A stretch of 64,000 nucleotides of DNA from a bacterium (GCA_020444065.1 JAHLLQ010000004.1:62001-126000); one strand, 5' to 3'; shown: positions 1 to 64,000, counted from the first letter of the stretch. A program made the numbers and translations. Notes: generated by a model not told the origin, from the sequence alone.

Positions 1-556
1 GCACGAGGCTGATCAGCACCTTCCACGCGGGCAGCGATGGCGTTTGATCGCGACGGAACAGGAGCACAATGAACACGGCCACCGTGATCGCGGCTCCCTC
101 GGGGCGAGTCAGCGCCGCCGCGGCCAGCAGAAGCAGCCCGAGCCACTGGCCGACCGGCCATTCCTCCTGCAGCCATGCGGCCAGGCCCAGCAGCCCTCCG
201 ATCGCCAGTGCCAGAAAGAGTCCCGTTTGCATGCCGGCAAGGTACTTGAAGACGATGTGTCCATTCGCCAGCAGCAGCCCGGCAGCGAGCGCTCCGCCCA
301 GGCAATCGGTCAGCCGCGCTGTCAGTTGGTAAACCCAGATCGCCGTCAGCGCCAGCAGCGCTGCACCGATCGAGAACGGTACCAGCGGGTTTCGCACAAA
401 CGCGTTCTGGCAACGCAGGCGATCGATCGGCATGGCGAAATGCCCATCGCCCTGGAACCACGATGAAGCAAAGAAGATCGCCGCCTCGACAAGCGCGATG
501 ACGATCAGTGCAAGAAACCACGGGCGGTCTTCTCGGTTTGACTGGAACGGGAACAT
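1..556 (-). CDS. GT-C-like integral membrane protein (3' part cut off by window edge)
   Basis: The reading frame starts at the ATG at 556 and runs off the left edge, so only about 185 N-terminal residues are seen. After a short hydrophilic start there are several hydrophobic segments. Two motifs, GMQTGLFLALAIGGL and LTRPEG, match the positions of GLETGLYAALIVGGL and CRPEG in the membrane protein at 4536-6059, so the two are probably relatives. That family resembles bacterial GT-C glycosyltransferases of the AftB/ArnT kind, which move sugars from lipid carriers outside the inner membrane. Family placement rests on motif resemblance only; donor and acceptor are unknown. Confidence 0.62.
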   Translation of the reverse strand, partial: MFPFQSNREDRPWFLALIVIALVEAAIFFASSWFQGDGHFAMPIDRLRCQNAFVRNPLVPFSIGAALLALTAIWVYQLTARLTDCLGGALAAGLLLANGHIVFKYLAGMQTGLFLALAIGGLLGLAAWLQEEWPVGQWLGLLLLAAAALTRPEGAAITVAVFIVLLFRRDQTPSLPAWKVLISLV

Positions 557-678
557 CGGCGGCTCATCAACTGGACTCGTCCGTACACGGACCCGCCGCC
601 AGTAGGACAACCCGCCTGCACGAGTTCAACCGGGAAAAGCGATGTCCGAGCTGTATTCTGAAATGGGAATTGGACGGC

Positions 679-1752
679 TCAGACATACCACTGCGTGTCG
701 ATGTCGAGCCATGCCCCGCAGTCCGCGAGAAATCGAATCGTCTCAGTTTCAAAGCTGGGCGCGGGCAGGCGAGACTCATGGTGGATATTAATGCAAATCT
801 GCAGGCCGACGGTTGCACCAAGCCGATCCGCGAGGGAGCGAATTGCCTGTGCATCGACCGAGATTCGTCTACGCAAATCCTCGATTACCTCTTCGACGTA
901 GTAAGTTCGAATGTACCGAGTCTCCAGACACCAGGATACTCCGTCCAGGTCCTTCGGTAGGCGGCTGTCAGGTCTGGGGCGCCAGACATTCGTTGGTTCA
1001 ATGCCAAGGTCCCGTGTGATCTCATCGGGGTTGAGGTTGCGCTCGTGGAACGAGAGTCCAGCCTTGATTTCCGGGAGCAGAGATTCAGGTGCCTCAATTC
1101 CTGCATCCTCGTAGAAGTACTTGTGTCTCGCTTCCTTCAATGACAACTCATTCGCTCTGTTGCGCAACATCGGGTCTTTGCGTTGTTCTGGATCATCTTT
1201 CCACCCGCATTCCGAACAGATCTCACCGCCATCGCCTGGTGGCGAAATGGTCAAGCTCTCGCAACAAGGACAGCGCACTTTCTCCTTCATGAGTGGAATC
1301 GCACCCGCTGGGAGCAGAAATTCAACATCGGGTTTGCAACTCGCCAGCCAACTCCTGCGACGCGCAGTGAAGGAGCTCTCGATATTCATCAGCAACGCCT
1401 TGAAGTTGGCGGCATCATAGACTCGAGAATCGCCGATCTCGACAAGTTCAACGAGGACTCCTGGAGAATCGAGCATCGCGCGAACCAGATCAACCAATGC
1501 TCCGAGCCCCGAGGGGCCTTGGATCAGTGCCGTCCGCGCGAGCAGCGCACTCCGGTCCCCTCTCTCCTCCGAGAGTTCCGAGACTTCAAGCAATGCCCCT
1601 GATAGGTGTTTCAGGATTCCTGTCCCAGGGACTTCTCCATTTGTCCGATCGCTGACATTGCGAAGAGTGTCCGACAGCCTCCATTCAGGGAGCACCGAAG
1701 CTGAGAGATTGGAAGGGAAGGACACCTGCACTTCGTATTCATGCTGACCCAT
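679..1752 (-). CDS. CPCC zinc-ribbon plus DUF4279 protein
   Basis: A 357-residue soluble protein in three parts. Residues 1-155 match nothing I recognise. Residues about 161-212 form a CPCC cysteine-rich domain: CPCC at 161-164 and CSEC at 179-182, with a following basic stretch typical of that family. Residues about 230-350 look like DUF4279: NPDEITRDLGIEPT, then the SWCLETRY strand, and an acidic end with DIDTQW. Both domains are of unknown function and are usually found in stand-alone small proteins linked to contact-dependent toxin/immunity or accessory loci. Here they are fused. It lies 26 bp downstream of the stop-to-start gap of the unknown gene at 1779-2252 on the same strand. Confidence 0.6.
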   Translation of the reverse strand: MGQHEYEVQVSFPSNLSASVLPEWRLSDTLRNVSDRTNGEVPGTGILKHLSGALLEVSELSEERGDRSALLARTALIQGPSGLGALVDLVRAMLDSPGVLVELVEIGDSRVYDAANFKALLMNIESSFTARRRSWLASCKPDVEFLLPAGAIPLMKEKVRCPCCESLTISPPGDGGEICSECGWKDDPEQRKDPMLRNRANELSLKEARHKYFYEDAGIEAPESLLPEIKAGLSFHERNLNPDEITRDLGIEPTNVWRPRPDSRLPKDLDGVSWCLETRYIRTYYVEEVIEDLRRRISVDAQAIRSLADRLGATVGLQICINIHHESRLPAPSFETETIRFLADCGAWLDIDTQWYV

Positions 1753-1778
1753 GGTAGTTCTTCTCTTGTTATGGATTC

Positions 1779-2252
1779 CTAGCGGAACAACTCAAACCAA
1801 TCCCGCGTTGCCCGTTCCCCGTTCATCCACGCGTGCTCTCGCAGGTCGAGATTCTCTGACTCTGTTGAGATGGAGCGCAAAGAAATCAGCCCATCGAGCA
1901 ACCCTCGCGAATCGCAAAGTGCGATTTCGGAGATCGGGCCAGCATTGCTCAACGCTCTCTGGATCAGGTCGTAGATGGATTTGCCCGCTTCAATCAGATC
2001 CAGTCGCCAGATTCCCTGCTGCATCTGTTCCGTGGCCTCCGGCGTTCTCGACTTCAGAAGCTCCACCAATTCACCAGCAATCTCTTGGCCAACTGGAGCG
2101 ATCCCGAATACTCTTTGAGCACCTGTGTCCAGGCGCCGGTCCAACAATGCGAGAACATGCCATTGGCTATCGCGATCTTCGACTAGCCCCGAGATTTCTC
2201 CATCGTAGTAATCCCCGGCGATCAGGCGCACGAACGGCGTTTCTTCAATCAT
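1779..2252 (-). CDS. hypothetical protein
   Basis: A 157-residue acidic soluble protein with no signal peptide or membrane segment and no motif I recognise. Its start overlaps the end of the membrane glycosyltransferase gene at 2249-4552 by 4 bp (ATGA type), so the two are probably co-translated. It precedes the CPCC/DUF4279 gene by 26 bp. The overlap and consistent composition support a real gene. Confidence 0.5.
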   Translation of the reverse strand: MIEETPFVRLIAGDYYDGEISGLVEDRDSQWHVLALLDRRLDTGAQRVFGIAPVGQEIAGELVELLKSRTPEATEQMQQGIWRLDLIEAGKSIYDLIQRALSNAGPISEIALCDSRGLLDGLISLRSISTESENLDLREHAWMNGERATRDWFELFR

Positions 2253-4552
2253 TCGCTTGGCACCTGATACAACTCCAACGGTTCAATCATCACGTTGGGC
2301 TTGTACGGGCGGAAGCCCGAGCGGCTGAGGATTCGGTAGGTGGCCGAGAGGTTGCCATCCGATTCCAGCACGGCGGCCGTCATGCCGACGTCGTTTGTCC
2401 ACTGCATGCGAGGGATCAGCCGAACGCGTGTATCGCCTGATTGAACGCTGGCGACCAAGGCGCGGTCCCCAAGTCCATCGAGGCGGAAGCGCTGCACCGC
2501 GACGATCTGTGCCCCGGCCGGTGCGCGTCGCATGACTTCCATCAAGGGGCCCTCCCCAGGATTGACGAACTCGGCCGGTGGGCCGGTGTTCACGGCGCCG
2601 ATGGGTTCGAGCGGATGAAGCAACTCACCCGCCTTCCCGTCCCACGCATCGATTTCCATGATCAACGCGCCACCAGGGACGGAGGGCGAATTCGCCGCGA
2701 CGGCGAGATCAAGTCGACCTTCGCCTGCCTCGAGCGGAGCGCGCAGAACGTATCGCACAACCGAGGCATTCTGCTCCGGCGTGCCAGTCACCATTGCGTG
2801 CGGTCCGCCATCGATGCCTGCAATCAGATGCAGCGGGTCTTTGCCTTCGGCCGCGACGACGGCTTGCATAACGAGTCCCGGCGCGGGCTTGTCGAGCCGG
2901 AACCGATACGACGCCCCGGTGCCTGGCACGAGCAAATTGCCGCGCCCCGCGGTGAGGCGTTCTTCGCCGGTCAGTACAGACGCTTGTGCGCCACTCTTCG
3001 GCAGGGCAAGGTGATCAATCTCCGCCGGCAGTACGCGCCGCACCCGAACGCTCCAGTCGATTGGAACGAATTCATCCGGCGATCCCGAGGGGAAGTCCGC
3101 GACGACTTCCGTCCGATTCTCTATCCACCAATTGAACTCCGAAGACAGGCGATCTTCGGCTTCGATCAGCGACGTGAAATATACGCGACCCGGTGCCGCT
3201 GCAACTTGCTCCTCGGCCTGCTGGATCGAGGGGACCGGGAATCGATAGATATAGCTGAGCGAAACATGTTGTCGATCTCCCATGTCCATCCGATCCCACA
3301 GGAACTCGACGGCGCGCGAAGAGTAGCGATGCCGTGTGAGCAAGATCGCATCGGAGGGCGTTTCGTCGCGGAACCATTCGAGTGCCTGCATGGAGGGCTG
3401 ATGATCGTTCCGCAGGCGATCGACTTCCCACACACCGAAGCGCACGAGAAACAGTGCCATCCAGAAGATCATCGCAACGCCCACGGCGCGGCGTTGCCAA
3501 TCGGGACGGCGGCGGGCACAGCGAATCGCTGCGCCAATGGCGGCGGAAGCTCCGATCGCAAGCGCGGGAACCAGGGCCGCGAAGTACCGCGGCGCGAAGT
3601 AGTGGCTGTACGAGACGAGCGCGAATGGGAGTATCGTGAAGACGATCATCGATGCGCTGCCGACCGCTGCCCACGGACGGCGCTTCGCAAGAATTCCCAG
3701 GCCTGTCAGGCTGAGCAATGCGCCCGTAATTCCCAGCAACGTGTCTGGCCAATTGTGGTGGAACATTCCGCCGTACAGATCGCCCAACATCGCGCGCCAG
3801 AATTCCCAATTCAGTCCGAAGTTGCGCGCGTGTGCGTGCTGTCCGCCGGACGATGCCAGCAGCTTGTCCCAGGCGCGCGGAATCGCGAATGCCCCCCCGA
3901 TGACGAACATCAAAATCAGCACCGTGCGCCAGAAGAGCTCCCCTCGTCCGCGAGGTGGCAACCGATCTGTGTTTATCATCAGCCAGACGTAGGCGACCAA
4001 ACCTGCCGATGCGGCTGCGACGGCACCGAACGGATGCGAGCCGACTGCCAGAAGTGCGGTGCCGATCAGGGTTACCATGCCCAGCCAGTTGACTCTCCGG
4101 CGCTCCAGGTACCAGTCGATGCCGACTGCTCCGATGGTTCCAAGCAGCAGGATCACCGCGTAATGATTGGCGTCCTGGCTGTAGAAGATGTGGAAGGGCG
4201 ACAGCGCGAGCGCTCCGCCGAGGAGGATCGCTTCCGTGCGTCCACGGCGCTGAAGTGCCCAGGCCGTGGCGATGATGACCGAAAGCATCCCGAATAACGC
4301 GGAGTAAAGACGAAGCCCGAAGGTCGAATCGCTGATCTGCAGTCCCGCCCGAATCAACGCGTACGAAACGAAGTGGACGTGTTGTCCCTCGAGGGAATAC
4401 TTCGAAGCGATCAACCAGTTCGCGATCTCATCGAGCCACGGCGATTGGCGTCCGAGGTCCGGCACGCGCACAAGGAATGCGATCGCCGTGATCCCAAGAA
4501 GCACCAGCAATGCGCTCCGATCCTTGTGCGGTTTGCTAGTCGGCTCGGACAT
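2249..4552 (-). CDS. GT39-like (PMT_2/ArnT type) membrane glycosyltransferase
   Basis: A 767-residue protein with a cytoplasmic N-terminus, about ten membrane helices in the first 400 residues and a long periplasmic C-terminal part. The early loop SPWLDEIANW carries the acidic residue that follows TM1 in GT-C transferases (D/E of the family DExx pair), and SQDANHYAVILLLGTIG is typical of PMT_2-like proteins (the YSQEARMYAL-type segment). Such enzymes transfer a sugar from a polyprenyl phosphate donor to a glycan or protein on the outer face of the inner membrane. I prefer the ATG at 4552 with a GGTGGG site upstream over an earlier TTG at 4579. It overlaps the upstream membrane protein gene by 17 bp. 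Substrate unknown. Confidence 0.68.
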   Translation of the reverse strand: MSEPTSKPHKDRSALLVLLGITAIAFLVRVPDLGRQSPWLDEIANWLIASKYSLEGQHVHFVSYALIRAGLQISDSTFGLRLYSALFGMLSVIIATAWALQRRGRTEAILLGGALALSPFHIFYSQDANHYAVILLLGTIGAVGIDWYLERRRVNWLGMVTLIGTALLAVGSHPFGAVAAASAGLVAYVWLMINTDRLPPRGRGELFWRTVLILMFVIGGAFAIPRAWDKLLASSGGQHAHARNFGLNWEFWRAMLGDLYGGMFHHNWPDTLLGITGALLSLTGLGILAKRRPWAAVGSASMIVFTILPFALVSYSHYFAPRYFAALVPALAIGASAAIGAAIRCARRRPDWQRRAVGVAMIFWMALFLVRFGVWEVDRLRNDHQPSMQALEWFRDETPSDAILLTRHRYSSRAVEFLWDRMDMGDRQHVSLSYIYRFPVPSIQQAEEQVAAAPGRVYFTSLIEAEDRLSSEFNWWIENRTEVVADFPSGSPDEFVPIDWSVRVRRVLPAEIDHLALPKSGAQASVLTGEERLTAGRGNLLVPGTGASYRFRLDKPAPGLVMQAVVAAEGKDPLHLIAGIDGGPHAMVTGTPEQNASVVRYVLRAPLEAGEGRLDLAVAANSPSVPGGALIMEIDAWDGKAGELLHPLEPIGAVNTGPPAEFVNPGEGPLMEVMRRAPAGAQIVAVQRFRLDGLGDRALVASVQSGDTRVRLIPRMQWTNDVGMTAAVLESDGNLSATYRILSRSGFRPYKPNVMIEPLELYQVPSE

Positions 4553-6059
4553 AAAGAACCCACCATTGATCTTCGCCAAGTTGGAAGACGTTTCGTACTT
4601 CGTATCGATAGCCGTAGCGTTCCACTTCCGGAACGGGATCGGGGATGATCTGAAGAATCAGCATCAGATCCGGTTTGCGTTCGCGCAGCAACTCTCGCAA
4701 TTCGGGAATATTGTCGCCGCGCTTTGGGTTCGGGTGATACTCGGGATGTTTCGAGATGATTTCGGCAATCTCGTGATCGACTAGGCCGAAGAGATCGATG
4801 ACCTCCATTCCAGAATACCGCCCCAGCGCTCCGATCCGATGCGCGACGATCCGGTGATTCGTGCCGTAGATTTCTCGCATCGCGATGGCGGAATCCCGAA
4901 CCGTGCGGCTGTTCATCACGTGATAGGGATAGCGCTCGCTCTGCGAATAGAAGCGATAGAGAACATACGACGGCGCGGCAAGAGTCAGCACTCCCACCAG
5001 CACCACCAATGCCATCGCTGCATTCGCGAGATCGCGCTGTCGTAAGTACGTCCACAGAACACCCACGCCCAGCGCGCCGGCGACTATCAATGGAACCGCG
5101 ATCGACAGAAGGTAGCGCGATGCCGGCATCCAGTCGCCGCCGGCATACACGGCGAAGAGAACGCCCACCGCGACGACAACCCAAAGCGCACCCAGGCGCG
5201 AACGGAGTCGTTTGTCAAAACAAGTGGCCGCCCCGCACAAAGGGAGCAGGATGCCGAGTTGGTACAGGAAGTCGAGCAGGTAGTTTGATGCGGAACTGAA
5301 CCACGAAACCCCGGGTGTTAGATCCGCTGTGCCGGGGGATTTCGCGATGAACGTGTTTGGAACCCACATGCCGAAATACCACCGGCGCCAGAGCTCGAAG
5401 AGCACGAAGACCCCGCCGACCCCAAGCAGCCATCCGACGGATTTCCACGAGCCGCGTTTTTGGAGCGCTCGAATTAGTTCGTACACACCGAGCGCGGCGG
5501 GGTAGAGCACCCCTTCAGGCCGGCAGATCACGACAGCCGACCACAACAACGCGCCCGCCCAATCCACAGACGCCCCTTTGGATTCGTAGCGCCACAGCCC
5601 GCCAACGATCAGCGCGGCGTAGAGCCCCGTCTCCAATCCCGTTACGGAGTAATACAGCAATGGGAAGTGCCCGAGGACGGCGATCGCAGCGAGTAGTTGC
5701 ACCCACTCGGGACAGCCATATCGCTGCGCCAATTTCATCGCCGCTGCGGCGCAGAAGAAGAAACTGACAACACCGACCAGAAGCATGACGACTTCGACCG
5801 GGAATCCAATTGCCGCGAATGGAATGAGAAAGAAGACAACCAGGGGATTCGAGTAACCTTCAACGATCTGGCCGGGATTGAAACTCAACCCGTTTCCCGC
5901 TACGAAGTTCTCAACGTAGCGGAAGGAAATATGTGCATCATCGATCGTGTCCGGCCAAGCCCGCACCCATCCAAGCGCCAATAATGCCAGTGCCCAGAAC
6001 CCAAGAACCAGGAAGAGGGTCTTCAGCACATTGGTACGCTGGGCGGGCTTCTCTTCCAC
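4536..6059 (-). CDS. GT-C membrane glycosyltransferase, AftB-like
   Basis: A 507-residue multi-pass membrane protein. The first extracytoplasmic loop has DDAHISFRYVENFVAGNG followed by LSFNPG and VEGYSNPL. This order of motifs is the signature of the arabinofuranosyltransferase AftB-like GT-C group known from Actinobacteria and also found in many environmental bacteria; the DD pair is the expected catalytic/metal site. GLETGLYAALIVGG and CRPEG follow. It sits 3 bp downstream of ribF and overlaps the next glycosyltransferase by 17 bp, forming a run of envelope-glycan genes. The sugar it transfers cannot be read from the sequence. Confidence 0.68.
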   Translation of the reverse strand: MEEKPAQRTNVLKTLFLVLGFWALALLALGWVRAWPDTIDDAHISFRYVENFVAGNGLSFNPGQIVEGYSNPLVVFFLIPFAAIGFPVEVVMLLVGVVSFFFCAAAAMKLAQRYGCPEWVQLLAAIAVLGHFPLLYYSVTGLETGLYAALIVGGLWRYESKGASVDWAGALLWSAVVICRPEGVLYPAALGVYELIRALQKRGSWKSVGWLLGVGGVFVLFELWRRWYFGMWVPNTFIAKSPGTADLTPGVSWFSSASNYLLDFLYQLGILLPLCGAATCFDKRLRSRLGALWVVVAVGVLFAVYAGGDWMPASRYLLSIAVPLIVAGALGVGVLWTYLRQRDLANAAMALVVLVGVLTLAAPSYVLYRFYSQSERYPYHVMNSRTVRDSAIAMREIYGTNHRIVAHRIGALGRYSGMEVIDLFGLVDHEIAEIISKHPEYHPNPKRGDNIPELRELLRERKPDLMLILQIIPDPVPEVERYGYRYEVRNVFQLGEDQWWVLYVRAD

Positions 6060-6062
6060 GGC

Positions 6063-7019
6063 TCAGTACCGTTCTGTCACCAGCCCGGACAAGACCTCCC
6101 AGGCCGTTTCCTTGTCGGTTGCCAACTGCTTGCGGAGTGCATCGAGGTTGTCGAATTTGTGTTCGTCGCGCAACCGTCGGATGAACTGAAGCGTCAGATC
6201 GCGTCCCACCAGATCGGCATCGAAATCCAGCAGATGCACTTCGATTCGTCGATCTTTGCCATTCACGGTCGGGCGATAACCGATGTTCATCATCGCCGGG
6301 ATGTGTGTTTTCTCATCCTCGATAAACACCGCGGCCGCATACACACCGTCCGGCGGGATCAGAATCTCCGGATCCACGTGGAGGTTCGCCGTCGGGAAAC
6401 CGATCGTTCGCCCGATGGAATCTCCTGTCACAACTACGCCGTCGACCTGGTGCGGCCTGCCGAGGAGTTCCGCCGCTTCCGCAACGTGCCCGGCCGTCAG
6501 TTCCTGGCGCACGCGCGTGCTGCTGACGCGACGTCCGCCGATCAGGACCGGCTCCAATTGCTCGTAACGGTACCCGAGATGATCCGCCATTTCCGCCAAC
6601 AGCCCCGGATTGCCCTGGCCTCCGCGACCGAAGTGGAAATTCACGCCGCTGTGGATCGTGCGTGCTCCGCAGCGACCGACCAGGATCTCCTCCACAAATT
6701 GCTGAGCGGGGATACTGGCGAACTCCTGGTCAAACTTGACCGCGATTGCATAATCGAGCGGCATGCGCTCCAGCAGGCGGCGCTTCAGCGGCCATGAGGA
6801 CAGCAGCTTTGGGCACTTCTCCGGCGCGACGACCGATCGCGGGTGGTTGCGAAACGTGAAGACCAGCGCGCGGCCGCCCGTCGCGTGGGCTTCGCCGGCT
6901 ACGCGGCCCATCAGAATCGCGTGGGCCTGGTGCAGTCCGTCAAAGGAACCAACGGCAACGTGGTTGATTTGCCGGTCGTCCGGCAGATCGATTTCGTCCA
7001 GGGACTCAAAAACTCTCAG
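6063..7019 (-). CDS. ribF: bifunctional riboflavin kinase / FAD synthetase
   Basis: A 318-residue RibF that phosphorylates riboflavin to FMN and adenylylates FMN to FAD. The N-terminal nucleotidyltransferase domain starts with VAVGSFDGLHQAH, and GRRVSSTRVRQEL is the ISSTxIR-like motif. The C-terminal flavokinase domain shows GRTIGFPTANLHV and ends in a canonical RLRDEHKF region. No ATG or GTG lies at the expected start. A strong AAGGAG site at 7027-7032 precedes CTG at 7019, which puts 24 residues before the GSFDG motif (residue 24), the spacing of E. coli RibF. A TTG at 7037 is possible but lacks a ribosome site. The usual HxGH has Ala in place of Gly (HQAH). Confidence 0.87.
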   Translation of the reverse strand: MRVFESLDEIDLPDDRQINHVAVGSFDGLHQAHAILMGRVAGEAHATGGRALVFTFRNHPRSVVAPEKCPKLLSSWPLKRRLLERMPLDYAIAVKFDQEFASIPAQQFVEEILVGRCGARTIHSGVNFHFGRGGQGNPGLLAEMADHLGYRYEQLEPVLIGGRRVSSTRVRQELTAGHVAEAAELLGRPHQVDGVVVTGDSIGRTIGFPTANLHVDPEILIPPDGVYAAAVFIEDEKTHIPAMMNIGYRPTVNGKDRRIEVHLLDFDADLVGRDLTLQFIRRLRDEHKFDNLDALRKQLATDKETAWEVLSGLVTERY

Positions 7020-7026
7020 GGTGACG

Positions 7027-7032
7027 CTCCTT
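7027..7032 (-). promoter_or_regulatory. Shine-Dalgarno site of ribF pointing to a CTG start
   Basis: AAGGAG on the minus strand, 7 nt before the in-frame CTG at 7019-7017. No ATG, GTG or TTG lies at a suitable distance downstream of it before the conserved domain begins, so this site decides the start of ribF. Confidence 0.6.
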
Positions 7033-7153
7033 TGCAAGCTAGCGACAGCAGACCAAATCCGGTTGCCGGGAAGCAAGGGGCGTGTGGCATCGGAGGCATC
7101 GACACCCCTCGGGACGCACTTTTCGGTGGCCGTCAACCCGCGGCACCGACAAG

Positions 7154-8827
7154 ATGGCGTCGATAGGCACCAGCCCCGCCGGAATGCGCCGAATGCCGTT
7201 TCGACCACCTTCACTCCAGCAGAAGCCGTTCTTCATCACGTTGCTTCTTCTTATGATTGCGGCGCTTGTGCTGCGTGTCCACGCGCTGTCGCTGACGGCA
7301 TTCAACATCGACGAGGCGATCCTCTCTCTGTACGCCAATCAGTTGGCGCACCTGAAGTCTTTCCCGCTCGAAGGCATCAAGACCAGCTTCGGGTTCAGCA
7401 ATCCCCCCCTGATGATCTACCTGACGGCGCCGTTCTTCCGTCTGACGCCGGACCCGCGCTTTGCGATGTTTGGCTTCGCCATGGCCGGAGCCGCCGCCGT
7501 TGGACTGGCGGGGCTGGCCGGCAGCCGCCTGTGGGGGAACTGGTCCGGCATCGCAACGGCCGTCATCGTGACATTCTCTCCGAACGCGATCGAGCACTCC
7601 CGTCGACTCTGGGGGCACGATACGATGTTGTTCTGGAGTGCGCTGGTCATCTACGCCGCCATCCGCGGGATTCAGACGGAGCGCAAACGCTGGCTTTGGT
7701 TGTCGTTGGCCGGTGCTGCGGGCGCGCAGGCCTGCCACCTGTCCGGCGTGATTCTCTGGATTGTTCCTGTCGGCGCCCTCCTGCTCTTCCGCCCTCCGCA
7801 CTGGAAGAAGTCCCTCGCGATCGGCGCGGCCGTCTTGGGGCTGATCTACCTGCCGTGGCTGATTAACGATGCCAGCGAGCACTTCGAGAACCTGAAACTC
7901 ATGGTTCTGGTCGCCACCGGGCAGTCCGATGTCGAGGTCCGTCCCTCGCAAGTTCCCGCCGTGCTCTCCTGGCTGACGATCATGGCGGACGGCCAGCACA
8001 ATGATCTCTTCGGCCACGCGTACTCCGAGTTCCTTTTCTCGCGACCCTGGTTCGCGATCTTTGTCGCAGCAGCCCAGGGGCTTCTCACCTCGCTGCTTCT
8101 GGCGGGTTTGGCTTCACTCGTCTTTGTGATTCGGCGAATGCGACAGACGCAGCCGGAAGATACCTATTGGGCGGGGCTTCTGTTGGCACAGGCCGCCACT
8201 CCCGTCGTCATTTTCACTCTCCTGCCCGTCGAAAGCGTCCCGCCGTACCAACTGCCGGCGTTGGTACCCGTTGCCATGGCCGCGGGGTTCTTCCTCAGCC
8301 GTAGCGGAGCCTTCTTCGCCGGCCTGCGCCGCCGAGCCGAATCCCACGATGCCGATACGCCGCGTACCATCGTGCTGCTGGTGGCGGCCTGCCTGTTCAT
8401 CGCGTCCTTCGGTATCACGTACACGCTGCACTCGCGGCATTACCTTTCCAATGCCGGCATGGAGAGCGGCGTCTCGAGCGTCCTGCGGTTCAAGATGGAC
8501 TCGATCATGCACATCGCCCGCGTGGCAGACACACAGACCTACGCGATCATGCAGGACGGACGCTCTCCGGAAACAGGTGTAGATTACTGGGTGCCGTACA
8601 TCCACTACTGGGTCACCAGCCAGGATCGCGTCCCGACCGGGCCCTCTGCCCCCGAGGTTTTCGTCATCAAAGACGGCAAGTCCATCCTGCGTCCCGAGGT
8701 CGGCTACTGGCTCAGCGGGCGCAGCATGCAGTCCTTCGGAACCCTCGGCGTGTTCCACTTCGAGGGCGACGACGCCCGCCAGTGGCGGGAATTGGTCACC
8801 AAGTATCCCCCCGGCAAGAAGCAATAG
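7154..8827 (+). CDS. GT39-like membrane glycosyltransferase
   Basis: About 557 residues, divergent from ribF. A short basic N-terminus is followed by some ten membrane helices and a periplasmic tail with many Trp and Tyr. The loop after the first helix reads LTAFNIDEAILSLYA, which holds the D-E pair of PMT/ArnT-like GT-C transferases. A second acidic segment, SRRLWGHDTMLFW, also fits that fold. The start is uncertain: ATG codons at 7154, 7184 and 7193 are all possible and none has a strong ribosome site. The gene probably acts on lipid-linked sugars like its neighbours at 2249-6059, but the substrate is unknown. Confidence 0.65.
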   Translation: MASIGTSPAGMRRMPFRPPSLQQKPFFITLLLLMIAALVLRVHALSLTAFNIDEAILSLYANQLAHLKSFPLEGIKTSFGFSNPPLMIYLTAPFFRLTPDPRFAMFGFAMAGAAAVGLAGLAGSRLWGNWSGIATAVIVTFSPNAIEHSRRLWGHDTMLFWSALVIYAAIRGIQTERKRWLWLSLAGAAGAQACHLSGVILWIVPVGALLLFRPPHWKKSLAIGAAVLGLIYLPWLINDASEHFENLKLMVLVATGQSDVEVRPSQVPAVLSWLTIMADGQHNDLFGHAYSEFLFSRPWFAIFVAAAQGLLTSLLLAGLASLVFVIRRMRQTQPEDTYWAGLLLAQAATPVVIFTLLPVESVPPYQLPALVPVAMAAGFFLSRSGAFFAGLRRRAESHDADTPRTIVLLVAACLFIASFGITYTLHSRHYLSNAGMESGVSSVLRFKMDSIMHIARVADTQTYAIMQDGRSPETGVDYWVPYIHYWVTSQDRVPTGPSAPEVFVIKDGKSILRPEVGYWLSGRSMQSFGTLGVFHFEGDDARQWRELVTKYPPGKKQ

Positions 8828-8959
8828 CCACCTCGCCCGTCGTCGGTCTCCTCAAGAAGCGACAAGTGCTCGTTTTCCACTTCCCTTTCGCCCCGGGGGA
8901 TGAGTAGGCTGAACTTTGTCCCTCCGAAGGGGGCTCACCAGACCCGAGGCCACCAATCC

Positions 8960-10366
8960 ATGCCGAACCGCATTCTGATCCTGGACGACGAACCGAAGAT
9001 GGGGGCCCTGCTCGCGCGATCGCTCGAGCGCGAAGGCCACGAAGTCGTCGCCTCGACCAAGCCGGCGGAGGCGCTTGAGCGTTTGAAAGCCGAGCGCTTC
9101 GATGTCCTTCTGACCGATTTGCGTATGCCCGGGATGGATGGCCTGGAAGTCCTTAACCGCACGAAGGCGATCTCGCCACAGACCGAAGTGATCCTGATGA
9201 CGGCTTACGCATCGGTCGTGACGGCGCGCGAGGCCTTAACCCGGGGGGCTGTCGATTACCTGGTCAAGCCGGTCAGCGCAGAGAACGATCTGAAGCCGCT
9301 GCTCCGCCGTCTGCTGTCTGCCGATGCGGAACCCGTCGCGGCCCCGGCAGCCTCGTCCAAGCCCGCTGCGACACCGAAGGAAGATCTCGTCATTTCCAAG
9401 AGCCCCGCCATGCGCGATGTCCTGCGCAAGTTGGACAAGATCGCGAAGTCCGACGCCTCGATTCTACTGCGCGGCGAGAGTGGTACCGGAAAAGAAGTTC
9501 TCGCCGACCAGATCCAGCGACGCAGCAAGCGGGCGAACGGCCCGTACCTGAAAGTCAACTGCGGCGCTCTGCCGGAGACGCTGCTCGAATCCGAGCTGTT
9601 TGGCCACGTGAAGGGCGCTTTCACGGGGGCCGTCGGCGATCGCGAGGGCCTCTTCGCCGCTGCCAATGGCGGGACGCTGATGCTCGATGAAATCGGCGAA
9701 GTCTCCCTGCCGCTTCAGGTCAAGCTGCTTCGCGTTTTGCAGAGCGGCGATTACCAGCGCGTCGGCGAATCGCGGGCGCTGAAGACCGACGTGCGCTTGA
9801 TCGCCGCAACCAACCGTGATCTCGAGAAGATGATCGAATCCGGCGAGTTCCGCCAGGATCTCTACTATCGCCTGAACGTGGTACCGATCTTCCTGCCTCC
9901 ACTGCGCGAGCGAAAGGAAGACCTCGAGCAACTGGTCGAGTACTTCGCAAAACGTTTCGCAGACGGCGAAGACGTGCAGTTCACCGACGACGCGTGGAAT
10001 GCGATTCTGGATTATCACTGGCCGGGAAACATCCGCGAATTGGAGAACGCCGTCGAGCACGCACTTGTTCTTGGCGAACCGGCCGGCATCGAAGTCGAAG
10101 ACCTTCCGGTTGCACTGCAGCAATACCGCCAACGCACCGGCCTGGGTGGATCGCAACCCGCGAAGGTGGGGGAGGAGACGCTCGAAGACATCGAAAAGCG
10201 TTGCCTTGTTTCTGCGCTGACGAAGACCGGTGGGAATCGCACGCGCGCAGCGGAGTTGCTCGGCATCACGCGCCGCACGCTGGGTTATCGTCTGAAGAAG
10301 TATGAGCTCGAAGACGAGGCGGATCGGATCTCGCGAAGCGGCTCCAGCGGAGGCGGTAGCGAATGA
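8960..10366 (+). CDS. NtrC-family sigma-54 response regulator
   Basis: A 468-residue regulator with the standard three parts. Residues 1-120 are a receiver with the acidic pair DDE near the start, phospho-acceptor Asp in LLTDLRMPGMDG and Lys in YLVKPVS. Residues about 145-380 are an AAA+ domain with Walker A GESGTGKE, the sigma-54 contact loop GAFTGA, Walker B LMLDEIGE and the arginine-finger region. The end is a Fis-type helix-turn-helix, GNRTRAAELLGITRRTLGYR. It activates promoters read by sigma-54 RNA polymerase after phosphorylation. No sensor kinase is next to it, so it is an orphan here. The last 4 bp overlap the acylphosphatase gene. Confidence 0.92.
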   Translation: MPNRILILDDEPKMGALLARSLEREGHEVVASTKPAEALERLKAERFDVLLTDLRMPGMDGLEVLNRTKAISPQTEVILMTAYASVVTAREALTRGAVDYLVKPVSAENDLKPLLRRLLSADAEPVAAPAASSKPAATPKEDLVISKSPAMRDVLRKLDKIAKSDASILLRGESGTGKEVLADQIQRRSKRANGPYLKVNCGALPETLLESELFGHVKGAFTGAVGDREGLFAAANGGTLMLDEIGEVSLPLQVKLLRVLQSGDYQRVGESRALKTDVRLIAATNRDLEKMIESGEFRQDLYYRLNVVPIFLPPLRERKEDLEQLVEYFAKRFADGEDVQFTDDAWNAILDYHWPGNIRELENAVEHALVLGEPAGIEVEDLPVALQQYRQRTGLGGSQPAKVGEETLEDIEKRCLVSALTKTGGNRTRAAELLGITRRTLGYRLKKYELEDEADRISRSGSSGGGSE

Positions 10367-10650
10367 CTCAGCAGCCACCGAATATCATGCACGTGATTGT
10401 CCGAGGCCGCGTCCAGGGCGTCGGATTCCGCGTGTTCGTCCTGCAGGCGGCTCGTCGTCATGGATGTACTGGCTGGGTGCGCAATGAATACGACGGCAGC
10501 GTCGAAGTCCACGCCGAAGGTTCCGAGCAGATGCTGGATGAACTGCTGACGGAGATCAACAAAGGCCCCGTCCTGTCTCACGTCGACGACATGGACGTCG
10601 AATGGCTGACCAGCGATCACGAATTCGATCGCTTCCGGATCGTGCGGTAG
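10363..10650 (+). CDS. acylphosphatase
   Basis: A 95-residue protein with the two acylphosphatase signatures: RVQGVGFRVF near residue 18, whose Arg binds the phosphate, and GWVRNEYDGSVEV near residue 38, whose Asn positions the water. It hydrolyses acyl phosphates such as acetyl or carbamoyl phosphate. The start overlaps the stop of the NtrC-type regulator (ATGA), so the two are co-translated. A link between acyl phosphate levels and response-regulator phosphorylation is possible, but this is inference from position only. Confidence 0.9.
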   Translation: MTQQPPNIMHVIVRGRVQGVGFRVFVLQAARRHGCTGWVRNEYDGSVEVHAEGSEQMLDELLTEINKGPVLSHVDDMDVEWLTSDHEFDRFRIVR

Positions 10651-10670
10651 TTCTGCTTTTCCCGGACCCC

Positions 10671-11069
10671 TCAATCTGCCAAGCGACAATTCTCTTCAAA
10701 GAATCGAGCGACATCGTTCTTCTGAAGCTCGCCTCTTGCGACTCCCCAAACCAACTCCTCAAATTCCTCTTCGTCGGCTTCCAGGATCATTCCGTTCAGC
10801 GATAGGAATACGAAGGAACACACGGCGCCGGTTCTCTTGTTCCCATCGATGAAGGGATGATTCGCGACCAAGTGGAACAAGTACGCAGCAGCCATTTCGA
10901 AGACCGATGCATGCAAAGGCGTTCCATCAAATGTGGCCCGAGGCTGCGAAACTGCAGACAGAAGTAGCGATTCATCACGAAGGCCCCCGTCTCCTCCATA
11001 TCGACGAATTTGATCGGCATGAATTTCCAGGACATCATCAACTGTCAAGAATATCAGATCAGGCATCAC
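10671..11069 (-). CDS. doc: Doc/Fic-family toxin
   Basis: A 132-residue protein of the death-on-curing family. The Fic motif HPFIDGNKRTG at about residues 71-81 is intact, with the catalytic His, Asp, Asn and Lys-Arg of Doc-type enzymes; an upstream GGLRDESLLLSAVSQP segment is typical of the family. P1 Doc phosphorylates EF-Tu and stops translation, and that activity is the likely one here. The start overlaps the stop of the antitoxin gene by 4 bp, the usual antitoxin-first order. The gene converges on acyP with a 20 bp gap. Confidence 0.9.
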   Translation of the reverse strand: MMPDLIFLTVDDVLEIHADQIRRYGGDGGLRDESLLLSAVSQPRATFDGTPLHASVFEMAAAYLFHLVANHPFIDGNKRTGAVCSFVFLSLNGMILEADEEEFEELVWGVARGELQKNDVARFFEENCRLAD

Positions 11070-11305
11070 TTGGCGAGATTCTTTAGGGCTTTGCCATACC
11101 GCTTGTTGGCATCTTCGATGGCGGCCCGCACCTTCTTCTTGTGCGCTTCGGCTTCCCTCTTGTTGCGGCGTGGTGATACGATGAGACTGTTCCCATCGGT
11201 CATCAGCTCGAGCTCGGTTTCGGAATCGATGTTGAGAAGATCGAGAATCGGGCGATCGATGATGAGGGCCATACTATTCCCATGGCGGGTCAAAGTCTTA
11301 ATCAT
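11066..11305 (-). CDS. AbrB/MazE-type antitoxin
   Basis: A 79-residue antitoxin. Residues 1-50 (TLTRHGNSMALIIDRPIL then a short beta part with LIVSPRR) form the swapped-hairpin SpoVT/AbrB DNA-binding domain of MazE-like antitoxins; the basic, Lys-rich C-terminal helix is the likely toxin-binding part. I chose the ATG at 11305 because GGAG lies just before it and the domain begins there. It overlaps doc by 4 bp and is preceded by a palindrome at 11329-11347. Doc is usually paired with Phd, but AbrB-type partners are known. Confidence 0.85.
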   Translation of the reverse strand: MIKTLTRHGNSMALIIDRPILDLLNIDSETELELMTDGNSLIVSPRRNKREAEAHKKKVRAAIEDANKRYGKALKNLAK

Positions 11306-11328
11306 GGCTGAGCTCCTTGAGTAGCTTC

Positions 11329-11347
11329 GGATATACAATGTGTATCC
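11329..11347 (-). promoter_or_regulatory. palindromic operator/promoter of the toxin-antitoxin module
   Basis: A 19 bp near-perfect palindrome (GGATATACA, one centre base, TGTGTATCC; 8 of 9 pairs match) lies 24 bp upstream of the antitoxin start. A TTGACC -35 like element on the minus strand at about 11358-11363 would put the -10 inside the palindrome. The layout fits autorepression by the antitoxin. Confidence 0.55.
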
Positions 11348-11395
11348 TTTGGCCCAAGGTCAAACGGAATCAGGCAGGAGGCTTGAGTCTTTTCT

Positions 11396-12394
11396 TCAAT
11401 CCCGCCGCGCAACCCAGCCTTGATACCCCAGCGCCTCCACCGTGTGCGCCACTTGTTCGACGGCTTCGTTTGGGCAGAGGATCACGCGCAGCCACGGCAG
11501 CATTGCCGCGACCGCAGCGCGCAGGCGAAATGGTTTGCGGCGCAGGGCTTCGACATCCCAATCGAGCACCACGCCCCACTCGGCGGGAGGCAAATGATGC
11601 AGGTTCGTAAAGAGCGTTGCCAGTTCCGCATCCGACCACTCGCGCATCGTGAATCTCGCACAGACACCCCGATTGGCGATGCGCAATTTCGGAAGCCAAT
11701 GTTTGCGTAGTGATGCGATGCTCGCGGCTGCACCGGCACTGGATAGATCGAGTTCCACCGCCAGGTTGTGCGGATTCACATGGGTCAGGTTTTTCTGCAC
11801 CGTTCGATCCATCAGGTACGTATCGATTGTCGCGGGATCCAGATCGATCAGCATCGCAGCCACGGCCTGGTTGTGCTTCGAGGCCTGCTGCCCCAACTCG
11901 CGAGCATGAGACTCCGACAAGTGACAAGGATTCGTCCCGAGCACAATGTCTCCCGGCGCGCGACGCAGCAGTTCGGGGACAAACGTCGCGTCGCCCCGCA
12001 GGTCGACGACATGCCCGCGGCGCCCGGGTGACGGCAGTGCACGACGCGGATAGAATTGCGGAACATGGGGCTGATCGGGGGCGTGCACATGGCTGCGCCG
12101 GAAAGGCGGCTGCGCTTCATCGCGCATCCACAGGATCACGCAGGGCTCGAGGACTTCCGGCAGCGAATGCTCGACGCCGGTCTCGACCACGATCGCTTCG
12201 CCGGCTTCCACTTCGATCGTTTCGCCGCCCATCTCCCAGAGGATCTTGCCCTCCAGCACGAAGAGGTACTCGGCAGAATCGTGGAAGTGCTTCTCGATGC
12301 TCTCGCCGGCCTCGTGCAGGCCGAGCCCGACCTCCGCGATCACCGACCACGCCGGACGCATCTTCTCGAACTGCTCGATGGGGAACACACCCAC
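11396..12394 (-). CDS. cupin-domain protein with an unassigned C-terminal domain
   Basis: A 332-residue soluble protein. Residues about 28-95 form a small cupin barrel: EKHFHDSAEYLFVLEGK holds the first metal-binding motif (H-x-H and E), and VEAGEAIVVETGVEH the glycine turn and second His. Cupins of this kind bind a small ligand or metal. The remaining 230 residues do not match a family I know; they include DIVLGTNPCHL, LTHVNPHNL and a C-terminal repeat of hydrophobic strand/helix units that might be a TIM-barrel-like fold, which is a guess. No signal peptide. The same-strand DHS-like gene lies 66 bp upstream. Confidence 0.6.
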   Translation of the reverse strand: MGVFPIEQFEKMRPAWSVIAEVGLGLHEAGESIEKHFHDSAEYLFVLEGKILWEMGGETIEVEAGEAIVVETGVEHSLPEVLEPCVILWMRDEAQPPFRRSHVHAPDQPHVPQFYPRRALPSPGRRGHVVDLRGDATFVPELLRRAPGDIVLGTNPCHLSESHARELGQQASKHNQAVAAMLIDLDPATIDTYLMDRTVQKNLTHVNPHNLAVELDLSSAGAAASIASLRKHWLPKLRIANRGVCARFTMREWSDAELATLFTNLHHLPPAEWGVVLDWDVEALRRKPFRLRAAVAAMLPWLRVILCPNEAVEQVAHTVEALGYQGWVARRD

Positions 12395-12459
12395 TGTCAG
12401 TTCCGCCTTTCCTCAGCTTGCGACTGCGAACACGCGCTCGCCTTGGTTCTTCCGAATGC

Positions 12460-13422
12460 CTATTCGGCCTTTGCCAGTTCTTCCTGCACCGCCGCAAACA
12501 GCAGCGGGATCATGATCTCGTGGTGACCGGTCAGCGAATAACCCCGCCCGCCGCCAGTGCGAGTCGGTCGCGCCACGACATTCGTGTTCGCGCGATAGTG
12601 CTGGATCATATCGAAGTTCACGGCGGTGAAGTTCTCGATTCGCGCGCCGAGGTTTCGCGCAACGGTCAGGGCCTTCAGGAAAACCTCCGGCAGCAAAACC
12701 GCTGAGCCCAGATTCACCACCACGCCGCCGTCGTCCAACTCAGACAATTGCCCGGCCAGGAGCCGGAAGTCGCGCATCGACATCTCGCCCATCAGGGCGC
12801 CGTCCGCACTGGGTTGCTGGTGGATGATGTCCGTTCCGATTCCGATGTGGAGTGTCGCCGGGATCTTCGCTTCGTAGCAGGCCTGCAGCAGCGAAAGCTC
12901 GCCGTGCGGGGCGTCGGACTTGGCGATGGCGCGGCCGATCGCTTCACCGGCTCCGACGCCGTCGGCTTTGCCAGCCCGCAGCGCACCGAAAATGCCCTCG
13001 GCCGTTTCGCGCACCATGCCGAAGCTGCCGTCCGCCAGGCCCGTCTCGACGTCTTCGCTCGTATGCCCGAAGTTCGCGAGTTCGAAGTCGTGAATCCCGC
13101 CAGCGCCGTTCAGGCAAAGCGTTGTGATCCAGCCGCGACGGATCATCTCCGTCAGGATCGGTGACAGCCCGCATTTGATCGGGTGCGCGCCCATCATCCA
13201 GACGATCGCGCGCCCGCGGCGATGCGCATCGGCCAGCGCGCGCGCCACGGCCAGCAAGTCCGCCGCCTTGAGAATGTTCGGCAGCGTCGCCAGGAACTCC
13301 GCCATGGTCGCGCCGGCCGGCGGGACGCTGCCCAGCAGTTCCGGGCGCACCTTGCTGGGGCGATCCTTGATCGACAGGATCTGAACGCGTTTCAAGTCTG
13401 ACGGGGGTTGGCGCTTTGCCAT
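12460..13422 (-). CDS. deoxyhypusine-synthase-like (DHS-fold) protein
   Basis: A 320-residue soluble protein. The segments VWMMGAHPIKCGLSPIL, TTLCLNGAGGIHDFEL and HIGIGTDIIHQQPSADGA recall the NAD-binding Rossmann-like fold of deoxyhypusine synthase, where a conserved TxAGGxExD motif sits at the active site. The classical lysine (in the WKNAKE-like segment) is not evident, so hypusine formation is not claimed. DHS-like proteins of unknown or homospermidine-related function occur in bacteria. It is followed 66 bp downstream by the cupin gene. The assignment is by resemblance only. Confidence 0.5.
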   Translation of the reverse strand: MAKRQPPSDLKRVQILSIKDRPSKVRPELLGSVPPAGATMAEFLATLPNILKAADLLAVARALADAHRRGRAIVWMMGAHPIKCGLSPILTEMIRRGWITTLCLNGAGGIHDFELANFGHTSEDVETGLADGSFGMVRETAEGIFGALRAGKADGVGAGEAIGRAIAKSDAPHGELSLLQACYEAKIPATLHIGIGTDIIHQQPSADGALMGEMSMRDFRLLAGQLSELDDGGVVVNLGSAVLLPEVFLKALTVARNLGARIENFTAVNFDMIQHYRANTNVVARPTRTGGGRGYSLTGHHEIMIPLLFAAVQEELAKAE

Positions 13423-13531
13423 GCGGCGGTCGCTCCTCGGCGAGTGTTACCCGATGCCACCATGGACGGCGGAATGGGCCAAGGAGAGATTGCGGGTCTG
13501 TGTGGGTTCTGGATGTTCCGAGGGGGGAGAG

Positions 13532-14776
13532 TTATCGCGAGGCAACCGACGCGCGGGCCGTGCGGAACGCCGGGTCCGTCGTCTGGAAGTAGCTGACGAT
13601 CGCGTCGTACATGTGCCGCGCCACGCGATCCTGGAAGGTGCTGCTCGCCAGTTGGCGAACCTCGGTCGGGTGCGTAATGAACCCGACTTCCAGCAGCACC
13701 GACGGCATGTTGTAGTTCTCCAGCACCTTGAACCGTGCGCTCTTAATCCCGCGGTAGTGCGACTTGAAGTACGAATCGCGCATGAACGCCGTTTCGAGCG
13801 CCTTCGCCGCGCGCTCCGATTCCAGCGCCTGCATCTCCAGCGCATCGCGCATCATCTGGTTCAGCACCGGCATCGCGCGATCGCTGGCGTTCGACAGATC
13901 GCCGCCGCCCTCCTCGTTTTCCAACTCCGCCAGGTACTTCGTCGCGGCTCGATCCGCCGGCTTCGAACTCCACGTCCAAAGCTCAAATCCGCGTGCTGTC
14001 TTCGCGGCCGATTTGCCGCTGACTGCGTTCATGTGGATGGAGAGGAAGAGGTCGCCGCTGAAATGCTCTGCGCGGCGCGTGCGCTCGCGCAGCCCGACGT
14101 ACACGTCGCTCTTGCGCGTCAATTGCGGGACGAACATCGGATCCGCCGCCAGCAACCGCTCCAGTTTCTGCGCGATCGGCAGCGTCACCTCCGCCTCGGA
14201 AATCGTGCGGCCGTTGATCTTCCCCAGGCCTCCGCGGTGCTTCCCGCCGTGCCCCGGATCGATCACGATCACACGGGGGTGGAAGGCCCCCGCGGGAAGA
14301 GTCGGAGCAACCGGCGCCGGAGTCGCCTGCGGCCGAGGCGCCGACCAGTCCGGCAGCGCTGGCGTCTTGCCGTCGTCCTCGTACAGATCCACCACCAAGC
14401 GCCATGGATCCTCGATCGTGTCCGTCACCACACGAACGGGCTTAGCCGTGCGCAGATGAACGTAACAGACCGATCCGTCCGGGCGGAACTCCAGCAGATT
14501 GTCGATCACCAGTCCCAACTCGCCGGCCACCTCGATCTGAGACGGCGCCGAGCCGACCCCAGAAACCTCGATAGTCACGGTCTCGCTGTCGCTGGAGGCA
14601 TTGATGATCCGGAACGACGGCCGCGCATCCAGTTCCACGACGCACCGCACATGATCATCCGCATGGCGCGCCAGACGTACATCCTTCACGCCCCCGGCCC
14701 ACGCGGGAACCACCGCCGTCGCCAAAACGGCCAGCACCAACACCCATGTCTGCAGGAAGTGCTTCTTCACATTCAC
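13532..14776 (-). CDS. N-acetylmuramoyl-L-alanine amidase, AmiC type
   Basis: A 414-residue periplasmic enzyme that cleaves the amide bond between N-acetylmuramate and the stem peptide during cell division and turnover. It has a signal peptide (residues 1-27, cut after PAWA), an N-terminal AMIN-like beta domain (about 30-135), a Pro/Ala-rich linker (about 140-165) and an Amidase_3 catalytic domain from 166. The zinc site motifs are visible: VIDPGHGG (His), ISEAEV (Glu), SIHMNAV (His) and the catalytic Glu in SVLLEVGF. An insertion around NEEGGGDLSNASDRAM is the usual place of the regulatory helix in AmiA-C. Confidence 0.92.
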   Translation of the reverse strand: MNVKKHFLQTWVLVLAVLATAVVPAWAGGVKDVRLARHADDHVRCVVELDARPSFRIINASSDSETVTIEVSGVGSAPSQIEVAGELGLVIDNLLEFRPDGSVCYVHLRTAKPVRVVTDTIEDPWRLVVDLYEDDGKTPALPDWSAPRPQATPAPVAPTLPAGAFHPRVIVIDPGHGGKHRGGLGKINGRTISEAEVTLPIAQKLERLLAADPMFVPQLTRKSDVYVGLRERTRRAEHFSGDLFLSIHMNAVSGKSAAKTARGFELWTWSSKPADRAATKYLAELENEEGGGDLSNASDRAMPVLNQMMRDALEMQALESERAAKALETAFMRDSYFKSHYRGIKSARFKVLENYNMPSVLLEVGFITHPTEVRQLASSTFQDRVARHMYDAIVSYFQTTDPAFRTARASVASR

Positions 14777-14894
14777 CCCCGAACGCCGAAGGCGGCAGTC
14801 CTGCCATTCACCCTGAAGGACAACCGGGAAACAACGTCAAGAGCGAAGGTGAGACATCAAAGAAACCACGAAGCTTCTTCATCCAGCGGGATTT

Positions 14895-16082
14895 CTATAT
14901 TGTCACCACAAGATCTCCTTGCCCTGCACGTTCCTTGAGCATCGGCGGGAGATCCTCCACCGCATCGCATCCAGTAAGATCCAGATTCCGCAGGGAGCTC
15001 AGTTCGCACAGTGGCGTCAAATCCTGAACGCCCTTGCATCCCCTGAGTGAAATCTCGCTCAGATGCTCCAACTCCACAAGGGGCCCCAAATCACGAATGG
15101 CAACACAGCCGGCGAGGATGAGAGTTCCCAGTGATCTCAGTCCATGCGAGAATCTCAAGTCTTGAACGCTCGTGCAGCCTCCGAGGTTCAATACTCTCAG
15201 CGATTCAAGTGAAGATAGTGGCTCCAGATCTTGCGCCTGCCTGCAACCCCGGAGACTCAATTCTTCAAGCGATTTAAGTTCCGCCAAGGCTCGAAAGTCC
15301 TGTAAACTGGTGCAGCTTCCAATGTTCAGGAATACCAGCGATTCCAGTGCCGCGAGGGGGCCCAGGTTTCCTACCCCAGTGCAGCCTCTCAGGCTCAGCC
15401 AAACGAGGGAAGTCAGTTCCTTGAAAGGGTTCAGCGACCTAATGCCTGTGCAGTCGCTGAGGTCGAGCCACTCCAGTGACTTGAGTCCAGCGAGCGGGCT
15501 CAAATCCTGAACGCTTGTGCAGCCAACGAGGCTTAGTCTTTCCAGTGAATTCAACTCTTCCAGTGGCCACAATTCCTGTATTTTCGTGCATGCGCGGAGA
15601 TCGAGGGTTCTGAGTGAAGTCGCTCCCATCAGAGGATCGAGCTTGCCTAGGAGTCTACACTCCGAGGCGTCCAGGGTCTGCAAGGCAGGCAATTGCTTCA
15701 GGGGTTCGATCGTTGTAACATCCGGTGGGAGGGCAAGCTCTTGGATCTGCTCAAGATCCTGCGATATCACCGGATCCCCGACTGGTTTCATGAGAGCCTT
15801 TCTGAACACCTCCTTGAAGATTTGCTCCTGTTCAGGGTCCAAGTCCCGTCGATGCTGATCAACTCGGGCCTGTTGGAGTTCAAGGGCATCTCTCAAATCG
15901 AGAGTGTGGTAAAGGAGCATAGTCAATCTGTCCACCCGCGGGGAGACGGTTTCGTTCTTTCGATCAGCCAGCCAATCTCCAACATGTGGCGGCCTGTCCA
16001 AGATCGCCTTTAGTTTGCTTGGATAGACTGCATCTGTGCGCCGACCCTTGACGTTTGCGGGCTCAGTATCTCTCTTCTTCAT
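14895..16082 (-). CDS. leucine-rich repeat protein
   Basis: A 395-residue soluble protein. Residues 1-105 are a charged helical domain of unknown type. From about 105 to 385 there are roughly twelve leucine-rich repeats with a 23-residue period, consensus SLxxLxLxGCTxVxDLxPLxxL; the repeats are visible as 69 bp units in the DNA. The repeat type is the cysteine-containing, F-box/BspA-like class. LRR arrays bind proteins. The start overlaps the KAP NTPase stop by one base (TGATG), so the two are co-translated and probably work together. No signal peptide, so it is cytoplasmic. Possible sensor for the NTPase. Confidence 0.8.
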   Translation of the reverse strand: MKKRDTEPANVKGRRTDAVYPSKLKAILDRPPHVGDWLADRKNETVSPRVDRLTMLLYHTLDLRDALELQQARVDQHRRDLDPEQEQIFKEVFRKALMKPVGDPVISQDLEQIQELALPPDVTTIEPLKQLPALQTLDASECRLLGKLDPLMGATSLRTLDLRACTKIQELWPLEELNSLERLSLVGCTSVQDLSPLAGLKSLEWLDLSDCTGIRSLNPFKELTSLVWLSLRGCTGVGNLGPLAALESLVFLNIGSCTSLQDFRALAELKSLEELSLRGCRQAQDLEPLSSLESLRVLNLGGCTSVQDLRFSHGLRSLGTLILAGCVAIRDLGPLVELEHLSEISLRGCKGVQDLTPLCELSSLRNLDLTGCDAVEDLPPMLKERAGQGDLVVTI

Positions 16083-17404
16083 CAGTATTCCTCCGAGTCC
16101 CTCACGGGATCATCCAACTTCTCCTCCCGATTCCATGGCGCCACATCGACCAGAAAGTCCTCCGCTGTTGTGAAGGCATGGCCTTCGCCTCCAAGAAACT
16201 GGATTAGCTTAATCTTCATCAAAAGAGCCTCCCGGACTTGCTCTTCTGGAAGATGCGGGACCTTATTCCCGAACAGGTACGCCTCCATGATCTCGCCATC
16301 ATCGGCTATGCCAAACTCCTGAAGCTCTGTCAGCGTCTGCTCAAGTAGATCGGGCACCAGTTCGATCATGGACTTCTCCATCTCATAGAAGAGCAGAAAT
16401 CTCTTCAATCGCCGCGGATTGTGTTCAGCAAAGGAGCGCAACATGTCCCAACAGAGTTGATTCTCGACGTATTTCTCACATCCCAGTGAAAGCAGTAAGT
16501 GCCTGAAACTGCCCGCGGATACCGGCGGCAGACGGAGCGGTATCTGGACAATCTTCTCCAGATAGACTTGCGCGCCATCATCGCTGACGCCCATTTTCTC
16601 GACGAGACACTCACGAATCCGCCTCGGAGAACATCCCAAGACGTAAATACACTTGTCATTCATTAGGTGGAGTTTGAGAGCTTCCAGGATCTTCACAACG
16701 TACTCGGCCTCACATCGGTCGAGGTCATCGATGAAGATCACGAGTCGATCAGCGCCGACGATGCTCCCAATCAAATCTTCGATGGTCTTTCCGAATGAGC
16801 GATCAAAATCGGCGAAGGCATCCATTACCTCCTTCGCCTTTGTGCCTGCTTGATCCGCGAGGGCACTGAACCAATCTGGCCCTGCAAGCTTTGCCACACC
16901 AAGGCTTGCCTTGCTTAGAATTCGAATGCGGGGGTCCTCCACAAAGTCTCGGAATTTGCCACCGATCTTCGACCATGCGCTTGGTAGCTGGACCCGAATC
17001 GCGTCAAGAAGAGGGAAGATGGGCTCCTCTTCAAACTGGTGCTTCCAAGGATTGAAGAACACGGATGGAATATTGAATGGCTCCCTCGCATCTTCCTTCT
17101 GCATCTTCCGGACGAAGCGTTCGATCGTTGCTTTCGATTCTCTCCAACGTTTGCCGCCTTCATCCGATGTGAAGAGTCTATCTCCCTCCGCCAGATACTT
17201 GTCTCGCTCTTCCGCATCCAGCAGGCGCCCGAGGATCTTCATGAAGCTGGTCTTGCCCTCGCCCCAGTCGCCGTGGATGCCGACGACGAGCGGCGGCTGG
17301 GCGGTGGCGATCACTTCGGCTAGCGAAAGGAGTTGAATCTCGCGTCCCAGCGCATCGAACCCGACCGGTTCATCGCTGCGCGACAGCGGCTTGTTCGTGG
17401 GCAT
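16082..17404 (-). CDS. KAP-family P-loop NTPase
   Basis: A 440-residue NTPase. Walker A is GDWGEGKTS at about 45-53, the KAP marker FFNPWKH at 116-122, and Walker B LVIFIDDLDRCE at 221-232. KAP NTPases are STAND-related, and bacterial members include phage-exclusion proteins such as PifA. Most KAP proteins carry membrane helices between the Walker motifs; none is seen here, so this one is probably soluble. It is co-translated with the LRR gene and divergent from a NERD-domain gene, separated by about 120 bp. A role in defence or stress sensing is inferred from family and context, not shown. Confidence 0.88.
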   Translation of the reverse strand: MPTNKPLSRSDEPVGFDALGREIQLLSLAEVIATAQPPLVVGIHGDWGEGKTSFMKILGRLLDAEERDKYLAEGDRLFTSDEGGKRWRESKATIERFVRKMQKEDAREPFNIPSVFFNPWKHQFEEEPIFPLLDAIRVQLPSAWSKIGGKFRDFVEDPRIRILSKASLGVAKLAGPDWFSALADQAGTKAKEVMDAFADFDRSFGKTIEDLIGSIVGADRLVIFIDDLDRCEAEYVVKILEALKLHLMNDKCIYVLGCSPRRIRECLVEKMGVSDDGAQVYLEKIVQIPLRLPPVSAGSFRHLLLSLGCEKYVENQLCWDMLRSFAEHNPRRLKRFLLFYEMEKSMIELVPDLLEQTLTELQEFGIADDGEIMEAYLFGNKVPHLPEEQVREALLMKIKLIQFLGGEGHAFTTAEDFLVDVAPWNREEKLDDPVRDSEEY

Positions 17405-17526
17405 TCGGCAAACTCCCTGACCCCAAGGGCATCAGTGGTATTGCTAATCGGACGACATTGATGCAATCTGGATACCGAGCGGTTGATGAGGTGTCAAGTC
17501 GCACCCCGGAGGAGGTGTCTCAGACA

Positions 17527-18333
17527 ATGGCGGATTTCTTGGCGGTGCTTGGCTTATTCGCATTCATGGACGTGCTGCTCCTCTGTGTGGCGGGCGCGGT
17601 CCTGTTCCTCTATGCGCTCTTCACGCTCGGGCCTTTGCCCAGCCGCGGCGAAATCGGAGAACAGAGAATTCAGCGGAGGCTAGCCAGATCCCTCGACAAG
17701 AACACCTACCGCGTCTTTCACAACGTCCTCTTGCCAGTGGAGGGGGGGACGACGCAGATCGATCATGTGGTGCTGAGTCCGTTCGGGATCTTCGCAATCG
17801 AGACGAAGAACATGGGCGGCGCGATCTATGGGTCGGAACGCGACCATCAGTGGACGCAGAAGATCGGGCGGCAGACGCACAAGTTCCAGAACCCGCTGCG
17901 ACAGAATCACGGGCACAGGTGCGCGCTGGCTGTTTGTCTCGGCGTGCCGGCGGAGCAGGTCCACTCGATCGTCGCGTTTGTTGGATCCGCGCGGCTGGCG
18001 AAGGGCCCACTGCCTGGCGTGGTGCGAGGGACTCTGGCGTGCGTGCAGGAAATCCGTCGGCATCGCGCCCCGGTGTTTGAACCCGAGCGCGTGGCGGAAC
18101 TGGCAGCGGCGCTCGAGATGGGACGCATCCAGGCTACCCGCGAGGCGATGCGCGATCACACCCGGCGGGTTCAGGAGGCTCGCGCGGCGGCGCCGATCGA
18201 TTCGCAGCCCGTGTGCCCGAAGTGCGGTGGGCGGATGGTGCTGCGGACGGCTCGCCAGGGAGCCAACGCCGGGCGGCAATTCTGGGGCTGCGGGCGGTTT
18301 CCCCAGTGCCGCGGACGCCGGGATATTGCATAG
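17527..18333 (+). CDS. NERD nuclease-related protein with topoisomerase zinc ribbon
   Basis: A 268-residue protein. Residues 1-35 are a membrane anchor. About 40-160 form a NERD domain: GEIGEQRIQRRL, the IDHVVLSPFGIFAIETKN core with catalytic-like Asp and E-x-K, and a following W-T-Q. The C-terminus, CPKCGGRMVLRTARQG then FWGCGRFPQC, is a topoisomerase-type C4 zinc ribbon. NERD is a PD-(D/E)xK-like fold found in DNA-processing and some defence loci. Of the possible starts I prefer ATG at 17527, which has GGAGGAGG 9-11 nt upstream. It is divergent from the KAP/LRR pair. Confidence 0.85.
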   Translation: MADFLAVLGLFAFMDVLLLCVAGAVLFLYALFTLGPLPSRGEIGEQRIQRRLARSLDKNTYRVFHNVLLPVEGGTTQIDHVVLSPFGIFAIETKNMGGAIYGSERDHQWTQKIGRQTHKFQNPLRQNHGHRCALAVCLGVPAEQVHSIVAFVGSARLAKGPLPGVVRGTLACVQEIRRHRAPVFEPERVAELAAALEMGRIQATREAMRDHTRRVQEARAAAPIDSQPVCPKCGGRMVLRTARQGANAGRQFWGCGRFPQCRGRRDIA

Positions 18334-18500
18334 AGATCAGTTTAGTAAGACAGCCGCCAATCGCCTCCCAACTCCGCGTTTCTCAGGAATTCGGCTGGAC
18401 ACATCCCAATCCTTTCCTTCAATCTTGAAGTCTTGTTCGGCGGGTGCGTAATACAACCGATAAACCTGCCGACAGGCACTCTCTGGGGGCATCAGGGCAC

Positions 18501-19868
18501 ATGTTCGATCGATGGACGAGGACTTCGGGAGGATCCGCACGGTGGAGCGGTCGCCTGCTGCCGTGGATCGCAGCCCTCGGGATCGTCGCTGCCTGTCTCC
18601 TTGGCGGCTCGGCCTTCGCCGAAGATGTCGTCGTCAAGAAAGACGGCACGTCCGTTCGCGGAACCGTTGTCAGTTGGACCCAGGCCTCCATCAGCATCCA
18701 GACAGGCGGCTTCCGGCTCGATTTGCCGGCCGGCCAGGTCCAGGACGTCCAGATCCCCGGCGCCAACGGATGCGAGAAAGAAACCGTCGCCGCGCGGTCG
18801 CAAATCGCCGCCCAGCGCTACTCCCAGGCTTGTCAGACAATCGTCAGCACACTTCAGGGAGTGCCCACCTGCAATGCGCTGGGCGAAGTAATCTTACAGT
18901 TGCTCGCGCTTCCCCCAGGAACGCTCAGTCCGCAGGAGCTTGCCGAGTTGGGCAAGGTCAGCGCCGGCATCCCGAGCGTGACGCTGCGGATGCTGGAGGA
19001 GAACCTTGGCATTCCCCGTGACGATCGGATCGACTTCGCCACGCGCGCCCTGATGGTCGCAGACGGCCAGGACTTCACGAAGCTTCGTTCCGGGCTCCTC
19101 GAGCTCTATCGCGGCCGGTTGGGTGAAGCCATGGCCGATTCCAATGTCGAAGAGATCAACAAGTCGCTCGTTGGAATTGCTGAGCTCTACGAGCCGGGGC
19201 TCAAGCCGGTTTCGTCTGCCAACAAGTTCCGCCAGAATCATCATCTCAGCAACGTGGAGCGCCTGGCGCGCGCGATCGATCTGATTCCGCTTCCGGCCGA
19301 TCTTCGCGCCTCCGAGACCAGCTTGATGCAGTTGATGTCGCTGGCTCAGACGCCGATGCGCAGCGCACAGGATCAGGTCTACTCGCGACTCGAAGATTAC
19401 TTCTACAGCCAGGCGGAAGGAATCATGAAACGCTTCCGCGAATCCGGCGAGTACCAGCGCTACCTCGCGCAGTTCGAACTCTGGAAGTCGCTGCTTCCTC
19501 CCCAGACCGCCGTTTCCGAACGCATTGTCGATATCTCCGAGCACATGCAGCTTCTGGGCGAACGCGAAAGCGCAGCCTTCAACGAATACACGCGTCTGAT
19601 GCGCATGGCCGAAGCCGGCTCGCCCGCCTTTGTCGGCGAGATCGATTCGCAGATCATCCGCTTCCGCGAATCCTGCATCTGGACGCCGGAGCGCATCGAG
19701 CAGTTCCGCCAGCGCAAAGAGCAACTCGCCGGCGCGCTGGCTCCCTCCGCTCCGCCGGAGACTCCAATGCCGGAGGCCGAGCAGATCGAGGACGAGACCA
19801 TCGCCACCGACCCGAACGATCCCTTCGCCGGCAGCGTCGTCGTCCAACCCTCGACCGGCGGAAGCTGA
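18501..19868 (+). CDS. exported protein of unknown function
   Basis: A 455-residue protein with a signal peptide (about 1-40, cut near SAFA) starting at ATG 18501. The first mature segment (DGTSVRGTVVSWTQASISIQ) is a small beta motif that also opens the FecR-GspG protein at 61912-63507. The rest is helical and Glu/Arg/Leu-rich, without a family I know; its composition looks like a helical scaffold. The C-terminus is Pro-rich and acidic. Probably periplasmic. The downstream small gene follows after 28 bp. Confidence 0.6.
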   Translation: MFDRWTRTSGGSARWSGRLLPWIAALGIVAACLLGGSAFAEDVVVKKDGTSVRGTVVSWTQASISIQTGGFRLDLPAGQVQDVQIPGANGCEKETVAARSQIAAQRYSQACQTIVSTLQGVPTCNALGEVILQLLALPPGTLSPQELAELGKVSAGIPSVTLRMLEENLGIPRDDRIDFATRALMVADGQDFTKLRSGLLELYRGRLGEAMADSNVEEINKSLVGIAELYEPGLKPVSSANKFRQNHHLSNVERLARAIDLIPLPADLRASETSLMQLMSLAQTPMRSAQDQVYSRLEDYFYSQAEGIMKRFRESGEYQRYLAQFELWKSLLPPQTAVSERIVDISEHMQLLGERESAAFNEYTRLMRMAEAGSPAFVGEIDSQIIRFRESCIWTPERIEQFRQRKEQLAGALAPSAPPETPMPEAEQIEDETIATDPNDPFAGSVVVQPSTGGS

Positions 19869-19896
19869 GACCAGCACCAACTGAGAGGGACCGTAC

Positions 19897-20424
19897 GTGT
19901 ACGCGTTGCCCGATCAAGCCCTCCGGAGTTTCCCTTTTCGTTTCGTCGGCCTCTTCCTGTCGATCAATTGCGTCATCTACCTCGGTGCCTATGCGATCAC
20001 TCCGAGGAGCACCTGCAAATGCAAATACCTCAATGAAGAAATGAGAAGCAAGGTAGCGATCCACAGCAGGGCTCAGGCGGTTTCCGAGTTCATTACGATC
20101 GAACATCAGGATCTTAACGAGGCAATCGAAGAGGCGAATCACGGGGCTTCGAAGCTCTTGTTTCCAAAACGCCAAAGCCGAATTCGCGTCTTCCGACACG
20201 AGTATCTTGTTGTCTTCGTCTACCCCGGAGAGGATGGGAAGTGCGTGCTCTTCGATGACGAGAAGCGTGCGGACTTCGTATCCCATCTCAGAGCAGAAGA
20301 ACTCGTTCCAATTGCTCTCGATCCCGATGATATCATCGCTGTGTACGACAAGTTCGGAAGCCTCGACCTTTACGAGATCCTCTGGTTGCACTCCGGAACC
20401 TCGGATTGGGTGAGGAAGCCATGA
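19897..20424 (+). CDS. hypothetical protein with N-terminal membrane segment
   Basis: A 175-residue protein starting at GTG 19897 with GAGAGGGA before it. Residues about 12-33 are hydrophobic and could be an anchor. The rest is acidic with alternating beta-like stretches (RVFRHEYLVVFVYPGEDGK, CVLFDDEK) and no recognised motif. The neighbouring exported-protein gene is 28 bp upstream. Confidence 0.45.
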   Translation: MYALPDQALRSFPFRFVGLFLSINCVIYLGAYAITPRSTCKCKYLNEEMRSKVAIHSRAQAVSEFITIEHQDLNEAIEEANHGASKLLFPKRQSRIRVFRHEYLVVFVYPGEDGKCVLFDDEKRADFVSHLRAEELVPIALDPDDIIAVYDKFGSLDLYEILWLHSGTSDWVRKP

Positions 20425-20504
20425 GCAAACCCAATTTCGGGCGATGCGCGACCAGTTCGACTTGACCGACGCCTTGGCCGCTCAGAGCGGAAGCTGACCG
20501 ACAC

Positions 20505-20535
20505 AAAAAAGAGGGACGCAATTGCGCCCCTCTTA
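20505..20535 (-). terminator. rho-independent terminator of thrB
   Basis: Read on the minus strand, GAGGGGCGCAA / TTGCGTCCCTC form a stem, followed by TTTTTT. It lies 26 bp after the thrB stop. On the plus strand the same stem is followed by a few T's and could serve the converging gene at 19897-20424. Confidence 0.8.
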
Positions 20536-20560
20536 ATGATTCCACATCTCTCTCGTCAAA

Positions 20561-21499
20561 TCAGCCGTGTCGCACCTGGCATCCGTTGTAGTCCGGCTCC
20601 AGCACGCGACAGCGTCCCGTGTGTCCAAGGTCCGTCAAGGCCCGGCTCCAGGCGGTCGCAACGTTTTCTGCAATCGTTGATTCTGTGACGGCCAGCATTG
20701 ATGGGCCCGCGCCACTGAGGCACGTTGCAGACGCGCCTGCTCGCAAGGCGGCGGAGCGCAGTTCCTCGAAGTTCGGATAGAGCGTTTCGCGGTAGGGCTC
20801 GTGCAATTTGTCGCGCATCAGTGTGGACAAGTGGCTCAAGTCGCCGCGCTGCAGGGCTTCGATCAACAGCGGCACGCGCGCCAGGTTCGCGACGGCATCG
20901 GCGTGCGGAATCAGATCCGGCAGAACGGCACGCGCTTCCTTCGTTTGTACGCCGTAATCAGGCGACAGGATCACGAAGGCGACTGACTTGTGCGGGCGCC
21001 AGCGTCCCAGAACCACGTCTCCAAAATCATCCATCAGCGCCGCTGTCAGTCCGCCGACCATCGCGGGCGCCACATTGTCCGGATGGCCTTCGATCTTCGC
21101 AGCCAGGTTCAGTAGTTCACGGCGATCGAGGGGTGCCCCCGCCAGCGCGTTCGCCCCGACCAGGCCAGCCACGACGGCCGTGCTTGAACTCCCGAGTCCG
21201 CGTGGATGCGGAACGTTGACCTGCACCTGCACTTTCAGCGTCGGCATCGACTTATCGATGGCTTCGTACAGCGTGCGCGCCGACGACAGGATGAGATTGT
21301 CCTGGCTCGGCTCCAGGCCCTGGCTTTCCGGGCCGTCAAAGGACAGTTCGTGCTGGGCATTGTGATCGCCCAACTCAAACGTGAACTTGTTGTACAAACG
21401 AAACGCGCAACCGAGGCAGTCGTAGCCCGGCCCGAGATTCGAAGTCGATGCAGGCACCGTCACTGTCAGTGCACGCGGTGCGCGAGATTGTGGGGTCAA
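20561..21499 (-). CDS. thrB: homoserine kinase
   Basis: A 312-residue GHMP kinase that phosphorylates homoserine for threonine synthesis. Motifs: VPASTSNLGPGYDCLG at the N-terminus, the phosphate loop PHPRGLGSSSTAVVAG near residue 97, and the C-terminal CLSGAGPSMLAV. Homoserine-contacting residues of the family are present in the PASTSN segment. It overlaps the preceding ligase/TPR gene by 4 bp and ends at a terminator, so it is the last gene of a minus-strand transcript. No thrA or thrC is in the window. Confidence 0.93.
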   Translation of the reverse strand: MTPQSRAPRALTVTVPASTSNLGPGYDCLGCAFRLYNKFTFELGDHNAQHELSFDGPESQGLEPSQDNLILSSARTLYEAIDKSMPTLKVQVQVNVPHPRGLGSSSTAVVAGLVGANALAGAPLDRRELLNLAAKIEGHPDNVAPAMVGGLTAALMDDFGDVVLGRWRPHKSVAFVILSPDYGVQTKEARAVLPDLIPHADAVANLARVPLLIEALQRGDLSHLSTLMRDKLHEPYRETLYPNFEELRSAALRAGASATCLSGAGPSMLAVTESTIAENVATAWSRALTDLGHTGRCRVLEPDYNGCQVRHG

Positions 21500-24078
21500 G
21501 ATTCGGCTCCGGAGGCGGCGGATTTAATGCGGGCTTCCACCGTGTCCAGGCGGGCCCGTTGGCTGTCCGTCAAAAAGCCCTCAATCCTCTCGTCCACAGC
21601 GCGCGGAAGTTCCGCCATCACGGCGGCTCGCTTCCAATCTCCCGTCTGCTCCGCGGCGCGCAGGCTGATCTCGGCCTGCAGCACCAGGAAATCCGGGTTC
21701 ATCGGGTTGCGCTGCACGGCCCGCTCGACCAACTCGAAGGCCTCCTCGACATGGCCGGCGCGAAGATGATCTTCCGCAGAGCGGCGCATGTAATCGCCTT
21801 GTCCGCGATTCAGATCGAAGAGCGCCTCCCACGCGTTGGCAGCCTTCTCCCATTCCTTCGCTCGCTCAAAGCTCGCCGGTGCGTAGTTCGCCGACTTGAT
21901 CTTCTCGTCACGCTCGCGTTCCAATTGACGCGCCTCCTGCAACACCACCGACAAGGGAAGGTCACGAGTGTATGCGTAAATCTCGCCCGTCCTGTCCCAC
22001 AGTTCTGCTGCCAGTTCGGGAGATTCGCCGCGATACATGGCGTACTCGTTGTAAATTGTTCCGGCCAGATAGTGCACGCTGACCTTGTCGCTCAGTTCGC
22101 TTGCACGGTCTACTGCATCCTTCGCATTCTCGAACGTTTCAAAGACGATCTCCTGCTGGCGTTTCTTCTCCGCGGGATCCGTTGCTTGATCCATCAAGCG
22201 CTTATGATACCGGCCGAGATTCACATAGATCACGGCAAGGTTGAAGTGCACCTCCGAATAGTCCGGAGCATACTTCTGCATCGTCCGATAGGTCTCCAGG
22301 GCGTGGCGCTGATTCTCGGCGCTCTCTGCCAGCTTGCCCTGCTGTTCCTTCAATGCCGCGAGGCGATTGTACGCGTGGGCCAGTTTGTAATAGGTCGTCA
22401 CGAACGTTGGATTCGCATCCAGCGCCGTGTTGAAACTCTCGATCGCCTTTTCGTAGACTTTCTCTCGCATTGCCAGGGGCATGTTCTCTTGATCACGTGC
22501 GACCATCATAATCCCGGCGTTGTTTGCCTTGGAACCCGCAAAGAAGTCCTTTGCGTAAACGGTGATGAAGCATCCATAGCACACCGCCAGCCCCAGCAGC
22601 ACGCTGCCGATGATGGCTCGTCGATCCCAGATCATTCTTGAGGGGCGCGCGGGCTCGCAATTGCCGCGCAGACTCATCGCAATCGCGCCTGTTCCCAGGC
22701 CCAGTGCAACATGCGTGATGACGGCTCCAATCGGCCATCGCATCATCGGGGTAGTCAAGTTCCCGACATATAGGAACCCGATACCACACAGATAGCCAAT
22801 CACCGCGACCCGCAACATGTGCGACTCACACCGCCGCAGCGCGCGGAAACCTAGCCAGCCGATGCCGCCCAGGAACGCGATGTACGTCAGGAAACCCAGG
22901 ATGCCGTTCTCCGCCAGCAAATCCAGGAACCGATTGTGCGCATAGAGCGTCACATTGCTGATGTCTGCCATGTGGTAGTTCGGTGTGCGGTACTTCGGGA
23001 ATTCCAATCGGAAACTACCCGGGCCGGTTCCGAGGATCGGGTTCGATTCGAACATCCTGATCGCGCCCGGGAAGATAATCTTGCGTGAGCTCGTACTCGT
23101 CACGACTGATCGGAAGTCTTCAACCAGGTCGCCCCAGGTGAAGTACACGACCGTGCCGGCTACAATCGCCAGAAGGATCAGTGCGGCAGGCCATGCGGGG
23201 ATCTTCAGGATCTTATATCGCGTGAACACGTACACGGCGACTACGAACACAATGGGGGAGATCGGTAGCAGGAATGTCGAGGACTTCGAGAACGTCATGT
23301 AAATGCATGCGGCTGCCATGATCGCCGCGACGCCGGACAGGAACATCCACAAGGGCGACAACTGCAGCGGGCGCCTGCGCTCGTGTCGCTCGCGCATATC
23401 TTCGTAGTTCACGACGGTGCACGCCAATGCGATTGGCAGCAGTAATGTCAGGAAATTGCCGAAGAACTGCCGATTCAGGATCGTCGACAGCATCTCGCGC
23501 GTTCCGGCGAACGTCGCGGTCAAATTCAGAATCGCCGATGGGGCGTCGCCCGGCCTGGCGTGCGCATAGAAGTCCTGCAGCATGTGCTTGTGAATCGGTT
23601 CCATCATACCGGCATAGTGAAAGAGCCCGAATCCGCAAGTGATCAACGCCAGCACGACCCAGAAACGCATTCCCCAGCGGACCATCCGGACCGTATTGGT
23701 AACGGATGCTCCCAGAAAAAAGAACCCAGCCAGCGACAGGTGGAAATAGACCAGTTGCCAGCCGACCCATTTCGCGTAGTCGGCTGCCCCGAACAGCGTT
23801 GAGAGGATCAGGACGCCGATGTACGCGAGGTAGGGGATCGTAACGATCTTCGGTGGAGCCTCGACGCGGCGCCGCATCCAGAGGGTCAGGAACGTGATCA
23901 TGCAGATCGCTCCGCCGATCCACATGGTGCAGTACTTGATGTCGTCCAGATTGTTCGTCAGCGGGGTCAGAATCAAGACGTGGAGCATCGACGATGCTGC
24001 CAGTATGGCAGCGCCGACCAGCACCTCCCAGGATGGGAGTTGGTCCGGCTCCATGTTGAGTTTCTTCTCTTCCGTCAT
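21496..24078 (-). CDS. O-antigen ligase/polymerase (Wzy_C) with TPR domain
   Basis: An 860-residue inner-membrane protein. About eleven membrane helices fill the first 480 residues. The Wzy_C family core is present: NPILGTGPGSFRLEFPKY, then ISNVTLYAHNRFLDLLAENG and LGFLTYIAFLGG, which carry the conserved Arg/His of the O-antigen ligase/polymerase fold. From about 530 to 800 there are TPR helical pairs. Such proteins join O-antigen or other surface polysaccharides to lipid A-core or to themselves. The start ATG 24078 overlaps the DUF4911 stop by one base. thrB follows with a 4 bp overlap. Whether it is ligase or polymerase cannot be told. Confidence 0.78.
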   Translation of the reverse strand: MTEEKKLNMEPDQLPSWEVLVGAAILAASSMLHVLILTPLTNNLDDIKYCTMWIGGAICMITFLTLWMRRRVEAPPKIVTIPYLAYIGVLILSTLFGAADYAKWVGWQLVYFHLSLAGFFFLGASVTNTVRMVRWGMRFWVVLALITCGFGLFHYAGMMEPIHKHMLQDFYAHARPGDAPSAILNLTATFAGTREMLSTILNRQFFGNFLTLLLPIALACTVVNYEDMRERHERRRPLQLSPLWMFLSGVAAIMAAACIYMTFSKSSTFLLPISPIVFVVAVYVFTRYKILKIPAWPAALILLAIVAGTVVYFTWGDLVEDFRSVVTSTSSRKIIFPGAIRMFESNPILGTGPGSFRLEFPKYRTPNYHMADISNVTLYAHNRFLDLLAENGILGFLTYIAFLGGIGWLGFRALRRCESHMLRVAVIGYLCGIGFLYVGNLTTPMMRWPIGAVITHVALGLGTGAIAMSLRGNCEPARPSRMIWDRRAIIGSVLLGLAVCYGCFITVYAKDFFAGSKANNAGIMMVARDQENMPLAMREKVYEKAIESFNTALDANPTFVTTYYKLAHAYNRLAALKEQQGKLAESAENQRHALETYRTMQKYAPDYSEVHFNLAVIYVNLGRYHKRLMDQATDPAEKKRQQEIVFETFENAKDAVDRASELSDKVSVHYLAGTIYNEYAMYRGESPELAAELWDRTGEIYAYTRDLPLSVVLQEARQLERERDEKIKSANYAPASFERAKEWEKAANAWEALFDLNRGQGDYMRRSAEDHLRAGHVEEAFELVERAVQRNPMNPDFLVLQAEISLRAAEQTGDWKRAAVMAELPRAVDERIEGFLTDSQRARLDTVEARIKSAASGAES

Positions 24079-24362
24079 CACTTCCACACGTCGGTGACCC
24101 GGTTCATGCCCGGCTCGATCTCTTCGATTTGCACAGGAAACTCCCGCGACAGATCGGTCAGGATCTGGCGGACCAGTCCGACGTTATTCTCCCAGGTGTA
24201 GATGTGCAGCCGGCCGATTCCTTGCACGGGCGTCCGCGCCAGCGCCAGATTATCGTAGCCCTCCAGCGTGATGCACAGCCGCTGAATATACTCCAACGGC
24301 AGGGTGACATGCATCGTCACCCAATCGCCAGATGCAGGAATGTGCGAAAACCGACTCGTCAT
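24078..24362 (-). CDS. DUF4911-domain protein
   Basis: A 94-residue protein with LEYIQRLCITLEGYDNLALART at the N-terminal half and VRQILTDLSREFPVQIEEIE at the C-terminal half. This is the DUF4911 pattern (a small ferredoxin-like fold of unknown role). ATG at 24362 is preferred to TTG 24365. It is co-translated with the ligase/TPR gene. Confidence 0.65.
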   Translation of the reverse strand: MTSRFSHIPASGDWVTMHVTLPLEYIQRLCITLEGYDNLALARTPVQGIGRLHIYTWENNVGLVRQILTDLSREFPVQIEEIEPGMNRVTDVWK

Positions 24363-24408
24363 CAACCCAGGTGCGTGCCTTCCCAGGCCCCGCGAAGCAA
24401 GGGGAACC

Positions 24409-25641
24409 TCACAGGTTTGGGTCCGTCAGGAAGGGCGCCGGGAGCTCTTCCGAGTTATCCACGGGCTCAAACGGCGTCGGTTCAGGCTCCAGGGCTGCAT
24501 GCGGATCAGCGAAGAGCATCCACTGCTCTGTATTGTCCTCTGGTGGCTCTCCCAGAAAGGCGCGCCGCAGCGGATCCGTCGGCCTCATCCGGATGGAATG
24601 CACAGGATCCGTCCACATGTCCACGAAGAGCTTCCGGGCTGCTTCGTTGTCCTTCCTCTCGAAGTAGCAGAGCATCATCCGCGTCTGGGCGGGATCGGCC
24701 AGGAAGTGGTGGGGATAGTCGTCCAAGAATTCGCGGAGCAGCTTAATCGCTTCTTCCAGTTCCTCGGGATTCTTGCGGCCCTCCAGGAACTTCCCCGTCG
24801 CCACAGACAGCAGCGCATACGGCCGAAGAACTGAATTGGGTGCCTGCTCGACGACAGACAACAGAATCTTCTGGTCTCGCGGGCGCGTGGCGCTCATCGC
24901 CTGGAGACTCTCAAAGACCCCGGTATGACCCGATACCAGTCCCCATGCGATCTGATCGTCTTCGGTGCGCGGCTCCTGGACCATAACCTCAAGGCTGCCA
25001 AGAGCTTCTGTCGTCTGGCCTTCCTGAGTATTGGAGGCCTTGCAGACCAGCGAAATATCCAACCTGTACTTGCCCGGCGTATCGAATGCGGCGCCGCTCA
25101 GGCTATTGTAGTCGTGTGCCATGAGAAGCGTAAGCTCGGCTTCCTCGCCTTCCCGCAGGTTGAAGACGCTGTTCGGAACGGCTTCCGGCCGGCGCTGAGG
25201 GGTAAACATGAAAGGATACCCGCTCGGCTCGATCGGCGTCACACGAACCTGCACGTCATTGCCGAAGGCCATGGCTGCCACGAAGTCGACCGTCGACCTG
25301 GGATCCATGCCCACGGTGCGGAACTGAAGGACCAGTGGTTCGCCCAGTGTCAGCGTCGGGTTCAGAGCGCGAACCGACCGGGCGACCTTTGCGCAGATGA
25401 CGGGCTCTGTGAATTCCTGGGCGCCCGGGATGTTGGAACCGGCAGGCACGCTCAGAATATCCTTGGAATCACCCAGCGGCAGCACTCGTGGGCCAACTGG
25501 AGTTGGTGTGGCGCCCGGAGCGCCGGGATTCGAAGCCGGCGGCAAAGGCTCTGGGGCGACCGGCTGTTGGGCCAGCGCGGAATGCGGCATCGCCGTTGTT
25601 GCCAAGGCAGCCAAGGCCAGTGAAACCAACAGTTTTCTCAT
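24409..25641 (-). CDS. exported protein of unknown function
   Basis: A 410-residue protein with a signal peptide (1-24, cut after ALA-Q) and a Pro/Gly-rich linker. The mature part has a beta-sandwich-like N-terminal half and, from about 240, helical stretches resembling TPR-like repeats (EELEEAIKLLREFLDDYP). No named family. The lipoprotein gene is 91 bp upstream and the DUF4911 gene 46 bp downstream, all on the same strand, so an operon of envelope proteins is likely. Confidence 0.58.
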   Translation of the reverse strand: MRKLLVSLALAALATTAMPHSALAQQPVAPEPLPPASNPGAPGATPTPVGPRVLPLGDSKDILSVPAGSNIPGAQEFTEPVICAKVARSVRALNPTLTLGEPLVLQFRTVGMDPRSTVDFVAAMAFGNDVQVRVTPIEPSGYPFMFTPQRRPEAVPNSVFNLREGEEAELTLLMAHDYNSLSGAAFDTPGKYRLDISLVCKASNTQEGQTTEALGSLEVMVQEPRTEDDQIAWGLVSGHTGVFESLQAMSATRPRDQKILLSVVEQAPNSVLRPYALLSVATGKFLEGRKNPEELEEAIKLLREFLDDYPHHFLADPAQTRMMLCYFERKDNEAARKLFVDMWTDPVHSIRMRPTDPLRRAFLGEPPEDNTEQWMLFADPHAALEPEPTPFEPVDNSEELPAPFLTDPNL

Positions 25642-25732
25642 CAACAATCCAATATCCAGGGAATCGCGCCGGGCGCCGGGGGACAGCCCCTCATAGTTGA
25701 TCGCTGGAACGCCGGTGGGGTTTGCTGGGCGC

Positions 25733-26377
25733 TCAATACAGGCGGAAGATGTCCCGATCGTAGGCTTCTTCGCGCGCCTCTTCGGCCAGTTCTTCGATGA
25801 CCGTCAGTTGCGAATCGAACAAATCGGAGTCCTCGCCGTGCCAGGTCCAGATCTTCTGGCCCTGTTCCACGTCCCAGAGGTCCAGGTCGAAGCGAATCCG
25901 GCTGACCCACCAGTGGAAGGTTCTCTGGTGCGTCGTGCGGGCCAGAGCCACATGGCTGGACAGCACGTAATCTACATTCAGGGACCGGCCGTAATCGAGC
26001 GGATGCTGACTCTGGAGGACAACAAGGCGCTCTTCAGGTGAGAGATCCGGATAGGCGCGGCGTACAGTGCGCTCCTTCTGGGCCATGTATGTGGCGAGAT
26101 CGGTGCGGGGATAGACCAGAACGCCGGGAATCTTCTCGAATTCATCCGCCAGGGCCTCGCCCAATTGAATACCGGCGTTGCCATTCTGGTAACGATCGCG
26201 GGAGCTCAACCACCAGCCGGTCAGCTCCTGGCGGGTCTCCGTGGCGTTCTCCGCCATGACGCCGTCCAGAACGGCCAGCTTCACCACGTGAGTAGGTGCG
26301 GGCACGGACCCGCAGCCGCCGGCAAGAAGACTCGCCGACAACAGAATCCCAATGAAGAGCCACCGACCGATGCGCAC
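25733..26377 (-). CDS. putative lipoprotein
   Basis: A 214-residue protein starting at GTG 26377, preceded by AGGGG. The signal peptide ends in LLAGGC, a good lipobox, so it is probably a diacylated lipoprotein. The mature domain (VVKLAVLDGVMAENATETRQE, then a mixed alpha/beta part with VDYVLSSHVALARTTH and FDLDLWDVEQGQKIWTW) resembles lipoproteins of the LpoB/CsgG-like periplasmic fold; this is a weak resemblance only. Earlier ATG/TTG frames give a non-signal start, so I reject them. Confidence 0.6.
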   Translation of the reverse strand: MRIGRWLFIGILLSASLLAGGCGSVPAPTHVVKLAVLDGVMAENATETRQELTGWWLSSRDRYQNGNAGIQLGEALADEFEKIPGVLVYPRTDLATYMAQKERTVRRAYPDLSPEERLVVLQSQHPLDYGRSLNVDYVLSSHVALARTTHQRTFHWWVSRIRFDLDLWDVEQGQKIWTWHGEDSDLFDSQLTVIEELAEEAREEAYDRDIFRLY

Positions 26378-26601
26378 GATGAAGACCCCTGTCGCTATGA
26401 CGATTGAGCGCCTTTCCGGAAGCCGGCGGCGCCGCTCTCCAAAGGGTTGCCCAGGGCCCCCGAGTGTCAAGGAAAGTGATGCGACACGGGCGCGCCCGCT
26501 GCTGAATGCCCTCCCTCACGATGCCCTTTCCCTTGCCATGGTATCTCGAAACCGGGATGCCCTGAAGAACACGGATCAAACACCTCGCGGAGACTGTCCC
26601 C

Positions 26602-27375
26602 ATGCCTGACCAGTGGATCGAAGCCGCCATTGCGCTGCTCACCCTGACGACGCTCGAGATCGTGCTCGGCATCGACAACATCATCTTCATCGCGATTATT
26701 GTCGCCAAACTCCCTCAAAGCCAGCGCCAGCGCGCCACCCGCCTCGGGCTCGGCCTGGCGATGCTCACACGAATCGGGCTGCTCTTAGCGCTCAGTTGGG
26801 TCATGCGCCTGACTGATCCGATCATCGAGTTGTTCCATCACGGCTTCTCCGGCAGGGATTTGATTCTCCTCGGAGGCGGCATCTTCCTGCTCGCGAAGAG
26901 CACGCACGAAATCCACGAGAAGCTTGAAGGCCCGCCGGAGGAGCATCTCACCGCAGGGAAGGCAGCCCGATCCTTTGGGCTGATCCTCGTTCAGATCATG
27001 GCACTCGATATCGTGTTCAGCTTCGACTCGGTCATCACCGCCATCGGCATGGCCAAACACGTGGAGATCATGATCACGGCCATCATCATCGCTGTGATCG
27101 TCATGATGCTGTACGCCAACGCCGTGTCGCAGTTCGTCGAGAAGCATCCGACGATGAAGATGCTTGCGCTCTCCTTCCTGATTCTGATCGGGGTGATGCT
27201 TGTTGTGGAGGGATTCGGCCAGCATGTTTCGAAGGGCTACATATACTTCGCGATGGGCTTTGCGGTCGCTGTTGAAATGCTGAACATGCGGTTGCGGAAA
27301 GTCTCGGCAAGGCCCGTGCGTCTGCACGGCGCATCGCCTTTTGCGCCGGACAACGAACCGGAATTGATAGACTAA
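26602..27375 (+). CDS. TerC-family membrane protein
   Basis: A 257-residue protein with about seven membrane helices. The family motif LEIVLGIDNIIFIAIIVAKL near residue 15 and a second copy, ALDIVFSFDSVITAIGMAK near 137, carry the paired conserved Asp residues thought to bind metal. TerC/YkoY proteins are manganese exporters in Bacillus. Here an envelope metal-export role is likely, with the metal uncertain. Convergent with the M56 peptidase gene, 9 bp apart. Upstream region 26378-26601 shows no gene. Confidence 0.88.
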   Translation: MPDQWIEAAIALLTLTTLEIVLGIDNIIFIAIIVAKLPQSQRQRATRLGLGLAMLTRIGLLLALSWVMRLTDPIIELFHHGFSGRDLILLGGGIFLLAKSTHEIHEKLEGPPEEHLTAGKAARSFGLILVQIMALDIVFSFDSVITAIGMAKHVEIMITAIIIAVIVMMLYANAVSQFVEKHPTMKMLALSFLILIGVMLVVEGFGQHVSKGYIYFAMGFAVAVEMLNMRLRKVSARPVRLHGASPFAPDNEPELID

Positions 27376-27384
27376 AAAGACCGC

Positions 27385-28947
27385 TCAGCGATCGAAAGGC
27401 GATCGGATGCGGCGATGGAGTTCTGCGATCGTGAAGGCCGTACCGCCGCCTTCCCGTTCGTACAGTCTCACACCCTGTTCCGCAGATGGTGTCGCGACGC
27501 GTACAAGCTTGATCGGGATCGTCTCAGCGTCCATTTCGGACAGCGACATCTCGTACTCGAACCAGCGCGTCACTCCCGGGTGTGCGCCCGGGGTTCCATC
27601 GTAGCAGACCTTCAAGACCTTGTCCCCCATCGCCAGCAGCACTTGGTCGATTTCGCCTTCCGGATTGCTCACATTGTAGATATGGAACTGTCCGGAAATG
27701 CGAAGCTGCTCGTCCAGAAGACGGACGCTGACGTTGCGAAAGCTCAGGTATGTCCAGGAACTTTCCGGCGTGACGACACCGGAATGCGTGATCTTGGCGA
27801 CATTGTAGCGCCGGCCACTCCACAGATGGCGTGGGGGAGTGGGATCGCCCGCCAGGTACTCCGACCAATTGGCCGACGCTACGCCCAGCATCAGACCAGT
27901 AATGACGATCAGAGCAACCAGTGGCCGCGGTGCTGGCGCCGCGAGGCGACGGCCCTTCTCCGTGACGCGGTGCAGCCGGCGGGCCAGGCGGAGTTCGCTC
28001 GGCGATGCCATTGCTGCCCCCAGCAGATCCGCGATGCCCATCCAGCGCCGGCGCGCCGCCAACTCGTTCATTTGATACTCGGTCACGTCGACCAGAGTGT
28101 TCGCGTACTCGAAAGGGTCGATGCCGGTGGAAAGCGGCAGATCGTCCGCAGCATTCTCGCAAGTCTCCTCCAGCATCGCTGGGAAGGAGACGTGTTCCCA
28201 GAAGTTCGGAACCAGAACGCCCGGCTTCCAAAGCAACGGCTGAAACCAGAACACGGAGCGGGCCAGTCGCGTCAGCAGGAGCCAGAAGTTATCCCCGCGC
28301 TTCACGTGGGAAAGCTCGTGCAGGTAGATGCTGGGACTGCCGATCGGGCGATCTTTCGCCAGCGGCAGGAGCACAACCTTCCGGAGAATACCAGCATGGA
28401 GGGGACTTGTCGTGACTGGTGTCGCCACCAGCCTGGGTGGCGAGACTCCGATAGCCGCGGCCGATCGGCGAAACTCCTCCAGGATCTCCTGGTCGCTGAC
28501 ATCTTTGGCTTCGCGACGGAGCAGGTAGCTATCCAGCAGACCCTGATAGCAGAGGAAAAGGAACCGCAACGCAGCCACGCCGGGCCAGAAAATCAGGAGG
28601 ATCAACGGCCACGTCAGCTTCAATCCCGGCGAAGGGTCCACGGACACATTCTCCGCATTGACCGTAGGGGGAGGCTCGACGACCTCTGTCTCTGGGGCAG
28701 TTCGACTCTGGGGAGTGAACCCAATCGATGGGATCAGGACTACGAAGAAGGGGGATAAAAATAGGCAAAGGAGCGTTACTCGCAGAATGGTATTCTGGAC
28801 TAACGCTCCCTTGCGAGAGCACAGGCGAGCGGCAGCCAACCCGGTGGCGAGGAGAATCGTCGATACCAGAAACAGATTCACCCCAACCGATGTGGCGTAT
28901 TGCGCAACATCCTGCAATGCTGCTTGCCACTGCATAGCCGCCATCAT
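27385..28947 (-). CDS. BlaR1/MecR1-like M56 membrane metallopeptidase
   Basis: A 520-residue membrane protein. Four or so helices surround a cytosolic zinc protease domain: HELSH at about 210-214, with the downstream Glu in LEETCENAADD. The C-terminal about 200 residues are periplasmic and lack the penicillin-binding sensor domain, so it is a variant of unknown signal. In BlaR1 the protease inactivates the BlaI repressor. The BlaI-like gene is 24 bp upstream on the same strand. Start codons GTG 28950, ATG 28947 and ATG 28944 are all possible after AAGGGG. Confidence 0.85.
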   Translation of the reverse strand: MMAAMQWQAALQDVAQYATSVGVNLFLVSTILLATGLAAARLCSRKGALVQNTILRVTLLCLFLSPFFVVLIPSIGFTPQSRTAPETEVVEPPPTVNAENVSVDPSPGLKLTWPLILLIFWPGVAALRFLFLCYQGLLDSYLLRREAKDVSDQEILEEFRRSAAAIGVSPPRLVATPVTTSPLHAGILRKVVLLPLAKDRPIGSPSIYLHELSHVKRGDNFWLLLTRLARSVFWFQPLLWKPGVLVPNFWEHVSFPAMLEETCENAADDLPLSTGIDPFEYANTLVDVTEYQMNELAARRRWMGIADLLGAAMASPSELRLARRLHRVTEKGRRLAAPAPRPLVALIVITGLMLGVASANWSEYLAGDPTPPRHLWSGRRYNVAKITHSGVVTPESSWTYLSFRNVSVRLLDEQLRISGQFHIYNVSNPEGEIDQVLLAMGDKVLKVCYDGTPGAHPGVTRWFEYEMSLSEMDAETIPIKLVRVATPSAEQGVRLYEREGGGTAFTIAELHRRIRSPFDR

Positions 28948-28971
28948 CACCCCTTATTTCTTGGGCCTTGC

Positions 28972-29352
28972 TTACTTCTTGTTCCGCTCTTCCAGGTCCT
29001 TGCGCAGGCGGTCAAGGCCATCCCCCGTGATCTTGCCACGCTGGATGAGGAACGAGGCCAGCTCTTCGTCCGAGCCACCGAACATCCCGCGAAGGATGTC
29101 CATCAGGCCAACCTTGGTGTCCTCGATCTCTTCCTTGGGGAAGTAATAGTAGTTCGAGTCGCCTGCGACCTTGCGCCGGCCAACGGCGCCTTTCTTCCGC
29201 ATGCGGCGCAGAAGCGTCTGCACCGTCGAAAGCGAAATCGGTTCGGTTTCGTTCAGCTTTTCTGTGATCTGCTTGGCGGTGACTTCACCGTCTGCGGAGC
29301 AGAGCACTTCCATGATGCGGAGTTGAGCCCGGCCGAATCTTGGAATACCCAT
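28972..29352 (-). CDS. BlaI/MecI-family repressor
   Basis: A 126-residue winged-helix repressor: RFGRAQLRIMEVLCSADGE, then AKQITEKLNETEPISLSTVQTLLRRMRKKG, which is the recognition region, and a wing with DSNYYYF. The acidic C-terminal helix is the dimer part cut by BlaR-type proteases. ATG 29352 has AAGGACGAG upstream. It is 24 bp from the M56 gene, so the two form a signalling pair. A matching dyad lies at 29393-29416. Confidence 0.9.
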   Translation of the reverse strand: MGIPRFGRAQLRIMEVLCSADGEVTAKQITEKLNETEPISLSTVQTLLRRMRKKGAVGRRKVAGDSNYYYFPKEEIEDTKVGLMDILRGMFGGSDEELASFLIQRGKITGDGLDRLRKDLEERNKK

Positions 29353-29786
29353 AATCTCTCGTCCTTTTCTTGACCTCTTGTCGGTTCTTCTCCTGTACAT
29401 GCGGTGACATATACAGTGGTTTATAGCTTGGGTACCCATGTGAGGGGTCGTCAATGAGTTCATGCGGATTTTGAAACAAATCGCGCATGTGTGACATTTC
29501 GTGAGGCTTGGCCCCGATGCCAATCCCAACCCCGGGGCCCGTTGAACCGAAGTTCGACTCTCATTTCCCAACTGATTACTATACCAGAAGACTAGTTCAT
29601 TCCAGGTCGCTGTGCAAGCGTAAAACTCAACGACCGTCTATATTTGATGCGACTGCAATTTCCGACTCTCACAGACTTCCAGCGCTTTTTCCCGTCATCA
29701 GAGACCGGCTTTGCTTGCATTCCCAATGGCGAGAGAATAAAGTGCTTTATCAAATCGGACGGAACCCCCGTCCCGGGAGGGCTGCC
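29353..29786. other. 434 bp intergenic region
   Basis: Between the BlaI-like gene and the VOC gene there is no supported reading frame. It holds the dyad at 29393-29416. On the plus side, TTGCAT (29715-29720) with GAATAA about 15 nt downstream could be a promoter for the VOC gene, and ATAAAG-TG-CTTTAT at 29737-29750 is a short inverted repeat. Both are weak. Confidence 0.4.
29393..29416 (-). promoter_or_regulatory. operator-like dyad of the BlaI/M56 pair
   Basis: A 24 bp inverted repeat, arms CTGTACATG and CATATACAG around a 6 bp centre (8 of 9 pairs match), about 40 bp upstream of the BlaI-like start. BlaI/MecI operators are dyads with TACA/TGTA cores, which these arms contain. It overlaps the region where the promoter should lie. 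Confidence 0.6.
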
Positions 29787-30173
29787 ATGAGACTGAACCA
29801 CGCCGAGCTATTTGTCAGTGATGTGCCCCGATCCCTTCGGTTCTACGAGGAAGTTCTGAATGCCGCGGTGATCGAGGAGCACGAAACCCGCGCGGTTCTT
29901 CAGTTGGACCTGGAGACCACGCTGACGCTTCGCCACATGCCGCCGGATATGTACAGTCCGTTCTCCGATGGCATTCGATTGTACTTCGAGTGTACTCACT
30001 TTGAGGACGACTGCCGCCGATTGCGACGGGCTGGCCTGGAATTCTCCGCCCGTCCCCGTGCAACCGAGGAAGGCCGTCAGGAGGCCCTGATTCAGGATCC
30101 GGACGGCCACGAGGTCTGCCTTTATCGATCCGGCGTACCCGTAGAGGAAGAAAGCCTCTTCAGCTTCGGATGA
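29787..30173 (+). CDS. glyoxalase/bleomycin-resistance (VOC) domain protein
   Basis: A 128-residue single VOC domain: LNHAELFVSDVPRSLRFYEEVL at the start and IQDPDGHEVCLYRSG near the end, with the metal-site His in NHAELFV and the C-terminal Glu (HEVCLY). Substrate unknown; glyoxalase-like or antibiotic-binding roles are both open. ATG 29787 has GGGAGG 6 nt upstream. A terminator follows. Confidence 0.8.
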   Translation: MRLNHAELFVSDVPRSLRFYEEVLNAAVIEEHETRAVLQLDLETTLTLRHMPPDMYSPFSDGIRLYFECTHFEDDCRRLRRAGLEFSARPRATEEGRQEALIQDPDGHEVCLYRSGVPVEEESLFSFG

Positions 30174-30196
30174 CCGGAGCCCCCGACCAACCATCC

Positions 30197-30232
30197 GGCG
30201 CCAGTCCTCCTTCGCGGGGACTGGCGCCTTTT
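30197..30232 (+). terminator. rho-independent terminator after the VOC gene
   Basis: An 11 bp perfect stem, GGCGCCAGTCC and GGACTGGCGCC, with a 10 nt loop, followed by TTTT, 23 bp after the stop. Confidence 0.85.
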
Positions 30233-30383
30233 CATTTGGCAATCAATCGCATGACTTCCCGTCGAGCGGATCAAATTACTTCGCAGTTTGAAATTTGCTC
30301 GACAGACGCCCCGCCCCATTGACTAGGATGCTTGGTTCAGCGATGAAAATCACATCCTGCACAAGTCCCCGAAGGAGTAGAAC

Positions 30384-31766
30384 ATGCCTGATCTGAGTGT
30401 AGAGTTTTGCGGCGTCAAATCGCCGAATCCGTTTTGGCTGGCCTCGGCGCCGCCGACCAATTCTGCCTACCAGGTGGCACGGGCTTTCGATGCGGGATGG
30501 GGAGGCGTGATCTGGAAGACCATTGGCGAGCCCATCGTCAATGTGAGTTCCCGATACGGCGCCATGGACTATATGGGTTCCAAGGTCGCCGGTTTGAATA
30601 ACATCGAGCTGATCAGCGATCGGCCGATCGAAGTGAATTTCAAGGAAATCTACGATATCAAGCAGCGCTATCCGAACCACGTCGTCTTTGCTTCGCTCAT
30701 GGTCGAGTCGAAGGAAGAGACGTGGCAGGAGATGGTGAAGCGCACAATCGATTCCGGCGCCGACGGGATCGAGCTTAACTTCGGGTGCCCCCACGGCATG
30801 AGCGAGCGCGGCATGGGCTCGGCTGTCGGCCAGGTTCCCGAGTACTGTCAGATGATCACCGAATGGGTCGTCAATGCGGCCAACAAGCAGCTTCCCGTTA
30901 TTGTGAAGCTGACACCGAACGTGACCGACGTTCGCATGCCGGGACGCGCGGCCAAGGCAGCCGGCGCAGACGGCGTGGCGCTAATCAACACGATCAACTC
31001 GATCATGGGCATCGACCTCGATACGTACGCGCCGAAGCCCTGTGTCGACGGCCTCGGCTCTCACGGCGGCTATTGCGGCCCGGCTGTGAAACCGATTGCT
31101 CTGCACATGGTTTCGCAGATTGCAACCGATCCCGATTGTCCGGACCTGATCAGCGGCATCGGTGGCATCCAGAAGTGGCAGGACGCCGTCGAGCACATGC
31201 TGTGCGGGGCCACAACGGTGCAGGTCGCGACAGCGGCGATGCACTACGGTTTCCGGATCGTAGAGCAGTTGGCCAGCGGTATGAAGAACTGGATGCGCGA
31301 GAAGGGCTTCGAGACGCCCCACGACTTCATCGGCTTGTCCTCCTCGAAGATTCGCGAGTGGAAGAATCTGAACCTGAATCACAAGGTCGTCGCGGAAATC
31401 GATCAGCAGAAGTGCATCAACTGCGGCCTGTGCTACATCGCCTGCGAAGATGGCTGCCACCAGTCCATCAATAAGACTCACAAGCCCGTCTCGGACCTTG
31501 CCAGCAACGGCTACAGCGATCGCGTGTACAAGAGCGGCAGCCGCACCGGTATGGCCGGCGCCGGAGCCGACGGCATCGTGAATATGTACCAGATCAACCA
31601 GGAAACCTGCGTGGGCTGCAACATGTGCTCGCTGGTGTGTCCGGTTGAAGGCTGCATCACGATGAAGCAAATCGACACGGGCAAGGAGCCGATGAGTTGG
31701 GCGCAGTATCAGGAACGCCTGGCCGCAGGCACGATCGAGCCCATCCAGCCGCCGGAGCACGTGTAA
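30384..31766 (+). CDS. preA: NAD-dependent dihydropyrimidine dehydrogenase subunit PreA
   Basis: A 460-residue protein that reduces uracil and thymine to dihydropyrimidines with PreT. Residues 1-330 form the FMN-binding TIM barrel (ELNFGCPHGMSERGMG holds the catalytic region, IVKLTPNV the phosphate-binding part). The C-terminal part has two 4Fe-4S motifs, CINCGLCYIAC and CVGCNMCSLVCP. The ribosome site is AAGGAG. cdd starts on its last base. PreT is not in the window, so electron delivery here must come from elsewhere. Confidence 0.92.
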   Translation: MPDLSVEFCGVKSPNPFWLASAPPTNSAYQVARAFDAGWGGVIWKTIGEPIVNVSSRYGAMDYMGSKVAGLNNIELISDRPIEVNFKEIYDIKQRYPNHVVFASLMVESKEETWQEMVKRTIDSGADGIELNFGCPHGMSERGMGSAVGQVPEYCQMITEWVVNAANKQLPVIVKLTPNVTDVRMPGRAAKAAGADGVALINTINSIMGIDLDTYAPKPCVDGLGSHGGYCGPAVKPIALHMVSQIATDPDCPDLISGIGGIQKWQDAVEHMLCGATTVQVATAAMHYGFRIVEQLASGMKNWMREKGFETPHDFIGLSSSKIREWKNLNLNHKVVAEIDQQKCINCGLCYIACEDGCHQSINKTHKPVSDLASNGYSDRVYKSGSRTGMAGAGADGIVNMYQINQETCVGCNMCSLVCPVEGCITMKQIDTGKEPMSWAQYQERLAAGTIEPIQPPEHV

Positions 31767-32185
31767 TGATCGACGCGAAGCAAACGGAAGAACTGATCGC
31801 AGCGGCCCGGGACGTACAGTCCCGGGCTTACGCACCCTATTCGAACTTCCCGGTCGGCGCGGCGCTGCTGACTGACAAAGGCCGAATCGTCACGGGCTGC
31901 AATGTGGAGAACGCAAGCTACGGCCTGACGATCTGTGCAGAGCGCAATGCCCTGACGCGTTGCGTCGCCGAGGACGCCGGAAAGCCCGTGGCGCTCGTCG
32001 TCGTCGGCAACACCGACGATGCACTGACGCCGTGCGGTGCCTGCCGCCAGTTCATCCTCGAATTCAATCCCGACATGGAAGTCATCTGCATCGGCCTCAA
32101 GAAGGGCGAGCGGAAGGACTTTACCGCTCTTGGTCTGCTGCCGGGCGCATTCCGCTCATCGGACCTCGACAAAGCGAAGTCGTAG
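31766..32185 (+). CDS. cdd: cytidine deaminase
   Basis: A 139-residue homotetrameric type cytidine deaminase. ATG 31766 overlaps the preA stop by one base (TAATG). NVENASYGLTICAERNAL contains the C-A-E catalytic site, and PCGACRQ holds the other two zinc cysteines. It converts cytidine to uridine and deoxycytidine to deoxyuridine. Co-translated with preA, it makes a pyrimidine salvage-to-degradation unit, followed by a terminator. Confidence 0.94.
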   Translation: MIDAKQTEELIAAARDVQSRAYAPYSNFPVGAALLTDKGRIVTGCNVENASYGLTICAERNALTRCVAEDAGKPVALVVVGNTDDALTPCGACRQFILEFNPDMEVICIGLKKGERKDFTALGLLPGAFRSSDLDKAKS

Positions 32186-32217
32186 ATCCAATTCGGCGAG
32201 AAGCAGAGTTAAATGAA

Positions 32218-32247
32218 AAGGGCCCGGTGCTGCGATACCGGGCCCTT
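32218..32247 (+). terminator. bidirectional terminator between cdd and sppA
   Basis: Stem AAGGGCCCGGT and ACCGGGCCCTT (11 bp) with an 8 nt loop, followed on the plus strand by CTCTT and on the minus strand by TTCATTT. It lies between two convergent genes. Confidence 0.75.
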
Positions 32248-32290
32248 CTCTTATGGGAGGTCGCCACCGCTTGCGCGGTAGTCTTTTGGC

Positions 32291-34087
32291 TTAGCGGAAA
32301 TTGAAGTTTATTGGGTTCCAGGTCAGGATCGCCGGCTCGTCCTTCATCAGGGTCATCGCATCCATCAGCGTCTGCACCTGCTCCGGAGGCAGAACGGCCT
32401 GCAGCGTCTGAACCATGTCCGGTGTCATGAGGGCATTCGGAACGATTGCGCCGGCCGAGACATCGCCGCCCATCACTTCCTCGAGCAACTCGAAGAACGT
32501 CTTCTCGCGGGGGTACTGGACTATGCTGATGTCCGGATTGCCGATCATGTCGCGCGCGATCGCGATCGCTTCTTCGGTTCCGCCGAGTTCATCGATCAGG
32601 CCATTGTCCTTTGCGTCGATGCCACTCCAAACGCGGCCCTGGCCAAGTTCCTTCACGCGATCCTGGGTCATGCCGCGACCATCGGCCACCTTGCGTGTGA
32701 AAGTGTCGTAGGTCGTGTCGATCATGTGGTTCATAATCTCGCGTTCGTTCTCATCCCACGGTTCAGCTTCGTCCCAGATCGTCGCGTTCTGGCCGACGGA
32801 GAGCATTTGCTTGCTGACGCCGATCTTCTCGTACGTTCCGCCAAAGCTGAACTTTCCGCCGACGACGCCGATGCTGCCTGTCAGTGTTGTGGGCTCGGCC
32901 ACGATCTTGTCCGCGCCCATGGAAATGTAATACCCGCCGGAGGCCGCCACGCTGCCCATGCTGACGACGACGGGCACGCCCTGCGCCTGAATCTGTTCCA
33001 GGCGATTCCAGATGCGATCGCTTGCAATCGCGCTGCCGCCCGGGCTGTCGACGCGCAGGACGATCGCCTTCGTGTCGCCCTCATCCATCACGTCGTCGAG
33101 CAAATCGAGGAAGTCCTCGCTGGCAATCTGCTCGCCCTGCTGGAAGGGATTTTCGTCTGCGCGACCATCGATGATTGCGCCGAGCGCGTAGACCAGAGCG
33201 ATGCGCTCTTTGCCGTCGGACTTCTTGTCGGAGTCGGCGTTCATGTTGCTGAAGAGCGTGAACAGGTTGATCGATTCCTTTTCCTTCTTCGGCTTCGCGC
33301 GGTATTCGTCATCGTACTCGATGCCATTCTCTTCCGCGTACTGATCCAGAAAATCCTGGTAGTAGGCGATATCCGTGATCAGACCTTTGTCCAGCGCCCA
33401 TTGGCTCTCGAGCGGGCCGGTCCACAGCACATCGCGAACATCGCCCATATCCATACCGCGACCTTCGGCGACATCCTCGACGATTGCCTCGGCGATATCG
33501 TCCAGGATCTCGCCCAACTGGATGCGATTTCCTTCGCTCATCGTGTTGTGCGTGAAGGGCTCCATGGCAGTCTTGAACTTGCCGGAGTTCACCACCTCCG
33601 CCTCGGCACCAACCTTCGCCAGCAGGTCCTTGAAGTAGTACATCTGAATCGAGATGCCCGGCGTCATCAGCATGCCGACTTCCGGCATGACAACCTGCGT
33701 TCCGGTCGATGCCAGCAGATATCCGCCCGGCGTTGCGGCATCGAACCATGTGATCAGCGGCTTGCCGCTCTCGCGGAACTTCATCAGGTGATCGCGAATC
33801 TCGGTCACTTGCGCCAGACCGACGGACGGACGACCGACTTTGAGAATCATGCCGACCACTTCGTCGTCTTCTGCGGCCTTGTCGATGGTCGCAGTGAGGT
33901 CTCGCAGGACAGTGCTTTGCTCGCCGAACAGCGCAAGTGGATTGCTGACTTCCGTGATCGGGCCATCCAGGACGATGATCGGCACTTTGCCCGCCGATTC
34001 CTCTTCGCTGGCCGATCCTTCTTCCGCCGCGCAGACCGGCACGACGGCCAGAATCAGCAGCCACATCAGAAAGAGTTTCGTTTTCAT
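32291..34087 (-). CDS. sppA: signal peptide peptidase SppA, long form
   Basis: A 598-residue serine protease of the inner membrane that degrades signal peptides after cleavage. It has a signal/anchor (1-20) and the two SppA repeats of the 67K type. Catalytic Lys is K172 in SGKFKTAMEPF; the nucleophile Ser is S383 in MGSVAASGGYY. ATG 34087 has GGGAG upstream (PAIP... earlier ATG at 34135 is rejected). Stands alone, separated from the preceding gene by 130 bp. Confidence 0.91.
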   Translation of the reverse strand: MKTKLFLMWLLILAVVPVCAAEEGSASEEESAGKVPIIVLDGPITEVSNPLALFGEQSTVLRDLTATIDKAAEDDEVVGMILKVGRPSVGLAQVTEIRDHLMKFRESGKPLITWFDAATPGGYLLASTGTQVVMPEVGMLMTPGISIQMYYFKDLLAKVGAEAEVVNSGKFKTAMEPFTHNTMSEGNRIQLGEILDDIAEAIVEDVAEGRGMDMGDVRDVLWTGPLESQWALDKGLITDIAYYQDFLDQYAEENGIEYDDEYRAKPKKEKESINLFTLFSNMNADSDKKSDGKERIALVYALGAIIDGRADENPFQQGEQIASEDFLDLLDDVMDEGDTKAIVLRVDSPGGSAIASDRIWNRLEQIQAQGVPVVVSMGSVAASGGYYISMGADKIVAEPTTLTGSIGVVGGKFSFGGTYEKIGVSKQMLSVGQNATIWDEAEPWDENEREIMNHMIDTTYDTFTRKVADGRGMTQDRVKELGQGRVWSGIDAKDNGLIDELGGTEEAIAIARDMIGNPDISIVQYPREKTFFELLEEVMGGDVSAGAIVPNALMTPDMVQTLQAVLPPEQVQTLMDAMTLMKDEPAILTWNPINFNFR

Positions 34088-34219
34088 AGTATCTCCCTTG
34101 GCAAACGAATCCGCAGTCGGGATCGCCGGCTGCATGTGCCAATTCTACGGACCAGTCGGCCGTATCTTCATTTGGCGGGGGAGATGTTTTTGGGGAAGCG
34201 CTTCTTCCGGACTGACTGA

Positions 34220-35131
34220 TCAGTCCTCGCGCTGCAGGTACTCGCGATAATTCCGGATTTCCTGCTGGGCCTTGATCAGGTCGTTCCTGGCCAGCGAAAT
34301 CTCTTCGGCCCGCAGCCGTTGCTCGGCCCGGGTGATGAAGAAGATAGCGGACTTGCCATATTCGGGATCATCCGTATGACCGGCGTGAATCAGAACCTTG
34401 GGCGAGCGATCGCGGCCGGGATTGGCCTGCGAGTATGCCAGTTCGATCTTGCCGATCGAGGTCGGACGCCACAGGTGGAAGACTTCGCGGCGTGGCAGGC
34501 TGTGCCGAATCAGGCGGGGATTGCGGCGCAGACGGTCGAACGTCGCCACTTCGTGCCCCTCCGAGTCGATCACGCGAAGGTAGTGCAGATACGCATCGCC
34601 CCGCTGTACCTCAAAAGACAGCGCACTGACCTCCTGCGGGCAGTCGTCCTTATCAAAGGTGAACTCCTCGTTATCGATCAGACCATCCGAGACCTGTCCG
34701 CGCGCGATCTGGTTCCACGTGTAGTTCACCAGCGTGGAATGCATCTCATCGCGCATCTTCAGGTAATTTGTGATCGTCCGGAGCAGCCCAAAAACCGCCT
34801 CGTCGTTGTAGGCCTTCGGGTCGTCGTCGCTGAGCGGGAGCGCGTTGAGCCCCTGGCCGATCAGCGCCGAGCAGTCGCTGAGGCTGAACGGGGGGAGCAC
34901 ATCGAATGGAGTCGGCGTCGCGACAGGTGTCTGCGTCGGCGAAGGACCGGCCACCGGGCCTGCGTTGGCGGTCGGTGTCGGCGTCGGCGTGGCCGCGGCC
35001 CGAATGACCTCTGCCGTCTCGCGCGGAGTGTCCGGGACCTGCGCCAAGGCGAGTCCGCCCGCGACTGCTGCGAGCAGCAGTGCCGCTATGGCTAGCGCAG
35101 GATGTATCCTTTTGGCGCCCGGGAAAGGCAT
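34220..35131 (-). CDS. exported protein of unknown function
   Basis: A 303-residue protein with a signal sequence or anchor (about 10-30: ALAIAALLLAAVAGGLALAQV), a Thr/Pro-rich linker and an acidic alpha/beta domain. There is one motif worth noting, WRPTSIGKIELAYSQANP, but no family I can name. ATG 35131 has GGAG at 6 nt; a GTG at 35182 would add a hydrophilic leader and is rejected. Confidence 0.5.
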   Translation of the reverse strand: MPFPGAKRIHPALAIAALLLAAVAGGLALAQVPDTPRETAEVIRAAATPTPTPTANAGPVAGPSPTQTPVATPTPFDVLPPFSLSDCSALIGQGLNALPLSDDDPKAYNDEAVFGLLRTITNYLKMRDEMHSTLVNYTWNQIARGQVSDGLIDNEEFTFDKDDCPQEVSALSFEVQRGDAYLHYLRVIDSEGHEVATFDRLRRNPRLIRHSLPRREVFHLWRPTSIGKIELAYSQANPGRDRSPKVLIHAGHTDDPEYGKSAIFFITRAEQRLRAEEISLARNDLIKAQQEIRNYREYLQRED

Positions 35132-35235
35132 GAATCGCTCCACTCGCCAAGGAGTCTGGGGCTGTTTGGAAACGACTGTCACGACAACGGCAAGGAAATT
35201 CCCAAGATTTAACTAAATACTCGCCAACTGAGAAC

Positions 35236-36528
35236 TTACTTCCCATCCACTCGCAAATCAAGCCCTTCCAGCCATCGATAAAGCATGTTCAGGGCCTGTG
35301 CCTCGGACATCTGGCGAACGCGAGCCCGCCCCCGGGGGAACCAGCGCTTGAACGCCTCTCGACGCCCGTTTCGGTCCGCCAGTCCAAACCAGACTGTGCC
35401 AACGGGCTTTTCTTCCGTTCCGCCGGTCGGGCCGGCGATCCCGCTGATCGAAACGGCGACGTCCGCATTGGACTCCTGGAGCGCGCCCGCGGCCATTTCC
35501 AGCACGCAGGCCTCGCTGACGGCTCCCTCGGTCTCCAGCGTCTCTGCCTGTACCCCCAGGCGGCGGCGCTTCGAGTCGTTGCTGTAGCAGACGATGCCCT
35601 CGACCAGAACGGAGGAGGCATTCGGCACGGCGGTGATGCGCTGGGCGACTCCGCCGCCGGTGCAGGATTCTGCCAGGGCGATCGTCTTGCCGGCCTCGGC
35701 GAATCGCTCCACCACGACCTCTTCGATGGTGGTTTCCTCGCCGTCTTGGCTGAAGACGGAACCTTCGGGCAGCAGCGCAACGGCTTCCTTCGCCAGACGA
35801 TCGACGGTCTGGCGACAGATTGCTTCATCATCACCCGTGGCCAGGATTCGGACGCGAATGTGGCCGGGCCGGGCCAGCAGGGTGAACTCCGCCGTCGGAT
35901 CGCTGTCGAACAGGGCATGCAGCATATGGTCGACGGTCGATTCCGGGAGCATCCCGACATGCAGCGTGCGCAGCACGGTTATGGAGCGGGATGGGAACGC
36001 GGGGAGAATCTTCGTTGGCAGGTAACGATCCATCATGGCGCGCCATTCCGAAGGAACACCCGGAAGCGCGACGATGATCGGGCGATCGGCCTGGCCGGGA
36101 AGCATGAACGCCGTCGCCGTTCCCCAGTGGTTCAGAAATGGAACCGCACCTCGGGGAATGTATGTCTGGCGCAGATTGCGCTCCGGCATTTCCACGCCGC
36201 GACGTTCGAAGACCTCGCGCAGCATCACTTCCGCTCGATGGATGCGGACGAGCTCTTCGCCCGCCACGCGCGCGAGCACTTCCCGATTCCGATCATCATC
36301 AGTCGGACCGATGCCGCCCGTCATCACCAGCAGATCGCAACGCCCGAACGTTGAACGAATCGCCTCCTCGACTGCCGAAGGATCGTCAGGCACTGCCTCG
36401 TGCCCAAGAATCCGAAAGCCAAATCCGGACAAGAGCCGGGTCAGGTTCATCGCGTTTGTATCGGCATATAGGCCCTGGGTGATTTCCGTTCCGGTACTGA
36501 GAATACGGGCCGTTGGCTGGCGATTCAT
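35236..36528 (-). CDS. cinA: CinA (nicotinamide-nucleotide amidase / molybdopterin-like domain)
   Basis: A 430-residue full-length CinA. The N-terminal MoCF-like domain begins LSTGTEITQGLYADTN and has MTGGIGPTDDDRNREVL; this part is an ADP-ribose pyrophosphatase in known CinA proteins. The C-terminal amidase domain, ALAESCTGGGVAQRITAVP, deamidates nicotinamide mononucleotide for NAD recycling. ATG 36528 has AAGGAT upstream. It is divergent from moeA, 92 bp away. Confidence 0.93.
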   Translation of the reverse strand: MNRQPTARILSTGTEITQGLYADTNAMNLTRLLSGFGFRILGHEAVPDDPSAVEEAIRSTFGRCDLLVMTGGIGPTDDDRNREVLARVAGEELVRIHRAEVMLREVFERRGVEMPERNLRQTYIPRGAVPFLNHWGTATAFMLPGQADRPIIVALPGVPSEWRAMMDRYLPTKILPAFPSRSITVLRTLHVGMLPESTVDHMLHALFDSDPTAEFTLLARPGHIRVRILATGDDEAICRQTVDRLAKEAVALLPEGSVFSQDGEETTIEEVVVERFAEAGKTIALAESCTGGGVAQRITAVPNASSVLVEGIVCYSNDSKRRRLGVQAETLETEGAVSEACVLEMAAGALQESNADVAVSISGIAGPTGGTEEKPVGTVWFGLADRNGRREAFKRWFPRGRARVRQMSEAQALNMLYRWLEGLDLRVDGK

Positions 36529-36620
36529 GGTGGGATCCTTGCGAGAGTCTGACTCACGGAGGTTGCGCTCCACCGCAACCTGGGGCAAGGAGCTTGCCAA
36601 CATAAAGAACGAGGAACGCA

Positions 36621-37838
36621 ATGCTGACTTACGAGGAAGCGCTCGGCAAAATCCTGGGCATCGATTGGGAAATCGGGACGGAGCGCGTTGCGCTGCTGGA
36701 AGCCGGAGGCCGCCACATGGCCGCTTCGGTGCAAGCGCCGTGGCCGCTGCCGCGATACACCAACTCCGCAATGGACGGCTTCACGGTGCGCTGCAGCGAC
36801 ATCGAAGGCGCCACACCCGACACGCCGGTGGACTTGCCGATCGCCGGCGAGAGTGCCGCGGGCCATCCGCTCGATGGACCCATCGAGCCTGGCACCGCCG
36901 TCCGCATCAGCACAGGCGCACAAATTCCCGACGGCGCCGACGGCGTTGTGCCGACTGAACTCGTCGATGTGAAAGGCGAGCGCGTCGTCTTTCGCCAGCC
37001 CGCGACGCCGGGGCGCTACATCCGGCGCCAGGGCGAAGATGTTGCGGAAGGCGCGAACCTCTTTGGCCGTGGCAAGCGACTCGATCCGGCTACGCTGGCG
37101 TTCCTGGCGATGTACAACATCCCGGAAGTCGAAGTCCTCCGCCATCCGCGCGTCGCGATCATGACAAGCGGCGATGAAGTGAAGCACCACGGAGCGGAGC
37201 TCGGGGAAACTGACATTGTTGGCGTGAACATCTACTACCTGGAGCAGGAGTTGCGCGCTTTCGGATGCGAACCTCGGATCATCGGAATTGCTCCGGATGA
37301 ACCTGCGAAGTTCCGCGCCATGTTCGAAGAAGCAGTCGATTGGGGAGATGTGATCGTTTCGACTGCCGGAGTATCCGTCGGCGAGCACGACATCGTGCAC
37401 GAAGTCCTGCGCGATATGAAAGCCGACATCTTGATGTGGCGATCGGCCGTTCGCCCGGGCAAGCCGCTGCTTGTTGCAACCATCGGGAAAAAACCGTACT
37501 TCGGCATGCCTGGCAATCCCGTCTCTGTTTGCGCGAACACGGAGATCTACCTGAAGCCCTTCCTCCGTCAGGCCATGGGGATCGCACCGATTTGCACGCC
37601 GCTGGAACGCATGGAACTCTTGGTCGATTGTCCGCGCGATCGCGGGCGGTTGTTCTTTGTCTACGCGCGGGCCGCCGTTGTGAATGGGAACTGGAAAGTC
37701 GAGCCGCTCGGGCATCAATCGTCCGGCAATCTCTCCAACGCGGCGCATGGGAATTGCCTGATCGTGTTAGAGCCCGGCGACGAAAAGGTCAGCGCAGGCG
37801 AAATGGTCGATGTGATGCGAATCGCAGTTGGGAAGTGA
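36621..37838 (+). CDS. moeA: molybdopterin molybdotransferase MoeA
   Basis: A 405-residue MoeA that inserts molybdate into adenylated molybdopterin. Motifs present: RYTNSAMDGF, RISTGAQIPDGAD, TSGDEV, the variant GVSVGEHD (usually D-x-D/E), PGKPLLVATI and GMPGNPVS. GAGGAA lies before the ATG. It converges with the giant kinase gene (3 bp gap). xdhC, which needs molybdenum cofactor, is in the window at 45.2 kb. Confidence 0.93.
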   Translation: MLTYEEALGKILGIDWEIGTERVALLEAGGRHMAASVQAPWPLPRYTNSAMDGFTVRCSDIEGATPDTPVDLPIAGESAAGHPLDGPIEPGTAVRISTGAQIPDGADGVVPTELVDVKGERVVFRQPATPGRYIRRQGEDVAEGANLFGRGKRLDPATLAFLAMYNIPEVEVLRHPRVAIMTSGDEVKHHGAELGETDIVGVNIYYLEQELRAFGCEPRIIGIAPDEPAKFRAMFEEAVDWGDVIVSTAGVSVGEHDIVHEVLRDMKADILMWRSAVRPGKPLLVATIGKKPYFGMPGNPVSVCANTEIYLKPFLRQAMGIAPICTPLERMELLVDCPRDRGRLFFVYARAAVVNGNWKVEPLGHQSSGNLSNAAHGNCLIVLEPGDEKVSAGEMVDVMRIAVGK

Positions 37839-37841
37839 GGC

Positions 37842-40800
37842 TCAGGTCAGTCCGAAGCCCATGATTGTGATGTCGTCGTTCTGACTGAAGTCGCCGCAGT
37901 GCGCCTTGATCGCCTTGTGCAGCATCGGAATGGCATCGGTAATCGGCTGATCGGCGTTCTCACTCAAGGCGTCCAGCACGCGTTCGATTCCGAACTCCTG
38001 GCGCAGTTCATTCTGCGCTTCGTTCACTCCGTCGGTGTACAGAAGCACCTTGTCGCCAGACTTCAACTGCAGCGTCTGCTCTTTGTACTCCGCGTCAGAC
38101 AGAATTCCGATCGCTGGGCCTGTTTCGTCATCGATCGCCTTCGCCACACCGTCAGAAACGACGATGGGGCCGGGATGACCGGCGAGCGCATAACGGAACG
38201 TCCGCGTTTCCAGATCGAGAATACCGTAAAGCACCGTGAAGAACTGGCTGATCTTGATCGAGATTGGAAAGCGCTCGTTCAAGTGCCCCAGCACTTCTGC
38301 CGGCGACGCGATCACGCGCCCCTCGGGGCCTTCGTGACGAACAATCGAGTCTTCGTCGGTTGCTGCGGACAGCACCTGGCTGAGCGTCATGGACAGCAGC
38401 GCCGCCTGCACGCCGTGCCCTGAAACATCGAGGATATACAACCCCAGGTGCCGATCATCCAACGGGATCACGTTGAACATATCGCCAGCGACTTCGTAGC
38501 ATGAATCGAAGACCCACTTGAACTCGACGCCCTTCGCCTTGGGCGGTTCGCTCGGCAGACGGGATTGCTGCACACGTGCCGCGGCGTCCAAGTCTTCCTT
38601 GATGCGGGCGTGGGCGCTGGTGACTTCGCGAAGCTGTTCGGCCAGTTCCACTTCCAAGTCGAACACGCGCGTGCCGACGTTCATCTGGGCAAGCAACTCC
38701 GGCGCGTCGAACGGCTTCGTCACGAACGCGTCCGCGCCGGCGCGCATTCCCTCGAGCAAGTCCGTGCGTTCCGCCTTCGCCGTTAACATAATGATGTAAA
38801 GGTACGTGGTGCTCTCCAGCTTGCGTGCATGGCGACACAATTCCAAGCCGTCCATCTTCGGCATCATCCAGTCCGTGATCAGGAACGTGATGCCTGTCTC
38901 CCGTTGCAGAATCTCCCACGCTTCCTCGCCATCGGAAGCGATCAGAATTCGGAAGCCCCACTTGTCCAGGTACTTCGTCAGAACGCGACGCGAAACCGGA
39001 TCGTCTTCGGCGACAAGAACCGAGTGTGCTTCCCTCGCCTTCTTCATTGGCGCTTCTTCCGACTCCGTCACTTCATTGGGACGGATTTCCCGCCGGTAGC
39101 TGTGGAGGCCGTCCTTAACCGCTTCGAATTCGCGACGCGCGGATTCTTCGCTCTCTGTCGCCTGCTTCCAGCGTCCGTTCGAGACGTTCGTTTCCAGTTG
39201 ATCCAGCAATCGCGCCAACTCTGCTGCTCCCACGTTGCCCGCGGCGCCACGCAGCGAATGGGCAGCGCGCAGCAGCGTGCTCGCTTTCTCCGTCCGCATC
39301 GCGTCGCGGATCTGGTCCACCAGGCGCTGTGCGCTCTCCAGGAACAGATCGATCAACTCGACCTCAAACTCGTGATCGCCATCGGCCGTTGTTTGGATGG
39401 CCACCACTTCCCGGCTCGTCTCATGAGCCGGCGGTGCTTCCTCTTTCGCGATCAAGGCCGACTCCTGCTCAGGCAGGTATTTCTCGATCGTGGCAAACAG
39501 CGTATCCTGTTGGATGGGTTTGCTCAAGTAATCGTCCATCCCGGCATCGAGGCACCGTTCGCGATCGCCCTTCATTGCCTCGGCGGTCATGGCGATGATC
39601 GGCGTGTGCCGCTGGCCCGCTTCGCGCCGACGAATCTCCGCCGTCGCTTCAAAGCCATCCATCTCGGGCATCTGGCTGTCCATCAGGACGATGTGATAGG
39701 CAATGTTCTCCAGCGCATCGACGGCTTCGAGTCCGTTCGCGGCAGTATCGCAGCGATAGCCGGCCTTCTCCAGCATTCGTGCAGCCACTTTCTGGTTCAC
39801 CGGATTGTCGTCGACAAGCAACACGCGGACGTTGTCGCGACGCGGCGGGCGGGAAGTCTTCTCTCGCGGCTGCTCCACTCCGCGATCGGGTCGCCGCATC
39901 CCGAGGACCTTCAGAATCGTATCGTACAGGTGCGACTGCTTGATCGGCTTTGTCAGACAAGCATTCACGCCGCGGGCAGCGAGTTCTGCGTCCTTCCACT
40001 GGCGCCCGATCGATGTCAGCAGGACGACCCTCAAGTCCTTGATCTGCGGATCGCCAAGAATCTGGCGCGACAGCATGATGCCGTCCATGCCCGGCATCTG
40101 GTAGTCCAGGATGGCCAGTCGGAACGGCGTGCCTTTCAAGATTGCGTTGTGAAGTACTTCGATGGCCGCCGGGCCATTGCTGACTTCCTCGCAATGACAT
40201 CCCCACGCCGTCAGTTGCTCGTTCAGAATGCGGCGATTGGTGGCGTGATCGTCGACGATCAGCACAGGCATATCGTGGAGTTCCGCGGGGCGTTGTTCTT
40301 CCGTCGATTCGGCCGGCTTGTCGAACACGATGTTGAAGAAGAACTTCGAACCCTTCCTCGGAACGCTCGATACGTTCACATCACCGCCCATCGCCTCGAT
40401 CAGTTGCTTCGAGATCGCCAGTCCAAGACCGGTGCCGCCAAACTGGCGCGTCGTCGAGCTATCGACCTGTGAGAAGGACTGGAACAGGCGATCCATCCGG
40501 TCTTCGGGAATTCCGATGCCTGTATCGCGCACCTCGAAGTGCAGCTTCACATCCTGCTCGCCCTCGTTCTCCAGCGTCACTGCGATCGTGACTTCGCCCT
40601 CGCGGGTGAACTTCACGCCATTGTTGGCGAGGTTGAGAAGAATCTGGCGCAGACGTCCCGGGTCTCCCATTAAGCGCCGCGGTACGTCTGGATGAATGCG
40701 GACGTGGAATTCGATGCCCTTCTCCGAGGCGCGCTGGGCCAGCAGATCGCCGACCTCTTCGACGCACTGGCGCAGATCGAACTCGATGATCTCAAGCTCC

Positions 40801-43800
40801 AGCTTGCCTGCTTCGATCTTCGAGAAGTCGAGGATATCGTTGATGATTGTCAGCAGCGACTCACCGCAGTTCCGCACGATGCGGGCGTATTCGCGCTGAT
40901 CCGACGTCATGTTCGTTTCAAGTAGCAGACCCGTCATGCCAAGGATGCCGTTCATGGGCGTGCGAATCTCGTGGCTCATGTTCGCCAGGAACTCGCCCTT
41001 TGCACGCGAGGCATCCTGAGCGGCATCGCGCGCATCGGCCAGTTCTTCCGCCTGGCGCTCGAGTGACTTCGCCTGCTCCTGAATGCGATCGCGCGCTTCC
41101 TCGACCTGCTGCAGATAGATGCGCACGCCCTCTTCGGCGCGTTTGCGTTCGATGGCGTTCGCGATCTGCGTCGAAACGAAGCTGACAACGGCGAGGTCGT
41201 GTTCCGTGTAGTGGGCCTTATCCGTGTAGCTCTGCACGGAGATCATGCCGATCACTTTGCCCTTCGAAATCAACGGCACGCCCAGCCACGTCTTGGACAT
41301 GCGGCCGACGAGATCCACTTCGCCCTGATCGATGAGCTCGCGAATTCCTTCTTCATCCACCAGCAGCGGCTCGCCCGTTCGGAGCACGCGCGCCGTCATT
41401 GTCTTCGCAAGCTCTTCCTGCGAGTACATCTCCTGCACTTCCGGCTGATCGCGGTCGTAGGGGAAGCTGATCGTTCCTTCTTCAGGATTCCAAAGCGCCA
41501 CGAAGAAGTTCGACGTGTCGACGATCTTGCTGAGCGATTGGTCGAGCGAACGGAAGAACTCCGCCAAGTCCGTTGCGCTGCTGCCAGCCTCCGCGATTTC
41601 ATAGAGGACAGCGCGCAACTGCTCCTGGTGCTTGCGCTCGCTGATGTCCTCGACGGTTCCGACAAAACCAAGCCGCTCGCGATCCTCGGCCACCATCGGT
41701 GTCGCGCGCAGCATCACCCAGCGCGTCTCTGAACCACCGCCGGTTACGAAGCGGCACTCTTCCGTCAAGCGTCCGACGCCGCCGTCGACAAATTCCTTCC
41801 AAGACCACAGGATTCGGTCGCGGTCTTCCGGATGGATCGTCTGCGTCCAACCCTCGCCCAGGCACTGCTCGAGTGTCAGGCCACTGATTGCCTGGAAACG
41901 CGCGTTCGTGTAGGTGCATTGGCCTTCGGCGCTGATCTGGATTACACCGATGGGGGAGGAAGCGCTGAGGGAGCGGAACGTCTCCTCACTCTGCTGCAGC
42001 GCCATCTCGCGCTCGATATCGGCCGTAATGTCGCGTTGAATTCCCACAAAGCCCACGACTTCGCCGCTCTCTTCCGTGATGGGCGAAATCGTCAATGCCG
42101 CGTGATACAGCGACCCGTCCTTGCGCCGATTGATCACGCGATTGCACCAGATTTCGCCCCGCGTGATCGTTCCCCACATCTGGCGATAGAGCTGCTGCGG
42201 CGTGCGATCGCTCTTCAGGATGCGTGGATTCTGGCCGATCGCTTCTTCCGCTTCGTAGCCCGTGATCGCTGTGAAGGCCGGATTCACCTGGTGGATCGCA
42301 CCGTCCAGTCCCGTGATCACAACGGCATCGGCGGCGGCCTGCAACGCGTGAGCAAGCTCGCGATTCGCGTTCTCAGCCTCCTTGCGCTCTGTGATATCGC
42401 GGAGGATGCACTGGAACCCGGTTGCCTTGTCGCCATCCATCATCAGCGTGGCGCGCTGCTCGATCCACTTTCGAATCCCGGAGCGCGTCTGGATCGGGAA
42501 CTCCATTGTCGTTTCGCGCATGCAGTCGAGAATCTGCCGCCGATAGGCTTCCCGGACGCGCGCTTTCCATTCGATTGGCAGCAATGTACTGAACGGCCGG
42601 CCGGTCAGGTCTTCCTCTTCGTAACCAGTCAGCTTCTGGGTGGCAGGATTCGCGTAGGTGAAGTTCCCATCCAGATCCGTCGTGTAGACAATGTCGCCCG
42701 CTTCTTCGATCATCTGGCGATAGCGGCGTTCATTATCGCGCAACGCATCTTCGTACTGCTTGTGCTCGATGGCGCGCCCGATCTCGCCGGAGACGAACGA
42801 CATGATCTCCACATCGTGATTCGTGTAGTGAATGCTCTCGGAGTAGCTCTGAACGACCATGACGCCCAGGACGCGCCCCTTCACGATCAGCGGCACGCCC
42901 AGCCAGCTTTCCGGGGCCGTTCCAACCTGGCGGACCTTCTCGGCCTTCACCAGCGCCAGGTACTCGCCCTTCGTCAGCAGCCAGGCCTGGCCGCTTGATG
43001 CCACCAGCGACGTCAGGCTGCCTTCCATGTCGCGCGGTTCCGGATTATAGACCTCCGGATCGTTTTCATCCACACCATATGGGAACCGGAACGTGTTCTC
43101 GTCATCGGTCGAAAGGGCGAGGTAGAAATTCGTGACGTCGATGATGGTGCCGAGCGACTCGCGGATCGACTGGTACAGTGCCCGCATGTCCTCCGTCTGG
43201 TTGACGGCTTCCGAAATGGAGAGAAGCGCCTTCTCGATCGCTTCCGCGCGCTTGCGGTCGGAGATGTCGCGGAAAATGCCGGTGTAGGTCACCTGGTCTC
43301 CGACGCGCAGTTCGCTGACGTCGAGTTCGATCGGGAAGTTCGTTCCATCCGCACGAACGGCTTCCACCTGGCGGCTCACGCCGACCGATGCAAACTCACG
43401 CGTGCGAATCTCGCCACTGATGCGGCTTTCGCCGGAATCGTTGTCCTTCTCCAGAATCCCCGGAATCAGATCGCGCACGCAACGGCCGGCGGCTTCCTGT
43501 CCCGAGTACCCGAAAATCCGCTGCGCTGCGTTGTTGAAAAATTCAATTTGCCCGCTCTCGTCGAACGTAATGATGCCGTCCGCGGCCGTGTCCACGATCG
43601 CGCGAGTACGCGCCTCGTTGATGGCGATCTCCGCCGTTCGCGCCTGCACGCGCTCCTCGAGTTGAACGGTGTGGGCCTGAATGCGCGAATGACTGCGGCC
43701 GAGTTCCCCGAAGACCAACCCCAGAACGATCGGCAACGAATCGATCAGCCACAGTAGCGGCGTGCGCGCCTGGACCTGCAGGAAACTCCCGAGCGAGTAC

Positions 43801-43937
43801 GACGCATTGTTCAAATGCGTCGCCAGCAACGTCGCCCCGACCGGAAAGCACAGCCCGAACCCCACGCCCAGCAGCGTGTAAGTCAGGATCGTCTTTCGGG
43901 GGCGAACCCTTTCGGGAAGATTCCCGTTCAACGTCAT
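37842..43937 (-). CDS. hybrid sensor histidine kinase with phosphorelay and PP2C phosphatase output
   Basis: A 2031-residue multidomain protein. In order: two membrane helices (about 20-45, 64-86), PAS (115-235), GAF (240-395), three PAS (405-520, 530-645, 655-770), GAF (780-935), coiled coil, HisKA with H989 in NMSHEIRTP, HATPase with NLANNGVKF, DTGIGIP and GTGLGL, REC1 (D1278), REC2 (D1420), HPT (H1560), REC3 (D1689), and a C-terminal SpoIIE/RsbU-type PP2C phosphatase (about 1790-2031; DVSGHGVQAALL, TDGVNEA, NDDITI). It combines a phosphorelay with a Ser/Thr phosphatase output, as in partner switching. ATG 43937 has GGGAG upstream. No anti-sigma/antagonist pair is adjacent. Confidence 0.9.
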   Translation of the reverse strand: MTLNGNLPERVRPRKTILTYTLLGVGFGLCFPVGATLLATHLNNASYSLGSFLQVQARTPLLWLIDSLPIVLGLVFGELGRSHSRIQAHTVQLEERVQARTAEIAINEARTRAIVDTAADGIITFDESGQIEFFNNAAQRIFGYSGQEAAGRCVRDLIPGILEKDNDSGESRISGEIRTREFASVGVSRQVEAVRADGTNFPIELDVSELRVGDQVTYTGIFRDISDRKRAEAIEKALLSISEAVNQTEDMRALYQSIRESLGTIIDVTNFYLALSTDDENTFRFPYGVDENDPEVYNPEPRDMEGSLTSLVASSGQAWLLTKGEYLALVKAEKVRQVGTAPESWLGVPLIVKGRVLGVMVVQSYSESIHYTNHDVEIMSFVSGEIGRAIEHKQYEDALRDNERRYRQMIEEAGDIVYTTDLDGNFTYANPATQKLTGYEEEDLTGRPFSTLLPIEWKARVREAYRRQILDCMRETTMEFPIQTRSGIRKWIEQRATLMMDGDKATGFQCILRDITERKEAENANRELAHALQAAADAVVITGLDGAIHQVNPAFTAITGYEAEEAIGQNPRILKSDRTPQQLYRQMWGTITRGEIWCNRVINRRKDGSLYHAALTISPITEESGEVVGFVGIQRDITADIEREMALQQSEETFRSLSASSPIGVIQISAEGQCTYTNARFQAISGLTLEQCLGEGWTQTIHPEDRDRILWSWKEFVDGGVGRLTEECRFVTGGGSETRWVMLRATPMVAEDRERLGFVGTVEDISERKHQEQLRAVLYEIAEAGSSATDLAEFFRSLDQSLSKIVDTSNFFVALWNPEEGTISFPYDRDQPEVQEMYSQEELAKTMTARVLRTGEPLLVDEEGIRELIDQGEVDLVGRMSKTWLGVPLISKGKVIGMISVQSYTDKAHYTEHDLAVVSFVSTQIANAIERKRAEEGVRIYLQQVEEARDRIQEQAKSLERQAEELADARDAAQDASRAKGEFLANMSHEIRTPMNGILGMTGLLLETNMTSDQREYARIVRNCGESLLTIINDILDFSKIEAGKLELEIIEFDLRQCVEEVGDLLAQRASEKGIEFHVRIHPDVPRRLMGDPGRLRQILLNLANNGVKFTREGEVTIAVTLENEGEQDVKLHFEVRDTGIGIPEDRMDRLFQSFSQVDSSTTRQFGGTGLGLAISKQLIEAMGGDVNVSSVPRKGSKFFFNIVFDKPAESTEEQRPAELHDMPVLIVDDHATNRRILNEQLTAWGCHCEEVSNGPAAIEVLHNAILKGTPFRLAILDYQMPGMDGIMLSRQILGDPQIKDLRVVLLTSIGRQWKDAELAARGVNACLTKPIKQSHLYDTILKVLGMRRPDRGVEQPREKTSRPPRRDNVRVLLVDDNPVNQKVAARMLEKAGYRCDTAANGLEAVDALENIAYHIVLMDSQMPEMDGFEATAEIRRREAGQRHTPIIAMTAEAMKGDRERCLDAGMDDYLSKPIQQDTLFATIEKYLPEQESALIAKEEAPPAHETSREVVAIQTTADGDHEFEVELIDLFLESAQRLVDQIRDAMRTEKASTLLRAAHSLRGAAGNVGAAELARLLDQLETNVSNGRWKQATESEESARREFEAVKDGLHSYRREIRPNEVTESEEAPMKKAREAHSVLVAEDDPVSRRVLTKYLDKWGFRILIASDGEEAWEILQRETGITFLITDWMMPKMDGLELCRHARKLESTTYLYIIMLTAKAERTDLLEGMRAGADAFVTKPFDAPELLAQMNVGTRVFDLEVELAEQLREVTSAHARIKEDLDAAARVQQSRLPSEPPKAKGVEFKWVFDSCYEVAGDMFNVIPLDDRHLGLYILDVSGHGVQAALLSMTLSQVLSAATDEDSIVRHEGPEGRVIASPAEVLGHLNERFPISIKISQFFTVLYGILDLETRTFRYALAGHPGPIVVSDGVAKAIDDETGPAIGILSDAEYKEQTLQLKSGDKVLLYTDGVNEAQNELRQEFGIERVLDALSENADQPITDAIPMLHKAIKAHCGDFSQNDDITIMGFGLT

Positions 43938-43958
43938 CGTTTCTCCCAAGACCGCCCG

Positions 43959-44786
43959 TCAGCGGGCGTCCAAACGCTCTTTCACGCGCAACCATGCGCT
44001 GGTATCCAAGCCCCACTGCCCCAGGATTTCTTTCCGATCGCCCAGTGCACCGTGGCAATCGGAGCCGCCCGTCTTCATCAGGCCGTACCGGTCGGCGATG
44101 TCCAGCAGCCGCAGACTGTCCGCCTGGCTGTGGCAACTGTGCCAGACCTCGACGCCGTCCATGCCCATCTTCTTCAGGTCCGGGAGCATGTCAAACTGAT
44201 CCCAAAGGCCCGGATGCGCCAGCACCGCCAGGCCATTCGCCTCATGGATCACATCGATAATGAACTGCGGGTCCACCATCATTTTGGGGACATCGCCCGG
44301 CTTGCCATTTGCCAGGTACAGGTCAAACGCCTGCTGGTAGCTCTCGACATGCCCGGCTGCCACCAGGGCCTTGGCGATATGCGGGCGACCAACGACCCCG
44401 CCATCGCAGGATGCCACGACCGCGTCCATATCCAGAGGGGCGCCGCACTCCGCGAGACGCTCGCCGATCTTGCGCGCCCGGTCGGTCCGGGCCTGCACGA
44501 ACTTGGTGCAGTGATCGACCAGCGCGGGCGAATTCTCGTCGATTCCATAGGCGAGGACGTTCAGCTCCTGCTTCCCAATGTAGCAGGTTAACTCCGCTCC
44601 GGTCAGTACTTCAACGCCCAGTTCGTTGCCCTTTGCACGGGCCTCCGGAACGCCATCGACGCTATCATGATCGGTCAGCGCCAATACCTTCAATCCCGCG
44701 GCCTTGGCGCGCTCCACAACCCGTGCCGGGCGGTCCACTCCATCGCTGGCGGTCGAGTGACAATGCAAGTCGGCAATAATTCCCAC
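43959..44786 (-). CDS. PHP-domain phosphoesterase
   Basis: A 275-residue metal-dependent phosphoesterase. The PHP metal site motifs are DLHCHSTASDG, LTDHDSVDG, VLAHPGLWDQF and GGSDCHG. This class includes RNase AM (5'-3' exonuclease) and nucleoside 3',5'-bisphosphate phosphatase. I chose GTG 44786, which is 9 nt after GAGGAG; TTG 44795 is too close to it. The giant kinase lies 21 bp downstream. Confidence 0.85.
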   Translation of the reverse strand: MGIIADLHCHSTASDGVDRPARVVERAKAAGLKVLALTDHDSVDGVPEARAKGNELGVEVLTGAELTCYIGKQELNVLAYGIDENSPALVDHCTKFVQARTDRARKIGERLAECGAPLDMDAVVASCDGGVVGRPHIAKALVAAGHVESYQQAFDLYLANGKPGDVPKMMVDPQFIIDVIHEANGLAVLAHPGLWDQFDMLPDLKKMGMDGVEVWHSCHSQADSLRLLDIADRYGLMKTGGSDCHGALGDRKEILGQWGLDTSAWLRVKERLDAR

Positions 44787-45155
44787 AGTAAGCAACTCCT
44801 CAAGATGATCGGCAAAACCCGAAGTTACCCACTCGGCCAGCCAGATGCCAAGCCTGACTTTCCCGGCCCCGGTGACTTAGCAGGGGCTACACTTCCGGAC
44901 CTCACAGAGCCACCAGCCCTGGCGGCACGTCCCATTGACAGAACTGATGGTCTGCCGTTCTGTGAAACGTGAGATAACTGAATGCCAAGGCCAGAGGGCG
45001 AACTGAAGATCTTCGATAAATGTCAGGATACCCTCTGATAATTGGCTCCACCGGATCTTGTGAATCCTGTAATCCTGTCCATTCTCCCCTTGGTCCCTTG
45101 CCGCCCGTTGTGCTTTCCTCAAAACCCCGTCTGGGGAAGGAGTTTGAGTACGCCC
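44787..45155. other. intergenic region, 369 bp
   Basis: No supported reading frame. It has CAGAGGG and CCCTCTG arms at 44992-44998 and 45031-45037 around a perfect 10 bp palindrome GAAGATCTTC (45005-45014), and a tandem AATCCTGT at about 45063. These may be regulatory or chance. Confidence 0.35.
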
Positions 45156-46022
45156 ATGAACCAACGTTTCTATGAGAAAATCGTCGAATGGACCCGCCAG
45201 GGGAAGCGCATCGCGGTCATCTCCGTGATCGAGACCAAGGGGTCCACACCGCGCAAGCCGGGCACGAAGATGCTCGTGACCTCCGATATGGAGATATTCG
45301 GAACCATCGGCGGCGGATGCGTGGAGGCGGACGTCATTTTCGCAGCTCGCGATGTGTTGAAGACCCTCGTTCCGCGGGTTGTCCGCGTCGACATCAAGGC
45401 CAAGTCCGCCGAAGAGATGGACATGCTGTGCGGCGGCGAAATCTCACTCTACGTGGAGCCCGTTATGCCCGATTTCCGACTCGTCATCTGCGGCGGAGGT
45501 CACATCTCGAAGGCCCTCGCGCACGTCGCCACGGGGCTCGACTTCCACATCTCGGTGATCGACGACCGACCGCAGTTTGCGAACACCGATCGCTTCCCCA
45601 GCGCGGATGAAACGCTTGCCGCGCCCTACGAGAAGCTGGCCGAGAAGATCGAACTGACACCCCAGACGTTTGTCGTGATCGTGACTCGCGGGCACCTGGG
45701 CGACGAGGCTTGTCTGCGGCAGGTTCTCAAGACGCCAGCGTGTTTCATCGCAATGATCGGCAGTCGCTCGAAGTGGGCGAACATCAAGAAGAACCTGGCC
45801 GCCGATGGCTTCAAGAAGAAGGACCTCGATCGCGTACACAGCCCGGCCGGTTTGGATATCGGATCGATCACGCCGGAGGAAATCGCCGTCTCCGTGATTG
45901 CTCAGGTCATCCAGGAACGGGCACGCATGATGCGCGAAGGATTCCCCGTGACGGCGAAGCCGCCGAAGCGGCTGCCGACCTCGAAGAAGGCTGCAAAGAA
46001 GACAGCGAAAGCGAAGAAATGA
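45156..46022 (+). CDS. xdhC: XdhC/CoxI-family molybdenum-enzyme maturation factor
   Basis: A 288-residue protein. The N-terminal CoxI domain (VISVIETKGSTPRKPGTKML, CGGEISLYVEP) is followed by a Rossmann-like domain with RLVICGGGHISKALAHVA and GSRSKWANIKKNL. XdhC-like proteins bind molybdenum cofactor, add the sulfido ligand and insert it into xanthine-dehydrogenase-type enzymes. No such enzyme is in the window. A Lys/Ala-rich tail of 20 residues is unusual. The next small gene overlaps the stop (ATGA). GGAAGGAG lies 13 nt before ATG. Confidence 0.9.
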   Translation: MNQRFYEKIVEWTRQGKRIAVISVIETKGSTPRKPGTKMLVTSDMEIFGTIGGGCVEADVIFAARDVLKTLVPRVVRVDIKAKSAEEMDMLCGGEISLYVEPVMPDFRLVICGGGHISKALAHVATGLDFHISVIDDRPQFANTDRFPSADETLAAPYEKLAEKIELTPQTFVVIVTRGHLGDEACLRQVLKTPACFIAMIGSRSKWANIKKNLAADGFKKKDLDRVHSPAGLDIGSITPEEIAVSVIAQVIQERARMMREGFPVTAKPPKRLPTSKKAAKKTAKAKK

Positions 46023-46201
46023 CCGGTGAACCCCAACATGAGCCCTCGAAGCTGGCGTCCGATCTGCGTCTGATCGCCGTCTTCCTGATGGGTTTGTCCA
46101 TGGGGATTTGCCTGATGCTGATCTACACAACGTGGCGAGAGCGCAACTCGCCTCATCCCGCCAGCCCACCGCCCGCGGCGGAACTGGAGCACACCAAGTG
46201 A
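46019..46201 (+). CDS. small single-pass membrane protein
   Basis: A 60-residue protein overlapping xdhC by 4 bp and the WaaE-like gene by 4 bp. It has a short soluble N-terminus, one membrane helix (LIAVFLMGLSMGICLMLIYT) and a Pro-rich tail. The double overlap argues that it is translated. Function unknown. Confidence 0.6.
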   Translation: MTGEPQHEPSKLASDLRLIAVFLMGLSMGICLMLIYTTWRERNSPHPASPPPAAELEHTK

Positions 46202-46980
46202 CTCGCCAGAAGCTCTCCGTCCTGATCCCTGCCGGAAACGAAGAACGCCACATCGCCGACTGCATTGCGTCATCGCGTTTTGCCGACGAAGTCGTCGTGG
46301 TCCTCGATGCCGCCAGCAGTGACCGCACGCGCGAAATCGCCGAGGAGAAAGCCGATCGCGTCCTCGTGCATGAGTACGTCAACTCGGCCGCGCAGAAGAA
46401 CTGGGCGATCCCGCAGATGAGTCACCCGTGGATACTGGTTGTGGACAGCGACGAACGCGTCACGCCCGAGCTGCGCCGCGACATTGAACGCGTTCTCGAA
46501 GCCGACGGCCCGCACGATGGATATCGCATTCATCGGCTGAACCATTTCATGGGCAAGGAAATCCACGGTTGCGGCTGGCAACGTGACGATGTGTTGCGCC
46601 TCTTCCGTCGCGACCGCGGCCAGTACGAAGAAAAGCACGTACACGCCGACATCATTTTCCCAGATGGCAAGCCATCGAGCGTCGGGAATCTTGAGGGCCA
46701 GTTCCTCCACTTCACGTACGAAGATTTCGACAAATACCTGAAGAAGTTCGTGCGCTATACGGAATGGGCAGGCGAGGATCGCGCGCGGAAGACTCCAAAG
46801 GTCGGTTGGCGCCACCTGGCGCTCCGTCCCGTGTGGCGCTTCTTTCGCCAGTTCGTTCTGTTCAAGGGCTATCGCGATGGCAAGACCGGCTTTGTGATCT
46901 GCATGATGGCAGCCTTCTCTGTCTTTCTGAAGTACGCCCGCGTTCTCGAAAAACGCCAGATGGAGGAACGAGAGAAATGA
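46198..46980 (+). CDS. WaaE/KdtX-like glycosyltransferase family 2
   Basis: A 260-residue GT2 enzyme starting at GTG 46198. The N-terminal nucleotide-sugar fold has LSVLIPAGNEERHIADCI, VVVLDAASSDRTREIAE and DSDERVTPEL (DxD-like). The C-terminal part, LHFTYEDFDKYLKKFVRY, is typical of the WaaE/KdtX group that adds a sugar to lipopolysaccharide core. Substrate not proven. It is co-translated with ispE. Confidence 0.8.
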   Translation: MTRQKLSVLIPAGNEERHIADCIASSRFADEVVVVLDAASSDRTREIAEEKADRVLVHEYVNSAAQKNWAIPQMSHPWILVVDSDERVTPELRRDIERVLEADGPHDGYRIHRLNHFMGKEIHGCGWQRDDVLRLFRRDRGQYEEKHVHADIIFPDGKPSSVGNLEGQFLHFTYEDFDKYLKKFVRYTEWAGEDRARKTPKVGWRHLALRPVWRFFRQFVLFKGYRDGKTGFVICMMAAFSVFLKYARVLEKRQMEEREK

Positions 46981-47864
46981 CGGATCATCTGACGCTGTTT
47001 GCGCCCGCGAAGATCAACCTGCACCTGGATATTCTGAAGCGCCGTGCCGATGGGTTCCACGATCTTGCCACGGTGTTTCAGGCGCTCAGATGGGGCGATG
47101 AACTCAAGATCCGAACAATCGATGGCGAGCGCGACGAGTTGAAAGTCACCGGTCCTTTTGCCGGAGACGTGCCGCACGACGAAAGCAACCTTGTCCTGCG
47201 AATCGTGGATCGAGCGCGAGTCGAACTGAACATCGACCAGCGCGTCAGCATCGATCTGCGCAAGAAGGTTCCCGTGCAGGCCGGCCTGGGCGGCGGCAGC
47301 AGCGATGCCGCAGCGGCATTGATCGGATTCGCCGAGCTGTCCGGCATCAGCGCCGAGGATCATAGACTTGTCGATATCGCGGCCGAAGTCGGCAGTGACT
47401 GTGCGTTCTTCATCCGCGGAGGGACGCAGGAGGGCTGGAGCCGCGGCGAGGAACTCGCCGAGTTGCCACTCCGTCACGAGTTCGGCATTGTCGTTGTCGT
47501 CCCCAAGGTCAAGATCTCGACGCGCGAGGCATTCGAGTCACTCACTCCGGGCGACCTTGGTTTGCAGAGCGACGTCGACGGGTTGAAGAACTGGCTTGCC
47601 GCACCGGAAACGCGGTTTCTGCCAGATGTACACAACACGTTCCTCGCACCGCTTTGCAAACGGCATCCTGAGATCGCCAATGCGCTGGACGAACTGAAGG
47701 AACTCGGGGCACAATGGTCGCAACTCAGTGGAACCGGTTCCGCGTGCTTCGGGATTTTCCCCGATTTGAAGACGGCCGAGAAGGCAGCGTCGGAGTACTC
47801 TCTGCCTGCGCAGATTTTGCAGGCCTGCGAGCCTTGGCTGGCGGGCGTCACGTTCCACGCGTGA
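46977..47864 (+). CDS. ispE: 4-diphosphocytidyl-2-C-methyl-D-erythritol kinase
   Basis: A 295-residue GHMP kinase of the MEP isoprenoid pathway. It has FAPAKINLHL at the N-terminus, the ATP loop PVQAGLGGGSSDAAAAL, and QLSGTGSACFGIF near the C-terminus, all typical of IspE. It starts inside the stop of the WaaE-like gene (ATGA) and ends the xdhC run. Lipid carrier synthesis and glycosyltransfer are functionally linked through undecaprenol, but the coupling here is positional. Confidence 0.93.
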   Translation: MTDHLTLFAPAKINLHLDILKRRADGFHDLATVFQALRWGDELKIRTIDGERDELKVTGPFAGDVPHDESNLVLRIVDRARVELNIDQRVSIDLRKKVPVQAGLGGGSSDAAAALIGFAELSGISAEDHRLVDIAAEVGSDCAFFIRGGTQEGWSRGEELAELPLRHEFGIVVVVPKVKISTREAFESLTPGDLGLQSDVDGLKNWLAAPETRFLPDVHNTFLAPLCKRHPEIANALDELKELGAQWSQLSGTGSACFGIFPDLKTAEKAASEYSLPAQILQACEPWLAGVTFHA

Positions 47865-47994
47865 AGGCCAATGCCGTCTCGCGCGAACAATCTTCGGGAA
47901 CTGGGGACGAGTCTGGTTTGTCGGACTACTTGGGAGCACTGCGTTAGGTGATTGGCTGATTCAGCCCACCAAATTCCTCGGGCGAGGTTTTGTC

Positions 47995-48609
47995 ATGGCA
48001 AAGAACACTGTGAAATATGCGCTTAGCAGCTTATTGTTAATCCCTCTGCTTCTGGCTGGATGCGCGAAAGAATCTTTTGAAATCCGCGATGTGGACCCCG
48101 GGAAAGCTGGCGAAGTGCGGTCCCTCGGGCCGGAGAGCCAGGACGTCAAGCGCGTGGCCGATCTGATGATGCGATCGCTGCTTCAGTCGTCGGCGATCCA
48201 GAATTCTCCGAATGCACCAACGATCGCGATGTTGCCGATGGTCAACAATACCCGTTACGCGTTCAACAAGGAGGTCTTTACGACGCTGCTGAAGGCTCAG
48301 TTGAACCGCGACTCGGATGGAGCAATGTACTTCATCGGGCGCGACGCGATGGAAGACATCGAAGCCGAACGCGACGCCAAGCGCGCTGGCGAAGTCGACT
48401 TTGATCCGGATCGCGAAACACGTACTGTTGCCGGCGCCGACTTCTTCCTGAAAGGCCGCGTCGACGGCCTCTCGACCGCCAGCCGCGAGGGCCAGTCGGA
48501 CTACATGGTCTACGCCTTCAAGCTGATCGACGCCGAGTCCGGCATCGAAGTGTGGGAAGACCTGTTCGAGGTGAAGAAGGAAGGCCGCGACGACGTGATC
48601 TATCGCTAA
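47995..48609 (+). CDS. lpoB: LpoB-like penicillin-binding-protein activator
   Basis: A 204-residue lipoprotein with lipobox LLLAGC (Cys about 23) and the LpoB fold: VADLMMRSLLQSSAIQNS, PTIAMLPMVNNTRYAFNKEVFTTLLK. LpoB stimulates the class A penicillin-binding protein PBP1b from the outer membrane. It starts the second plus-strand cluster, followed by a COG3014-like protein and a YcfL-like protein, the same trio found in many Gammaproteobacteria. Confidence 0.87.
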   Translation: MAKNTVKYALSSLLLIPLLLAGCAKESFEIRDVDPGKAGEVRSLGPESQDVKRVADLMMRSLLQSSAIQNSPNAPTIAMLPMVNNTRYAFNKEVFTTLLKAQLNRDSDGAMYFIGRDAMEDIEAERDAKRAGEVDFDPDRETRTVAGADFFLKGRVDGLSTASREGQSDYMVYAFKLIDAESGIEVWEDLFEVKKEGRDDVIYR

Positions 48610-48675
48610 CCCTGGGAGCGCCGGCGCCTTGCCGGCAAGTCGTGCCTGAACGACGATTCCCAAGGAAAACGCCTC

Positions 48676-49995
48676 ATGCTTCAGCCCCGCACACATCTTG
48701 CCGGCTTCCTCGCCTGCTGCGCCTTGGCCTTGGTGCTCCTCTCTGGCTGTGCCGTGCGTTATCAGCAGGGCCTTCCCCCCGGAATGCAGGGCGTCTTTGT
48801 GCCGGACACGTATCAGGGTCGATTCATTGAGCTCGAAACGGAGGGCGAACGGAACTGGGTTCTGAATCTTGATGAACTCGCTCTTCAGGCGTTGAAGAAT
48901 GGGGATCACGACCTGGCCAAACGCGCACTCGACGAAGCGATACTCCTGATCGAGATCATCTACGGCGACAGCGATCAGGCTCAACGCGCACGGACGCTCT
49001 TCTTCGAGGAAGATTCGAAAATCTTCAAGGGCGACCCTTACGAACGCTCGATGACGTATTTCTATCGCGGCGTCCTCTACATGAACGACGCCGATTGGGA
49101 TAACGCGCGCGCCTGTTTCCGCAGCGCCATCCTGCAGGACGCCTTCACCGAGGAATCACAGAACGCCGGCGACTGGGCGATCTTCGACTACCTGATCGGT
49201 GTCTGCGAAGTTCGACTCGGCCGTCCCGACTACGCACAGGAAGCCTTTGCCCGCGCGCAGAAAACGTACGCGGGATTCCGCGATCGGTATTACGATTTAT
49301 CAGGCGATTCCATGTCCCGGCTGCAGGTCGGGGAGTTCCTTCCGCCCTTCACGCCTCTGGACAATCTGCTAGTTCTCGTTCAGACCGGAACCGCGCCGAA
49401 GAAAGTGGCCGAGGGCAACTACGGCGAGTTCCTGGCCTTCCTGCCCGGTCGGGGAACAGGCGGGCGTCCCGACATCTCCGTCGATGGCCGCCCTGCCGGC
49501 GCGCCGGTTGTTGCGGATTCGCTGTTCTATCAGGCCGCGACCCGTGGCGGGCGTGAACTCGATGCAATTCTCGGACGCCAGGCGCAATTCAAAGAAGGAA
49601 CGGAAGCTGTCGCGACGACGAGCGCCTACGCCGGCGCCGTCGTTCTCAACGAAGGACTCCGCCACCGAGACGACGACACCGCGGTGGCCGGCGCGATTCT
49701 GCTCGCCGCGGGAATCATCGTCCAGGGACTGTCCGACCTGATGAAACCAAACGCCGACGTGCGTGCCTGGACGACGCTCCCCGATGCGATCGGTGCCTGG
49801 CCCGCCATGTTGCCGGCGGGGGAGCACAAAGTTTCCGTCGGATACGGCAGCGGCCCCGCGTCGGCCATCGTCGATCTCTCGAATCCCGGAACAGGATTGA
49901 CCGTATTGCTCGCTTTCCCGGCGCCCAATCAGACGCTTGTCGCGCCTCAGAAGAAACAAGAATGGATACTCGCTCCAGAAAGGACCGAACCATGA
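48676..49995 (+). CDS. COG3014-like lipoprotein
   Basis: A 439-residue lipoprotein with lipobox VLLSGC. Residues about 60-215 are TPR-like helical repeats (ALKNGDHDLAKRALDEAI, YERSMTYFYRGVLYMNDADWDNARACFRSAI); the C-terminal half is beta-rich with a conserved GRPAGAPVVADSLF segment. This matches the uncharacterised COG3014 proteins linked with lpoB. It overlaps the YcfL-like gene by 4 bp. Confidence 0.75.
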   Translation: MLQPRTHLAGFLACCALALVLLSGCAVRYQQGLPPGMQGVFVPDTYQGRFIELETEGERNWVLNLDELALQALKNGDHDLAKRALDEAILLIEIIYGDSDQAQRARTLFFEEDSKIFKGDPYERSMTYFYRGVLYMNDADWDNARACFRSAILQDAFTEESQNAGDWAIFDYLIGVCEVRLGRPDYAQEAFARAQKTYAGFRDRYYDLSGDSMSRLQVGEFLPPFTPLDNLLVLVQTGTAPKKVAEGNYGEFLAFLPGRGTGGRPDISVDGRPAGAPVVADSLFYQAATRGGRELDAILGRQAQFKEGTEAVATTSAYAGAVVLNEGLRHRDDDTAVAGAILLAAGIIVQGLSDLMKPNADVRAWTTLPDAIGAWPAMLPAGEHKVSVGYGSGPASAIVDLSNPGTGLTVLLAFPAPNQTLVAPQKKQEWILAPERTEP

Positions 49996-50429
49996 ATTCG
50001 ATGACTGCAAAAAAGTGGGGACGGAGTTTCGCCATCGCATCGCTGCTGCTCATTGCGGTGCTTGCCATCGCCTGTGGGCGCTCGAAGGCTCCCGATATGG
50101 CGCGTTGGGATGAAGAAGCCATCTACGCCGCCAAGTTCCCCGTCAACATTCTCGACCCCGACCTGCGCAACAAGGTCGCCGCCGACATGTACGACGCGGA
50201 GCGGCTCGACGACGGGCGGATCCTCGTGCGTGCAAATCTGCGCAATTCCACAAAGGAACCGCTTCACGTCGAAGCCCGCGCCGTCTTCAAAGACAAGACC
50301 GGTATGTCCACCGGCGACGAAACGGAATGGAAGCCGCTCTTCTTCGCGCCCCAGCAGATTCAGACCTACATCGCCGAATCGCAGAGCACCGAAGCGACCC
50401 GCTACACCATCGAGGTCCGGCGGCCGTGA
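49992..50429 (+). CDS. YcfL-like (DUF1425) lipoprotein
   Basis: A 145-residue periplasmic protein. The signal peptide ends in LAIAC, a degenerate lipobox. The domain has VRANLRNSTKEPLHVEARAVF and EWKPLFFAPQQIQTYIAES, matching DUF1425/YcfL, the partner of LpoB in E. coli's ycfL-lpoB pair. The stop overlaps the GTG of the ASCH gene. Confidence 0.75.
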   Translation: MNSMTAKKWGRSFAIASLLLIAVLAIACGRSKAPDMARWDEEAIYAAKFPVNILDPDLRNKVAADMYDAERLDDGRILVRANLRNSTKEPLHVEARAVFKDKTGMSTGDETEWKPLFFAPQQIQTYIAESQSTEATRYTIEVRRP

Positions 50430-50821
50430 GGCTGAAGCGCATTCAGTTCTGGGGACGGGATGAATACGACGATCACCTTCTTCAGGAAATCCTGGATGGA
50501 CTGAAGACGGCGACCGTGTGTCCCGCGCGAGAATTCGACGTACCCGCCGGCGAATACGACGACGGCGGGTACGCGGTTGGGGATATTGTGGAGGTCTACG
50601 ATAACCGGCCCGAGCCGCAGTTGCGCTGCCGAATCGAGATCACAGAAGTCTACAACGTGCCGTTCGGCGACATTCCGGAGAAACTCTGGCGTGGCGAGGC
50701 GACATCCAGCGCCGAAGATTTCCGCGATGCCCACCGCCGCTGTTGGCCGGACCTTGACCTGACCGACGACTTCCCGCTGACCGCAACGCACTTCCGCCTT
50801 GTGGAAGTCGTGCAGGCCTAA
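50426..50821 (+). CDS. ASCH-domain protein
   Basis: A 131-residue protein starting at GTG 50426, overlapping the YcfL-like stop by 4 bp. It has RIQFWGRDEYDDHLLQEILDGLKTATVCP with the ASCH core K-T-A-T, and a beta-barrel with IEITEVYNVPFGDI. ASCH domains bind RNA or act on modified nucleosides such as N4-acetylcytidine. Function here open. It converges with the homocysteine methyltransferase fusion, 3 bp apart. Confidence 0.8.
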   Translation: MRLKRIQFWGRDEYDDHLLQEILDGLKTATVCPAREFDVPAGEYDDGGYAVGDIVEVYDNRPEPQLRCRIEITEVYNVPFGDIPEKLWRGEATSSAEDFRDAHRRCWPDLDLTDDFPLTATHFRLVEVVQA

Positions 50822-50824
50822 GGC

Positions 50825-52714
50825 CTACGCCTCGATCCGATCCTTGGCGACTTCGAGCACTTCGAGTGCGGATTCGACGCGGTTGAACGGCGGCATGATG
50901 TACGTGCCCTGCACATGCGGCAGAGCTGTCGCGAGTGCTTCGCGTGCGATCTCGATGCCGGTGTCGCGTGCCGTGTCTTTGTCCGGGCAAGCCTTCATAC
51001 GCTCGCGAATCGCCTCGGGCACCTGCATGCCGGGAACTTCCTTGTGCAGGAACTCCGCGTTGCGATAGCTGGCCAGCGGCAAAATGCCGATCAGGATCGG
51101 AACGCCGAAGTCCGCAACGCGTTCGTAGAAGCGCTCGAACAGCGACTGCTCGTACACCGGTTGCGTCAGGATGTACTCGGCGCCGGCATTGATCTTCTGC
51201 TTCAGTCGATCGATTTCCAGATCCAGGTCGATCGCGCCAGGATTGGCGCCGCAACCGAGGAAGAGCTTTGTCGGATCGCCCTTCAGCGGATTGCCCGCCA
51301 AGTCCATCCCGTTGTTCAGGCGATCGCCGATCTTCAGCGCACCGATCGCGTCCACATCGTACACGGCCGTCGCGAACGGGTAATCGCCGAGCTTCGGCGG
51401 GTCGCCGGTGATCATCAGGATGTTGTGAATCCCCAGCGCGTTGGCGCCGATCAAGTCGCCCTGCATTCCAAGCAGATTCCGATCGCGGCAGCAGAAGTGC
51501 GCGATGGGCTCGATCCCGCCGACCTGTCGATCAAGCAGCACGGCCATATCCACCGGGCCCATGCGAGCAGTCGCCCGCGGACCGTCTGCGATGTTGATGC
51601 AATCCACGCCCGCATCGCGGCACTGAGCCGCGCGTTCCAAAGACCTCGTCGCGTCGGTTCCCACCGGCGGGTCGATTTCGATCGAGACGACAAACTTGCC
51701 GGCGCGCAATCTCTCCGCCATGCGAGAGGGAGTTTCGGCGCATTTCTTCGCGACCTTCGTCGAGGCTGTACCGACTTCGATGTGAGGTGTCTTCTCCGCC
51801 TCGCCCGGTTGCAGCATCTTGATGGAAGACTTGATCGCCTTAATGTGGCTCGGGTGCGCTCCGCAGGAACCGCCGATCAGAACGGCGCCGTGCTGGATGC
51901 CGCGCCGCAGAATCTCCATGAAGTACTCCGGCGTCGACAGGTGCAGCGTCTGATCGTCGTGTCGCACCGGCATGCCTGTTCCGGGCAGCAGCGCCAGCGG
52001 CTTCTTCGTGTACGGGCGGACTGCTTCCAACGTTTGCACCAGCGCATTCGCTCCGGGCCCGTCGTTGAAGCCGACAACATCCGCCGGCATCGAATTCAGC
52101 GCGCGGCCGATCGCTTCCGGTCCATCGCCGAAGCGTGTTGCGTGCTGCTCATTGATCAACACCAGCGCGACGACCGGAATCTCGGGAGCCAGTTCTTTTG
52201 CTTCCGTCACCACCAGCTCAAGCGTCGGCAGGTGGGAGAAGCTCTCGATGAAGAACGCGTCGACGCCGCCTTCGAGCAAGTACTCGAGCTGCTCGCGATA
52301 GACGCTGCGCAAGGTCTCCTCGCTCGCGGCGTCGGCGTTGCCTTCGAACTCCGCACCTGGCGGACCGACTGTGCCCGCCACCCAGCAAGCGCCCAGTGCC
52401 GCCTGCTGCGCGAGCTGCACCCCGGCGAGGTTGATCTCCCGCACCTTGTCCGCCATGCCGTACTTGGCCAGCTTCAGTCGATGGGCGCTGAACGTGTTGG
52501 TTTCAAGCAACTCGGCGCCGGCCTGGATGAACTCCAGGTGGATGCTCTTGACCAAATGCCCTCGGCTGAGATTCAGGCTCTCGAACGAGGTGTTGATGTA
52601 GACGCCGCGATCGTAGATCATCGTGCCCATCGGCCCATCGGCCAGCACGACGCGCTTAGCCAAAGCCTCGAGCAGGCTTGGACGTTTCTCGATCGGAGAC
52701 GGGGAATCGGTCAT
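50825..52714 (-). CDS. homocysteine S-methyltransferase / methylenetetrahydrofolate reductase fusion (methyltransferase zinc site degenerate)
   Basis: A 629-residue protein. The N-terminal barrel (about 1-310) matches homocysteine S-methyltransferases (LADGPMGTMIYDRG, TNTFSAHRLKL). The C-terminal barrel (about 330-629) is methylenetetrahydrofolate reductase (FVVSIEIDPPVGTD, HFCCRDRNLLGMQGD, NILMITGDPP). In the methyltransferase the zinc cysteine of GxNC is Asp (GFNDGPGA) and the first Cys of GGCCG is Ser (GGSCGAHP), leaving one of three. The MTHFR part looks normal. The start is ATG 52714 after GGAAGG. A promoter and palindrome lie upstream. Confidence 0.85.
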   Translation of the reverse strand: MTDSPSPIEKRPSLLEALAKRVVLADGPMGTMIYDRGVYINTSFESLNLSRGHLVKSIHLEFIQAGAELLETNTFSAHRLKLAKYGMADKVREINLAGVQLAQQAALGACWVAGTVGPPGAEFEGNADAASEETLRSVYREQLEYLLEGGVDAFFIESFSHLPTLELVVTEAKELAPEIPVVALVLINEQHATRFGDGPEAIGRALNSMPADVVGFNDGPGANALVQTLEAVRPYTKKPLALLPGTGMPVRHDDQTLHLSTPEYFMEILRRGIQHGAVLIGGSCGAHPSHIKAIKSSIKMLQPGEAEKTPHIEVGTASTKVAKKCAETPSRMAERLRAGKFVVSIEIDPPVGTDATRSLERAAQCRDAGVDCINIADGPRATARMGPVDMAVLLDRQVGGIEPIAHFCCRDRNLLGMQGDLIGANALGIHNILMITGDPPKLGDYPFATAVYDVDAIGALKIGDRLNNGMDLAGNPLKGDPTKLFLGCGANPGAIDLDLEIDRLKQKINAGAEYILTQPVYEQSLFERFYERVADFGVPILIGILPLASYRNAEFLHKEVPGMQVPEAIRERMKACPDKDTARDTGIEIAREALATALPHVQGTYIMPPFNRVESALEVLEVAKDRIEA

Positions 52715-52747
52715 GGCTGTCAGCCCTTCCGTTGGAATCGAATCCAC

Positions 52748-52775
52748 GTATCATGATATGATGATGTGTTGTCAA
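52748..52775 (-). promoter_or_regulatory. promoter with palindromic operator of the methyltransferase/MTHFR gene
   Basis: On the minus strand, TTGACA (52770-52775) and TGATAC (52748-52753) are 16 bp apart, a good sigma-70-like promoter. The perfect palindrome TATCATGATA (52749-52758) overlaps the -10 element, where a repressor could block transcription. The bound regulator is unknown. Confidence 0.55.
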
Positions 52776-52791
52776 CGCCAAAATCTGTCAT

Positions 52792-53193
52792 TCAGCTCTT
52801 CTTCGCCCGTCTCTTCTTCGCAAGGTCCTCGATTTTGGCGCGAACCCGCCGGAGCAGACGGCGCGCCCAGGCGAACTCGATTCCCAGGATCGCAATGCCG
52901 GCCGGGATCACGATGATCGCCGGGCCAGGCGTGAAGATCATCACAAGTCCAGCCAGCACAACGACCGACCCGACGATCAAGACGATCAGTTTACGGACTT
53001 GCCGGAAACCGCCCACCGCCAGTCGAGCCGTAGGAGATTCTTCCCAGCCGCCGTTTGCGATCTCTCGGCGGAGGCGCTCGCGACGGCGAGCCTCGCGATC
53101 CGCGCTGCTGCCCTTCGCCTGTCGGCCCCATGTCCGAACCCACGCCCAGCTCGCGCTCAGCAGTCCTCTCGATTCTGTATGGGTCGCGTTCAT
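52792..53193 (-). CDS. PGPGW transmembrane protein
   Basis: A 133-residue protein. After a basic N-terminal half there are two membrane helices, VRKLIVLIVGSVVVLAGLVM and IIVIPAGIAILGIEFAWA, joined by IFTPGPA, the mark of the TMEM_PGPGW family, followed by a basic tail. Function unknown. ATG 53193 has GGAG at 6 nt. Opposite strand to the M28 peptidase gene. Confidence 0.75.
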   Translation of the reverse strand: MNATHTESRGLLSASWAWVRTWGRQAKGSSADREARRRERLRREIANGGWEESPTARLAVGGFRQVRKLIVLIVGSVVVLAGLVMIFTPGPAIIVIPAGIAILGIEFAWARRLLRRVRAKIEDLAKKRRAKKS

Positions 53194-53333
53194 GCTGACT
53201 CCGGGGTGTTTCCTGGGACGAATCGACGCGGAAGGAACGCGATTCGCCTCCCGCTTGTCCAATGGAGCGACGATCGTGCCGCGGCCGTGGAATGGCCGTT
53301 GCCAAGCTCGCTGCCACGGAACAGGATTCCACC

Positions 53334-54713
53334 ATGCGCCGTCTTCGCCAGACCATCCTGCTTTCCGTCGTTTTGCTGCTTCTCGCGACATCGGCAGTCG
53401 CGCAACACGCAATTCGGCACGTTGAAGTCCTTGCCTCGCCCGAATTCGGAGGCCGCCAGACCGAGACGGAAGGCGAAGCGCTGGCCGCCGACTACATTGC
53501 CTCGCAACTTCGCCGGATCGGAGCGCAACCGCTGCCCGGCAGCGAAGGCTTCTTTCATTTCTTTCAGCGCCGCGACGTCATCGACGACGAAGGAACGCGA
53601 CTGCGAGTCTATCGCGGCGATCCGGTTGGTGTTCCGAACTACGACTGGGAGGGCGGGCAGGCTCTTCGCGCGGTTTCTTTCACCAGCGAAGCCGAAGTCT
53701 CTGGTCCGATCGTCTTCGAGGACGAGGCCGCGCCCGATCAGATTGCCGGAGCAATTGTCGTCGTCTTCGATCCGCGGCCAGAGGAAGTCCGCTTCACGAG
53801 CACTCTGACAGAAATCCCGGATGATACGCTTCGTGAGTTTGCCCAACCGCTCGTAGAAGCCGGTGCGGTGGGGATCCTGTTTGTTTCAGACACGTGGGCA
53901 ATTGCGCCAAAGCGAATCTGGGAAGACGGCCGACTTGGGATTCCGATCGCCTCGCTTAGTCAGAAGGCCGGTGGCGAGTTGACCTTCCTGTCGCAGATGG
54001 GTGCACTGCAGGGAAGCTTCTCCACGGCCATTCGCGAATACGAAGTCTCTGCACGCAATGTGGTCGGCATGTTGCCGCCAAACGTCTCGCCGGCCGATGG
54101 CGCGTCATCGATGGTACTGATCATGGGTGCCCACTACGATCATATTGGATCGGGCCTGCCGAATCTCTCTCTGGCCAAAGCCGCACCTCGTCGATCGTTG
54201 CCGCACCTGGGTGCCGACGACAACGCATCGGGCTGTGCGGCGATCCTGGCGGCGGGGGAGTATCTCTCACATCGAACGCGACGCAGCGGCGTGGTTTTGG
54301 CCTTCTGGTCAGGCGAGGAACTGGGGCTCCTGGGATCGAAGCAATTCACCGAGGAAATGCCCATCCCGCGTACAGACATCATGGCCTACATGAACTTCGA
54401 CATGGTCGGGCGCCTGCGAAACGATCGCCTTTTCCTGAATATCACGCAGGACGAAAGCACATGGCGCCGCTTTGTGACCACCGCGAACAAAGATCTTCGG
54501 CTCGACGTTCGGAAATGGAACAGCAATCCCTGGCGGTCCGACGGCGATTCATTCCGCGACATCGGCATTCCCGTGCTGGACTTCTTCACAGGCTTCCACC
54601 CCGAGTACCACACGCCCGAAGACCGTGTTGATACCATCAATGCCGAGGGCCTCGACAAGGTCGCCCTCCTCGGTGCCCGCATCGCGTCACAAATTGTGAA
54701 CTACAGGATGTAA
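53334..54713 (+). CDS. exported M28-family zinc peptidase
   Basis: A 459-residue aminopeptidase-like protein with a signal peptide (1-24). After a PA-like insert (about 70-230), the M28 zinc ligands appear in order: MGAHYDHIGSG (His), GADDNASGCAAIL (Asp), WSGEELGLLGSKQF (the Glu pair), MNFDMVGR (Asp), and EYHTPEDRVDTI (His). Acts on peptides in the periplasm or outside. Confidence 0.88.
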   Translation: MRRLRQTILLSVVLLLLATSAVAQHAIRHVEVLASPEFGGRQTETEGEALAADYIASQLRRIGAQPLPGSEGFFHFFQRRDVIDDEGTRLRVYRGDPVGVPNYDWEGGQALRAVSFTSEAEVSGPIVFEDEAAPDQIAGAIVVVFDPRPEEVRFTSTLTEIPDDTLREFAQPLVEAGAVGILFVSDTWAIAPKRIWEDGRLGIPIASLSQKAGGELTFLSQMGALQGSFSTAIREYEVSARNVVGMLPPNVSPADGASSMVLIMGAHYDHIGSGLPNLSLAKAAPRRSLPHLGADDNASGCAAILAAGEYLSHRTRRSGVVLAFWSGEELGLLGSKQFTEEMPIPRTDIMAYMNFDMVGRLRNDRLFLNITQDESTWRRFVTTANKDLRLDVRKWNSNPWRSDGDSFRDIGIPVLDFFTGFHPEYHTPEDRVDTINAEGLDKVALLGARIASQIVNYRM

Positions 54714-54726
54714 GAATCGGTACGAT

Positions 54727-56058
54727 CTACCGCTCGTGCGGCAGGCGTTTCTTTATCCGGCGCTTCTTTTTCTTCTTCCGGCGATCCTTCTCGGGATCGG
54801 GCACTTCGAAGCCGCGGCGGACTTTGCCGCTCTTGGTGAACGGCGATTCCTTCGGGCCCTTTCCCGGTTCGCGTGTGGAGAAATCGCCGGCCTGGCGCGA
54901 GCGCGATTTCTTGCGAGGCGCCTGTTGCGGGATTTCCTCTTCGTAATCGAATCCATCCAGACGATGCTCGGGCAGCGACTTGCGCGTCATGTGCTCGATC
55001 TTTACCAGATCGGTCAATTCCGATGGCGAGCAGAACGTCAGCGCATCGCCTTGGGCGTCCGCGCGCCCCGTGCGCCCGACGCGATGAATGTAGTCTTCCG
55101 GCGCTTCCGGCACATCGAAATTCACGACGTGCGAGATGCCGTCGATGTCCAGACCGCGCGCGGCCAGATCGGTTGCAACCAGTACGCGAACGTTCCCTGC
55201 ACGGAATTCGTTCAGGGCACGCCGGCGTTCTTCCATCGGGCGATCGCCGTGCATCATGGCAGTCGCGAAGTCCGCACGCCGCAATCGATCGGCCACCTTC
55301 TCCGCGCGAGCTTTCGTTCGTGTGAAGAGAAGAACGCATTCCATCTCGCGTCGCTTCATCAACTCCACCAGTAGGTCGAACTTCTGGTGATGTGCAACGG
55401 GCCAGACTTCCTCGCGCACCTTGTCGGCCGAGGTCGTCTCTCCAATATCGATGCGCACGGGGTTGTTCAAAACCTTGCGCGCAAGTTCCTGCATTTCCGG
55501 CGGTAGAGTTGCGGAGAACATCAACGTCTGGCGGCGTTCCGGGAGGTAACTGACGATGCGGCGCACATCCGGAAGGAAGCCCATCTCGAACAGCCGATCC
55601 GCCTCGTCCAGCACGAGCACTTCCAGCGCCTGGAAGTCCACGTAATCCTTTCCCAGATGATCAAGCAGTCGTCCCGGCGTCGCGCAGATCCAGTCGGCAC
55701 CGGTGCGAAAGCGATGCTCCTCTTCGTTCGAGCGAGCGCCGCCCGTGACCGTAAAGCCGGACAGGTTCGTGTGAGCCGCGAGCGCTGTCAGATGCTCGTG
55801 AACCTGGATCGCCAGTTCGCGTGTCGGAGCGACTACCAGCAGACGAATGCGCTGGGACGGCGTTGCCAGAAACCGATGCAGGATCGGCAAGCCAAAGGCC
55901 GCTGTCTTGCCCGTTCCTGTCTGCGACTTGCCGAGCACATCGCGACCGGCCATGATTTCCGGAATCGCACGCTTCTGGATCGGCATCGGCGTCTCGAATC
56001 CAAGATCCGCCACCGCCCGCGCCAGTTCTGCGCTCAAACCGAATTCTGCAAAACTCAT
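54727..56058 (-). CDS. DEAD-box RNA helicase, RhlE type
   Basis: A 443-residue helicase. Q motif (FAEFGLSAEL with PIQKRAIP), Walker A GKSQTGTGKTAAFGLP, DEAD in VLDEADRLFEMGF, SAT in FSATL, and the C-terminal ATDLAARGLDIDGISHVV and HRVGRTGR are all present. The C-terminus is Lys/Arg-rich, about 75 residues, and is probably an RNA-binding tail. Unwinds RNA in ribosome assembly or decay. Follows a membrane protein gene with 9 bp gap. Confidence 0.93.
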   Translation of the reverse strand: MSFAEFGLSAELARAVADLGFETPMPIQKRAIPEIMAGRDVLGKSQTGTGKTAAFGLPILHRFLATPSQRIRLLVVAPTRELAIQVHEHLTALAAHTNLSGFTVTGGARSNEEEHRFRTGADWICATPGRLLDHLGKDYVDFQALEVLVLDEADRLFEMGFLPDVRRIVSYLPERRQTLMFSATLPPEMQELARKVLNNPVRIDIGETTSADKVREEVWPVAHHQKFDLLVELMKRREMECVLLFTRTKARAEKVADRLRRADFATAMMHGDRPMEERRRALNEFRAGNVRVLVATDLAARGLDIDGISHVVNFDVPEAPEDYIHRVGRTGRADAQGDALTFCSPSELTDLVKIEHMTRKSLPEHRLDGFDYEEEIPQQAPRKKSRSRQAGDFSTREPGKGPKESPFTKSGKVRRGFEVPDPEKDRRKKKKKRRIKKRLPHER

Positions 56059-56067
56059 CGAATCATC

Positions 56068-56886
56068 CTAGTCCAGGAGGGATTGCCGCTGTGCCGGCCT
56101 GTACACGACCGCCTTGATATCGCCGACATCCGACCACTTATCCCGCCAGTATTGAGCCTGACGCACGTCTACCAGTTGCCACTGATTCTTCTCTTTGCTC
56201 CACGCGAATGCGACGGTCCATTGCGTCGGGTTTTCGATGACTGCCTCGCGAATAATCGGCTGGCTCTTGAAGACGGCCAGATCGCCCTCATTCGGGTGGC
56301 GAGGAGCGCGCACGATTTCCGGATCATCGAACTGCAGGGCAACGCTCAAGTCCGCGGACAGCCGGCCCTCATCCATCTTCTGCTGCTCTTCCTCCATGTA
56401 CGTCGCTTCATCGCGACGCGTGCCCCGCACGGAGTTCTGGCGTCCAATGGACGACATCATGTACAGATCGCGGATATTGCGACGATACCACGCGTTCCGC
56501 CAACTGCCCCACGCACCGATGGGATCCGAGAGATCGAAGTATCGCCCTGGCGATTCGACCTCCGCCGCAACGGAGCGGAAGCGCGCTGCCGTGTGCGCCT
56601 TTCTGATCGTGGCTGTCGTGACCTTGAAACCCACGTACACGACGACGACGGCTGCGAAGATCAAACCGTAGATTTTCAGCTCGCGCTTCGTTTGCTCCCA
56701 GGTCTTCAGCTCAAGTTCGTTCTTCTCTTTGCGCTCGCGTTCTTTGCGGCGCAGGAGTGATTCACGCCTCTTGCGTTCCTCTTCCTTGGCGTCGCGCTCG
56801 CGCTGTTTCACCACCTCGGGATCCTGCAGCTTATCCCAATCGCGACGCCGCCCTTTTTTGATCTCGTCGTAGTCCAGCCTTGCCAT
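56068..56886 (-). CDS. membrane protein of unknown function with charged coiled-coil N-terminus
   Basis: A 272-residue protein. Residues 1-65 are a strongly charged Glu/Arg/Lys helix, probable coiled coil; one membrane helix (IYGLIFAAVVVVYVGFKVTT) follows; the rest is a polar domain with no recognised motif. The helicase gene is 9 bp downstream. Likely inner-membrane. Confidence 0.55.
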   Translation of the reverse strand: MARLDYDEIKKGRRRDWDKLQDPEVVKQRERDAKEEERKRRESLLRRKERERKEKNELELKTWEQTKRELKIYGLIFAAVVVVYVGFKVTTATIRKAHTAARFRSVAAEVESPGRYFDLSDPIGAWGSWRNAWYRRNIRDLYMMSSIGRQNSVRGTRRDEATYMEEEQQKMDEGRLSADLSVALQFDDPEIVRAPRHPNEGDLAVFKSQPIIREAVIENPTQWTVAFAWSKEKNQWQLVDVRQAQYWRDKWSDVGDIKAVVYRPAQRQSLLD

Positions 56887-56985
56887 GGGAAGAAGCTCCA
56901 GACGCCTCGGTCAAAGTGCCGTCAGAAGGATGGGGCTCGTCGCCCCGGACCGGCAATGGCGAATTTGCCGGCGCCGCTATCCATG

Positions 56986-57017
56986 AAAGGGAAAGGCCGG
57001 CGAATCGTCCGCCGGCC
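56986..57017 (-). terminator. terminator of the YbjQ/anti-sigma/ECF run
   Basis: An 8 bp perfect stem GGCCGGCG / CGCCGGCC with 7 nt loop, followed on the minus strand by TTTCCCTTT, 33 bp after the YbjQ-like stop. Confidence 0.65.
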
Positions 57018-57049
57018 GGGAGTGCTGATTGGGGATTTCGGCCTGCTGC

Positions 57050-57379
57050 TCAGTCGTTCGGCTCTTTCTTCAGGGTCACCGCCGTGCCGTAGGCAATCAC
57101 CTCGGCCGCGCCTGCATCGATCTCTGCCGAGCAGAGCCGCAGACCGACAATCGCATCGGCGCCCATCCGGCGGCCGTCTTCCATCAGGCGATCCAGCGCT
57201 TGCTCGCGCGTCGCGGCCAGGACCTGCGTGTACTCGTGGACCTCACCGCCGACGGCGCCTTTCATGCGGGCGACCAAGTCGTCGCCAGCGTGCGCGCCGC
57301 GAACGGCGCAGCCTTTTGCCAGTCCAACCCAGGCGTCGATTTCGCGGCCAGGAACTTCGTCTGTTGTGCAGAGAATCAT
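57050..57379 (-). CDS. YbjQ-family (UPF0145) protein
   Basis: A 109-residue single-domain protein: ILCTTDEVPGREIDAWVG, GGEVHEYTQVLAATREQAL, GADAIVGLRLCS and GTAVTL, the pattern of YbjQ proteins, whose function is unknown (heavy-metal binding has been proposed). It overlaps the anti-sigma gene by 4 bp. Confidence 0.82.
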   Translation of the reverse strand: MILCTTDEVPGREIDAWVGLAKGCAVRGAHAGDDLVARMKGAVGGEVHEYTQVLAATREQALDRLMEDGRRMGADAIVGLRLCSAEIDAGAAEVIAYGTAVTLKKEPND

Positions 57380-57810
57380 TTTCGGATCTTCCGGTATCGA
57401 TCGTTCGGAATCTCGAGCAATCGCCCTCGCAGCACGCTGATGAAGAGCAACAGCAGGCCGCCGACGACCAGCGCCAGCCCCACTCGAATCCAGAGACTCT
57501 CGGTCAGCAGCAGGATCTTGATGATGCCCGCCGCGGCCAGAATCGCACCGCCCGCAGCCGCCAACAGCCAACCGGTGCGCTTGCTGAGCTGCGAGTCGAT
57601 TTCTTCCCAGTAATTATCCCACACTTCCGCCGGGGGAGGGGCGAAGGCAAGTGCATCCGTCGCCTCCACCACGGAGGCCATTTCGGCCAGTTCCTCGCGC
57701 CATTCCGGATGCTGTTCCAGCAGGCGCTCGAACTGCTCGACTTCCTCGGGCGACATTTCGCCATCCAGGTAAGCCATGGCAATGTCCGGCATCGGTTCGG
57801 ATCGTGCCAT
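57376..57810 (-). CDS. anti-sigma-like membrane protein
   Basis: A 144-residue protein with an N-terminal domain (AMAYLDGEMSPEEVEQFERLL) like zf-HC2 anti-sigma factors but without their zinc Cys/His, and two membrane helices (GWLLAAAGGAILAAAGIIKILLL). It overlaps the YbjQ gene by 4 bp and lies 23 bp after the ECF sigma gene, so it is probably the sigma's regulator. Confidence 0.7.
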   Translation of the reverse strand: MARSEPMPDIAMAYLDGEMSPEEVEQFERLLEQHPEWREELAEMASVVEATDALAFAPPPAEVWDNYWEEIDSQLSKRTGWLLAAAGGAILAAAGIIKILLLTESLWIRVGLALVVGGLLLLFISVLRGRLLEIPNDRYRKIRK

Positions 57811-57833
57811 TGTTCTCTCTCCGCGGTCCCGCC

Positions 57834-58445
57834 TCAGCGGGGACGGTGCGGCTCCATCAGTTTCGCCAGTGCTTTGCGAGCGTGAAACAGGCGCGACATC
57901 ACGGTTCCCATCGGGATATCCAGGGCTTCAGCGATTTCCTTGTAGGGCATTTCCTGCAGGTGCTTCATGATAATGATCTCGCGGAACTCCGGTTTCAGCT
58001 CTTCGATGGCGGCATGCAAATGCTCGGCCATCTCCTGCTTTTGAATCCGCTCGCGGGGATCTTCTTCCTCCGCGGCGAATTTCATGTGACTCTCGTCGAC
58101 CAGCGAATCCAGCGACAGCTTCCGGCGAGGGCCGTGACGTTCCAGGTAATCCAGACAGCGATTGCGCAGAATCCGGTACAACCACGGGTAGAAGGGCCGT
58201 TTCAGCTCGAATCGATCGAGGGCCTTAAAGGCTCGAACGAAGGCGTCCTGGCTCATGTCTCGCGCGTCTTCGTGATTCCTCAGAATCCCCAGTGCCGCGC
58301 AGTAAAGCCTCTCGCGATAGTGCTCCACGATCAGCCCGTAAGCCTTCCGATCCCCCTTTCGGGCTCTCAGAAGTAACGCCTTCTCATCGAACGGTGGTTG
58401 CCCATTCTCTGTCGCAAACTCACTCAATGGCGACCTCAACGCCAC
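57834..58445 (-). CDS. ECF RNA polymerase sigma factor
   Basis: A 203-residue sigma-70 factor of the ECF group: region 2 (ERLYCAALGILRNHEDARDMSQDAFVRAFKAL, PFYPWLYRILRNRCLDY) and region 4 (EFREIIIMKHLQEMPYKEIAEALDIPMGTVMSRLFHARKAL). The GTG start at 58445 is the best I can see. Its anti-sigma partner is 23 bp downstream. Confidence 0.9.
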   Translation of the reverse strand: MALRSPLSEFATENGQPPFDEKALLLRARKGDRKAYGLIVEHYRERLYCAALGILRNHEDARDMSQDAFVRAFKALDRFELKRPFYPWLYRILRNRCLDYLERHGPRRKLSLDSLVDESHMKFAAEEEDPRERIQKQEMAEHLHAAIEELKPEFREIIIMKHLQEMPYKEIAEALDIPMGTVMSRLFHARKALAKLMEPHRPR

Positions 58446-58691
58446 TCAACGCCCCTACGCGCCGTGCGGCTGGATATTCACTTCCGCGAAAAAAAGCACC
58501 CGCCCCGGTTGGAGAGCAAGCGTTTCGCTGCCGAACATGCCAGGATAGCCAAAGAACACGACCAAAAGAACAGATGTAACGCTGCTCTTTCCTTGCTTTC
58601 TGACTCAGATTAGATTCCGTCTCTCAGAATTGCCCCAACCCAGGGCCAATGGCGCTTGCCTCGTCCGGCGGATCTGACAAACCTGAGGACT

Positions 58692-59150
58692 ATGAGCGAT
58701 CTGCACCTGGTCCTGTACTCACCCCGTATTCCCCAGAACGTCGGCGCCATTGGTCGTCTTTGCGCCGCCACATGCACGGTCATGCATGTCATTCGTCCTA
58801 TCACGTTCCCGATGGATGACAAGGCTCTGAAGCGCTCGGCGATGGACTACTGGGATCACGTCGAACTGCACCTTCATGACAACTGGCCGGCCTGCAAGGA
58901 CTGGCTCGGCGATCGGCGCATCTGGTTCTTTACGCGGCACACCGAACGCCTCTACACCGATGTCCAGTATCAGAGTGGCGATGTCCTGATGTTCGGGAAC
59001 GAGAACCACGGCGTTCCCGACAACATGCGCGAGGAATTGCGAGAGAGCTCGGTGGGAATGCCGATCTTGAACCCTCACACGCGCAGTTTGAACCTCGCGA
59101 TGGCCTCTGCCGTCGGGCTCTACGAAGCGATCCGCCAGACGCGGCCGTAG
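58692..59150 (+). CDS. trmL: tRNA (cytidine(34)-2'-O)-methyltransferase
   Basis: A 152-residue SPOUT methyltransferase (TrmL/CspR): LVLYSPRIPQNVGAIGRLCAA, FGNENHGVPDNM and MPILNPHTRSLNLAMASAVG form the trefoil knot and active site. It methylates wobble C34 or U34 in tRNA-Leu. ATG 58692 has GAGG upstream. Confidence 0.92.
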   Translation: MSDLHLVLYSPRIPQNVGAIGRLCAATCTVMHVIRPITFPMDDKALKRSAMDYWDHVELHLHDNWPACKDWLGDRRIWFFTRHTERLYTDVQYQSGDVLMFGNENHGVPDNMREELRESSVGMPILNPHTRSLNLAMASAVGLYEAIRQTRP

Positions 59151-59178
59151 CTGGAATTGGGTTCTCGAAAATACAAGA

Positions 59179-59223
59179 ATCCCGCCGTCCCGCAGCCTGT
59201 TTGGGCTCCGGGAACGTCGGGAT
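59179..59223 (+). terminator. long imperfect hairpin after trmL
   Basis: Arms ATCCCG, CGT, CCCG and AGCC pair with GGCT, CGGG, ACG and CGGGAT over 45 nt; the loop is about 6 nt. It lies 29 bp after the trmL stop but has no clear T-run, so it may be a weak terminator or a processing structure. Confidence 0.4.
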
Positions 59224-59288
59224 TGATGATTTCACGAAGAATATCGATGAAAGCGGGGGAGGGCGCGAAAAGGGCGCCCTGCAACCCC

Positions 59289-59378
59289 GTTAGCGGTTCT
59301 TATAACGCATCCGCTTGCGGAGTTTCTTGTATTTGTGCTTCCGGATTTTCTTCCGGCGCTTCTTGATAACACTGCCCA
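59289..59378 (-). CDS. 29-residue bS22/COX24-like ribosomal protein
   Basis: A very short gene, missed by ordinary cut-offs. It begins MGSVIKKRRKK, and about 19 of 29 residues are Lys, Arg or His. This is the pattern of the AURKAIP1/COX24-type small proteins, which in mycobacteria is the small-subunit ribosomal protein bS22. GGAGG lies 12 nt upstream. It sits between trmL (opposite strand) and tolB. Confidence 0.87.
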
Positions 59379-59514
59379 TCGGCCGCGTAAACCTCCATTT
59401 GAGAGTCGTCTGCATCTCCTGACCGGCGATTCGCGCCGCCCGCGTCAAGAAGAGCCGTGAAGCTAGAAGGCTCGGTCCCGCTGAAACAAGCGGAAAAACG
59501 CCTTGCCGGCCGGA

Positions 59515-60837
59515 TTACTTCGGTGCCGGACCCCAATCGGGCAGGATATTGCTACCGGTTGTCGTCAGCGCGCGTTGGTTGGAACCATCGTCGAGCATGA
59601 TGTAAATCTGCCAGCGGCCAGAGCGATCGCTCGCAAACGCCATGTGCTGGCCGTTCGGTGCCCAACTGGGGCTTTCGTTGTTTCCCTGGCCCTGCGTCAG
59701 GCGACGGTACGAGTTCGGATCGCCGCTGGCATCCAGGAGATAGATGTCGTTCTCGCCGTCGATGCGCGACACGAAAGCGATGCGCTGACCGTCCGGGCAC
59801 CAGTCCGGCGCGTCGTTCCACGAACCGCGAGTTGTCAGGCGACGTTTGCCGGAACCGTCCGCGTTCATCGTGAAGATATGGACGCCGCCGGCTTCATCGC
59901 TGGCAAAGGCGATCCGTGTTCCGTCCGGCGACCACGTCGGGCTGCCGTCGGTCGCACGGGTCGTGGTCAGGCGCTTCAGATTCTTGCCGTCGCGACCCGA
60001 TGAGTAGATTTCCGTGTTTCCATCCTTGCTGAGGGCCATGACAAGCTTGCCCGCCGGTTGTGACCAGGCCGGGGCGTGATTCGTTCCGCCATAGGCCGCG
60101 ATCGTCCACGTCGTGCCGCTGCTCAGCATCTGGCCGTAGATGTTCGCGCGATTGCCGTGATACGAGGTGTAGTAGATCTCCGTGCCGTTGGCACCCCAGC
60201 ACGGCGTTGTGCAGATCTTATTGTAGCGTGTCACGTTGCGCTGGTTGAAGCCGTCTGCATCCATCACGGCCACTTCCTTGATGCCCGGCACTTGCGAGCT
60301 GACAAACAGCAGCTTGGTACTGGCGAAGCCCTCGGTGAACTTCAGGTATCGCACGATCTCGTCCGAGATGCTATGAGCCAGCACACGGACTTCGCTCGTT
60401 GTGCCCTCGAAGTACCGGCTGAAGATCAGCTTCTGAGATCCGATATCGTACAAGATCACCCGAACGCGCAGGCTGCCGGGAGCATCCTGAATCACTTCGC
60501 CCATCACATAGTGCTCGACGCCCATGTCCTGCCAGGCCTCGAAGTTTACGGCGCCCTTCTTCACATCGAAGATGTTCTGCGTGTTCGCCAGTTGCTGGTT
60601 CTCCGGCATCTTGAAGAAGCCCGTCAGTTCCAGATCGCGGCGGATGACGCGCGGGATTGTGTCGAACTCGACGGGCGCGCCGCCCTGGCGTCCAAAGGCT
60701 GCGACGCAAATCGTCGTCGCTTCGTACTTTGCCTGCGGTTGCAGCGTTCCGAGGGATTCCCGTTCGCCCTGGGCTCCGGCGGCCAGCGGGCAAACGGTCA
60801 AAAGGATCAGCAGCAGAATCTTCAGTGACTTGTTCAT
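59515..60837 (-). CDS. tolB: TolB
   Basis: A 440-residue periplasmic protein of the Tol-Pal system. Signal peptide (1-22), N-terminal alpha/beta domain, then a beta-propeller of about six repeats (SGRDGKNLKRLTTTRA, SPTWSPDGTRIAFASDEAGG, APDWCPDGQRIAFVSRIDGE). TolB links Pal to the inner-membrane Tol proteins. ATG 60837 has GAGGAA upstream. The TonB/TolA-like gene is 159 bp upstream; no pal or tolQR is in the window. Confidence 0.92.
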   Translation of the reverse strand: MNKSLKILLLILLTVCPLAAGAQGERESLGTLQPQAKYEATTICVAAFGRQGGAPVEFDTIPRVIRRDLELTGFFKMPENQQLANTQNIFDVKKGAVNFEAWQDMGVEHYVMGEVIQDAPGSLRVRVILYDIGSQKLIFSRYFEGTTSEVRVLAHSISDEIVRYLKFTEGFASTKLLFVSSQVPGIKEVAVMDADGFNQRNVTRYNKICTTPCWGANGTEIYYTSYHGNRANIYGQMLSSGTTWTIAAYGGTNHAPAWSQPAGKLVMALSKDGNTEIYSSGRDGKNLKRLTTTRATDGSPTWSPDGTRIAFASDEAGGVHIFTMNADGSGKRRLTTRGSWNDAPDWCPDGQRIAFVSRIDGENDIYLLDASGDPNSYRRLTQGQGNNESPSWAPNGQHMAFASDRSGRWQIYIMLDDGSNQRALTTTGSNILPDWGPAPK

Positions 60838-60996
60838 GAGCGTTGGTTCCTCGTTCAACATCGGGTGGGTGTCCTGCATGGGCAAGCGCAGCGCACGACG
60901 GCAATGGGTTTTGTCAGGGATCAGACGGATTCCTGCATTCATCCCGCCGACATCCAAGCGGACCGACTGTCTGGCGCATGCGTTTGGCTGCTTTGT

Positions 60997-61893
60997 CTAG
61001 CGAATCCGCTCGATTTCGATGTCTGTCACGCCAAGGGAGTACTCATCCATCTCGTCCTTGATGATACCAAAAACAACCTTCCGGATGCGGCTGTGGATTG
61101 GATCGTAGCCACGCTCCATCAGGGCCGTCGTTTCCATTGAGGCCATCATTGAGACGGCCTTGGTGGACATCACGAAAACTTCATAGTACCCCTCGCGCTC
61201 GACATTCGTGAACGTGCCTTCGCTCGTTGTGGCGGAGTTGAGGAACTTGCGGTTCCCCTGAGGCCGCACGTTGCGGTACTCGACAGTGATGCCGTAGCGA
61301 GCAAACAACGGGATCACGATGTCGTCCGGGAAGCCGCTCGTATCGAGCGTCCGGATAATCCCCTCCCGTCCGCCATCGCTGTTCAGCAGGAACTCGCGCC
61401 CCGCGGCTTCGATGGCGATCCGATCGACCTGGCCTTCCAGGTCTGTTTGCCGTTTCTCCAAACGATCCCGTGCATCGGCGACCTTGCTGACCATCGATTG
61501 AAAGGCCTGGCGCTCGGCTTCTGTCCGCGGCGCCCAGTCGACCAACGAGCGCGGCGAATCATCCACTTCCTCAAGCGGCGTGTCCTCCATCAGCATGGCC
61601 ACTTCCAGTGGCGCTTCTTCGACCGGGGTCACCGTGGTGGCAGCGACCTCGGCGGGCTGCAGTTCCTCCGGCGCGATTTCGGGCTCAGGCTCGGGGACGG
61701 CCGGCTTCAGGACAATCTTCATCGGGATTTCGGGTTCCGGGATCGAGATCGTCAGCGGTGTTGTTGCGAGCAGCACCCACGCCCCGATTCCGACAGCCAG
61801 CGCGATGACAAGTCCCGCATGACGCTCGACCCAGTCATCGGGATGACTGGGTCGAAAAAGACTGCCTTCATCTGTAAGGAATCGGAGCTTCAT
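60997..61893 (-). CDS. TonB/TolA-like energy-transducer
   Basis: A 298-residue protein. One membrane helix (GLVIALAVGIGAWVLLATTP), a Pro/Glu-rich stalk (about 52-100, EPEPEIAPEELQPAEV), then an alpha/beta C-terminal part (EGYYEVFVMSTKAV, RIRKVVFGIIKDEMD) that might stand in the TonB/TolA third domain place. Its position next to tolB suggests a TolA role; the sequence alone supports only TonB-like architecture. Confidence 0.6.
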   Translation of the reverse strand: MKLRFLTDEGSLFRPSHPDDWVERHAGLVIALAVGIGAWVLLATTPLTISIPEPEIPMKIVLKPAVPEPEPEIAPEELQPAEVAATTVTPVEEAPLEVAMLMEDTPLEEVDDSPRSLVDWAPRTEAERQAFQSMVSKVADARDRLEKRQTDLEGQVDRIAIEAAGREFLLNSDGGREGIIRTLDTSGFPDDIVIPLFARYGITVEYRNVRPQGNRKFLNSATTSEGTFTNVEREGYYEVFVMSTKAVSMMASMETTALMERGYDPIHSRIRKVVFGIIKDEMDEYSLGVTDIEIERIR

Positions 61894-61911
61894 CCCAAGG
61901 ATTCGCGATCC

Positions 61912-63507
61912 TTATCTGCGGCGACGGTTTTGTTCCTGCTCCTGCTGCAACTCGCGCAGTAAGCGTTCCGGATTGTAGACCGGATTCTCGCTGATGGCGG
62001 GTATTTGATTGAACAGGATCATGCTCGGAATATCGCCAGAGATAGATCCTTCGTTGTCCCGGTTGTCCTCACCAACGCTGTAGACGATGCCGACTGTGTT
62101 GCCGGAGCGCTCTGAGATGCGCTTGATGTAGCGCAGTGGACGGCCCCAACTGTCGACGGGAGGCAGAGCGTCGTCCCAATACGGTCCATTGTAGTTCGGC
62201 CAGTTGCCCATGTTCTCGCGCAGCACAGAGAAACCTTCCTCGGTCGTTGGTACGTGCCCCGTGTCCGCGGCGTATCGCCGGAATGCATCGGCGACAGAAT
62301 CGATGTACTGTCCCAGTTTATTGCGCGAGATGTAGTAATTCGCGGCCGCCATCTGGCCCGCCCACGCGGCGTTCTGAGCAGCCGTATCGCGGATCATCCC
62401 CTCCGCGACTCCACCGCCGACTCCACCGAGGCCCGCCACTGCTTCGTCAGCCCACGCGTCCCAGTTGTTGTATTCCCGGACGATCGCTTCGTTCAGAGGC
62501 ATCAGGGCCGAGATCTGCCCGTTCGGAAGAACCGTCACCATTTTGCCGCCCGGGACGTTTGTCGCAATCTGGGCCTTGGTCGATGCCACTCGCACCGAGC
62601 CATCGAGGACGGCCACGTTGACTCCCTGCCCCAAGTCATCGGAAACGCGGAAGATCGTACCCTGCACACCGGCGGTCACATTCGGTGTGCGCACAATGAA
62701 CTGTCCTTTGCCGCCGCGATCCTCGACTTCGCACCAGATCTTACCGCGCTTCAGGTTGATCGTAACATTGTCGTCGGTCAGCGTCGCCAACTCGATGTGA
62801 GAATGGCGAGGCAGACGAACGATGTCCTTATTCGTGCGGACAGTCAGGCGTGCCTGGGCATCCGCCGTCATGACCTCGGCGCCGGAGCGCAGATTGGTAT
62901 CGGTCGATACGGCCTGAAAATCAGTCATGGAAGGTTCCGCTTTGACCTGAACCGCCATGTCCTCAGGAATTCCAAAGACGACCGCATCCCATCCGAACGG
63001 CACTTCTGGCGCGACCACATCGGAACGCTTGAACTCGGGGATTCCGCCGCCGGTGCCCTGCTTCGGGCTCGTCGCTGCCGCAGAGGCCACTTGCGTATCC
63101 GATGCCGGAGCAAAGGGATTGTCTCCCGCCGAATCGCCGCCCCACAGGGCACTCACGTCGTCGCCTTCTGCTCCGCCACTCGCTCCGCCGAACGGGTTAT
63201 CGCCTGCCGAACCGCCGCCGAAGGGGTTGTTGCCTCCTCCGTTATTGCCGCCGAAGCCGCCTGTGTTGCCGCCAAAGCCGCCAGCAGTTCCGGAACCGCG
63301 AATGATCTGCTTCAGGTTCATCTTCAGGAATCGCAACTCGCCATAGCGCTCGGTCTTCAGGCGAATCTCGTCCTCATTCTCGAACGTGATTTCCCCCTGC
63401 ACTGTTCGACCGTTGAGCGTGACGACGGCATCGGCAACCGCCAGAGTTGTCAGCGCCAGGAAGCAGGCGCTTGCCAGGATTGCCAGCAGTGTTCGACGCA
63501 TTCTCAC
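61912..63507 (-). CDS. FecR-domain protein fused to a GspG-like pseudopilin domain
   Basis: A 531-residue exported protein. Signal peptide (1-25); a small beta motif (30-70) shared with the protein at 18501; a Gly/Asn/Phe-rich linker (72-140); a FecR domain (about 205-310: RTPNVTAGVQGTIFRV, NVAVLDGSVRV); then a C-terminal domain (about 400-490) with FRRYAADTGHVPTTEEGF, YWDDALPPVDSWGRPLRY and YSVGEDNRDNEGSISGDI, which follows the type II secretion major pseudopilin GspG head, including the calcium-binding Asp region. There is no prepilin N-terminus. GTG 63507 is 7 nt after GGGAG. Confidence 0.77.
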   Translation of the reverse strand: MRMRRTLLAILASACFLALTTLAVADAVVTLNGRTVQGEITFENEDEIRLKTERYGELRFLKMNLKQIIRGSGTAGGFGGNTGGFGGNNGGGNNPFGGGSAGDNPFGGASGGAEGDDVSALWGGDSAGDNPFAPASDTQVASAAATSPKQGTGGGIPEFKRSDVVAPEVPFGWDAVVFGIPEDMAVQVKAEPSMTDFQAVSTDTNLRSGAEVMTADAQARLTVRTNKDIVRLPRHSHIELATLTDDNVTINLKRGKIWCEVEDRGGKGQFIVRTPNVTAGVQGTIFRVSDDLGQGVNVAVLDGSVRVASTKAQIATNVPGGKMVTVLPNGQISALMPLNEAIVREYNNWDAWADEAVAGLGGVGGGVAEGMIRDTAAQNAAWAGQMAAANYYISRNKLGQYIDSVADAFRRYAADTGHVPTTEEGFSVLRENMGNWPNYNGPYWDDALPPVDSWGRPLRYIKRISERSGNTVGIVYSVGEDNRDNEGSISGDIPSMILFNQIPAISENPVYNPERLLRELQQEQEQNRRRR

Positions 63508-63616
63508 AAGTGTTCTCCCGAACCTTCCCGGTTCTTGATTCTTTTACCAAATCTTCGCACCACGGCACCGATTCGTCAAGTGCATCAGCCCCGCGATCCG
63601 TCGGCGACTCTCACTT

Positions 63617-64000
63617 CTAGGACCCGGAGCCCGGGGCCTTGAAGGGCTTGATCTTCCGCTGCAGCGAGGGGACGGGTCTGGTTGCTTCCCTCGTCTGCCT
63701 CTCGTCGAGTTGCCTGCCTTCGAATTTCTTCACCGGCTTTTCCTTTTCCGTGGCCCCAAAAACACGCCTTTTCTTTCCTGGAGGAGGCGTGTCCTCAACA
63801 ACGTATTGCCATGGGCGTCCGGCAAAGTCCTGTCCCGCCGGGATTCGGATGATCTGCACAAACTCGATCACGACGGGTTCGATGGGCCGGTCCATTTCAT
63901 TGCGCGAAACCTTGGCGATTGCGCTGACGACATCGAATCCTTCGACAACCCGGCCGAAAATTGTGTTCCGACCGTTCAAATGCGTCGGTGTGCTTTGCTT
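63617..64000 (-). CDS. cyclophilin-type peptidyl-prolyl isomerase (5' part beyond the window)
   Basis: The frame is open to the right edge. The visible segment STPTHLNGRNTIFGRVVEG is the C-terminal half of the cyclophilin barrel (HLDGKHTVFGKVVEG-type), with a basic, Lys/Arg-rich extension of about 60 residues. Assists protein folding by proline isomerisation. The N-terminal half and any signal peptide are not seen. Confidence 0.83.
   Translation of the reverse strand, partial: KQSTPTHLNGRNTIFGRVVEGFDVVSAIAKVSRNEMDRPIEPVVIEFVQIIRIPAGQDFAGRPWQYVVEDTPPPGKKRRVFGATEKEKPVKKFEGRQLDERQTREATRPVPSLQRKIKPFKAPGSGS

Follow-up and report, generated by a model that had tools for sequence, protein, structure and literature searches.

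The locus described here lies in a 64,000-nucleotide stretch of bacterial DNA that was analysed as a whole (the window). It consists of a gene for a KAP-family P-loop NTPase and, behind it, a gene for a leucine-rich repeat (LRR) protein, with a NERD-domain gene facing away from the pair and an N-acetylmuramoyl-L-alanine amidase gene, recognised by Pfam, adjoining it (Table 1). The stop codon TGA of the KAP gene and the start codon ATG of the LRR gene have one base in common (..GGAGGAATACTGATGAAG..), just as the first-pass annotation of this DNA had noticed, and a GGAGG Shine-Dalgarno sequence sits inside the 3' end of the KAP gene, directly upstream of the LRR start; the overlap and the internal Shine-Dalgarno sequence mark the two genes, by all that their sequence indicates, as translationally coupled. 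The GC content of the KAP and LRR genes is 54%, as against 65% in the flanking amidase and NERD genes, and their GC3 is lowish within the window (z -1.3 for KAP and z -2.2 for LRR), which is a weak hint of acquisition. The amidase gene is conserved in the family, where the LRR, KAP, NERD and next genes do not stand beside it, so that there is no clean empty site. Elsewhere in the window (10671-11338), a gene for a Fic/Doc protein and an overlapping small upstream gene of the AbrB/SpoVT antitoxin-like type, with GC below that of their flanks, form a probable toxin-antitoxin pair.

Table 1. Features of the KAP-LRR locus, in window positions
Feature	Position	Strand	Basis
Soluble P-loop NTPase of the KAP family (440 aa), encoded by the first of the two genes	16082..17404	-	ORF, Pfam, AlphaFold
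LRR protein, 395 aa; candidate sensor	14895..16082	-	ORF, Pfam
Stop/start overlap TGATG, with one base (16082) in common	16080..16084	-	Sequence
Divergently encoded protein with a NERD domain, a topoisomerase-type zinc ribbon and a hydrophobic segment at its N-terminus; judged to lie outside the system	17527..18333	+	Pfam, hydropathy

The KAP protein matches KAP_NTPase (PF07693) over residues 27-313 (E 2.9e-31; 109.3 bits against a gathering cut-off of 20) and carries the Walker A motif GDWGEGKTS and the Walker B motif LVIFIDDLDRCE that had been read from it before, the key residues of both being invariant across a 34-sequence KAP alignment (A3). Its maximum Kyte-Doolittle hydropathy is 1.58, which indicates a soluble protein, and its other Pfam match, to AAA_16, is only sub-threshold. 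In contrast, its earlier description as a STAND-type NTPase was not borne out, because Pfam gives KAP_NTPase and no STAND, NACHT or AP-ATPase domain, and neither protein of the pair has a NACHT or NB-ARC match in Pfam. The AlphaFold model (pLDDT 82) found the RdrA chains of RADAR as its top solved matches in Foldseek (E 3e-6, probability 1.00), with a TM-score of about 0.42, a likeness that, as modelled, is at superfamily level; a sequence search of solved structures found no KAP relative. By Pfam, the KAP protein is thus outside the STAND class, and its predicted fold is nearest to that of RdrA, an AAA+ ATPase. Among profiles of known defence proteins, the PADLOC KAP model PDC-S20 matched it partially (E 1e-28, best stretch 68-283 of the 464 profile positions), and the QatA model of NCBIfam gave 85.8 bits against a cut-off of 600. 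With the window KAP as query, there was no match in the 11 other genomes of the order and, with this single sequence, no close homologue in viral contigs. The window genome has a second, stand-alone KAP NTPase (L046 5714-7576, contig C1), which has a hydrophobic segment (Kyte-Doolittle 2.33) and resembles Tmn and other membrane KAPs.

The LRR protein matches Pfam LRR_4 (E 3e-32) and has no evident signal peptide. About twelve 23-residue repeats had been claimed for it, and we counted eleven and a partial twelfth between residues 120 and 385 approximately; they are regular, and the frame is open through 260 residues. The DNA identity between repeats is only about 49% on average, indicating that the LRRs are old, and a recent expansion of the repeats was rejected on this figure. 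No homologues were detectable for the first 110 residues. Since this region has no similarity to the NACHT-LRR profile, whose match is confined to the LRR part, we also rejected the idea that the protein is a truncated NACHT-LRR protein with a NACHT remnant. The best relative of its LRRs among those found is the LRR region of a KAP-LRR fusion (L207; 38% identity over 240 residues, E 4e-46). Another genome of the same family (L043, G002:C155) encodes very large LRR proteins in frames of about 1200 residues, with no KAP gene near.

When viral contigs and the genomes of 85,000 species were scanned with a profile, at least 110 KAP loci were listed, the genome part of which comprises the best 80 loci and is a homology-ranked sample rather than a census. 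In at least 28 of the 110 loci listed, the KAP gene is followed, at a distance of -143 to +22 nt and often with an ATGA overlap, by a gene whose product has a NACHT domain (profile E 1e-23 to 1e-109); L067 was included in this number, though its ORF limits are unclear, because a NACHT match is present in an overlapping frame extending upstream. Of the 28 partners, 15 are NACHT-LRR proteins, eleven of them verified by Pfam, and the remaining 13 have C-terminal regions that Pfam did not recognise where they were scanned, or are cut by a contig end (L083). The hosts include members of the Spirochaetota, Pseudomonadota, Planctomycetota, Armatimonadota, Acidobacteriota, Nitrospirota, Thermodesulfobacteriota and Hydrogenedentota. 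When all neighbours were compared with one another, KAP and NACHT were the sole genes conserved throughout these loci, and no conserved third gene was found beside them. The structural model of one NACHT-LRR partner (L070, pLDDT 84) matched NLRC4, NLRP14, NLRP3, NOD2 and NLRP9 near full length in Foldseek (E 1e-19 to 1e-15), with TM-scores of about 0.3-0.46 to those NLRs and many LRR-only matches besides; by their domains and by this model, the 15 NACHT-LRR partners qualify as true bacterial NLRs. Three NACHT partners were compared with the models of PADLOC 2.0.0, and none of the three was matched. Because the L070 protein has only a short region N-terminal to its NACHT domain, with no recognised effector domain, the output is most naturally sought in the KAP protein.

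Compared with these relatives, the window pair likewise has coupled KAP and LRR genes, but its LRR protein is without NACHT; it is a NACHT-less version of the pair, in which KAP is the sole NTPase. The NLR logic that the first-pass annotation saw in it is therefore literal for the relatives, in which the KAP partner is a NACHT-LRR protein, but not for the window proteins, which have neither NACHT nor NB-ARC and carry NTPase and LRRs on separate ORFs. The KAP-LRR association itself, which comprises the 28 coupled KAP-NACHT(-LRR) pairs among the matches listed and five fusions, is not confined to one genome, although the exact NACHT-less two-gene form was seen, among the matches listed, in the window genome only. 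Its recurrence in unrelated genomes is well beyond chance and supports the view that KAP and LRR proteins, when paired, make up a functional unit that recurs.

The five fusions (L050, L119, L126, L128 and L207) combine KAP and LRRs in a single chain without NACHT, the L207 protein coming from the same class as the window. In the trees, they are divided between two separate clades of KAP. The window KAP, on a long branch and with no more than 35% identity to any relative among the matches listed, joins the KAPs of the NACHT-coupled and Actinokineospora types (SH-aLRT 95-96). For the window KAP and the NACHT-coupled clade by themselves, the support is 88 (unstarred). Formally, a clade that unites the window KAP with the LRR-fused KAPs withstands the AU test (p 0.13), but profile scores (158-163 bits vs 97) back the grouping with both the NACHT-coupled and the Actinokineospora types. 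Given the two fusion clades and the separate position of the window KAP, the joining of KAP to LRRs would have taken about three or four separate events. The Actinokineospora KAPs (L059 and L065), which are nearest to the window KAP by score among the matches listed, are encoded directly 3' of a gene for a UvrD helicase plus PD-(D/E)XK nuclease. Other sensors are found as well: KAP is fused or coupled to FGE-sulfatase domains in about 15 loci among the matches listed, and in a genome of the window's class (L052 7934-10128, G017) the KAP gene overlaps the gene of an FGE-sulfatase-domain protein (ATGA), which is another KAP-sensor pair. A helical region of the L207 fusion matches the linker of this FGE protein (E 2e-7), a likeness that suggests swapping of sensors on a common scaffold. 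Further arrangements include a KAP gene overlapping that of a HEAT-repeat protein (L202 5226-8496, G307), a KAP gene followed by genes for a 225-aa protein and a 1484-aa TPR protein (L206 1416-7762, G307), both NACHT-less, and a KAP gene followed by that of a protein with a match to the C-terminal domain of DISARM DrmE (L208 138-4164, G083; E 9e-10).

A neighbourhood of defence genes, which the first-pass annotation had suggested looking for, was found for the relatives but not for the window. Three prophage-like viral contigs (L141-L143) have the order integrase, KAP, NACHT-LRR, with 31-66 bp between integrase and KAP; in L142 the NACHT-LRR gene is followed by excisionase, repressor and CII genes, the gene in the excisionase position being common to all three, and a fourth locus (L144) adjoins tail and spanin genes. 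Anti-phage gene hotspots are known in P2-like phages and satellites (PMC9122126). The genes flanking 19 chromosomal KAP-NACHT loci, surveyed with no random-locus baseline, include strong matches to DISARM DrmA, type III restriction, DpdE, IetA and ZorD-like proteins. In the window, the 42 other genes tested gave only generic helicase-type and sigma-54-activator matches (E 1e-10). The window is thus no defence island itself, nor was any prophage gene recognised next to the pair. No joint KAP-LRR match was found on plasmids or annotated phages, and a DNA search of E. coli genomes gave no match.

Bacterial NLRs, or bNACHT proteins, are reportedly anti-phage proteins (Kibby et al. 2023, as cited in PMC12169576). 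The window pair has in common with them an LRR sensor and a P-loop NTPase switch, and its relatives' KAP partners are themselves NACHT-LRR proteins, which that group is reported to term bona fide bacterial NLRs; however, the NTPase of the window is KAP and not NACHT, with sensor and switch on separate polypeptides, and in the relatives the NLR is coupled to a KAP gene, an arrangement of which we found no description in the literature searched. QatA is also a KAP ATPase within a defence operon and is heptameric or octameric and DNA-binding (PMC13279940), but amidase and NERD genes instead of QatB, QatC and QatD flank the window pair. A complete QatABCD, with QatA as KAP, QatB, a QueC-like QatC and a TatD-like QatD, occurs in the window's class (L047 274-5113, G028), its KAP being in a clade separate from that of the window KAP. 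The top Foldseek match ties the window KAP to RADAR, but at a TM-score of about 0.4 this is superfamily likeness only, and no RdrB-like deaminase gene was recognised beside the pair. Tmn is an anti-phage KAP NTPase with two transmembrane segments (PMC11846954); the KAP P-loop domain, tied to phage exclusion in Tmn and PifA, is the common feature here, whereas the window KAP is soluble. It is also known that KAP takes the place of STAND in conflict systems (PMC8195603) and that it occurs with DGR-diversified lectin/FGE sensors (PMC10907252). The use of KAP in STAND's stead with an interchangeable sensor, and the KAP-FGE fusions, agree with these systems, but the sensor in the window is an LRR protein. 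KAP in Qat and Tmn, with lectin or FGE sensors and in place of STAND is therefore already known; no description of KAP-LRR or KAP-NACHT-LRR was found in the open-access papers searched, and we regard the novelty of the pair as provisional.

We lean towards the interpretation that the pair is one NLR-like surveillance module divided over two polypeptides, and we consider an anti-phage function rather probable. Recurrence across bacteria, usually with an NLR-like receptor and sometimes in phage genomes, probably points to an anti-virus alarm. A KAP protein with a sensor might instead serve non-immune signalling or housekeeping, such as stress sensing, a task in the cell envelope or a regulated cell death that has no link with phage. 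Neither LRR nor KAP domains are restricted to defence, and the pair lies outside any defence island, next to an amidase gene. Nevertheless, we think this unlikely in view of the sparse distribution of the KAP gene in the order, the GC of the pair below its flanks, the relatives in prophage integrase slots and near defence genes, and the characterised roles of the KAP proteins QatA and Tmn in defence. It is also conceivable, though quite improbable, that the pair is a decayed KAP-NACHT-LRR system, in which a deletion took the NACHT part and the LRR remnant and KAP persist without full function. The position of the window KAP beside the NACHT-coupled clade fits such a history, as does the NACHT in all other two-gene KAP and LRR pairs (15 of 15 among the matches listed); a search of the window genome with a profile of that partner (A5) found no NACHT protein of this type. 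However, neither ORF is disrupted, the coupling between them is clean and has its Shine-Dalgarno sequence, the catalytic motifs of KAP are kept, the LRRs are regular in an open frame, the 110-residue N-terminal region is unlike the NACHT-LRR profile, and intact KAP-LRR fusions exist that also do without NACHT.

The first-pass annotation had taken the NERD gene for the nuclease effector of the same system. It was right about the gene, which has both domains that were named (NERD, PF08378, E 1.7e-31; Zn_ribbon_Top1, E 3.6e-9) and begins, in the other direction, 122 bp from the KAP gene if the ATG at 17527 is used, or 53 bp if the alternative TTG at 17458 is used. Its role as an effector is not supported: the window NERD protein as query found no match in the 110 KAP loci, and although 15 of the 27 genomes in which a pair or fusion occurs also have NERD genes, contig numbers and coordinates placed none of these at the pair. 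The N-terminus is hydrophobic (Kyte-Doolittle maximum 2.65 at residue 16) and is probably a transmembrane segment that anchors the protein in the membrane, and the GC of the gene is like that of the host and flanks (65%, as against 54% in KAP and LRR). Therefore, despite the divergent layout at short distance and the NERD domains found in the defence proteins PglW and MAD6, a three-gene system seems highly improbable with an uncoupled, membrane-anchored partner on the opposite strand for which no counterpart was found at the 110 KAP loci, and we judge NERD, on this comparison, to be outside the KAP-LRR system.

In the two-polypeptide module that we favour, the LRR solenoid would be the arm that binds a ligand and the soluble KAP ATPase would be the switch, so that ligand on the LRRs frees KAP to bind ATP. 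ATP-bound KAP may then assemble into a ring, perhaps heptamer-like by analogy with QatA and RdrA, and this ring would block the infection; its means would probably be the death or arrest of the cell, or an attack on nucleic acid. For most of the relatives, the NACHT-LRR protein would be the sensor and oligomeriser and KAP the coupled output ATPase, whereas in the window, which has no NACHT, the LRR protein would feed KAP directly, like the single-chain KAP-LRR fusions. More tentatively, KAP ATPases may constitute an undescribed class of NLR-like immune receptors in prokaryotes, the KAP ring acting either as the NTPase of an LRR receptor directly or as the dedicated output partner of a NACHT-LRR protein, with LRR, FGE, HEAT and TPR sensors exchanged repeatedly on one kind of ATPase.

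Bacterial NLRs are mostly viewed as single proteins in which receptor and effector are fused. The present loci differ from this picture in that an NLR with no recognised effector domain is coupled with a KAP ATPase on a chain of its own, in several phyla and in prophages, and KAP itself fills the place of the NTPase in the window and in the fusions. LRR sensing would thus have been joined to a non-STAND ATPase on about three or four occasions, and the KAP partner may be the place to look for the effector that seems to be missing from some bacterial NLRs. The window pair offers a compact two-gene system that is open to anti-phage testing.
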